From positions 1 to 36,125 of the forward strand of contig JAJXTF010000006.1 in NCBI GenBank assembly GCA_021784125.1: a stretch of DNA of 36,125 nt. Reading direction: 5' to 3'. Position numbers and translations under genes: made by a program. The notes beneath the pieces were generated by a model. It saw only the letters and a list, made by a program, of their open reading frames with translations. It was not told where the DNA came from and ran no database searches. Source of the stretch: Pseudomonadota bacterium. Lineage in GTDB: Bacteria > Pseudomonadota > Gammaproteobacteria > Burkholderiales > Casimicrobiaceae. This document shows, one piece after another, positions 1 to 36,125 of this stretch (position 1 is the first letter of the stretch; every line of letters starts with the position of its first letter).

Positions 1-805
1 GCGCGTGGCGGCGCTTTGCGTCGTCCGGGGCGGCGCTCGCGACCTGGGCCTGGGTCTTGATCGCCGCGAGCGGGGTGCGCAGCTCGTGCGCCGCGTCGGC
101 GGTGAATCGCCGCTCGCGCTCGATCAGGCCGCCGACGCGGCCGAACAGCGCGTTCAGGCTGCGCACCAGCGGCACGACCTCGGCCGGCTCGTCCTCTGCG
201 GGGAGCTCGCCGAGGTTGCCGGGCTCGCGCGCCTCGACCTCGCGCCCGAGCGCGCGCAGCGGCGCGAGCGCGCGCGCGATGACCAGCCACGCGAGCAGGC
301 CGAGCACCGGCAACGCGAACACGAGCGGCACCAGCAGATTGCGCGCGACGCCGGCCGCGATTTCCTCGCGCGCCTCGTCGCGCTCACCGACCTGGACCAG
401 GAAGCGGCGCTCGTCGTCCCAGGTGCTGTACACGCGCCAGCCATTGCCGCCGATCTTCACCCGGCTGAAGCCCTCCTCGCGCGGCGACAGGCGCGCCTGC
501 GGCGCGTTGGTCGAATGCAGGCGCAGCACCCCACCGCGTTCCCAGATCTGGAACGCGACGCGGCGCGAGTGCTCGCCGAGCTGGGGCGCGTGCTCGAGGT
601 CGATCTCCCCCAGATCGTGGCCGGCCTGCGCCACGATCATCGACGCCGACTGCGCGAGGTGCGCGTCGAGCAGGCGGTTCACCTCGTGCCGGGTGTCGAC
701 GTAGCTGTACAGCGCGGTCGCGAGCCACACCAGCGCGAGCGCACTGAGCAGCCCCGCGAGCAGGCGGCCCTTCAGCGAATAGCGCGCGGGTGCGGCCTCA
801 GGCAT
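1..805 (-). CDS. Sensor histidine kinase, QseC/TctE-like (3' end outside window)
   Basis: Inner-membrane sensor kinase that should phosphorylate the response regulator encoded just upstream. The 268 visible residues show a first membrane segment at about 13–34, a periplasmic sensor region to about 155, a second membrane segment at about 157–178, a HAMP-like linker, and the H-box RRFTADAAHELRTPLAAIK with the phospho-accepting His240. The ATP-binding domain lies beyond the window edge, so the gene is incomplete here through cutting, not decay. The ATG at 805 overlaps the regulator's stop codon by 8 bp, which points to translational coupling. The sensor domain looks like the small QseC/TctE type; the signal is not evident. 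Kinase identity is secure, but the subfamily name is an inference from overall layout and the QseB-like partner. Confidence 0.92.
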   Translation of the reverse strand, partial: MPEAAPARYSLKGRLLAGLLSALALVWLATALYSYVDTRHEVNRLLDAHLAQSASMIVAQAGHDLGEIDLEHAPQLGEHSRRVAFQIWERGGVLRLHSTNAPQARLSPREEGFSRVKIGGNGWRVYSTWDDERRFLVQVGERDEAREEIAAGVARNLLVPLVFALPVLGLLAWLVIARALAPLRALGREVEAREPGNLGELPAEDEPAEVVPLVRSLNALFGRVGGLIERERRFTADAAHELRTPLAAIKTQAQVASAAPDDAKRRHA

Positions 806-1466
806 CGGTCTCGCGCGGCATCAAGTAGCCCACGCCGCGCACCGTGCGGATCGTCCCGGGCGAGAGCTTGCGCCGCAGGTGGTGTACGTGCACGTCGATC
901 GCGTTGCTCTCGACCTCCTCGCCCCAGGCGTACAGGCGCTCGGCGAGCTGCTCGCGCGACATGACGCGCCCGGCGTTGCGCATGAATGCGTGCAGCAGCG
1001 CGAACTCGCGCCCCGCGAGCTCGACCGGGGCGCCGCGGAACTGCGCGCGGTGCGCGGCGGGGTCGAGCTCGAGCTCGCCTACCCGCAGCATCGGCGCGGC
1101 CTCGCCACCTGAGCGCCGGACGAGCGCGCGCAGCCGCGCCGCAAGCTCGTGCAGGTCGAAGGGCTTGACCAGGTAGTCGTCGGCGCCGCTGTCCAGGCCC
1201 TTGATGCGGTCCTCGACTGCGTCGCGCGCGGTCAGAATCAGCACCGGCACCTTGTCCCCCGCGGCGCGCGCTCGGCGCAGCAGCTCCAGGCCCGACAGGC
1301 GCGGCAGGCCGAGATCGAGCACGACCGCCGCGTAGTCGGTGGTCTTGAGCGCGAGCTCGGCCGCGACGCCGTCCTTCACCCAGTCGACGGCGAAGCCCGC
1401 CTGGGCGAGCCCCGCCTTCGCGCCGTCGCCCAGCAGGGCATCATCCTCGACCAGCAGGATGCGCAT
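798..1466 (-). CDS. OmpR/QseB-family response regulator
   Basis: DNA-binding response regulator of 222 residues. The receiver domain (about 1–115) has the acidic pair Asp8/Asp9, the phosphorylated Asp51 in VVLDLGLP, Thr79 and Lys101 in the LVKPF motif. The C-terminal half is an OmpR-type winged helix, with the family's TVRGVGYL near the end. The gene overlaps the end of the cytochrome b561 gene by 26 bp and the kinase start by 8 bp, so all five genes look co-transcribed. A direct repeat GTTAAT-N5-CTTAAT upstream of shp (2934–2950) matches the site type used by PmrA/QseB regulators and is the obvious candidate target, implying autoregulation of the operon. QseB-like is used as a family description; the physiological signal is unknown. 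Confidence 0.93.
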   Translation of the reverse strand: MRILLVEDDALLGDGAKAGLAQAGFAVDWVKDGVAAELALKTTDYAAVVLDLGLPRLSGLELLRRARAAGDKVPVLILTARDAVEDRIKGLDSGADDYLVKPFDLHELAARLRALVRRSGGEAAPMLRVGELELDPAAHRAQFRGAPVELAGREFALLHAFMRNAGRVMSREQLAERLYAWGEEVESNAIDVHVHHLRRKLSPGTIRTVRGVGYLMPRETDA

Positions 1467-1995
1467 CGCCCGGATCGCCCGTCTTGTAGCCCGTCAACAT
1501 CGAACGCACCAGATTCTCCCGGTGGATGAGGCTGCTCACGAGCACGCCGGCGATGTGCACGATCACCACAGCGAGCAGCGTGTTGGCGACGCCTTCGTGC
1601 AGCTCCTCCAGCCAGTGGCCGCCGACATCATTGTAAATCGCATAGCCGGTCGCGCCGGCAAGCACGCTGAGCGCGAGCAGGGCGTAGATCGCCCAGCTGC
1701 CCGCGGGGTTGTGCCCGAGGTAGTGCTGCGGGCGCAGGGCGAGCAGCGACTTGATGTAGGCCGCGACGCGCTTCGGCCCGAAGGCGAACGAGGTAAAGCG
1801 CGCGTAGCGCGTGCCCACCAGCCCCCACACCAGGCGGAACGCGACGAGGCCCAGCATGGTGTAGCCGAGCGCGACGTGCACGTCGCGCATCCGCTCGGAC
1901 TCGGCGGTGAGGAAGGCGCCGAGGAACGACAGCGCGAGCAGCCAGTGAAACGCGCGCACGGCGATGTCCCAGACGAGGATCTTCGGTTTGCTCAT
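1441..1995 (-). CDS. Cytochrome b561 family membrane protein of the SHP operon
   Basis: A 184-residue inner-membrane diheme cytochrome b of the b561/Ni-hydrogenase b-subunit family. Four hydrophobic helices are visible, at about 12–30, 40–60, 100–120 and 136–156. Candidate heme-ligand histidines are His17, His40, His133 and His147. It probably passes electrons from the quinone pool to the periplasmic diheme cytochrome c encoded immediately upstream (13-bp gap), as proposed for shp–dhc–cytochrome b clusters in Rhodobacter and Shewanella. An AGGGAG ribosome site precedes the ATG. The polar C-terminal tail (about 165–184) is encoded in the region that overlaps the response-regulator start. Family assignment is firm; its partners are inferred from gene order. 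Confidence 0.9.
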   Translation of the reverse strand: MSKPKILVWDIAVRAFHWLLALSFLGAFLTAESERMRDVHVALGYTMLGLVAFRLVWGLVGTRYARFTSFAFGPKRVAAYIKSLLALRPQHYLGHNPAGSWAIYALLALSVLAGATGYAIYNDVGGHWLEELHEGVANTLLAVVIVHIAGVLVSSLIHRENLVRSMLTGYKTGDPGDAHPAGRG

Positions 1996-2007
1996 GGTCG
2001 TGCTCCC

Positions 2008-2493
2008 TTATCGCGGAATGCGGATGTTGCGCTCGCGGAAATCGCCCTCCTCCGCGGTGCGGTGGCAGGCGGCGCAGTTGGCGGCGCTCTTGATCGACGG
2101 CCGCTGCCATGCCGCCCCGGGCACCTCGTCGTGCTCGTGGCGGAACCAGGCCGTTTCGGTAATTCGCAGGGACTGCGCTCCCACGCGCCGGCTGCTGCCC
2201 GCATTGTTCTGCAGGAAGGTGCCAATCTCCGCCGCCGCCGCGGGATCGAGGCTGGCATCGGTGCCGAAGTGCTTGTCGAGCCCCGCCATGATCGAGCGCC
2301 AGGCCGGCGCAGGCAGCAGCTGCGGCGGGTAGGCAAGGTGGCAGCTGCCGCACTCGGCCTTCCAGCGCGCGTTGTCGGCGCGGTAGCGGTGGCCGTCGGC
2401 CATGGCTTCGTGCGCGATGAGGACAATCCCGGCGCACAGTGAAACGGCCCAAACCGTCAGGTCGAAGGCGAGTCTGCGATGCGAATTCGTCAT
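2008..2493 (-). CDS. dhc: Diheme cytochrome c (DHC)
   Basis: Periplasmic electron carrier of 161 residues with two c-type heme motifs, CGSCH at 48–52 and CAACH at 140–144. An N-terminal hydrophobic segment (about 10–28) ends before MADGH and looks like a signal peptide or anchor. Size and spacing of the two motifs, and its place between an SHP-like cytochrome and a cytochrome b561, match the DHC family known from Rhodobacter sphaeroides and Shewanella, where DHC is the likely electron donor to SHP. An AGGAGGGG ribosome site overlaps the stop codon of shp and supports the ATG at 2493. Identification rests on motifs plus context and is strong. Confidence 0.9.
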   Translation of the reverse strand: MTNSHRRLAFDLTVWAVSLCAGIVLIAHEAMADGHRYRADNARWKAECGSCHLAYPPQLLPAPAWRSIMAGLDKHFGTDASLDPAAAAEIGTFLQNNAGSSRRVGAQSLRITETAWFRHEHDEVPGAAWQRPSIKSAANCAACHRTAEEGDFRERNIRIPR

Positions 2494-2505
2494 GTGCGGC
2501 CCCTC

Positions 2506-2886
2506 CTATCTGAGCGACATCAGGTACGCGAGCACGTCGGCCTTTTCCTGCACGCTGCAGGCGCGGCCGAGCACGTCGTTGCAGTTGCGCCGGAACCACT
2601 TCTCGACCCGCGCGGGGTCGGTGAAGCGTTCGGCGTTCGCCGCCGGCGCGAGCGGCGCGATGTCCTTGCCGGTCGTCGCGTGCCGCCCGCGCGCGAGCGG
2701 GTTGCCGGTGTGGCACGACGAGCAGCTCCAGTCGCTGCCATGGCGCGAGGTGAAGAGCTGCTCACCGCGCGGCGCCGAAACCGTCGCCGCGCCCGCGGCG
2801 CGGTAGCCCTCGAGGATCCCGTTGGGCGTGCCGGCGAAGGCCGGCACCACCGCGAGAAGCCCGAGCGCGAGTCCGATGCTGCGCAT
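2506..2886 (-). CDS. shp: SHP-family monoheme cytochrome c (DUF1924)
   Basis: Small periplasmic cytochrome of 126 residues. It has a signal peptide (about 1–18, cleaved after AFA), one heme site CSSCH at 55–59, and the family hallmark RRNCNDVLGRAC at about 99–110. In R. sphaeroides SHP the Asn of the RNC motif is the unusual sixth heme ligand, displaced when O2 or NO binds; the equivalent here is Asn101, and Cys102/Cys110 would form the disulfide. The ATG at 2886 was chosen over an in-frame codon 11 residues upstream because GGAGGAAG (2891–2898) precedes it at ideal spacing and the signal peptide starts there. First gene of shp–dhc–b561–regulator–kinase. The biological role of SHP is still unclear; small-ligand binding is established only for relatives. 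Confidence 0.9.
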   Translation of the reverse strand: MRSIGLALGLLAVVPAFAGTPNGILEGYRAAGAATVSAPRGEQLFTSRHGSDWSCSSCHTGNPLARGRHATTGKDIAPLAPAANAERFTDPARVEKWFRRNCNDVLGRACSVQEKADVLAYLMSLR

Positions 2887-2917
2887 ATCGCTTCCTCCGA
2901 TTCCGTAGACGCAACGC

Positions 2918-2950
2918 ACTCTAGGAGCGCCTGATTAAGGCGCCATTAAC
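2918..2950 (-). promoter_or_regulatory. Candidate shp promoter with PmrA/QseB-type direct-repeat box
   Basis: Reading the minus strand, GTTAAT (2950–2945), a 5-bp spacer and CTTAAT (2939–2934) form a direct repeat with 11-bp periodicity, the consensus type bound by PmrA/QseB-like OmpR-family regulators. Ten bases further is a -10-like TAGAGT (2923–2918), placing the box over the -35 region, as at activated promoters. The shp ATG follows about 31 bp later. The repeat is seen directly; its use by the regulator encoded in the same operon is inferred. Confidence 0.6.
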
Positions 2951-3021
2951 CCGGCTTGATCCAGTTCAAGCCGCCCCGCGCGCAGCCGATGGCGCAGGAC
3001 GAACCGCCGCATGCCGGACCG

Positions 3022-3195
3022 CGCGAAATCCTGCTCGAGGTGAACGGCGTGTGCCATCCGTTGGTGGCGGAGCCGCAGATGACGCTCGCGCTCGACGTCG
3101 GCGAGCGCAGGATGGCCACGATCGAGGGCTTGGCGCAGGGTGAGACGCCGCACCCGGTGCAGGAAGCCTTCGTCGCGCCCGACGCGATGCAGTGG
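3022..3195 (+). pseudogene. Relic of a [2Fe-2S] small subunit of a xanthine/aldehyde-dehydrogenase-type enzyme
   Basis: An in-frame stretch reads EILLEVNGVCHPLVAEPQ and then MATIEGLAQGETPHPVQEAF followed by VAPDAMQ. The first part resembles the start of the ferredoxin-like domain, and the second the linker before the all-helical [2Fe-2S] domain, of CoxS/XdhA-type subunits. The roughly 40 residues that should join them, including the CxxxxCxxC cluster loop, are absent. After DAMQ, where CGYCTPG is expected, the frame reads WRTHRP and homology ends. No intact cluster ligand set remains and there is no companion large subunit, so this looks like a decayed remnant. The rest of 2951–3455 holds nothing else I can recognise. 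Identification is by motif memory only. Confidence 0.5.
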
Positions 3196-3456
3196 CGCAC
3201 CCACCGACCATGCCTGCCCGCTCGTCGGATGTGGAGGCTCGAGCGTGGTGGCACGCGGTGCCAGCGATCACTGGCCGCAGGGATTAGGTCGTGCGGCTGG
3301 GGTACGTTGGCTGAGCACCCGGCTGCGGCTTCGGATCGCCAGGTTCCGATCGCCTCGTCACCGGTTGCTTCCCGGCAATTGGAGATGCAAGGGCGGGCGT
3401 CCGGAGTTGGCCGAACTCGGCCCTTGCGCTCGCCCCTGTTGCCCTGATCGCGAATG

Positions 3457-3482
3457 AAAACGGCCCGCATCGCTGCGGGCCG
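3457..3482 (-). terminator. Intrinsic terminator after the initiator tRNA
   Basis: A 9-bp GC-rich stem, CGGCCCGCA paired with TGCGGGCCG (3461–3482), with a 4-nt loop is followed on the minus strand by TTTT. It lies 10 bp past the tRNA 3' end, in the right orientation to end its transcript. Confidence 0.85.
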
Positions 3483-3492
3483 TCGAGGGAGG

Positions 3493-3569
<77 letters not shown>

Positions 3570-3580
3570 GCAGGATTCGA

Positions 3581-3610
3581 ATTATAGCAATATCCCGCCT
3601 GCAGGGTCAA
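3581..3610 (-). promoter_or_regulatory. Strong sigma-70 promoter of the tRNA-fMet gene
   Basis: Minus-strand TTGACC (3610–3605), an 18-bp spacer and a perfect TATAAT (3586–3581) lie directly before the tRNA. The predicted start site, near 3574, is about 5 nt before the mature 5' end. This is the closest match to the sigma-70 consensus in the window. Confidence 0.85.
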
Positions 3611-3633
3611 ACCGAATTGCCGCGTGACGCGGG

Positions 3634-5022
3634 TTATCGGTAGCTGACGGGGATCGCCGAGTTCGCCATGACGCGGCCGCCGCCTCCGCGATGCGCCAGC
3701 GACTTCAGCCGTTCCGCGATCGCCGGGCCGATCCACAGCACCGGCGCAGTCGCTCCGCGCGCGGAAAGCCGCGTCTGCGCGGTGTCGAATGCACGTGCAA
3801 TGTCGTCGCTGTTGCGCATGCCTTTGCCGAAGAACGCATCACCGAACGCGGTGGTGCCGACCCCGCCTTCACAGCCATCGGCGTGAATGCCGGCTGCCGA
3901 GGACGCGATGACGACGGTGTTGGCATCCTTCAGCGCGTCGACCCACGCACCGGCGTAGCAGGTCGACACGACGACGATGCGCCAGCGTATGCCCGCGGTA
4001 TCGAACAGCTGCCGCAGGCCCACCGGCGACAGCGGCACCAGCTCCAGCGGCGGGTTGATGGCAGCGAGCGCATGGTCGCGGCCCGCGCTTCCGGTCAGGT
4101 ACACCATGACGACATCGTCGTCGGGATCGATGATGTCGCCGATCTCGAGCAGCGTCTCGCGCAGGTTGGTGATCGTGGCGTAGGGGCGCTGGGCCACGGT
4201 GGTCGGACTGTTCACCAGGAGCACCGAGCGCCCGCGCGTGCCCCAGTGCTCGTCCATCGTGCGCTTGGCGAGCTCGACGTCGACGGCAAAACCGCTGCGT
4301 CGCGCATCGGGCGCAAAGCCGACGAAATAGAGATCCGTGACGCCGGGCTGCTCGTCCTCCAACCCGTCGAGCGCGCGATCCATCAGGAACTGCTGCGCCG
4401 CCAGCGCGGGCTCGGACGCGGGATTCACCGGCCCTGCCCCCGTCGCCTGGATGTCGACCTCGCGCCACCACGGATCGAGGGGTCCCAGCAGATGCGGGAA
4501 CCAGATCGGCGCCACGAGCAGGAATCCGCCCCCCAGCGCCCAGGCCTTGCGGCGGGGAAGCTGCGGATCGATGCAGACGAAGACGGCGCGCACGCACAGG
4601 GCCGCGACCCAGACGAGGAACGCGTCGGCGAGAAACTGCCGCGCTGCATCGGACACCGAGGGACCGGCTTGCGGCAGGTCGGGAATCACCCCTGCAATCT
4701 GGATAGCGGGGAACGACGCGAGGATGACCACCGGGAGCGCCAGGAGCAATGCGCCGTCGCGGCGCATGACTGCGATGACTGCGCTCGTGAGGACCAGCAG
4801 CCCCAGCGCGAAAAGCTCGCTGTGCAGGCCGAGGAGCGAGAACTGGGCCTCGCGCGCCGCTCGCACCCAGTCCGCATCGATGTCGATCGTCGCCGAGACG
4901 ATCGCGAGCAGCACGAGCTGCGTCGGGGTGATGCGGAACGCCGTGCGCGAGACGGGCATGAACAGCGCGAGCCGCAGGCCTGCGGCGAGGTTGTGTCCCA
5001 GCGACGCGAACGCGTTACGCAC
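3634..5022 (-). CDS. Membrane-bound C13 (legumain/caspase-like) peptidase family protein, probably inactive
   Basis: A 462-residue protein with a hydrophobic N-terminal half (helices at about 33–48, 66–86, 91–112, 130–150 and 163–180) and a C-terminal caspase-like domain (about 205–440) resembling bacterial peptidase family C13. The Cys motif VVVSTCYAGAW is intact (Cys355), as is the later DGC segment. In relatives the strand before it reads LTSHGS.DH; here it reads LTGSAGRDH (309–317), so the catalytic His position holds Ser312. It may be a pseudoenzyme unless His317 substitutes. The GTG at 5022 overlaps thrC by 8 bp and gives the N-terminal AGLRLALFMPV stretch I associate with this family; the ATG at 4959 is an alternative. 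It is last in the alaC–hom–thrC operon. Function unknown. Confidence 0.78.
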   Translation of the reverse strand: MRNAFASLGHNLAAGLRLALFMPVSRTAFRITPTQLVLLAIVSATIDIDADWVRAAREAQFSLLGLHSELFALGLLVLTSAVIAVMRRDGALLLALPVVILASFPAIQIAGVIPDLPQAGPSVSDAARQFLADAFLVWVAALCVRAVFVCIDPQLPRRKAWALGGGFLLVAPIWFPHLLGPLDPWWREVDIQATGAGPVNPASEPALAAQQFLMDRALDGLEDEQPGVTDLYFVGFAPDARRSGFAVDVELAKRTMDEHWGTRGRSVLLVNSPTTVAQRPYATITNLRETLLEIGDIIDPDDDVVMVYLTGSAGRDHALAAINPPLELVPLSPVGLRQLFDTAGIRWRIVVVSTCYAGAWVDALKDANTVVIASSAAGIHADGCEGGVGTTAFGDAFFGKGMRNSDDIARAFDTAQTRLSARGATAPVLWIGPAIAERLKSLAHRGGGGRVMANSAIPVSYR

Positions 5023-6466
5023 GTTGGCGCTGCGTCGCCGATGCCCCCGCCGCAAGGGCGTGCTGCGCGACGATGGCCTCCACCGCCGAAGGATCGGCGG
5101 GAACGACGGTGCAGCGCTGCGGCCGCGATTCGAGGTCGGCGTAGGCAGCTGGTCGCGGCGCCTCGAAGCCGACCGCCTCGCGGATCGTCGCCGAGAACTT
5201 CGCGGGCAGCGCAGTCTCGATGCACACCAGCGGGACATCCGGTCGGCGCAACTCGCGGCCAACTTTGACACCGTCCGCCGTATGCGGGTCGATCAGCAAC
5301 CCGCAGCGCTGGTGCACGTCGCGTATGGTCGCGACACGGTCGGCGTGCGTGCTGCGACCCGATGCGAATCCGGATTCCCGGACGCGATCCCACAACGGCG
5401 TCCCTGCAACGTCGAAGCCGCCGCCGCGATCGAGGTCGCGCCAAAGCTCGCGCAGGCGCACCGGATCGCGGCCGACGACGTCGAACATGTAGCGCTCGAA
5501 GTTCGACGCCTTGGAGATGTCCATCGAAGGCGACGAGGTCGCGTGCGTCTCGGCTGCACCCCGGGGCCGGTAGCGGCCGGTGCGGAAGAATTCGTCGAGG
5601 ACGTCGTTCTCGTTGGTCGCGATGATCAGCTGCGCGACCGGCAGTCCCATCGCCCTGGCAACGTGGCCGGCGAGGACGTTGCCGAAATTCCCCGTGGGCA
5701 CGGCGAAGCTGACCGGCTCGCCGTCACGGGTCGTCGCGGCGAAATAGCCCTTGAAGTAATAGACGACCTGCGCGGCGATGCGCGCCCAGTTGATCGAGTT
5801 GACGGCGCCCAGCGAATGCGCGCGCTTGAACTGCGCATTGCCCGACAGCGCCTTGACGATGTCCTGGCAGTCGTCGAACGTGCCCTCGACCGCGAGGTTG
5901 TGGATGTTCGGGTCGGCCAGCGAATACATCTGGGCCTGCTGGAAAGCGCTCATCCGCCCGTGCGGCGAGAGCATGAACACGGCGATGTTCCGCTTGCCTC
6001 GCATCGCATATTCGGCCGAGCTGCCGGTGTCGCCGGAAGTCGCGCCGAGGATGTTCAGCACGCGGTGCTCGTCGCGCAGCACATACTCGAACAGGCTGCC
6101 GAGGAGCTGCAGCGCGATGTCCTTGAAAGCCAGCGTCGGGCCGTTGGACACGTGCAGCAGGTGGACTCGCGGCTCCAGCGTCGACAGCGGTGTGATGTCG
6201 TCGCTGCCGAAGGTCGCGGCCGTGTAGGTGGTCTCGACGATGCCGCGCAGGTCGACGAGGGGGATGTCGGTGATGTAGCGCGACAGCACCGCGACGGCGA
6301 GTTCGGCGTAGGACGCGCCGCGCAGCGCCGCGAGCTCGGCGGCGGTGAACCGCGGATACTGCTGCGGAACGGCGAGCCCGCCGTCCGGTGCCAGGCCCTC
6401 GAGCAGGATGGCGCGGAACGGCTGCGGGTCGTCGTGCCACGCGCCGCGGGTGCTGACGTACTTCAA
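5015..6466 (-). CDS. thrC: Threonine synthase
   Basis: Cytoplasmic PLP enzyme converting O-phosphohomoserine to threonine, the last step of threonine synthesis. The 483 residues start KYVSTRGAW, typical of the family. The PLP lysine is Lys115 in SNGPTLAFKDIALQLLG; the phosphate-binding loop is in GATSGDTGSSA, and FAVPTGNFGNVLAG is also characteristic. Length fits the long bacterial form. The start is TTG at 6466, sharing TTGA with the hom stop codon; no better in-frame start exists nearby. Neighbours hom upstream and the C13-like gene downstream are co-directional with overlaps. Confidence 0.96.
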   Translation of the reverse strand: MKYVSTRGAWHDDPQPFRAILLEGLAPDGGLAVPQQYPRFTAAELAALRGASYAELAVAVLSRYITDIPLVDLRGIVETTYTAATFGSDDITPLSTLEPRVHLLHVSNGPTLAFKDIALQLLGSLFEYVLRDEHRVLNILGATSGDTGSSAEYAMRGKRNIAVFMLSPHGRMSAFQQAQMYSLADPNIHNLAVEGTFDDCQDIVKALSGNAQFKRAHSLGAVNSINWARIAAQVVYYFKGYFAATTRDGEPVSFAVPTGNFGNVLAGHVARAMGLPVAQLIIATNENDVLDEFFRTGRYRPRGAAETHATSSPSMDISKASNFERYMFDVVGRDPVRLRELWRDLDRGGGFDVAGTPLWDRVRESGFASGRSTHADRVATIRDVHQRCGLLIDPHTADGVKVGRELRRPDVPLVCIETALPAKFSATIREAVGFEAPRPAAYADLESRPQRCTVVPADPSAVEAIVAQHALAAGASATQRQRA

Positions 6467-7779
6467 CTCAGGTCCTCGAGACGGATGCGCACGACCTTGC
6501 CGCGCACGGTCGCCAGCGCCTCGATCCGGGCGATCGCGTCGTCGACCTGCCGCTCGACCGACTTGTGCGTGAGCAGGATGATGTCGGTCTGGTCCTCGCC
6601 CTCGGATGGTTCCTTCTGGATCATCGCGTCGATCGAGATTTCCCGATCGGCGAGGATGCGGGTGATGTCGGCGAGCACGCCCGGGCGATCGTCGACGCGC
6701 ATGCGCAGGTAATAGCTGGTCTCGACGTCCCCCATCGGCAGGAACGGCAGGTCGGTGAGCTGGTCGGGCTGGAACGCGAGATGCGGGACGCGGTGCTCGG
6801 GATCGGAGGTGTGCATGCGCGTCACGTCGACCAGATCCGCGATGACGGCGCTCGCCGTCGGTTCGGCCCCGGCCCCAGCGCCGTAGTAGAGCGTCGATCC
6901 GACGGCGTCGCCCTTGACCAGCACCGCGTTCATCGCGCCCTCGACGTTGGCGATCAGGCGCTTCGTCGGGATCAGCGTCGGATGCACGCGGAGCTCGATG
7001 CCCTTCGCGGCGCGGCGCGTGATGCCGAGCAGCTTGATCCGGTAGCCCAGCTCCTCGGCATGGCGCAGGTCCTCGCGCGTCAGCTTGGTGATGCCCTCGG
7101 CGTAGGCCTTGTCGAACTGCATCGGCACACCGAAGGCGATCGCCGACATGATCGCCAGCTTGTGCGCGGCGTCGATGCCCTCGACGTCGAAGGTCGGGTC
7201 GGCTTCGGCGTAGCCGCGCGCCTGCGCTTCCTGCAGTACCGTGTCGAACGACGCACCGGTCTCGCGCATCCGCGACAGGATGAAGTTCGACGTGCCGTTG
7301 ATGATGCCGGCGATCCACTCGATGCGGTTGGCGGTGAGACCTTCGCGAAGGGCCTTGATGATCGGCACGCCCCCGGCGACCGCGGCCTCGAAGGCGACCA
7401 TGACGCCCCTGGCATGCGCCGCTGCGAAGATCTCGTTGCCGTGGTGGGCGAGCAGCGCCTTGTTGGCGGTGACGACGTGCTTGCCGTGCGCGATCGCGTC
7501 GAGCACCAGCGAGCGCGCGGGCTCGATGCCGCCGATCAGCTCGCAGACGATGTCGACGTCGGGTTGGCGCGCGACGACGAACGCGTCGTGGGTGAGCTGC
7601 ACCCCCGGGGCGCCGTCCACCGCCGCACGCGCGCGCTCGGGCGTGCGCGTGCCGATCCAGGCGATCCGGATCGGACGCCCCGCACGGCGCGCGATCTCGC
7701 TTTCGTTGCGGCGCAGGACGTCCCAGGTCCCCTTGCCGACGGTCCCGAAGCCGATCAGGCCGACTTGCAGCGGCTTCAA
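6463..7779 (-). CDS. hom: Homoserine dehydrogenase
   Basis: Reduces aspartate semialdehyde to homoserine with NAD(P)H, the branch point to threonine and methionine. The 438-residue monofunctional enzyme has the nucleotide-binding [11 protein letters not shown] near residues 8–17, the catalytic-domain signatures [11 protein letters not shown] and [14 protein letters not shown], and a C-terminal ACT domain (about 355–430, starting [15 protein letters not shown]) expected to bind threonine for feedback inhibition. It starts with TTG at 7779, overlapping the aminotransferase stop as TTGA, and its own stop overlaps the thrC TTG the same way. This matches the alaC–hom–thrC order common in betaproteobacteria. 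Confidence 0.97.
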
Positions 7780-8975
7780 AGCAGCCCGTCCTCGCGGAAC
7801 ATCTGCTTGATGCCGCGGATCGCCTGGCGCGTGCGCGCTTCGTTCTCGATCATTGCGAAGCGCACGTGGCCGTCGCCGTATTCCCCGAAGCCGATGCCCG
7901 GCGACACCGAAACCTTCGCCTTGGCGAGCAGCTGCTTCGTGAATTCGAGCGAACCGAGCTTCGCGTAGGCCTCGGGGATCTTCGCCCAGACGTACATCGA
8001 CGCCTTGGGAATGTCGACCATCCAGCCCGCCTCGTGGAGGCCCTTGACCAGCACGTCGCGCCGCCTCTGATACTTCTGCGCGATCTCGCCGACGCACGCC
8101 TGCGGCCCTTCGAGGGCGGCGATCGCCGCCACCTGGATCGGCGTGAACGTCCCGTAGTCGTGATAGCCCTTGATGCGCGACAGCGCGTAGACCAGGTCGC
8201 GATTGCCGACCATGAAGCCGATGCGCCAGCCGGCCATGTTGTAGCTCTTCGACATGGTGAAGAACTCGACCGCGACGTCGCGCGCACCGGGCACCTGCAT
8301 GATCGAAGGCGCCTGCCAGCCGTCGAAGCAGATGTCCGCATAGGCGAGGTCGTGGACGACCCAGATGCCGTACTCCTTCGCCAGCGCGATGATCTTCTCG
8401 AAGAACGGCAGCTCGACACACTGCGCGGTCGGATTCGCCGGAAAATTGACGATCAGCATCTTCGGCTTGGGCACCGACAGCTTGATCGTCTGCTCGAGCT
8501 CGGCGAAGAAATCGACGTCGGGCGTCAGCGGGACCTGGCGGATGTCCGCGCCGGCGATCACCGGTCCGTAGATGTGGATCGGATAGCTCGGGTTCGGAAC
8601 GAGGACGGTGTCGCCCTGGCCCAGGGTGGCGAGCGCGAGGTGGGCGATGCCCTCCTTGGAGCCGATGGTGACGATCGCCTCGGAGTCCGGGTCGAACTGG
8701 ACGCCCCAGCGCCGGTCGTACCAGTGGCAGATCGCGCGGCGCAGCCGCGGAATGCCCTTCGAAACCGAATAGCCGTGGGTGTCGCCCCGCTGGGCGGTCT
8801 CGACCAGCTTGGCCACGATGTGCGGCGGCGTCGGGCCGTCCGGGTTGCCCATGCCGAAATCGATGATGTCCTCGCCGCGGCGGCGGGCCTCCATCTTGAG
8901 CTCGGCGGTGATGTTGAAGACGTAGGGCGGAAGGCGCTCGATGCGCGCGAAATGCGACTGCGGGAGTTGGGTCAT
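7776..8975 (-). CDS. alaC: Alanine-type PLP aminotransferase (AlaC/YfdZ family)
   Basis: Class I/II aminotransferase of 399 residues, most like the AlaC/YfdZ group that makes alanine from pyruvate and glutamate. Visible signatures are [14 protein letters not shown] near the N-terminus, GSKEG for cofactor-phosphate binding, NFPANPTAQ, and the Schiff-base lysine Lys243 in [15 protein letters not shown]. It heads the operon with hom and thrC, a conserved arrangement often annotated as alanine transaminase. Supplying amino-group chemistry near the aspartate pathway is plausible, but the in vivo substrate cannot be read from sequence. The upstream gap to the divergent Mth938-like gene (8976–9158) has no clear consensus promoter. 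Confidence 0.93.
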
Positions 8976-9158
8976 GCAGGCCTCTAGCGTAAGCGCCCGG
9001 AACCGTCCGAGCGACGTAGACGTGGAAGAACCTCAATCTTACCGCAACGCACAATCCGGTTGCTGCCAGCGCTGTAATATCGCGGATTGCAGCCGGCGCC
9101 GGGACTCCGCGCCCGGTCGGCCAACTGGTGCAGCTCCGACCCCGATTCCAGATCCCAA

Positions 9159-9533
9159 TTGAAATTCCACCTGCAGGCGCCCACGGCCAACGTCGTCACC
9201 GGCTTCGGTGAGGGCTGGGTGCGGATCGGGGCCGACGAATACCGCGAGGGTGTCGTCATCCTGCCCGACCGCATCGTCACCGGGTGGGCGCCGGCCGGCT
9301 TCGATGCGCTGGCGGCGGAGGACCTTGCGCAACTGCTCGGGATGGAACCCGAGATCGTGCTGCTCGGAACCGGCGACCGGCAGCATTTCCCGCATCCGCG
9401 CCTGCTCGCGCCGCTGACCGACAGACGCATCGGCATCGAGGTGATGGACACGCGGGCTGCCTGCCGGACGTTCAACATCCTGGTCGCGGAGGGGCGCCGC
9501 GTCGCGGCCGCTCTCGTGATCGAGACTCCCTGA
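9159..9533 (+). CDS. Mth938-like (DUF498/NDUFAF3-type) domain protein
   Basis: A 124-residue single-domain protein of the Mth938/DUF498 family, related to the mitochondrial complex I assembly factor NDUFAF3. Typical stretches are TGFGEGWVRIG near the start, LLGTGDRQHFP in the middle and a hydrophobic IEVMDTRAACRTFNILVAEG before the C-terminus. No catalytic motif is evident and the bacterial role is unknown. TTG at 9159 is preferred because it gives the usual MKxHL start; no Shine–Dalgarno is obvious. An alternative ATT 72 bp upstream would add a non-conserved, Arg/Ser-rich tail. It ends 13 bp before the PKHD-type gene, so the two are probably co-transcribed. Confidence 0.82.
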   Translation: MKFHLQAPTANVVTGFGEGWVRIGADEYREGVVILPDRIVTGWAPAGFDALAAEDLAQLLGMEPEIVLLGTGDRQHFPHPRLLAPLTDRRIGIEVMDTRAACRTFNILVAEGRRVAAALVIETP

Positions 9534-9546
9534 AGGTCGCGAAGCC

Positions 9547-10215
9547 ATGCTGCACCTGCCCCGGGTCCTCGACGCCGAGCAACTCGCGCTGCTGCGGGCG
9601 ATCGCCACGCGCGCGCCGTGGATCGACGGCCGCGCCACCGCCGGCGGCGGCGCCGTGCAACGCAAGCGCAACGAGCAGGTCGACGAGACCTCGGCCGACG
9701 GCCAGATCCTCGCCGATGCGATGCGAAAGGCGCTGCAGCACTATCCGCTGTTCGCTGCGGCCGCCTACCCGGCACGCCTGAGCCAGGTGCTGATGAATCG
9801 CTACGGACCCGGCATGGAATACGCGCCCCACGTCGACAATCCGCTGATGGGCGGGACCGATCCGCTGCGAACCGACCTGTCCGCCACGCTGTTCCTGTCG
9901 GATCCCGGCGATTACGACGGGGGCGAGCTCGTCGTCGATTCGCTGGCCGGCAGGCAGGCGGTGAAGCTGCCGGCAGGCGACATGTTCCTCTATCCGGCCA
10001 CCCGCGTCCATTGGGTCGCGCCGGTCACCCGCGGCGTGCGCCTCGCCGTCATCTTCTGGGTCCAGAGCCTTGTCGCCGATCCGGAAAAGCGTTCGCTGCT
10101 GTTCGAGATGTCGCAGGCGCTCGCGATTCTCGAGCAGCAGCACGGCCCGTCGGCGGAGATCACCCGGCTCGCTGCCTGCCACGCGCGGCTCGTCCACCGC
10201 TGGGCGCAGCCGTAG
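9547..10215 (+). CDS. Fe(II)/2-oxoglutarate dioxygenase, PKHD-type hydroxylase (PiuC/YbiX family)
   Basis: A 222-residue oxygenase of the PiuC/YbiX group. The double-stranded beta-helix iron ligands are visible: His95 and Asp97 in YAPHVDNPLM and His155 in RVHWVAPV, with Arg165 placed to bind 2-oxoglutarate. RTDLSATLFLSDPGDYDGGEL is a family signature. Relatives are often iron-regulated and sit next to TonB-dependent receptors; no receptor is present here. It follows the Mth938-like gene by 13 bp. Its 3' end overlaps the convergent nsrR 3' end by 56 bp. The substrate is unknown. Confidence 0.93.
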   Translation: MLHLPRVLDAEQLALLRAIATRAPWIDGRATAGGGAVQRKRNEQVDETSADGQILADAMRKALQHYPLFAAAAYPARLSQVLMNRYGPGMEYAPHVDNPLMGGTDPLRTDLSATLFLSDPGDYDGGELVVDSLAGRQAVKLPAGDMFLYPATRVHWVAPVTRGVRLAVIFWVQSLVADPEKRSLLFEMSQALAILEQQHGPSAEITRLAACHARLVHRWAQP

Positions 10216-10657
10216 CCCCGCGCCGGGGCAGGGCCAGCAGCTTGACGAGCTTCGGCCGCGTGACCAGCAGGTCGGCGAGGCTGTGGCTGTCGAGGACCTG
10301 GAAGAACGCATCCATAGCCTCCCCGAGCAGGCCCTTGAGCGTGCAGCCGGGCGCGATCCGGCATCCCGAGGTTTGCGGATCGAAGCATTCGACCAGATGC
10401 GAGCGATCCTCGGTGCGCCGCACGACCTCGCCGAGGTTGATGTCCCGCGGCGCCCGCGCCAGGCGCATCCCTCCGCCCCTGCCCCTGGCGGTCTCGACGT
10501 AGCCGCACTGGGCCAGGCGGTGGACCACCTTCATCAGGTGGTTCTCCGAGATGTCGTAGGCCTGCGCGATCTCGCCGATCGTCGCGAGGCGATCGTCATG
10601 CGCCCCGACGTACATCAGCACGCGCAGGCCGTAATCGGAGAACGTCGTCAGTCGCAT
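10160..10657 (-). CDS. nsrR: NsrR-type Rrf2 family transcriptional repressor
   Basis: Fe–S transcription factor of 165 residues. The N-terminal winged helix begins MRLTTFSDYGLRVLMYVG, with the recognition region around ISENHLMKVVHRLA. Three cysteines, Cys91, Cys99 and Cys105 in the ECFDP…GCRIAPGC segment, match the NsrR cluster site, distinguishing it from IscR. NsrR loses DNA binding when its cluster reacts with nitric oxide. A matching operator lies in the divergent intergenic region. Compared with E. coli NsrR (about 141 residues) there is an Arg/Gly/Ala-rich C-terminal tail, encoded in the overlap with the convergent dioxygenase gene. Assignment is strong from cysteine pattern plus regulated neighbours. 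Confidence 0.93.
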   Translation of the reverse strand: MRLTTFSDYGLRVLMYVGAHDDRLATIGEIAQAYDISENHLMKVVHRLAQCGYVETARGRGGGMRLARAPRDINLGEVVRRTEDRSHLVECFDPQTSGCRIAPGCTLKGLLGEAMDAFFQVLDSHSLADLLVTRPKLVKLLALPRRGATAAPSGGRAARGRQRAG

Positions 10658-10732
10658 GCGAGCCGTCCTTGCTCGAGCCCGCCCCGGCGAATACTCCGGC
10701 CCCGGCGCCCGAAATAAGATTCATATGAGGTA

Positions 10733-10761
10733 TTGATTATCCCCGAACACGGTGCTATGGT
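10733..10761 (+). promoter_or_regulatory. Candidate promoter of the NO-response operon
   Basis: Plus-strand TTGATT (10733–10738), a 17-bp spacer and TATGGT (10756–10761). The predicted start, near 10768, falls inside the NsrR operator, a layout that gives repression. Each hexamer matches consensus at 4 of 6 positions. Confidence 0.5.
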
Positions 10762-10764
10762 TAA
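10736..10764 (-). promoter_or_regulatory. nsrR: Candidate nsrR promoter
   Basis: Minus-strand TTAACC (10764–10759), a 17-bp spacer and GATAAT (10741–10736). It overlaps the divergent promoter face to face, and its -35 touches the NsrR operator, so autoregulation is likely. An extra operator-like half-site, AAGATTCATAT (10716–10726), lies just past the predicted start. Confidence 0.45.
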
Positions 10765-10785
10765 GCTGTATTGTGTATACATCTT
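10763..10785 (+). promoter_or_regulatory. NsrR operator (23-bp dyad)
   Basis: Left half AAGCTGTATTG, a central T, right half GTATACATCTT. Each half matches 9 of 11 positions of the NsrR consensus halves AAGATGYATTT and AAATRCATCTT, and the halves are near mirror images. It sits between the divergent nsrR and DUF59 genes, downstream of the -10 of the latter. Pattern seen directly; consensus recalled from published NsrR work; binding inferred. Confidence 0.75.
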
Positions 10786-10797
10786 CAACGCTACGAC

Positions 10798-11139
10798 ATG
10801 CAAAGCGAAATGGACGGCATCCCTGCCCCGCCTTCGGCGGACGCGATACGCGAGGCACTGCGCAGCGTCGACGATCCCGAGGTCGGCATGAACATCGTGG
10901 ACCTGGGACTCGTCTATGGCGTCGACATCGCGCCGCAGACGATTCGCATCGAGCTGACGATGACCACGCCTGCCTGCCCGATGGGCGACCTGATCACCGA
11001 CGACGTGCACCATGCCGTCGGAGCGCTGCTGCCGGATCCGGCGGCGTGGAACGTCGACGTCGAACTCGTCTGGGAGCCGGCGTGGACCCCTGCGCTGATG
11101 TCGGAGCACGCCAGGCGGGCGTTCGGCTGGTCGGTCTGA
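10798..11139 (+). CDS. DUF59/MIP18-family protein (Fe–S assembly related)
   Basis: A 113-residue member of the DUF59/MIP18 family (SufT, PaaD and the N-terminal domain of Mrp/ApbC). The family core is clear: DPEVGMNIVDLGLVYGV (about 27–42) and the motif MTTPACPMGDLI with Cys60, the conserved cysteine involved in Fe–S or metal delivery in relatives. It is the first gene of the putative NsrR-controlled operon and begins just past the operator. A role in maintaining Fe–S clusters under NO stress is an inference from context. The start is ATG at 10798; ATG at 10810 is also possible, since no strong ribosome site distinguishes them. Confidence 0.87.
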   Translation: MQSEMDGIPAPPSADAIREALRSVDDPEVGMNIVDLGLVYGVDIAPQTIRIELTMTTPACPMGDLITDDVHHAVGALLPDPAAWNVDVELVWEPAWTPALMSEHARRAFGWSV

Positions 11140-11186
11140 CCGACCGGGTGCCTGCATCCTTCAACACGACCGAGGAAGCTTCGACC

Positions 11187-11426
11187 ATGACGACCAACAT
11201 CAAAAGCACCATCGACGTCCGCAGCATCGTTCCGCGCGAGCGCCACCCGCTGATCTTCAACACCTTCCACGGACTCGCGCCTGGCGACGCGCTGCTGCTC
11301 GTCAACGACCACGATCCCAAACCGCTGTACTACCAGTTCCAGGCCGAGCTCGGCGGCTCGTTCGACTGGGAATACCTGGAGAGCGGACCCGAGGTCTGGA
11401 AAGTGCGGATCGGCAAGTCGCAGTAG
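11187..11426 (+). CDS. DUF2249 domain protein
   Basis: A compact 79-residue cytoplasmic protein of the DUF2249 family, recognisable by IDVRSIVPRERHPLIF, VNDHDPKPLYYQF and the closing segment with EVWKVRIG. A GAGGAAG ribosome site lies about 10 bp before the ATG. DUF2249 proteins are frequent in denitrification and NO-stress clusters, often near hemerythrin-like Fe–S repair proteins or NnrS; the biochemical role is not established. Here it sits 47 bp after the DUF59 gene and 25 bp before the NnrS-like gene in the same operon. Confidence 0.87.
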   Translation: MTTNIKSTIDVRSIVPRERHPLIFNTFHGLAPGDALLLVNDHDPKPLYYQFQAELGGSFDWEYLESGPEVWKVRIGKSQ

Positions 11427-11451
11427 ATTCGATTCCCGCGGGAGCGCCCGC

Positions 11452-12591
11452 ATGCAAGCACCGCGTGATTTCGGCCCGTCCTGGCGCGTGCCACTTCTGA
11501 TGCTGGGTTTCGCCGCGCTGTTCGCCGGCGTGGCGGCAGGGCTCGCGCGTTTCGGCTGGCAGGTGCCCGGCGCGGGCCTCGCCGCAGTGCACGGACCGCT
11601 GATGGCGTCGGGATTCTTCGGCACCGTCATCGGCCTCGAGCGCGCGGTGGCGCTGCGGCGACGCTGGGCCTACGCTGCGCCGCTCTTTTCGGGGTTGGCG
11701 ACGCTGGCATCGCTGCTGGCGGCGCCTGCATCGCTGGCCCCCGCGTTCGCGACCGTCGGCAGCGCGGTGATGGTCGCCGCATCGGTATCCGTCTACCGCC
11801 GCCAGCGTGAGCTCTTCACCCTGACACTGGCGCTGGGCGCGCTCGCGTGGTGCGTGGGCAACCTGCTCTGGTTGGCCGCTGCCCCGACCGCCACGGCGCT
11901 GCCCTGGTGGATCGCCTTCCTGGTGCTGACCATCGCCGGCGAGCGGCTGGAACTGTCGCGTTTCCTGCCTCCCTCGCCGGCGGCACGCGGCATCTTCGCC
12001 GCGATCCTGACCGTGCTCGCCGCCGCGGCGACGCTGTCGCTCGCAGCGTACGCCGCGGGCACGATGCTGCTCGGAGGCGGACTGGCCGCGCTCGCCGCCT
12101 GGCTGCTGCGCCAGGACATCGCGCGACGCACGATCCGGAACCGGGGCCTCACCCGCTACATCGCTGCCTGCCTGCTGTCGGGCTATGCCTGGCTCGCCGC
12201 GGCCGGAGTGACGATGGTCGCCGCCGGCGGCCTCGGCTCCGGCGCGGCGAGCCACGACGCCGCACTGCACGCGGTGATGCTCGGTTTCGTGTTCTCGATG
12301 GTCTTCGGCCACGCGCCGATCATCATCCCGTCGGTGGTCCGCGTCCCCGTCCCGTATTCCGCATCCTTCTACGCGCCGCTCGCGCTGCTGCACGCTTCGT
12401 TGCTGCTCCGCGTGGCCGGCGACGCTCTCGCCGACCCGCAATGGCGCGCCTGGGGCGGGATGCTCAATGCGGTCGCGCTGCTGGCATTCGTGCTGGGAAC
12501 GCTGGCCGCGATCCTGCGCGGCCTTGCGGCCCGCGTGCCCGTCCCGACGCCCGAACGCCCGAACGCCCACCGCAACGAGGTTGACCGATGA
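11452..12591 (+). CDS. NnrS-like multi-pass membrane protein
   Basis: A 379-residue integral membrane protein with about 12 hydrophobic segments. Conserved-looking histidines lie within helices: His47 in VHGPLMASGFFG, then His268, His273, His287 in FGHAPIIIPSVV, and His314 in LLHASLLLRVAGD. These fit a divergent member of the NnrS family, heme- and copper-containing membrane proteins that lower nitrosative stress in denitrifiers. It is shorter and diverged from classical NnrS, so the name is a family-level call. It overlaps the next gene by ATGA. Its position behind an NsrR operator supports a role in the NO response. Confidence 0.75.
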   Translation: MQAPRDFGPSWRVPLLMLGFAALFAGVAAGLARFGWQVPGAGLAAVHGPLMASGFFGTVIGLERAVALRRRWAYAAPLFSGLATLASLLAAPASLAPAFATVGSAVMVAASVSVYRRQRELFTLTLALGALAWCVGNLLWLAAAPTATALPWWIAFLVLTIAGERLELSRFLPPSPAARGIFAAILTVLAAAATLSLAAYAAGTMLLGGGLAALAAWLLRQDIARRTIRNRGLTRYIAACLLSGYAWLAAAGVTMVAAGGLGSGAASHDAALHAVMLGFVFSMVFGHAPIIIPSVVRVPVPYSASFYAPLALLHASLLLRVAGDALADPQWRAWGGMLNAVALLAFVLGTLAAILRGLAARVPVPTPERPNAHRNEVDR

Positions 12592-13073
12592 CGCCTGCAG
12601 CAAGCTCCCGGATGTATCTTTCGATCATCGCCCTGCTGGTGATCGTCATCGCTGCGATGGCCTGGAAATTCATCGTCGCGGGATCGACGCTTCCCGCTGC
12701 GGACGGCCGCATCGTCGTCGCCCTCGCTCCGGGCGAGCGTGCATTGCTGCTGCGCGAGATGCGCGGCTTCGTATCGGGACTGCAGCGCATCTCCGACGCG
12801 CTGGCGCGCAACGACATGGCCGCCGTCGCGACCGCGAGCCGCGCGATGGGCACGGCCGCAGCCCACGACGTTCCGCTCGAAATGCTGGGGAAGCTCCCGC
12901 TCGGATTCAAGAAGCTCGCCGTCGGCGTGCACGGCGGATTCGATGCCGTCGCCGCCGACGCCGCGCAAGGCGGCACCGCGACCCGGACCCTCGGCCAGCT
13001 CGGCGGCGTCCTCGGCGACTGCGTTGCCTGTCACGCGGCCTATCAGCTCGCCGTCCCGGAGCCGGCGCGCTGA
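12588..13073 (+). CDS. Membrane-anchored cytochrome c'-like (class II) heme protein
   Basis: A 161-residue protein with an N-terminal hydrophobic helix (about 10–30), a helical domain, and one heme-binding motif CVACH (145–149) close to the C-terminus. A C-terminal heme site after about 90 helical residues is the layout of class II cytochromes (c' and c-556). Met58 in LLREMRGF occupies the region that provides the sixth ligand in c-556 types; whether the heme is low-spin or open for ligand is unclear. Cytochromes c' bind NO tightly and protect against it, which suits the NsrR-controlled operon. The helix is not followed by a clear cleavage site, so it is probably an anchor. Last gene of the operon. 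Confidence 0.72.
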   Translation: MTPAASSRMYLSIIALLVIVIAAMAWKFIVAGSTLPAADGRIVVALAPGERALLLREMRGFVSGLQRISDALARNDMAAVATASRAMGTAAAHDVPLEMLGKLPLGFKKLAVGVHGGFDAVAADAAQGGTATRTLGQLGGVLGDCVACHAAYQLAVPEPAR

Positions 13074-13080
13074 TCCTGCC

Positions 13081-14007
13081 CTACCCGGTCACGAGCTCGC
13101 GCATGTGCGCCACGACGCTGCGGCCGAGCGCAGACAGCGCGTAGCCGCCTTCGAGCGAGGACACGATGCGCCCCTGCGCGTGGCGCGCCGCGACCTGCAT
13201 CAGCTCGCGCGTCACCCACGCATAGTCGCGTTCGGTGAACGCAAGGCCGGCCAGCGGGTCTTCGCGATGGGCGTCGAAACCCGCGGAGATCAGGATCAGC
13301 TCCGGCCGGTGCGCGTCGAGCGCAGGTATCCAGCGGTCGAGCACCGCTTCGCGAAGCTCGTCGCCCCCGCTGCCCGCCGCCAGCGGGACGTTCACCATGT
13401 TCGGCGCCGGATTGTCGATTCCGCTGTACGGGTACAGCGGGTACTGGAACGTCGACACCATCAGCACGCGCGCATCGTCGGAGAAAATCTGCTCCGTGCC
13501 GTTGCCGTGGTGGACGTCGAAGTCGACGATCGCCACGCGCGACAATCCGTGCGCCGCGAGCGCGTGCGCGGCCCCCACCGCGACACTGTTGAAGACGCAG
13601 AAACCCATCGCGCGCGCGCTTTCGGCGTGATGCCCCGGCGGGCGCACCGCGCAGAACGCGTTCTGGAACTCTCCGCCGCAGACCATGTCGACCGCCTTGA
13701 TCACGGCGCCGACGGCATGGCGCGCCGCGTCGACGGAATGCGGATTGAGTGCCGTGTCCGGGTCGAGGTAGTTCAGTCCCCGCTCCGGCACGGCACGCAG
13801 GATGGACTCGATGTAGCTCGGGCTGTGCACGCGCGCGATCTGCTCGTCGGTGGCGGCAGGCGCCTCGTGGTGGGCGACGTGGATGTCGAGTCCCGACGCG
13901 ATCAACTGGTCGCCGATGGCCGTCAGGCGCTCCGGGCATTCCGGATGGTCGGAACCCATCGCGTGCTGCAGGCAGGACGGGTGGGTGATGTACGCGGTGG
14001 TGGTCAC
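13081..14007 (-). CDS. Class II histone-deacetylase-like amidohydrolase
   Basis: A 308-residue zinc amidohydrolase of the HDAC/acetylpolyamine-amidohydrolase superfamily. Zinc and active-site residues are all visible: RPPGHHAE with His126/His127, the DFDVHHGNGT motif with Asp164 and His166, Asp245 in SAGFDAH, and the catalytic Tyr289 in EGGYAL. Bacterial members deacetylate acetyl-lysine, acetoin-like or polyamine substrates; which applies here cannot be read. It starts with GTG at 14007 and is divergent from moxR (112-bp gap). It ends 7 bp from the convergent cytochrome c' gene. No family insert or truncation is seen. Confidence 0.92.
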   Translation of the reverse strand: MTTTAYITHPSCLQHAMGSDHPECPERLTAIGDQLIASGLDIHVAHHEAPAATDEQIARVHSPSYIESILRAVPERGLNYLDPDTALNPHSVDAARHAVGAVIKAVDMVCGGEFQNAFCAVRPPGHHAESARAMGFCVFNSVAVGAAHALAAHGLSRVAIVDFDVHHGNGTEQIFSDDARVLMVSTFQYPLYPYSGIDNPAPNMVNVPLAAGSGGDELREAVLDRWIPALDAHRPELILISAGFDAHREDPLAGLAFTERDYAWVTRELMQVAARHAQGRIVSSLEGGYALSALGRSVVAHMRELVTG

Positions 14008-14119
14008 GGCGGGACTGCCAAATCATGGAGTGTAACGCCGGCGCAGCGAGGTGACGAGCGTGTGCCGGGCGCGCTACAGTGCAGAATTGCAGCTTTCGAA
14101 CGACGAGGCTCCGTCCGCG

Positions 14120-15115
14120 ATGACCGTCCGCTCCGCATCCAACAACGTCCCGACCGCACATCGCCTCGCGGCGATACTGCGCCAGCTCTCCGAGATCATC
14201 GTCGGCAAGGACGAGCCGCTGCGCCTGGCGCTGGCCTGCCTGCTCGCACGCGGACACCTGCTGATCGAGGACATCCCGGGGGTCGGCAAGTCGACGCTGG
14301 CGCAGGCGCTGGCGACGGTGCTGGGCCTGAACTACGCGCGCATCCAGTTCACCAGCGACCTGCTGCCCGCCGACGTGCTGGGGGTCTCGGTGTACGACGC
14401 AGGCTCGCAGGGCTTCCGCTTCCACGCCGGCCCGATCTTCCACTCGGTCGTGCTCGCCGACGAGATCAACCGGGCGCCCCCCAAGACGCAGAGCGCGCTG
14501 CTCGAGGCGATGGAGGAGCACCAGGTGTCGCAGGACGGCGAGACGCGCAAGCTGCCGGACCCATTCTTCGTGATCGCGACGCAAAACCCGGTCGAGCAGA
14601 TCGGCGCGTTCCCGCTGCCTGAATCTCAGCTCGACCGCTTCATGCTCGCTATCGAGCTCGGCTATCCGGATTCCGGCGCCGAGCGCGAGCTTCTCGCCGG
14701 CGGGGATCGGCGCGCTCGGCTTGCGGACATCGCTGCCCTAGCCGATGCGCCGACCCTCGCGCAGTGGCAGCGCGAGGCCGCCGCAATCCACGTCGCGCCC
14801 GCGCTGCTCGATTACGTCCAGGCGCTGCTCGCCGCGTCGCGCGGCCAGCCTGCATCCGCAGCGGCCGGTGCGGCGGCGGCCACGCCGGCGGGTGCGGAAG
14901 ACAAGGGCGCGACGCGGCGCGGGCTGAGTCCCCGCGCCGGCCTGATGCTGCTCGCCGCCGCCCGCGCCTGCGCGCTGATCGCCGGACGGCCGATGGTCGT
15001 GCCGGAGGACGTGCAGGCGGTGTTCTGCGCGGTGGCCGCCCATCGCCTGGCCGGCGGCGCGCGTGCCGGCACGTTCCAGGCGCAGAGCCTGATGCGGGCG
15101 GTCGCGTTGCCGTGA
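14120..15115 (+). CDS. MoxR-family AAA+ ATPase
   Basis: A 331-residue AAA+ chaperone-like ATPase. Walker A is at about 54–59 (PGVGKST) and Walker B at 110–117 (VVLADEINR), followed by RAPPKTQSALLEAMEEHQV, a MoxR hallmark, and the sensor segment VIATQNPVEQIGAFPLPE. A low-complexity Ala/Gly linker (about 236–262) interrupts the C-terminal lid. It is first in a three-gene operon with DUF58 and a TgpA-like transglutaminase, joined by a GTGA overlap. This trio is widespread; MoxR proteins are thought to mature or regulate protein complexes, with DUF58 as a common partner. Confidence 0.93.
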   Translation: MTVRSASNNVPTAHRLAAILRQLSEIIVGKDEPLRLALACLLARGHLLIEDIPGVGKSTLAQALATVLGLNYARIQFTSDLLPADVLGVSVYDAGSQGFRFHAGPIFHSVVLADEINRAPPKTQSALLEAMEEHQVSQDGETRKLPDPFFVIATQNPVEQIGAFPLPESQLDRFMLAIELGYPDSGAERELLAGGDRRARLADIAALADAPTLAQWQREAAAIHVAPALLDYVQALLAASRGQPASAAAGAAAATPAGAEDKGATRRGLSPRAGLMLLAAARACALIAGRPMVVPEDVQAVFCAVAAHRLAGGARAGTFQAQSLMRAVALP

Positions 15116-16113
15116 GCGTTCAGGCGGCGAGCGTGGCGGTGTCGCAGCCCGGCGACGCCCGGGGCCGCTGGCTGCAGCGACTGCGTCAACGGGCGTTTCG
15201 CGTCGCGCCCGCCGACCGCGGCCCCGTCGTCCTGCGTCATTCGCGCATCTACATCCTGCCCACGCGCCGCGGCTATGCGCTGATCGGCACGCTGCTCGTC
15301 ATGCTGCTGACGTCGCTCAACTACGCGTTGTCGCTGGGCCTCGCGGTGACGTTCCTGCTGAGCGGCCTCGTCGCGACCGCGCTGCTGCACAGCTTTCGCA
15401 ACCTCGCAGGGATCGAAGTCAAGCCGCTGGCCGCAGGCGATGCCTTCGCGGGCGAGCCCATGAGCTTCGCGCTGTCGCTCGCGGCCGGACGTTGCGAGCG
15501 CAGCGCCATCGTCGTCGCCGCCGCGGGTGCAAGCGCCCGCGCGCGCATCGAAAGCGGCGGCACACGCACGATCACGCTGGCCGTCCCGACCCAGGCCCGC
15601 GGCCGGGTCGCGCTCGGGCGCGTGACGCTCGCTTCCGATCACCCGCTGGGGTTGTGGCGCGGCTGGGCGTACGTGCATTTTCCCCTCGCGGGGATCGCCT
15701 ATCCTGCGCCGGAGCTGCATTCTCCCCCACTGCCGGCCGCCGCGCGGGCCACCGACGGTCACGGCAAGGGACGCGGCGAAGACGCGGACCTCGCGGGGTT
15801 GCGCGAATACCAGCGCGGCGACCCGCTGCAGCGCGTCGCCTGGAAAGCCGTCGCACGCGGCGCCGGCTGGTTCAGCAAGTCCTTCGAAGGCGCCGGCGGC
15901 CAGGGGCCGTTGCAGCTGTCCTTCGCCGCGCTCCCGGCCCGGATGTCGACCGAAGCCAAGCTCTCGCGACTGTGCGCGTGGGTGCTCGCGGCCGAGCGTG
16001 CGGCGCGGCCGTTCGCGCTGTCGCTGCCCGGGGTGCTGCTGCCTTCGGGCATGTCCGAAGCTCACCGGCGCGCTGCCCTGACCGCCCTCGCGCTGTTCCC
16101 GCCGGACAGCTGA
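15112..16113 (+). CDS. DUF58 domain membrane protein
   Basis: A 333-residue partner of MoxR. Two adjacent hydrophobic helices (about 53–90) follow the ILPTRRGYALIG motif. The C-terminal half contains the DUF58 signature, LREYQRGDPLQRVAWKAVAR, typical of this von Willebrand A-related family. The GTG start at 15112 overlaps the moxR stop as GTGA, and the stop TGA overlaps the next ATG by one base. No enzymatic residues are known for the family; it probably works with the ATPase and the transglutaminase at the inner membrane. Confidence 0.9.
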   Translation: MSVQAASVAVSQPGDARGRWLQRLRQRAFRVAPADRGPVVLRHSRIYILPTRRGYALIGTLLVMLLTSLNYALSLGLAVTFLLSGLVATALLHSFRNLAGIEVKPLAAGDAFAGEPMSFALSLAAGRCERSAIVVAAAGASARARIESGGTRTITLAVPTQARGRVALGRVTLASDHPLGLWRGWAYVHFPLAGIAYPAPELHSPPLPAAARATDGHGKGRGEDADLAGLREYQRGDPLQRVAWKAVARGAGWFSKSFEGAGGQGPLQLSFAALPARMSTEAKLSRLCAWVLAAERAARPFALSLPGVLLPSGMSEAHRRAALTALALFPPDS

Positions 16114-18212
16114 TGGCCGCGCTGATTTCGGCATGGCGGCGTCCGCCGGCGGCGGGCCGCGCTGCGGCCGGCGCGGCATCGACACTGTCGGCGACCCAGA
16201 TCGGGGCGCTCGGCGTCCTGCTCGCCGCGGCACAGCTTCCGCTGGTCCTGCACCTGCCGCTGTGGATCGCGGGCTTCGGGCTGCTGCTGGTCGCGCTGCG
16301 CTTTGCGCTGCTGCGGCGTGATCGGCTGCGTCCCTACGCCAAGCCGGCGCGCATCCCAGCCTGGGCGCTCGCGATCTTCGCGCTGCTGATCGCGATCGCG
16401 GTGCGCAAGTCGTACGGCTATTTCCTCGGCCGCGATCCCTGCGTCGCTTTCCTCTTCGTCCTCGTGGGCATCAAGTACCTCGAGTTGCGCACGCTGCGCG
16501 ACGGCAGCCTGCTCGTCTGCCTCGCGCTGTTCCTGCTGGTCACGCCGTTCTTCTACGACCAATCGATCGTCGCGGGGTTGGCCGCGCTGCCCGCCATCCT
16601 GGCTGCGGGAGCGGCGCTGGATGCGCTGTCGCGCGGCGAGCACGGCCTGCCGGCGCGCAGCTGGCGCGCAACCTGGACGCGCACCGCAGCGTTGATCGCG
16701 CAGGGCTTGCCGATCGCGGCGGGTCTGTTTTTGCTGTTCCCGCGCCTTGCAAGCCCGCTGTGGGGGCTGCCGGCCGATCATGCAGCGCGCAGCGGACTCT
16801 CCGACCGGATGGCGCCGGGATCGATCAGCGAGCTGTCGCTGTCCGATGCGGTGGCCTTTCGCGTCGATTTCGACGGCCCACCGCCACCGCGCGCCGCGCG
16901 CTACTGGCGCGGGCCGGTGCTGTCGCTGTTCAACGGGCGCGAATGGCGCGCGCTGCCGCCGCGCGCAGGCGGGCGCCTCGCGAGCGGCGACGGACCGCGC
17001 GTGAGCTATTCGGTGACGCTGGAGCCCAATGACCATCGCTGGCTGTTCGCGCTGGATCTGCCCTCGGCACTGCCGCAGATCGATGCCGATCCCGCGCTGC
17101 GCACCAGCGCCGGGGGCTTCGCCGGGCTTTCCGGCGACGGGCAGCTGGTGACGCGGCTGCCGGTCACGCAGCCGCTGCGCTACACGCTGCAGTCGATCCT
17201 GCGCGATCGCCATCCGGGCGCATCGCGCGGCGACCTCGCCATCGATTCGCAGCCCCCGCCCGGCAACCCGGGCAGCGTCGAATTCGCGCGGGAGCTGCGC
17301 AGCCGGCATCCCGACGACCGCGGCTACATCACCGCCGTCCTGAAGTGGTTTCGCGACGAGCCTTTCCATTACACGCTCGCCCCGCCGCTGCTCGGCGACC
17401 ACCCGGTCGACGAATTCCTGTTCGATACGCGCAGCGGATTCTGCGAGCATTACGCGAGCGCGTTCGTCGTCCTGCTGCGCGCGGCGGGGATTCCCGCGCG
17501 GGTGGTCACCGGCTACCAGGGCGGCGACATCAATCCGCGCGGCGGCTACATGATCGTGCGCCAGTCGGACGCGCACGCATGGGCCGAAGCCTGGGTCGAC
17601 GGCCAGTGGCAGCGCTTCGACCCGACCGCCGCGGTCGCCCCGTCGCGCATCGAGCGGGGTCTCTCCAGCGCCGTTCCGGCAAGCGATCCGGTGCCCCTGC
17701 TCGCGCGCGCCGACGGCGGATGGCTGAAGGGTGTGCAGCTCGCGATCGATGCGATCAACTACCAGTGGCGGCGCAACGTCATCGAGTTCAACCGCGACCG
17801 GCAGCGCTCGCTGTGGCGGGACTGGAAGCTCGATGCGTTCTCGCCGTGGCAGATCGTCGCGGCGGTGCTGCTCGCGGTGCTTGGCTGGGCGGGAGCGGTG
17901 CTCGCGTGGATCGCCGCGAGGCGCACGCGCGGCGAGCGCGCGGTCGTCCTCTGGGACGGACTGTGCAGGCGCCTGGCCCGCGCCGGACTGCCGCGACCGC
18001 CGTGGGAAGGGCCGATCGCCTATGCCCAGCGGGCAGCGCAGCGGTGGCCACAGTTCGCGATCGCCTTTCGCGCCATCGGGGAATCGTTTGCGGCGCTGCG
18101 CTACGGCAGCGCGTCGGCGCGGACGCCGGAGCGAACCGCCCTGATCGCGACCCTCGAGCGTGCAATCGACGTGCTGCCTTCGCCTTCGGCGCTGCGCGCG
18201 ATCGGCAAGTAA
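16113..18212 (+). CDS. TgpA-type transglutaminase-like membrane protein
   Basis: A 699-residue inner-membrane protein with an N-terminal bundle of about six helices (DUF3488, about 30–215), a periplasmic transglutaminase-like domain, another helix at about 588–606, and a DUF4129-like cytoplasmic tail. The catalytic triad is visible: Cys444 in SGFCEHYASAF, His488 in DAHAWAEAW and Asp503 in RFDPTAA. The Pseudomonas aeruginosa homologue TgpA is essential there and is linked to the cell envelope; its substrate is unknown. It is the last gene of the moxR–DUF58 operon. Its stop lies 6 bp from the convergent nlpD stop. Confidence 0.93.
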   Translation: MAALISAWRRPPAAGRAAAGAASTLSATQIGALGVLLAAAQLPLVLHLPLWIAGFGLLLVALRFALLRRDRLRPYAKPARIPAWALAIFALLIAIAVRKSYGYFLGRDPCVAFLFVLVGIKYLELRTLRDGSLLVCLALFLLVTPFFYDQSIVAGLAALPAILAAGAALDALSRGEHGLPARSWRATWTRTAALIAQGLPIAAGLFLLFPRLASPLWGLPADHAARSGLSDRMAPGSISELSLSDAVAFRVDFDGPPPPRAARYWRGPVLSLFNGREWRALPPRAGGRLASGDGPRVSYSVTLEPNDHRWLFALDLPSALPQIDADPALRTSAGGFAGLSGDGQLVTRLPVTQPLRYTLQSILRDRHPGASRGDLAIDSQPPPGNPGSVEFARELRSRHPDDRGYITAVLKWFRDEPFHYTLAPPLLGDHPVDEFLFDTRSGFCEHYASAFVVLLRAAGIPARVVTGYQGGDINPRGGYMIVRQSDAHAWAEAWVDGQWQRFDPTAAVAPSRIERGLSSAVPASDPVPLLARADGGWLKGVQLAIDAINYQWRRNVIEFNRDRQRSLWRDWKLDAFSPWQIVAAVLLAVLGWAGAVLAWIAARRTRGERAVVLWDGLCRRLARAGLPRPPWEGPIAYAQRAAQRWPQFAIAFRAIGESFAALRYGSASARTPERTALIATLERAIDVLPSPSALRAIGK

Positions 18213-18218
18213 GCCGCG

Positions 18219-19466
18219 TCAGACCGGCGGCAGGAACTTCTCCGGGTCCATCGGCTTGCCGAAGCGCCGGATCTCGAAGTGCAGCTTCACCTGGTTGGCG
18301 TCGGTGCTGCCCATGTCGGCGATCTTCTGGCCGCGCGCGACCTGCTGGCCTTCCTTCACCAGGATGTCCTGATTGTGCGCGTAGGCCGAGAGATAGGTCG
18401 CGTTGTGCTTGATGATGATCAGCTTGCCGTAGCCGCGCAACCCCGACCCCGCATAGACGACGCGGCCTGCCGCACTCGCGTACACCGGGGCGCCCGCGGA
18501 TCCGGCGATGTCGATGCCCTTGAGGTTCGCCGTATCCGAGAACTGCGCGATCACCTTGCCCTTGGCGGGCCACATCCAGTTCAGCTGATCGTCCCCGGCT
18601 GCGGCGGTCGCGGCGGCGGCCGCCACGGCCTGCGCTGGCGCGGCTGCAGCTCCCGGTTGCGCCGGGCCGGGCGCAGGCACCGCGGCGACGACCGCAGTCG
18701 ATGGCGCCGGAACGGAGCTCGCCTCCAGCGTCAGTTCGCGCACCGCCCGGTCCGAATACGGAAGCTTGATCGCCTTGGGCGAGGTCTTGAGGGCGCCCGC
18801 TGCTGCCGGGGCGGCGCCTGCACCGACCCCTGTGCCCGGAGGCGGAATCATGGCGAGGGCCCCGGGGACCGCAGCGGGCGCCGCACGAACGGACTGGCCT
18901 GCGGCGGTTGTCCCGGGCGCCGCGACGACCGGAGGCACGCTGTGCAAGGGCGCCGTGGTCACGCCGTCGGGCAGCGTCGTCGCAGCGTTCGGCGCCGCAG
19001 CCGTGCTCGTGCCGACGCTGGATGCCCCGGTCGCGCCGCCGGCCGCCCCGATCGGCGCGTACGTCACCCCCACCGGCGCAGCCTCCGGAGCGCCTGCCGA
19101 CGCGAGGCGTGCAGCGGACGGCGGCTGACCCGGTGCGGTCACGCGCAGCACTTGACCGACGTAGATCCGGTTGACGTTGTCGATGTGGTTCCAGGCCGCG
19201 AGCTCGCGGTAATCGAGCCCGTTATCGAGTGCGATCTGGTAGAGCGTGTCGCCGCGCTTGACCGTGTAGGACGCAGCGGGACCCGCCTCGGCGGTCGATC
19301 CTCGCGCCGACCCCTGGCCTGCGCCCTCCGGCCGTCCCGCGATGCGATCCTCGACCGGCGCAGGACGTGGATTCGCGCAGCCGGCGGCGACGAGCACCGC
19401 CAGCGCCAGTGCCACGGCCTGGCGGACCCGAAAATCGAAGCGGAGGTACGGGAAAAGCGGATACAT
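18219..19466 (-). CDS. nlpD: NlpD-like lipoprotein, LysM plus degenerate M23 (LytM) domain
   Basis: A 415-residue outer-membrane lipoprotein that in E. coli activates the amidase AmiC during cell separation. The lipobox LAVLVAAGC gives Cys30. A LysM domain (about 66–110, starting [13 protein letters not shown]) binds peptidoglycan. A long Ala/Pro/Gly-rich linker (about 115–290) leads to the LytM domain. Two zinc-ligand histidines are replaced: LKGID instead of HxGxD, and KLHFEI instead of HLHFEI. This matches NlpD/EnvC activators rather than active endopeptidases. It is third in surE–pcm–nlpD, 31 bp after pcm. The usual next gene, rpoS, is absent; the region converges with the transglutaminase gene. 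Confidence 0.93.
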
Positions 19467-19497
19467 CGATCCAGCGACTGGCCGGCTGCCCGGAAGT

Positions 19498-20193
19498 TCA
19501 GGCGAGTCCGGGAAGGAGAGGGACGAATCTTACCGCATCGAAGGTCTGCTCGCGGATGCCCGCCACGCCCAGTTCGATGACGGTGAGGCGCTGGGTGCCG
19601 CGATCCGCATCGTCGCTGCCGGACAGCGGCAGCACCATCCGCCCGCCGGGCTTCAGGTACTTGAGCAGCGGCGTCGGCACGTGGGTCGCGCCCGCCGTCA
19701 CGACGATCGCGTCGACGGCCAGTGCCTCGCCGAGGTCGGCACTGCCGTCCGCGTGGGCGAGATGGACGTTGCGGATCTTCAGCGACTGCAGGTGCCGGCG
19801 CGCCTTGTTGACCAGCGCCCTGATGCGCTCGACCGAGTAGACGGTGCCGGCGATCTTCGACAGCACGGCGGTCTGGTAGCCGCAGCCGGTGCCGATCTCG
19901 AGCACGCTGTCGAGCGTGCGGCCGTTGCGGGCGAGCTCGGACATCCGGGCGACGACCCAGGGCTGCGAGATCGTCTGCCCGTGGCCGATCGGCAGCGGCA
20001 CGTCGTCGTAGACGCGAATCGCCAGCGCCTCGTCGACGAAGATGTGCCGCGGGACGGCGTTCATCGCCGACAGCACGACCTCGTCGCGTATGCCTTCGCC
20101 GCGCAGCCGCTCGACCATCCGCGCCCGCGTACGGTCGGAGGTCATGCCGCTGCCGGTCATTCCAGGTCGATTGCCCGCGCCGAGCGCTCCCAT
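19498..20193 (-). CDS. pcm: Protein-L-isoaspartate O-methyltransferase
   Basis: Repairs isoaspartyl residues in damaged proteins with S-adenosylmethionine. The SAM-binding motif [36 protein letters not shown] and the C-terminal [10 protein letters not shown] are all typical. The ATG at 20193 gives 231 residues and is preceded by AGGGAG at good spacing. A longer in-frame reading to 20244 would overlap surE by 23 bp and has no ribosome site. Residues before [11 protein letters not shown] extend about 25 beyond E. coli Pcm, so a start at an internal Met (MTGSG or MTSDR) remains possible. Middle gene of surE–pcm–nlpD. Confidence 0.93.
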
Positions 20194-20221
20194 CGCCCGC
20201 GTCTCCCTGTGATCCTGCAGA

Positions 20222-20962
20222 TCAATGGCCCATCCACGCAGCAACGCCGGCCATCTGATCGCGATTGGTCAGGTCGATCTGCAGCGGTGTCACCGAAACG
20301 CAATTGTTCTCGACGGCGTGGAAATCGGTTCCCTCTCCGGAATCCGCCGCGGGCCCCGCGGCGCCGACCCAGTACACCGTTTCCCCGCGCGGGCTCTGCA
20401 TCCGCACGACGTCCTCGGCCTTGTGGCGCCGGCCGAGTCGCGTGATCCGGTAGCCTTTCAATGCCGATCGCTCGACGTCGGGCACGTTGACGTTGAGCAG
20501 CCACGGACCCGAGGCCCGGCGCTGGTGCCGGTCGAGCAACTCGAGCGCCACCGCCGCCGCGGTCTCGAAATGCGCGGCGGTCTTCGAAGCCAGCGATATC
20601 GCGACCGACGGGACCCCGAGCAGGTAGCCTTCGGTCGCCGCGGCGACCGTTCCCGAATAGATCGTGTCGTCGCCCATGTTCGCTCCGAGGTTGATGCCCG
20701 AGATCACCATGTCGGGGAGTTCGTCGAGCAGCCCCGTCACCGCGAGATGGACACAGTCGGTGGGCGTGCCGTTGACGAACAGGAACCCGTTGGGGGCGCG
20801 GCGCACCGACAGGGGCCGGTCGAGCGTCAGCGAGTTCGAGGCGCCGCTGCGGTCGCGTTCCGGGGCGACGACCGTGAGGTCGGCGCGGGAGCGCAGCGCT
20901 GCGGCGAGATGCTCGAGGCCGGGAGCGAAGTAGCCGTCGTCGTTGGAAAGAAGGATACGCAT
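20222..20962 (-). CDS. surE: 5'/3'-nucleotidase SurE
   Basis: Metal-dependent phosphatase of 246 residues acting on nucleoside monophosphates in stationary phase and stress. The N-terminus [16 protein letters not shown] holds the metal ligands Asp8 and Asp9; [20 protein letters not shown] and [20 protein letters not shown] follow as in the family. The ATG at 20962 gives the canonical start. A 7-bp GC-only hairpin lies just upstream where a ribosome site would be expected, and a TATAAT lies about 63 bp upstream. First gene of surE–pcm–nlpD. Confidence 0.95.
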
Positions 20963-20968
20963 CGATGG

Positions 20969-20986
20969 GGGCCGCGGCTGCGGCCC
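20969..20986 (-). promoter_or_regulatory. GC hairpin over the surE ribosome-binding region
   Basis: GGGCCGC (20969–20975), loop GGCT, GCGGCCC (20980–20986) form a perfect 7-bp stem ending 6 bp before the surE ATG. No free Shine–Dalgarno is seen between stem and start, so the structure could limit translation. There is no U-tract, so it is not a good terminator. Confidence 0.45.
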
Positions 20987-21024
20987 TCGACCTCTCGTGA
21001 ATGACCGCATGCCGCGACCCGAGA

Positions 21025-21030
21025 ATTATA
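21025..21030 (-). promoter_or_regulatory. Candidate surE promoter -10 element
   Basis: Perfect minus-strand TATAAT (21030–21025) in the 119-bp gap between ppc and surE, about 63 bp before the surE start. No good -35 is found at 16–18 bp, so it may rely on an activator or be weak. Confidence 0.45.
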
Positions 21031-21081
21031 CCGTGCGATGCAGCCCGCGCACGGCGCAGGCGCCCCGGCGACGACCGTGCG

Positions 21082-23838
21082 TCAGCCGCTGTTGCGCAGA
21101 CCGGCGGCCAGGCCGTTGATCGTCAGGTGAATTGCATGCCGCGAGCGGACGTCGGTGGCACCTGCGCGATAGCGTCGCAGCAGCTCGACCTGCAGGTGGT
21201 TGAGGGGGTCGAGGTAGGGGAAGCGGTTGCGGATGCTGCGCGCGAGCGTCGGATTGTCTTCCAGCAGGGTTCGCTGGCCGGTGATCGCCAGGTAATGCGC
21301 GAGCGTCCGCGCGTGCTCGGCGGCGATGCGCGCGAACACCGATGCGCGCAGCTCGGCGTCGGGAACGAGCTCGGCGTAGCGCGAGGCGATCGCGAGGTCG
21401 GTCTTGGCGAACACCATCCCCATGTTCGACAGCATCGAGCGGAAGAACGGCCAGCGCTCGTGCATCTCCGCCAGCAGCGCGATCCCGCCCGGTGTCGCGG
21501 CGAGCCACGCGTCGACGGCCGAGCCGAATCCGTACCACCCTGGCAGCATCAGGCGGCACTGGCCCCAACTGAAGACCCAGGGAATCGCGCGCAGGTCCTC
21601 GATCCCCGCCGATGCGCTGCGGGAGGCAGGCCGGCTGCCGATGTTGAGCTCGGCGATTTCCGAGATCGGCGTGGACGCGCGGAAGTAGTCGACGAATCCC
21701 GGCGTTCCGTAGACCAGGTCGCGGTACGCGGCGTAGGCGTGCGCGGACAGCCGGTCCATCGCCTCGAAATACACCTGCGCGCGCTCGCCGAGGCGCTCGG
21801 CGTCGTGGAGGCTCGCTTCCAGCGTCGCCGCAACCAGCGACTCGAGGTTGCGCCGGCCGAGCTCCGGATCCGAATACTTGCTCGCGATGATCTCGCCCTG
21901 CTCGGTGAGCCGCAGGCCACCGCTGACGCTCCCCGCAGGCTGCGCGAGGATCGCGTCGTGGCTGGGGCCGCCGCCGCGGCCGACCGTGCCCCCGCGGCCG
22001 TGGAACAGGCGCAGCCCCACGCCGTGCTCGCGAAACGCGTCGACCAGCAGCAGCTCGGCCCGGTACAGCGCCCAGTTCGCCGTCAGGTAGCCGCCGTCCT
22101 TGTTGCTGTCGGAATAGCCGAGCATCACCTCCTGCCAGTCGCCGCGGCTCGCGACGAATGCACGGTACCCGGGCAGCGCGAAGGCCTCGCGCATGATCGT
22201 GCCGCAGCGCGCCAGATCGTCGATCGTCTCGAACAGCGGCACGACGTTGACCGAGAGCTTTCCGGGCATCGCGAGCCCTACCTCCTTCAGCAGCACCGCG
22301 GTCTCGAGCAGGTCGGACACCGACTGGCACTTGGAGATCACGTAGTTCGGCAGGGCATCGCGGCCATAGCCCGCGTGGATGCCGGCAGCCACCTGCAGGA
22401 TCGCGAGCTCGGAGGACGCGCGCTCGGAATAACCGAGATGCGGCGAGTGCAGCGGGCGCGGGCTCGCGAGCTCGCGTGCCAGCAGCGCCACGCGCTCCAT
22501 CTCCGGCAAGGCCAGGTAGTCGGGCACGACGTCGGCGCGGACCAGGAGCTCGGCAACGATCTTCTCGTGCACGTCGCTGTTCTGGCGCAGATCGATCGCC
22601 GCGAGGTGGAAGCCGAACACGTCGACGGCGCGACGCAGCGGATCGAGCCTGCGCGCCGCCAGGTCGCTCGCACCGTGCGTGGCGAGCGACGCGTCGATGG
22701 TGTCGAGGTCGGCGCGGAACTCGCGTGGCAACCGGTACGGCGCCGCCTCTACCTGCGACCGGCGCACCGGGACCATGTCGGTGAGCCCGCGTGCCGTCGC
22801 CACGAGTCGCGCGTAGATCCCGATCAGTGCCTGCCGGTAGGGCTCGTCCTGACGATGCGGATTGGTGTCCTGCGCAGTCGCGGCCAGCGCCAGGAGGTCG
22901 GGCGACGGCGTCACGAGGCGGGTGGACAGCGAGAGCTCGCCGCCCAGTCGGTGTACCTCGTCGAGGTAGTGCGCGAACGCGACGCCGGCCTGCGCGCGGA
23001 CCGCATAGGTCAGCGTCTCGGCGACGACGAACGGATTGCCGTCGCGGTCGCCCCCGATCCACGAGCCCATCCTGAAGAACGCCGGTACGCTCGCGGCGGC
23101 GCCGAACTCCGCGCGCAGCAGGCGCTCGAGCGATGCATGCAGGCGCGGGATCTCGGCGAGGAAGGTGTAGCCGTAATAGGCGAGGCCGTTGTCGACTTCG
23201 TCCTTCACCCGCAGGCGGGTGAGCCGCAGCATCGCCGTCTGCCACAGCTCGAGCACCAGGACGTGCAGCCGGAACGCGAGGTCCGCGGACTCGTCTGGCG
23301 TCAGCGTCGTGCGGTCGCGCCAGGTGAGCAGGCGCGCGATCTCGCGTTCGACGTCGAGGATGGCCTTGCGCTGGACCTCGGTCGGGTGCGCCGTCAGCAC
23401 CGGGCTGATCAACGCGTCGTCGAGCCAGCGCGTTATCGCATCGAGGTCCACCCCCGCCGCGCGCAGCTTCGCCAGCGCGTCGGCGAGGTCGCCCGGCCGC
23501 GAGGGCGACCCGGCGAGCGCATGCGCCCGCCGGCGCCGGTTCTGGTGGACGTCCTCGGCGATGTTGGCGAGATGCGAGAAGTAGCTGAAGGCGCGCACGA
23601 CGTGCAGTACCGCGGCGATGGCCAGCGGATTCAGCAGCGCGGCAAGCTCCTGGCGCGCAAGGTCGGCATCCGGCCCGGTCGCGCGACGGAAGCGGATCGC
23701 CGTCTGGCGGATCGCCTCGGTCCGGGCATAACCGTCCTCCCCCGTCTGCGCCCGCAGCACCTCGCCCAGCACCCGGCCCAGCAGGCGCGTGTCCTCCTTG
23801 AGCGGGAGGTCCTTGTCGGCGGGGTTCGGCGCGTTCAT
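21082..23838 (-). CDS. ppc: Phosphoenolpyruvate carboxylase
   Basis: Anaplerotic enzyme that makes oxaloacetate from PEP and bicarbonate. The 918 residues contain every landmark: His151 in VLTAHPTEVQRK, MGSWIGGDRDGNP, GYSDSNKDGGY, the Gly-rich FHGRGGTVGRGGGP loop, and the C-terminal LRNSG tail that completes the active site (usually RNTG). Length and ends match bacterial enzymes, so it is intact. It is transcribed divergently from pgi across a 116-bp gap. Aspartate made from oxaloacetate feeds the threonine operon elsewhere in the window, but there is no sign of co-regulation. Confidence 0.97.
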   Translation of the reverse strand: MNAPNPADKDLPLKEDTRLLGRVLGEVLRAQTGEDGYARTEAIRQTAIRFRRATGPDADLARQELAALLNPLAIAAVLHVVRAFSYFSHLANIAEDVHQNRRRRAHALAGSPSRPGDLADALAKLRAAGVDLDAITRWLDDALISPVLTAHPTEVQRKAILDVEREIARLLTWRDRTTLTPDESADLAFRLHVLVLELWQTAMLRLTRLRVKDEVDNGLAYYGYTFLAEIPRLHASLERLLRAEFGAAASVPAFFRMGSWIGGDRDGNPFVVAETLTYAVRAQAGVAFAHYLDEVHRLGGELSLSTRLVTPSPDLLALAATAQDTNPHRQDEPYRQALIGIYARLVATARGLTDMVPVRRSQVEAAPYRLPREFRADLDTIDASLATHGASDLAARRLDPLRRAVDVFGFHLAAIDLRQNSDVHEKIVAELLVRADVVPDYLALPEMERVALLARELASPRPLHSPHLGYSERASSELAILQVAAGIHAGYGRDALPNYVISKCQSVSDLLETAVLLKEVGLAMPGKLSVNVVPLFETIDDLARCGTIMREAFALPGYRAFVASRGDWQEVMLGYSDSNKDGGYLTANWALYRAELLLVDAFREHGVGLRLFHGRGGTVGRGGGPSHDAILAQPAGSVSGGLRLTEQGEIIASKYSDPELGRRNLESLVAATLEASLHDAERLGERAQVYFEAMDRLSAHAYAAYRDLVYGTPGFVDYFRASTPISEIAELNIGSRPASRSASAGIEDLRAIPWVFSWGQCRLMLPGWYGFGSAVDAWLAATPGGIALLAEMHERWPFFRSMLSNMGMVFAKTDLAIASRYAELVPDAELRASVFARIAAEHARTLAHYLAITGQRTLLEDNPTLARSIRNRFPYLDPLNHLQVELLRRYRAGATDVRSRHAIHLTINGLAAGLRNSG

Positions 23839-23892
23839 CGCAAGCCTCGTGGTGGGCGCCGAGGGTCTGCCTGCGGCATGGTGATGGATCCG

Positions 23893-23902
23893 ATGCTAGC
23901 AT
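23893..23902. promoter_or_regulatory. Palindromic ATGCTAGCAT, possible shared -10 for ppc and pgi
   Basis: This perfect 10-bp palindrome in the ppc/pgi divergent gap reads as an extended -10 (TGCTAGCAT) on both strands. No convincing -35 is found on either side. It may be a bidirectional promoter core or a small operator. Confidence 0.3.
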
Positions 23903-23954
23903 TGGAATGCGGGTCGGCCACGCCGCTCCCGCGTCCGGCAACGCCGAAACGCCC

Positions 23955-25616
<1,662 letters not shown>

Positions 25617-25731
25617 GACCGGCGTACGTACGGTTCACGCAGGCGCCTCGGGCGGGAACCCGGCGCAGCGCGCCCCGAGCCGACGCAGACAGGAGGTGCG
25701 CGCACCGATGCCGCTGCACGTCATGGCGAAG

Positions 25732-26835
25732 CTATGGCGCCGGATTCGCGTCGTGCGCCGCGCGCAGCTCCTCCGCGAGCCGGGTCACGGCGGCGGCGTA
25801 GAGGCGGCTCTTATTGTAGCGCGTGATCACGTAGAAATTGGGATAGGCGATCCACAGGCTGGTCGCGGGCTTCGACGGGTCGGCCGGCTCGCCGTCCGGG
25901 GGATCGGGCTGCTCCTCGAGAAGCAGCAATCCGACCGGGTCCTGCAGCGTCGGATCCGGCCCGCCTTCGGGCGCGACGCCGTCGGCACTCCACGCCGCCA
26001 GCGGACGTCGCTCGCTGATCCCGCCGTCGAGTCGCGCCAGCGCCGCATCGCGTTGCGACGGCTCGACCGTGGCCTTCGCCCAGATCGGCTGGCCACGCGC
26101 CCAGTCGTGGCGAGCGAAGTAGTTCGCGACGCTGCCGATGACGTCGTCGCTGCTGTCCCACAGGTCGATCCGGCCGTCGCCGTCGAAATCGACGCCATAG
26201 CGCCGCAGGCTGCCGGGCATGAACTGCGGTAGTCCCATCGCGCCCGCGAACGATCCGCGCGGAACCAGCGGTGAAAGCTTCTCGTCGCGCGCATACAGCA
26301 GGAACTCGCGGAGCTCGTTGCGGAAATATGCAGCCCGGCGCGGATAGTCGAACGCAAGGGTGGCCAGCGCGTCGATGACGCGGTAGCTTCCGGTGTTGCG
26401 GCCGTAGAACGTTTCGACGCCGATGATCGCGACGACGATTTCGGGCGGGACGCCGAATTCGACCTCGGCACGGTCGAGCGCCTGCTCGTGGGCGCGCCAG
26501 AACTCGACGCCGGCGCCGATGCGCTCCTCGTTCACGAATCGTGGCGCGTATTCGTACCACTTCGGAGGCGCGAGCAATGGCCGCTGCATCGCCTCGACGA
26601 TCTTCGCCTGGTAGCGCGCGTCGCCCAGCCAGCGCCCGAGGCTCGCCCGCGAGAAGCCGTCATCGCGGACGAGCTCGTCGATGAAGCGGCGCACGTCGCG
26701 GCGCCCGGCGTAGAACGGCGCGGCGTGCGGCTTCGCCCCGCGGCGAGGCCGGGCGATCGCGGCCGGCGCCGTCGCGACGGACGCAATGGCCATCGCGAGG
26801 ATGAAGAGCGTGCGGCGGCGCGACAACGTGATCAT
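25732..26835 (-). CDS. mltB: Lytic murein transglycosylase, MltB family (GH103)
   Basis: Cleaves peptidoglycan glycan strands to leave 1,6-anhydro-muropeptides. The 367 residues begin with a signal peptide (about 1–28, ending AAIA) and then the GH103 domain. The catalytic Glu141 lies in VAIIGVETFYGRNTG; YFRNELREFLLYARDE, GSFAGAMGLPQFMPGS and VDFDGDGRIDLW are further signatures. Unlike E. coli MltB there is no lipobox cysteine, so the enzyme should be soluble in the periplasm. The start at 26835 was chosen for the signal peptide; an open frame continues upstream into the pyrD leader but is not homologous. Divergent from pyrD. Confidence 0.93.
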   Translation of the reverse strand: MITLSRRRTLFILAMAIASVATAPAAIARPRRGAKPHAAPFYAGRRDVRRFIDELVRDDGFSRASLGRWLGDARYQAKIVEAMQRPLLAPPKWYEYAPRFVNEERIGAGVEFWRAHEQALDRAEVEFGVPPEIVVAIIGVETFYGRNTGSYRVIDALATLAFDYPRRAAYFRNELREFLLYARDEKLSPLVPRGSFAGAMGLPQFMPGSLRRYGVDFDGDGRIDLWDSSDDVIGSVANYFARHDWARGQPIWAKATVEPSQRDAALARLDGGISERRPLAAWSADGVAPEGGPDPTLQDPVGLLLLEEQPDPPDGEPADPSKPATSLWIAYPNFYVITRYNKSRLYAAAVTRLAEELRAAHDANPAP

Positions 26836-26852
26836 GATGCAGCTTCGGCGAA

Positions 26853-26861
26853 TGGTATCAT
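26853..26861 (+). promoter_or_regulatory. Candidate extended -10 promoter of pyrD
   Basis: TGGTATCAT gives an extended -10 (TG-N-TATCAT, 5 of 6 in the hexamer). The predicted start lies about 60 bp before the pyrD ATG. No clear -35 is present, which extended -10 promoters tolerate. Confidence 0.45.
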
Positions 26862-26927
26862 CGCGCGCGCCTCGCGCATTCACGCATTCCCGTTCACACC
26901 CGACCCGCCGCGCGGCACGCAGCGCCG

Positions 26928-27950
26928 ATGCACAAACTCTATCCGCTGTTCCGCCCGCTGCTGTTCGCCGCGGATCCCGAGCTGGCGCACGAGATCGCCT
27001 TCGCGGGTCTCGACGCCGCCGCCAAAACCGGCGTCGCGCAGCTCTTCGCGCCGCGCCTGCCCGCCTCGCCGGTCGAGGTGATGGGCATCCGCTTTCCCAA
27101 TCGCGTCGGCCTCGCCGCGGGCCTCGACAAGAACGCCGAGCACCTCGCGGGCCTGGCGACGCTGGGCTTCGGCTTTCTCGAAGCGGGAACGGTGACGCCA
27201 CGCCCGCAACCGGGCAATCCGCGCCCGCGCATGTTTCGCGTCGTCGAGGCACAGGGGCTGATCAACCGGCTGGGATTCAACAACCTCGGCGTCGAGCGCT
27301 TCGTCGCCAACGTCGCGCGTTCCGGGTACCGCGGCGTGCTGGGCGTCAACATCGGCAAGAATTTCGACACGCCGAACGAGCGCGCGGCCGACGACTACGT
27401 GAGCTGCCTCCGGGCCGTCTACGACTGCGCGACCTACGTGACGGTCAACATTTCGTCGCCGAACACTAAGGGCTTGCGCGATCTCCAGGCCGAGGACGCG
27501 CTTTCGGCACTGCTCGAGCGCGTCGTCGGCGAGCGCGACCGGCTTGCCGAGGCCCGCGGACGCCGGCTTCCCCTGGCGGTAAAGATTGCACCCGACCTCG
27601 ACGCCGATGCGCTGCGCGGGATCGCGCGGCTGCTGCTCCGACACCGGATCGATGCCGTGATCGCGACCAACACGACGATCGCGCGCGACGGCGTCGCCGG
27701 CCTGCCGCACGCCGACGAGGCCGGCGGCCTGTCGGGCGCGCCGCTGCGCGCGCGCTCGATGGCGGTGCTGCGCCTGCTGGCCGATGCGCTCGCCGGGGCG
27801 CTGCCGATCATCGGCGTCGGCGGGATCATGAGCGCCGACGACGCACGCGAGAAGATCGCAGCCGGCGCATCGCTGGTCCAGCTCTACACCGGATTGATCT
27901 ACCGCGGCCCGGATCTGGTCGCGCAGTGCGTGCGCGCGCTGGCGACCTGA
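26928..27950 (+). CDS. pyrD: Dihydroorotate dehydrogenase (quinone), class 2
   Basis: Membrane-associated FMN enzyme that oxidises dihydroorotate to orotate and passes electrons to quinone, step 4 of UMP synthesis. The 340 residues have the N-terminal helical extension ([13 protein letters not shown], about 1–40) that marks the quinone-linked class. They also have [11 protein letters not shown], the catalytic Ser177 in [23 protein letters not shown], and the FMN-phosphate-binding [13 protein letters not shown] near the C-terminus. Divergent from mltB; its stop lies 13 bp from the convergent MaoC-like gene. Confidence 0.97.
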
Positions 27951-27963
27951 CCGACGGGTCGCT

Positions 27964-28410
27964 TCAGCGCGACGCGACGAGGATCTTCGCGTCGGCCTCG
28001 GCGACGAGCGTCCCGTCCTGGATCGTCCCCCTGCCCGCGAGCACGACGATTCCGCCGCGGTGCGCGGGTTTCGGGAGCAACTCGGTGATCGTCCAGCGCG
28101 AGGTCAGCGTGTCTCCGGCGCGCACCGGCGCGAGGAACCGCGCGCGGTGCTCGAGATACGCGATCGCCGTCCCGTGGAAATACATCCCGACCGCCGCCCC
28201 CATGATCGCGGACGTCATCATCCCGTGCAGGATGGGCGTGCCGAACCGGGTTCCCTTCGCGTATTCGGCATTGGTGTGATGCGGATTGAAGTCGCCGATC
28301 AATCCGGCCCCCAGCACGAGATGCGTCTCGGTCACGGTCACCGCGCTCGCGAACCGGTCACCCGGACCGACCTCGTCGAAGGCCTTGCCGCTGCCTTCCA
28401 GCGCATTCAT
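27964..28410 (-). CDS. MaoC-like (R)-specific enoyl hydratase domain protein
   Basis: A 148-residue single hot-dog-fold hydratase. The hydratase motif GDFNPHHTNAEYA carries the expected Asp40 and His45, five residues apart as in R-specific enoyl-CoA hydratases (PhaJ/MaoC), and is followed by GTPILHGMMTSAIMG. It probably hydrates crotonyl-type acyl-CoAs, but substrate and pathway are not indicated by neighbours. Its ATG overlaps the stop of the EI24-like gene as ATGA, indicating translational coupling. Confidence 0.9.
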   Translation of the reverse strand: MNALEGSGKAFDEVGPGDRFASAVTVTETHLVLGAGLIGDFNPHHTNAEYAKGTRFGTPILHGMMTSAIMGAAVGMYFHGTAIAYLEHRARFLAPVRAGDTLTSRWTITELLPKPAHRGGIVVLAGRGTIQDGTLVAEADAKILVASR

Positions 28411-29084
28411 GCGGGCCTCGCAGGTGAAGGCTGCCTGCGCAGCGCGGAGAGTTCGGCGAGACACAGTTCTGCGAACGCGATGCCCGCATAGACCGGCAGC
28501 ACCAGGATGTTGAACACGGGCACGAGCGACAGCGGCGACAGCAGCAGGCCGAGCGCGAACAGCCGCCCGCGGCTCTGCCGCAGGACGGTGCGGATCTCGT
28601 CGCCGCTCGCGTGCAGGGCAAGGGCATCGTAACAGAACGCCCGCTGGGTGAACCAGGCGTTCAGCAGCAGCGACGCCGCGACGTAGAGCGGCGGCACGAC
28701 GAGCAGGGGCAGCGTGGCGAGCCACAGCGGGACGAAGATCGCGACCGCGGCGATCGCATTGGCGAAGCTGCCGGTGACGGTGCCGCCGTCACGGGCGGCG
28801 AGCGCCGGGAAATGCCGCGACGCCACGGCGCGCACGATCACCGGCATCGCCAGCACGGCGACGGCGACCAGCCCGGTCGCGACCGCGAGCACCGCAATCA
28901 CGACGGCAGCGAGCACCGCTGCCAGCGCCGTTTGCAGCGTGATGCCGCCGGCTTCGGTCGCGCCGAACCATCCTGCGACCGTCGCGACCAGCGGATGCCA
29001 TGCCGCAATCCCGATCGCGATCCAGGCGAGCGCGGCGACGAGGAGCGGCATCGTCGCGATCCCGACGATGCGCGGACTGAGCAC
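28407..29084 (-). CDS. EI24-domain (CysZ-like) multi-pass membrane protein
   Basis: An integral membrane protein of at least 225 residues with long hydrophobic segments (about 8–30, 50–85, 108–135 and 172–200) and the late motif RSRGRLFALGLLLSPLSLVPVFNILVLP, cited here only by its ends RSRGRLF and FNILVLP; it fits the EI24/CysZ family. E. coli CysZ mediates sulfate uptake, but most EI24 members are uncharacterised. The start is uncertain: GTG at 29084 is used here, yet the frame stays open upstream and reads LRPILAALQRALPLV, which looks like a real family N-terminus, with only CTG (29126) or ATT available. A short ORF with an excellent ribosome site sits just before it. Coupled to the MaoC-like gene by ATGA. 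Confidence 0.78.
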   Translation of the reverse strand: MLSPRIVGIATMPLLVAALAWIAIGIAAWHPLVATVAGWFGATEAGGITLQTALAAVLAAVVIAVLAVATGLVAVAVLAMPVIVRAVASRHFPALAARDGGTVTGSFANAIAAVAIFVPLWLATLPLLVVPPLYVAASLLLNAWFTQRAFCYDALALHASGDEIRTVLRQSRGRLFALGLLLSPLSLVPVFNILVLPVYAGIAFAELCLAELSALRRQPSPARPA

Positions 29085-29122
29085 GAGGGGCAGTGCGCGT
29101 TGCAGCGCAGCGAGAATCGGTC

Positions 29123-29155
29123 TCAGATGCAGCAGCCTGCGGACGAGGGAGGCAT
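29123..29155 (-). other. Ten-codon leader ORF before the EI24-like gene
   Basis: ATG at 29155 is preceded at 5 nt by a perfect GGAGGG (29166–29161) and encodes MPPSSAGCCI before TGA at 29125–29123. That TGA overlaps a CTG codon in the EI24 frame (CTGA). It could be a leader peptide allowing re-initiation, a programmed or erroneous frameshift, or chance. The strong ribosome site is the reason to record it. Confidence 0.3.
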
Positions 29156-29187
29156 GCGGACCCTCCGGACCACCGGGCGGCGAATGC

Positions 29188-31476
29188 CTAGACGGCGGCC
29201 GCTTCGAGCTCGAAACGGCCGTTGAACTCGCTCAGCACGCTGGTGAACGCGCGGTCGATCAGCGGCTCGGCCTCGACCAGGCGGGCGCGATTGATGCGGA
29301 ACTGCTCGGCGAGGTGCTCGGCGGTCATCGACAGGGCCTTCTGCCCCTGCCGATTCGTGAACAGGTAGGTGCCGCGCAGCGGGCTGACCCAGGCCAGCTT
29401 GGCGAACGACAGCTGGGCATCCTCGTCCTCGAACTCGGCCCACTGGCCGCGCTCCAGGCTGCTCGCGATCTCCAGGTACTCGTCCTCGAGCACCGCGGAC
29501 CCGGCATCGGGCACCTCCGGCTGCGCCGGCGCCATGGCGGCTGCGAGTGCTTCGGCCCGCGCGGCCGCTGCGGTGTCGCCCGAGGCCTTCGCCGCCTCGG
29601 CTTCCGCGCGCGCGGCTTCCGCGACGGCGGCCGTCGGCGAGGACACCGCGGCCAGCGCGGGTTTCACCGCGGCCGCGTGGGCCTCGACCAGGTGCGACAT
29701 GAATGCCTCGCGCTGACCCGGCGCCCATTGCGCCGCCGGGACCGTCGCGTTGAGTCGCTTGAGCAGCGACGGCAGCATCGCGACCAGATGCTTGCGGTCC
29801 TCGGCCGACTTCTTCGGCTGCACGCTCCAGACGAGGTCCTCGAGCGTGGCGACCCCCGAGGTCCAGGCCTCGCTTTCCTCTCCGTCGCGCAGGTAGATCA
29901 CCTCCAGTGCCCGCTGCAGATTGCCGCGCAGGAACTGGGCCAGGAACTGCGGAATCGGGTAGCTCTCGACGCGCCGCTCGACTTCCGACTTCGCGATCGC
30001 CCCCGCGAGGTCTTTGCGGTCGCTCTGGTTGATCTCCTCGGCGCTGGTCGCGAAGTTCTCCTCCGCAACGCGTTCCTCCGACGAGAGGAAGGTCTCGAGC
30101 TCGGCGCGCAGCTGGTCGAAGATCGCGAGATCGTCGGCGAATCCGTCGATGATCCGGTGGACGATCTTCTCGATCATCCGGTAGAGCGGATCTTCCTGTC
30201 CCATCTCGGGCGCCCAGCCGAGACCCGCCGCGGCGAGCGCATTGACGAGCAGGCGCGATGGGTGGGATTTCCTGGCGAAGAACGCTCCGTCGAGCATCGC
30301 CACCTTGAGCACCGGGATCTGCAGCCGTGCGAGCAGGGCCTTGATGCCGTCGGGAAGGTCGCGCGTCTCGAAGATGAAATCGAACAGCATCGCGACCATC
30401 TCGATGGTCATCGCCTCGAGCTGGTTGGCGCGCTGTCCGAGCGCCGAATCCTGCAGGTCGCGCAAGACGTTGTGCATCCCCTGCGGAATGCCGACGAATC
30501 CGACCTGGGCGCCTTCGACGTCGAATCCGGTCTGTCCGGCCTGCAGGCGCGTCAGGCCTTCATGCAGGCTCGGCGTCGCGAGTATCGGCGCCCCGGGCAC
30601 GTAGCCCGACGGGGTCGGCGCCAGCGGTGCGAAAGCCTGGGCGCCGGTGGGCGGCGCCGGATGCCCTGCCAGCGGGAAGCCGCCCTTCGATGCGAGCTGA
30701 CGGAACATCGCCATGATGTCCGTTTCCGACCCGGGCTGCTGCGCCTCGGGCTTTTTCGCCGCGGCAAGCGCCTTCGCGCCCGGCGGGCGCTGCCCCGGAC
30801 GGCGCGCCGAACCCGCGGGGATTATGCGCAGGTTGGCGAGATGCCGGTTGACGTCGGCGTAGATCGCACTGATCTCGCCGAGCGGCGCCTGGTTCAGCTC
30901 TTTCAGGATCAGGAACTTGATCTTGCGCTCGGCCTTGAGGCCGTCGACCGCCTCCGCGAATGCGCCGATCACGGTCGCCGGCCCGAGCGGATTGTCGGCG
31001 GACTCGAGATCCGACCGCCCCAGCAGATGACCGATGCCGCGGTTCAGGGTGATCAGGTCCTCGTGGCAGAGGTTCTCGACGATGCGCACGATGTTGCCGG
31101 TCAGCACCGAATGGTCGAGCGTGGTCACGTCGACCAGGGCGAGCTTGGTCGCGTCGACCTTGGAGAAATCGGTCTTCTGGTCCGCCTTCCCCGACACCCG
31201 CGCCTCGAAGTCGGCGCGCAGCCGCTTCTCGAAAGCCGCCATCAGTTCGGCGCGATCCGCCTTGAGGGTCTGTCGCGCCTCGAGGTACAGCTGCTGCTCG
31301 TCGCGCACGTCGGTCTTGCCTGCACGTTCCAGCAGCATGTCGCAGATGCGATCCTGCAATCCCGCGAACGACAGCAGCAGCCGATGGACCGTGAGGTCGC
31401 GGCAATCGGAAAGTATCTTCGCCAGTTCCCGGGGAATCGGGCGGCGGGCGGGCGCGACGCTGGACGTCAAGTTCAC
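29188..31476 (-). CDS. DUF1631 family protein
   Basis: A 762-residue cytoplasmic protein of the DUF1631 family, common in beta- and gammaproteobacteria and of unknown function. Visible features are a helical N-terminal region with LSDCRDLTVHRLLLSFAGLQ and MLLERAGKTDVRDEQQ, and a Pro/Gly/Ala-rich linker at about 215–300. A conserved central block includes FDFIFETRDLPDGIKALLARLQ (quoted here as FDFIFE and LPDGIKALL), PVLKVAMLDGAFFARKSHPS and RLLVNALAAAGLGW. An Ala-rich helix lies at about 590–640, and the C-terminal KLAWVSPLRGTYLFTNRQG segment resembles a PilZ-like beta domain. The GTG start at 31476 lacks a strong ribosome site. It stands alone between hrpA and the EI24-like gene. Confidence 0.85.
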   Translation of the reverse strand: MNLTSSVAPARRPIPRELAKILSDCRDLTVHRLLLSFAGLQDRICDMLLERAGKTDVRDEQQLYLEARQTLKADRAELMAAFEKRLRADFEARVSGKADQKTDFSKVDATKLALVDVTTLDHSVLTGNIVRIVENLCHEDLITLNRGIGHLLGRSDLESADNPLGPATVIGAFAEAVDGLKAERKIKFLILKELNQAPLGEISAIYADVNRHLANLRIIPAGSARRPGQRPPGAKALAAAKKPEAQQPGSETDIMAMFRQLASKGGFPLAGHPAPPTGAQAFAPLAPTPSGYVPGAPILATPSLHEGLTRLQAGQTGFDVEGAQVGFVGIPQGMHNVLRDLQDSALGQRANQLEAMTIEMVAMLFDFIFETRDLPDGIKALLARLQIPVLKVAMLDGAFFARKSHPSRLLVNALAAAGLGWAPEMGQEDPLYRMIEKIVHRIIDGFADDLAIFDQLRAELETFLSSEERVAEENFATSAEEINQSDRKDLAGAIAKSEVERRVESYPIPQFLAQFLRGNLQRALEVIYLRDGEESEAWTSGVATLEDLVWSVQPKKSAEDRKHLVAMLPSLLKRLNATVPAAQWAPGQREAFMSHLVEAHAAAVKPALAAVSSPTAAVAEAARAEAEAAKASGDTAAAARAEALAAAMAPAQPEVPDAGSAVLEDEYLEIASSLERGQWAEFEDEDAQLSFAKLAWVSPLRGTYLFTNRQGQKALSMTAEHLAEQFRINRARLVEAEPLIDRAFTSVLSEFNGRFELEAAAV

Positions 31477-31559
31477 GGCTGCAACGGTCGCGGCGAGGGT
31501 GGCATCGAGATTGAGTGACCTAGCCGGTTCAAGGCGTTAGGGCCCTTTTTGGCAGAGTC

Positions 31560-31589
31560 ACTCTAACATGACGCAAAGCGGCATGCCAA
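31560..31589 (-). promoter_or_regulatory. Candidate promoter of the DUF1631 gene
   Basis: Minus-strand TTGGCA (31589–31584; 5 of 6 to consensus), an 18-bp spacer and TAGAGT (31565–31560; 4 of 6) lie in the 129-bp gap after hrpA. The predicted start is about 75 bp before the DUF1631 GTG. Confidence 0.35.
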
Positions 31590-31605
31590 TGCGAAACGCG
31601 GCCTT

Positions 31606-34600
31606 TCACCGGGAAATCTCGGCCCAGGCGCGCTCGATTCTCTTGAATGACACAGGGGTCGGCGTACGCAGTTCCTGGGCGTACAGCGACACGCGCAACT
31701 CCTCGAGCATCCAGCGGAAAGCCTCCAGCGCCGGCGACACGCGACCCGCCCGCCGCTCGGCCTCGGCCCGCTCGCGGTAGCGCGTCCACCACTGCCCCAG
31801 CTGCGCCGCGTGCCGCGCGTCGCGGTCGGGGTGCTCGGCGTGGCGCAGGATCCGGCGCGACAGGGCCTGCAGGTAGCGCGGCAGGTGCTGGAGCTGGGCC
31901 CAGGGTGTCGCGCCGACGAAGCCGGGGTAGACCAGTGCATCGCGCTGGGCCTTCGCCTCCGCGGCCAGCGCGCGCGCCCCTGCGGGCAGCGCCGCGATCT
32001 TCTGCGACAGCGCATGGTGTTCGCCGGCGATCGCCGCCAGCAGGCGCCATGCGCCCTCTGCCACCGCCGGCAGCCGGGTGCGGGCGCGCCTGACCTGCTC
32101 GGCATAGGCCGGCGCATTGCGCGGCAAGGCGTCGTCGCCGAGGAACGCCCGGTCGGCGACGGCGCCGCGCAGGTCCTCGAGCAGGCGTTCGGGGGGGACG
32201 GCGGCACGCAGCTGCATCGCCGTCGTCGTCCACTCCGGGGGCGGCTTGATCCGTTGCCGCAGCGCGTCGCCCAGCTCGATGGCGATCAGCCTGACGATGC
32301 CACCGCGCGACGCGACGTCGGCGGCATCGCGCGTATCGAGCAGCGTCAGCGCGACGCCCTGGCCTTCGTCGACCAGCGCCGGATAGCCGGTCAGCCGCTG
32401 GCCGTCGCGCTCGACGGTCAGCGACTCGGGGAGCTCGCCGAAATCCCAGCGCGTGAGTCCCTTGCGTTCGAACTGCGGGCCTTCGGCGACGAACGACATC
32501 CTTGCGGCATCGGCCAGGCGCAGCCTCAGCGCCGCCAGGTCGCGGTCCATCCCGAGCTCCTGCCCCCCCGCGTCGACGACCCGCAGGTTCATCCGCAGGT
32601 GCGTCGGCAGCGCCGTCGCATCGAAGGCCTCGGCCGGCGGTGCGTCACCGAGCTTCGCGCGCAGGAAATCGCGCAGCGCCGCGACCAGGGGCCGGCCGGC
32701 ATCCGGTTCCCCGGCCAGAAATTCGGTGACCGTCTCGGGCAGCGGAATCAGCCGGTTCCGCCAGGCCTTGGGCAGCGACTTCAGGTAGTGCGCGGCCTTG
32801 TCGCGGATCATCCCCGGAACGAGCCAGTCCAGCGTCGCCACGTCGACCTGGTTCAGGCGCGCAAGCGGCACGGTGAGCGTCAATCCGTCGAGCGGATGAC
32901 CCGGGGAGTAGCGGTACTCGAGGGGCAGATCGGCGTCCGCGGTGCGCAGCGACCGCGGAAACAGTTCCTCGGTGACCTGCGATGCCGCGTGCCGCATCAG
33001 GTCGTCGCGCGTGAACTCGAGGCGCGCCGGCTCTTTCGCCTCGGCGCCCTTGCGCCAGGCCTCGAATCCGGCGCGGCTGTGGATGCCGTCGGGAATGCGC
33101 GAAGCGTAGAGGGCGGCCAGCGTGTCGTCGTCGACCAGCACGTCCTGCCGGCGCGCCTTGTGCTCGAGCTCGGAGACTTCGGCGACGAGCCGCCGGTTGT
33201 GCGTGAGGAACGGCGCCTCGACGCCCAGGTCGCCTTCGACCAGCGCCTCGCGGATGAAGACGTCGCGCGCTTGCCCGGGATCGATCGCGCCCCAGGACAC
33301 CGGGCGCCGCGGACACAGCGTCAGGCCGTAGAGCTTCACGCGCTCGCTCGCGACGACCTCGCCGCGACGGCGATCCCAGCGCGGCTCGAAGTACTCGCGG
33401 TCGACGCGCTCGCCCGCGACCGCCTCGATCCATTCCGGCTCCACGCGTCCGGCGCAGCGCGCGTACAGGCGCGTCGTCTCCGTCAACTCGGCGGCGAGGA
33501 CCCATTTCGGCGCCTTCTTCGCGATGCCCGTCCCCGGGTGCAGGAAGAACGCGAGCCCCCGCGTGCCGTCGTATTGCCCGGCGCCCGAGCCGGGCGCCGT
33601 CGCCTTCGTCCCGATGTTGCCGAGCAGGCCGGCCAGCAGCGAACGATGGATCGCCTCGTAGCGCGCCGAGTCCTGCGTCGCCGGCAACCTCGCGTCGACG
33701 CTCCAGCCCGCTTCGGTCAGCGCCGCGCAGAGCTGCGCATGCACGTCGCGCCATTCGGTGAGCCGCAGGAAGGACACGAAGCGGGCGCGACACTCCTGCA
33801 CGCGCTTGCGATGCGACAGCGCGCGCTGCTCGCCGCTGTCGAAGAACTCCCACAGCGCCAGCAGCGACAGGAAATCGGAGCGCTCGTCGCGGAACTGCAG
33901 ATGCGCCTGGTCGGCCGCCTGTGCCCGCTCCAGCGGCCTCTCGCGCGGATCGGGGACCGCCAGCGCGGCGGCGATCACCAGTGCCTCCGCGAGGCAGCCG
34001 TGGTCCCGGGCGGCCTGAACGATGCGCCCGATCCGCGGGTCGAGCGGCAGTCGGGCGAGCTCGCGACCGCGCTCCGTCAAGCGGCGCTGCGCATCGAAGG
34101 CGTCGAGCTCCTGCAGCAGCTGGTAGCCGTCGGCGATCGCACGCGGCGACGGTCGGTCGACGAAGGGAAACGCGGCAACATCGCCCAGCCCCAGCGCGGC
34201 CATCCGCAGGATGACCGATGCAAGCGAGCTCCTCAGGATCTCCGGGTCGGTGTGGGCTGGGCGTGCGGCGTATTCCTCCTCGTCGTAGAGCCGGACGCAG
34301 ATGCCGTCCCGGACGCGTCCGCAACGCCCTGCGCGCTGGTTCGCCGAGGCCTGCGAGATCTTCTCGATCTGCAGCAGCGTCGTCTTGTTGCGCAGCGAGT
34401 AGCGCTTGACCCGCGCGAGACCGGCGTCGATCACGTAGCGGATCCCGGGAACCGTCAGCGAGGTCTCGGCGACGTTGGTCGCGAGGACGATGCGCCGGCC
34501 GCGCGAGGGCGCGAACACGCGCTGCTGTGCCTCGACGGTCAGCCGCGCGTACAGCGGGAGGATCTCGATCGCCTGCGCATAAGGTCGCCTCGCGAGCACC

Positions 34601-35532
34601 CGGCGCAGCACGTCGCCGGTCTCGCGGATCTCCCGCTCGCCGGGCAGGAACACGAGGATGTCGCCCGGCCCTTCGCGCCACAGGTCTTCCGCCGCGGTCG
34701 CAACCGCCTCCTCGAGCTCCTCCTCGTCGTCGGCCTCCTCGCCGGCCGTGCGCAGCGGCCGGTAGCGCAGCTCGATCGGGTACATCCGGCCCGACACCGC
34801 GATGACGGGCGCCGGGCCCTGCGCACCGGCGAAGTGCTGCGCGAAGCGCTCCGCGTCGATCGTCGCCGAAGTGATGATCAGCTTGAGATCGGGGCGACGT
34901 GCGAGCAGCTGCTTCAGGTACCCCAGCAGGAAATCGATGTTGAGGCTGCGTTCGTGGGCCTCGTCGACGATGATCGTGTCGTAGCGCAGCAGGTCGCGGT
35001 CGCCCTGCGTCTCCGCGAGCAGGATGCCGTCGGTCATCAGCTTGATGTACGCGTCGCGGCGCGTGTGATCGCTGAAGCGGACCTTGTAGCCGACCGCCTC
35101 GCCCGGCGGCGTGCCGAGCTCCTGCGCGATGCGCGCGGCGACCGATCGCGCCGCAATGCGTCGCGGCTGCGTGTGCGCGATCTGGCCGCGCTCGCCGCGC
35201 CCGAGCGCGAGGCAGATCTTTGGCAGCTGCGTCGTCTTGCCCGAGCCGGTCTCGCCCGACACGACCACCACCTGGTGCCCGCGGATCGCCGCGGCGATCT
35301 CGTCGGCGCGCTGCGCAACCGGCAGGTCGGGCGGATAGTCGACGCGCGGCTTGCCCGCGGCGCGCGCGCTGCGCATCCGGGCCGAGCGCTCGATGTCGGC
35401 GGCGATCCGCGCCAGGCCCTCCTCGCCTTCGCGCGTCCGCTGCGCGCGCTCGATCCTCGCGGCGAGCCGCGGCTCGTCGACGGCCATCGTCAGCGGGAGC
35501 GACGCGTGCAGCGCCGCGATCGTCCGCGTCAC
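31606..35532 (-). CDS. hrpA: ATP-dependent RNA helicase HrpA (DEAH box)
   Basis: A 1308-residue DEAH-box helicase, close to E. coli HrpA (about 1300), which rescues stalled or collided ribosomes on mRNA. Walker A GETGSGKT is at 93–100, the DEAH box at 190–193 and the SAT motif at 222–224. TNVAETSLTVPGI and QRAGRCGRVRDG (motif VI) follow, then the HA2/OB-fold region and the long DUF3418 C-terminal part ending before FKRIERAWAEISR. The GTG at 35532 overlaps the upstream membrane-protein stop as GTGA and gives an N-terminus like E. coli HrpA. An ATG 45 bp later and a much longer upstream open frame were judged less likely. Intact. Confidence 0.95.
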   Translation of the reverse strand: MTRTIAALHASLPLTMAVDEPRLAARIERAQRTREGEEGLARIAADIERSARMRSARAAGKPRVDYPPDLPVAQRADEIAAAIRGHQVVVVSGETGSGKTTQLPKICLALGRGERGQIAHTQPRRIAARSVAARIAQELGTPPGEAVGYKVRFSDHTRRDAYIKLMTDGILLAETQGDRDLLRYDTIIVDEAHERSLNIDFLLGYLKQLLARRPDLKLIITSATIDAERFAQHFAGAQGPAPVIAVSGRMYPIELRYRPLRTAGEEADDEEELEEAVATAAEDLWREGPGDILVFLPGEREIRETGDVLRRVLARRPYAQAIEILPLYARLTVEAQQRVFAPSRGRRIVLATNVAETSLTVPGIRYVIDAGLARVKRYSLRNKTTLLQIEKISQASANQRAGRCGRVRDGICVRLYDEEEYAARPAHTDPEILRSSLASVILRMAALGLGDVAAFPFVDRPSPRAIADGYQLLQELDAFDAQRRLTERGRELARLPLDPRIGRIVQAARDHGCLAEALVIAAALAVPDPRERPLERAQAADQAHLQFRDERSDFLSLLALWEFFDSGEQRALSHRKRVQECRARFVSFLRLTEWRDVHAQLCAALTEAGWSVDARLPATQDSARYEAIHRSLLAGLLGNIGTKATAPGSGAGQYDGTRGLAFFLHPGTGIAKKAPKWVLAAELTETTRLYARCAGRVEPEWIEAVAGERVDREYFEPRWDRRRGEVVASERVKLYGLTLCPRRPVSWGAIDPGQARDVFIREALVEGDLGVEAPFLTHNRRLVAEVSELEHKARRQDVLVDDDTLAALYASRIPDGIHSRAGFEAWRKGAEAKEPARLEFTRDDLMRHAASQVTEELFPRSLRTADADLPLEYRYSPGHPLDGLTLTVPLARLNQVDVATLDWLVPGMIRDKAAHYLKSLPKAWRNRLIPLPETVTEFLAGEPDAGRPLVAALRDFLRAKLGDAPPAEAFDATALPTHLRMNLRVVDAGGQELGMDRDLAALRLRLADAARMSFVAEGPQFERKGLTRWDFGELPESLTVERDGQRLTGYPALVDEGQGVALTLLDTRDAADVASRGGIVRLIAIELGDALRQRIKPPPEWTTTAMQLRAAVPPERLLEDLRGAVADRAFLGDDALPRNAPAYAEQVRRARTRLPAVAEGAWRLLAAIAGEHHALSQKIAALPAGARALAAEAKAQRDALVYPGFVGATPWAQLQHLPRYLQALSRRILRHAEHPDRDARHAAQLGQWWTRYRERAEAERRAGRVSPALEAFRWMLEELRVSLYAQELRTPTPVSFKRIERAWAEISR

Positions 35533-36125
35533 TCCGCGATCGGCGCCGGCACCGCCGCCGGCACCGGCACAGCCGCGGCCCCGCCCCGGAGCCAGCGCGT
35601 CATCAGCCAGGCGACGGCGACCGTCGCGACCGCGCTCGCCGCGAACAGCCCCAGCGATCCCGACTGCGCGGCCGTGGCTGCCCCGTGCAGCAGCGCGACG
35701 GTCGCGGCGAACGCAGGCACCATCCGCAGGTCGTAGCGCAGCAGCAGCAACAGCACGCCGGAGGCCATCGCGCCGGCGATCAGTCCGGTGAACAGCGCGC
35801 CTGCAGGATTGGCGCGGCCCTGCGCGAGCGCGGTCGCGCATTCCAGCGCGACGACGATGGCGACCGCGAGCCAGACGCGCCGCGTGAAGCCGCGCGTCAG
35901 CAGCGACACCGCGTACACGACGAACAGCTCGGCGCTGGCGAGCATGATGAAATCCAGACCCGAAAGCACCGCCCCGACCCAGGGGGAATAGAGCGATGCC
36001 CAGGCCGCGGCCGGCCACAGCGGCGTATCGCGGACCCCGAGCGCGCCGAGTGCCGACTGCAGGCCGACGACGACCGCGCCACCCGCGACGGCGGCGAGGG
36101 TCGCGGGCCAGCGGCCGACGCGCGC
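35529..36125 (-). CDS. C-terminal part of a multi-pass membrane protein (5' end outside window)
   Basis: An open frame enters from the right edge and gives 198 residues up to TGA at 35529. It is almost entirely hydrophobic, with about six membrane segments, an internal DFIMLASAELFVVYAV stretch, and a short Ala/Pro tail ending VPAPIAE. No catalytic motif is visible in the part present, so I cannot name a family. The stop overlaps the hrpA GTG by 4 bp, so both probably share a transcript. The in-frame GTG at 35969 is not taken as the start because the upstream residues are equally membrane-like. Confidence 0.7.
   Translation of the reverse strand, partial: ARVGRWPATLAAVAGGAVVVGLQSALGALGVRDTPLWPAAAWASLYSPWVGAVLSGLDFIMLASAELFVVYAVSLLTRGFTRRVWLAVAIVVALECATALAQGRANPAGALFTGLIAGAMASGVLLLLLRYDLRMVPAFAATVALLHGAATAAQSGSLGLFAASAVATVAVAWLMTRWLRGGAAAVPVPAAVPAPIAE

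Follow-up and report, generated by a model that had tools for sequence, protein, structure and literature searches.

A putative NO-protection operon pairing a DUF59 gene with a gene for an unnamed membrane protein of predicted heme-copper oxidase fold

Background

NO nitrosylates the Fe-S cluster of the repressor NsrR, which is thereby released from DNA. The closest described relative of the locus reported here is NnrS, an NsrR-regulated membrane protein (PMC1274295) that is reported, in a passage of PMC11526790 citing Stern 2013, to shield the iron pool from dinitrosyl-iron formation. Two further protein families are relevant: DUF59/SufT is described as required for the maturation of Fe-S proteins (PMC4982691), and DUF2249 proteins (DrpA of Thermus thermophilus and four in Haloferax mediterranei) appear in passages of PMC6282519 and PMC11218638 as induced or required in nitrate respiration or denitrification.

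The window analysed here is a stretch of 36,125 nucleotides from a Pseudomonadota bacterium of the Casimicrobiaceae (GenBank contig JAJXTF010000006.1). A first-pass annotation had proposed that four genes in it, for DUF59, DUF2249, NnrS-like and anchored cytochrome c' proteins, form an NO-defence unit behind an NsrR operator. The conserved core was found to be a pair consisting of the DUF59 gene and the third gene, whose product (here called G3) is named 'hypothetical protein' by annotation pipelines. We favour, at a probability of roughly 0.6, an NsrR-controlled NO-protection operon in which G3 is a non-catalytic protein of the heme-copper fold acting like NnrS and DUF59 maintains Fe-S proteins. 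No published description of the DUF59-G3 pair was found in the open-licence literature, outside which most subscription journals lie.

Results and discussion

The operon and its NsrR-type regulator

The features of the locus are as follows:

10163–10657, minus strand: gene for an NsrR-type Rrf2 repressor, transcribed away from the operon, with its stop codon at 10160–10162
10763–10785, no strand assigned: NsrR box AAGCTGTATTGTGTATACATCTT, 12 bases 5' of the DUF59 start
10798–11139, plus strand: gene for DUF59 / metal-sulfur cluster assembly factor (alternative start at 10810)
11187–11426, plus strand: gene for DUF2249 protein of 79 aa (PF10006)
11452–12591, plus strand: gene for G3, an unnamed 12-helix membrane protein with a predicted heme-copper oxidase / NO reductase fold
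12588–13073, plus strand: gene for a c-type cytochrome with a membrane anchor and a resemblance to cytochrome c'; CVACH at residues 145–149

The ORFs of the four genes, annotated at first as co-directional with two of them tightly spaced or overlapping, were confirmed, with gaps of 47 (DUF59 to DUF2249) and 25 bases (DUF2249 to G3) and a 4-base overlap of the G3 and cytochrome genes. A simple scan of positions 10600–13200 found no terminator-like site.

The divergently encoded Rrf2 protein scored 127.3 bits with PF02082 (cut-off 30) and has the cysteine pattern C-X7-C-X5-C, its best solved relative being NsrR (5n07_A, E 3.3e-19). Among the NCBIfam models, RirA (NF008886) gave 145.9 bits against a cut-off of 193 and the NsrR equivalog (NF008240) 126.3 bits against a cut-off of 182. 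The window locus combines an Rrf2 fold, a three-Cys cluster motif and an NsrR-type operator, the last differing by 1 mismatch from the published core gATGyAT-N5-ATrCATc. Scanning of the 3.2-Mb genome with up to 3 mismatches returned three sites, the box in front of DUF59 being the best, and none with the reversed pattern as control. In the window alone, 2 sites with up to 3 mismatches were present versus 1.74 expected in shuffles, i.e. without enrichment; the box is considered to be above chance because it has just 1 mismatch, lies 12 bases from the start of DUF59 and recurs in relatives.

This recurrence was surveyed in 48 loci, 10 of which were untestable since their intergenic stretch was short. 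Boxes exceeded the shuffles in 13 of the 14 testable loci with an adjoining NsrR-type gene (window included) and were present in 3 of the 24 loci lacking such a neighbour, two of these three being the same DNA. Locus L034 carries an NsrR-type gene, the pair of DUF59 and G3, and also the cytochrome, yet no box could be recognised anywhere in it; the survey had examined the stretch before G3, as DUF59 was missed by the gene caller, and a later scan took in the whole locus. The operator claimed in front of the operon is thus borne out, and NsrR-type regulation of the operon, together with its NO-related context, is well supported.

Genomic neighbourhoods of G3

Neighbours were clustered using genes from a home-made gene caller, as raw ORFs were swamped by spurious GC-rich frames, and the profiles used to count G3, DUF59, DUF2249, the NsrR-type regulator and hemerythrin had the counted loci themselves as their source. 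In 47 of 51 loci, the gene immediately upstream of G3 is DUF59 (54 loci minus L003, L028 and L036, which have less than 500 bp upstream). Other neighbours were counted in the 36 loci left after removal of 18 with a flank shorter than 3 kb: DUF2249 was found near G3 in 20, an NsrR-type gene in 16, hemerythrin in 9, NnrS in 4 and the cytochrome in 2. A cautious count of the NsrR-type gene is 14 of 36, those of L027 and L030 having another Cys spacing and lying at a distance of about 3 kb or more. None of these five neighbours occurs within 5 kb in 10 of the 36 loci. All four genes are together in only 1 of the 36, the window itself, which rules them out as a conserved unit. What does extend beyond close relatives is the DUF59-G3 pair, present in Betaproteobacteria, Gammaproteobacteria, Polyangiaceae, Myxococcales and one Spirochaetia contig; the four-gene set does not. 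Of 397 genomes sampled from the phylum, at least 6 carry G3, a lower bound as at most 5 candidates were scored per genome. Paraburkholderia fungorum OTU2SAUBB1 is a named isolate carrying the pair.

The proposed link to NO and denitrification recurs in many genomes, through NsrR boxes and through neighbours such as NnrS, hemerythrin and, in single loci, nap, nar or qNOR. In L109 the gene order is napA, napB, napC, DUF59, G3, qNOR and NsrR-type gene, and in L110 narJ, narI, DsrC-like gene, DUF2249, DUF59 and G3; a PF05940 NnrS gene adjoins G3 in L111, L113, L115 and a plasmid of P. fungorum. Among 61 relatives, cytochrome cd1 nitrite reductase (PF02239, E<1e-100) was present in 11 of 15 genomes with G3 versus 12 of 46 others (Fisher p 0.0018, with the threshold chosen afterwards and phylogeny ignored). 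NirK showed no association with G3, the sole genome above cut-off among 39 being G3-negative. qNOR is encoded in 13 of the 61 relatives and is absent from the window's own genome.

These neighbourhoods bear on two other readings. According to the first, which we regard as unlikely but the likeliest of the alternatives, the genes form a general module of iron and Fe-S homeostasis, in which a RirA-like Rrf2 protein would sense iron, DUF59 and DUF2249 would feed Fe-S assembly, G3 would be a heme or iron membrane protein, and NO would be one of several stresses. The higher score of the regulator with RirA than with NsrR (both under cut-off), the general role of DUF59 as an Fe-S factor and unrelated surroundings such as the branched-chain amino-acid transport genes of L005 and L033 are all in keeping with it. 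Speaking against it are an operator that matches the published NsrR palindrome, NsrR as the closest solved relative of the regulator, and the recurrence beside G3 of genes for NnrS, hemerythrin, nap, nar and qNOR. Moreover, the flanks of L005 and L033 are shared with L006 and L008, which carry NsrR-type and DUF2249 genes, so that gene loss is a simple reading of these two loci.

The second reading, that the pair protects oxygen- and NO-labile anaerobic enzymes, e.g. benzoyl-CoA reductase, rather than serving respiratory NO tolerance, appears improbable. It draws on the benzoyl-CoA-reductase-family genes near G3 in 10 of 54 loci: subunit D was above the NCBIfam cut-off beside G3 in L022, L042, L116, L117, L119 and L120, the family genes of L118 and L121 were under the cut-offs, and those of L035 and L056 were recognised by sequence clustering only. 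Most loci, including the window, have no such neighbour.

Family and predicted fold of G3

No Pfam or NCBIfam model matched G3 above cut-off. With PF05940 (NnrS), there was no match to the window protein at E up to 1 or to the 32 sequences in G3 alignment A1, which rules out G3 as a PF05940 NnrS; the two PF05940 proteins of this genome are encoded on contigs other than that of the operon. Comparison of G3 with NnrS by hhalign was weak (probability 22.6, E 9.2e-4, 82 columns), with H273 of G3 aligned to H284 of NnrS. The AlphaFold model of G3 (pLDDT 93.3, pTM 0.90) was most similar to CcoN (8smr_E, Z 28.7, rmsd 3.6, 351 aligned residues) and gave a Z of 26.5 with cNOR (4xyd_A), and Foldseek retrieved a cbb3 chain (9g6b_A, E 4.4e-4). 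G3 is thus predicted to have the whole-chain 12-helix fold of the catalytic subunits of heme-copper oxidases and NO reductases. Sequence similarity between G3 and CcoN was found neither in a profile search (A1) nor in profile comparison; the control comparison of NnrS with CcoN profiles was equally blank. Comparison for an internal three-fold repeat was not significant (E 0.22–0.26). By charge, the N-terminus of G3 is inside, with 23 K/R in the predicted cytoplasmic loops and 2 in the periplasmic ones. The term 'NnrS-like' given to the third gene therefore holds for the predicted superfamily fold but not for the NnrS family; G3 appears to form a separate, unnamed family, predicted to share its general fold with NnrS.

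Conserved residues of G3

Residues were surveyed in 48 aligned G3 sequences, with short or partial ones left out and one having no readable residue 47. H47 is conserved in 47 of 47 and H273 in 48 of 48, at the positions expected for the ligands of a low-spin heme. The other invariant residues are E63, E164, E167 and H287, within the G3-specific motifs E63-R64, E164-R165-x-E167 and H287. Only four columns (47, 273, 287 and 314) have histidine in more than 50% of the sequences. In known enzymes, the CuB/FeB ligands are in helices 6 and 7, and true oxidases carry a further His two positions before the equivalent of H273. No conserved His falls in predicted helices 6–7 of G3, and residue 271 is His in none of the 48 sequences, with loss of the helix 10 H-x-H motif. 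Since the catalytic-site histidines are not conserved, G3 is not expected to reduce NO in the manner of the known enzymes, and we reject an active NO reductase on these 48 sequences. The 'heme/copper' NO handling of the first-pass annotation has to be narrowed accordingly, as the residues permit one bis-His heme whereas the copper-site His are not conserved.

A further reading, also improbable in our view, makes G3 the founder of a separate branch within the heme-copper superfamily. It would have a bis-His heme (H47/H273) facing the periplasm and an iron site (E63/E164/H287) facing the cytoplasm, with exchange with DUF59 and membrane-coupled repair of NO damage. As deduced solely from the register of the sequence, E63 (helix 2), E164 (helix 6) and H287 (helix 10) may occupy matching places on three central helices. 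The cytoplasmic site would then bind iron and exchange iron or reducing power with its dedicated DUF59 partner; the heme would sense or trap NO, and the cytoplasmic site together with DUF59 would re-metallate damaged Fe-S enzymes. Least probable of all is that G3 is a novel kind of genuine NO reductase or quinol oxidase, with DUF59 as its maturation factor, for although the predicted whole-chain fold, the qNOR gene directly 3' of G3 in L109 and the constant partner gene would suit it, the histidine columns described above leave no ligands in helices 6/7 or H-x-H in helix 10, and no electron-input domain is fused to G3.

The DUF59, DUF2249 and cytochrome proteins

The identities assigned to the two small proteins were upheld, the DUF59 product scoring 67.4 bits with PF01883 (cut-off 23.5) and the DUF2249 product 109.7 bits with PF10006 (cut-off 29.5). 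Stand-alone DUF59 proteins are the solved chains closest to the operon DUF59 (2cu6_A, for instance, at E 1.1e-19), and the motifs T-x(1-3)-C-P and DPE are present in 38 of 38 operon DUF59 proteins. In a quick tree having no support values, these proteins cluster together and away from the DUF59 domains of Mrp type that the same genomes encode. A phmmer search of PDB with DUF2249 gave nothing convincing.

The fourth product has an N-terminal membrane anchor and the CVACH motif near its C-terminus, in agreement with its first description as an anchored cytochrome c', but its score with PF01322 (17.7 bits) is under the cut-off of 26.5. The CXXCH motif is invariant in 9 sequences of the family, 8 of which match PF01322 weakly (best E 0.0012). 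The best E value of the family profile against PDB was 0.21. A low-confidence model (pLDDT 71.3, built from two sequences) gave no Foldseek match at E<=0.001, with cytochrome c' chains among the weak matches. In 5 of 13 other strong matches, the orthologue is encoded within 2.1 kb of a PF05940 NnrS gene, so that the same partner joins NnrS elsewhere and G3 here.

A model for the operon

In the reading that we prefer, the operon is NsrR-controlled and probably shields nitrate-respiring bacteria from NO. The NsrR-type repressor would occupy the box at 10763–10785 when NO is absent, and NO would nitrosylate its Fe-S cluster and cause it to leave the box, as we infer from NsrR. The core products would then be a cytoplasmic DUF59 factor of Fe-S assembly or repair and G3 in the membrane. 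G3 has apparently lost the catalytic site, so that the low-spin heme site (H47 and H273, in the periplasmic half) is the only one left. It probably binds one b-type heme and, like NnrS, curbs the damage that NO does at the membrane to iron and to Fe-S proteins. DUF59, often with the small TusA-like protein DUF2249, would restore damaged clusters, and in the window genome an anchored cytochrome of the NO-binding type would have joined the operon. Heme binding by G3, NO protection and this division of labour between the products are what we infer from the regulation, residues and neighbourhoods.

If the NO-protection reading is right, denitrifiers, and anaerobes that degrade aromatic compounds, have in their NO defence a second NnrS-like protein of the heme-copper fold, tied to a dedicated Fe-S assembly factor. 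Two questions would thereby be joined, namely the role of non-catalytic heme-copper-fold proteins and the survival of Fe-S enzymes during NO production, and a concrete gene pair and a named carrier isolate are now at hand for deletion.

Comparison with known systems

The operon DUF59 shares PF01883, the conserved Cys and the DPE motif with SufT, PaaD and MIP18, and it groups with its counterparts from other operons, apart from the Mrp-type domains, in the tree without support values. The operon DUF2249 has the small domain in common with the denitrifier proteins of T. thermophilus (DrpA) and H. mediterranei, for which the passages of PMC6282519 and PMC11218638 mention no G3 or DUF59 partner.

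G3 resembles CcoN and NorB in its predicted whole-chain fold, its N-in topology by charge and the positions of the low-spin heme His, but differs from them in having no His for the catalytic heme or CuB/FeB, in being about 100 residues shorter and in showing no detectable sequence similarity. G3 differs from NnrS in lacking a PF05940 match and in having its own invariant residues and a constant DUF59 partner. On the other hand, both proteins have about 12 helices, a heme-copper-type fold being reported for NnrS, and two invariant His, one in helix 2 and the other in a helix further along (H44 and H284 of NnrS in alignment A2). They also have an NsrR-type gene, DUF2249, hemerythrin and the anchored cytochrome as common neighbours. 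The three-unit HCO-homology (HCOH) proteins, including NnrS, were reportedly described by Pei et al. in 2014 as having 12 helices, two conserved His for one heme and a link to NO, and G3 fits this description.

Operon organization and regulation

The four ORFs named in the first-pass annotation exist, point in the same direction and are closely spaced, with gaps of 47 and 25 bases and a 4-base overlap between the last two genes; they are listed here after the regulator gene upstream of them:
10163-10657 (-), Rrf2/NsrR-type regulator, divergent from the operon
10798-11139 (+), DUF59 protein
11187-11426 (+), DUF2249 protein
11452-12591 (+), G3, an unnamed 12-helix membrane protein
12588-13073 (+), anchored cytochrome

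The DUF59 and DUF2249 assignments are both over the Pfam cut-off. The fourth product, proposed as cytochrome c', is cytochrome c'-like but scores under the Pfam cut-off, and the proposed placing of the third in an NnrS-like family was not borne out, as neither G3 itself nor 32 aligned members matched any Pfam or NCBIfam family over cut-off.

The closest solved relative of the regulator is NsrR, and the NCBIfam models for RirA and NsrR are both under cut-off, with RirA slightly higher. The predicted NsrR operator was recovered as AAGCTGTATTGTGTATACATCTT (10763-10785), between regulator and operon, with one mismatch to the core consensus published in PMC1274295; it ranks first among three such sites genome-wide, and the reversed pattern gives 0. 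This box and the gene context together give good support to control of the operon by an NO-sensing Rrf2 repressor. The alternative of a RirA-like sensor governing an iron-homeostasis module, towards which the slightly higher RirA score points, is rather unlikely. The genome has a gene cluster for cytochrome cd1 nitrite reductase (G000:C88), so the organism probably makes NO. Three genes from this cluster, a 475-aa heme-copper-like protein (L168:2579-4003; PF00115, 27.8 bits vs cut-off 34.8) is possibly the organism's NO reductase.

Other features of the window and its genome were:
1444-2886 (-), cytochrome b-like protein and two small c-type cytochromes adjoining a two-component system (assigned by eye)
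9547-10212 (+), Fe(II)-dependent dioxygenase (NCBIfam NF003974, over cut-off), before the regulator
13084-14007 (-), histone-deacetylase-family protein (PF00850), after the cytochrome
contig C57 (L058), 6643-6665, NsrR-type box before a carboxymuconolactone-decarboxylase-like gene (named by eye)
Neither the dioxygenase nor the PF00850 protein recurred in the neighbourhoods read. A gene similar to that on C57 adjoins an NsrR-type gene at locus L160.

Distribution and gene neighbourhood of G3

G3 has homologues in 34 GTDB contigs; 15 of 61 relatives have strong matches (E<=1e-30), and the 4 additional weak ones among the relatives are thioredoxin-fused or short proteins resembling the last helices only. 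In L052-L055, a thioredoxin-like domain is joined to some four helices, which show weak similarity to the last ones of G3 and resemble one unit of the heme-copper fold. As it occurs in at least 6 of 397 genomes sampled from the phylum, the family is rare and patchy. The Paraburkholderia fungorum member is a 'hypothetical protein' in RefSeq annotation (PLSDB).

In a scan of 54 loci, with profiles built from the same loci, the gene immediately preceding G3, in the same orientation, was DUF59 in 47 of the 51 whose upstream DNA was long enough; in the other four (L050, L056, L116, L117) hemerythrin and GNAT genes occupy this position. Where at least 3 kb was available on either side (36 loci), genes within 5 kb included DUF2249 (20 loci), an NsrR-type gene (16, or 14 without two distant, differently spaced ones), hemerythrin (9), NnrS (4) and the anchored cytochrome (2); at least one of these occurred in 26 loci and none in 10. 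The complete four-gene unit, suggested earlier as a system, was seen among the scanned G3 loci in the window only. NsrR boxes exceeded shuffles at 13 of the 14 testable loci that adjoin an NsrR-type gene and at 3 of 24 loci without one, two of the three being the same DNA; L034 has no box.

At individual loci the module is embedded in denitrification clusters:
L109, napA-napB-napC-DUF59-G3-qNOR-NsrR-type
L110, narJ-narI-DsrC-DUF2249-DUF59-G3
L111, DUF59-G3-NnrS
L113, NnrS-NsrR-type-DUF2249 facing DUF59-G3
L115, NsrR-type-DUF59-G3-NnrS, near a cytochrome cd1 cluster
P. fungorum plasmid, DUF2249-hemerythrin-NnrS-Rrf2 facing DUF59-DUF2249-G3-hemerythrin

Across the 61 relatives, cytochrome cd1-type matches (PF02239, E<1e-100) were present in 11 of 15 G3 genomes vs 12 of 46 others (Fisher p 0.0018, the threshold being set afterwards and the test uncorrected for phylogeny), and within the genus in 7 of 10 vs 3 of 12. 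NirK showed no association with G3 among the relatives examined.

Benzoyl-CoA-reductase-family genes adjoin the module in 10 of the 54 loci; subunit D is over cut-off in all six tested with that subunit (L022, L042, L116, L117, L119, L120), L118 and L121 have members under cut-off, and L035 and L056 were placed by clustering only. Specific protection of anaerobic Fe-S enzymes, benzoyl-CoA reductase being one example, would fit these ten loci, and we regard such a role as improbable.

A second cluster in the window's own genome, with no visible G3, lies on a contig ending 211 bases past DUF59, at the place where relatives have G3:
contig C38 (L167), 4168-7797, DUF2249-unnamed membrane protein-hemerythrin-GNAT-DUF59

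DUF59/hemerythrin neighbourhoods also contain a second unannotated membrane protein family (~380-480 aa), which may be another heme-copper-fold family; Pfam gave no match for the L022, L018 and L167 members, nor NCBIfam for that of L119:
L022:2457-3905
L018:6398-7543
L116:10584-11882
L119:2586-3890
L167:4509-5813

The anchored cytochrome

Orthologues of the cytochrome in the genus are mostly located outside the G3 operon, and 5 of 13 other matches (E<1e-20) lie within 2.1 kb of NnrS (PF05940). Seven contexts were read: an NsrR-type gene occurs in L156, together with DUF2249, and in L160, and NnrS in L154 and L163; none of the three was present within the short stretch around the cytochrome in L153, L158 and L159. 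This makes the cytochrome an NO-linked gene in its own right, which was added to the operon in the window genome. The Mth938-like and aminotransferase genes next to it in the window are also its neighbours in L153, where DUF59, DUF2249 and G3 are absent, suggesting that this three-gene block was gained or lost at the site.

Predicted fold and conserved residues of G3

The AlphaFold model of G3 (pLDDT 93.3, pTM 0.90) superposes on heme-copper catalytic subunits over nearly its full length (CcoN 8smr_E, Z 28.7, 351 aligned, rmsd 3.6; cNOR 4xyd_A, Z 26.5, 345 aligned; Foldseek to 9g6b_A, E 4.4e-4). Sequence comparison alone did not detect the oxidases from G3, and likewise gave no match between NnrS and CcoN. 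Profile comparison of G3 with NnrS yielded a weak and local alignment (E 9e-4, probability 22.6), in which H273 pairs with NnrS H284.

In 48 aligned sequences, H47 (47/47), H273 (48/48) and H287 (48/48) are invariant and H314 is His in 43; no further column exceeds 50% His. In oxidases, helices 2 and 10 provide the ligands of the low-spin heme; in G3, H47 lies at the beginning of helix 2 within 'HGPLM', and H273 is close to where helix 10 begins. The H-x-H motif of helix 10 is lost, residue 271 never being His, and no His is conserved in helices 6-7. This pattern speaks for a single bis-His heme and against a catalytic site for reducing NO or O2, so that G3 as an unorthodox NO reductase, for all its superposition on cNOR, is very unlikely. 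The predicted cytoplasmic loops contain 23 K/R vs 2 in the periplasmic loops, which would place the N terminus in the cytoplasm and the two heme histidines in the periplasmic half. The other invariant residues (E63-R64, E164-R165, E167, R170, D222 and H287) are grouped at the cytoplasmic ends of helices 2, 6 and 10, where a second metal site is a matter of speculation.

Proposed role and comparison with NnrS

DUF59 proteins are described in PMC4982691 as functioning in Fe-S maturation, passages in PMC6282519 and PMC11218638 already link DUF2249 to denitrification, and PMC11526790, citing Stern 2013, reports that NnrS stops the iron pool forming dinitrosyl-iron complexes. No description of the DUF59-G3 pair was found in the open-licence literature searched. 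Heme-copper-like relatives of NnrS were reportedly collected by Pei et al. 2014. What appears to be new here is an NsrR-type NO-response module centred on an unnamed heme-copper-fold family. Since G3 shows the predicted fold and the heme-ligand pattern to be expected for an NnrS-like protein, and has partner genes in common with NnrS, the best reading (probability about 0.6) is that G3 would act protectively in the manner of NnrS, in a function coupled to Fe-S repair.
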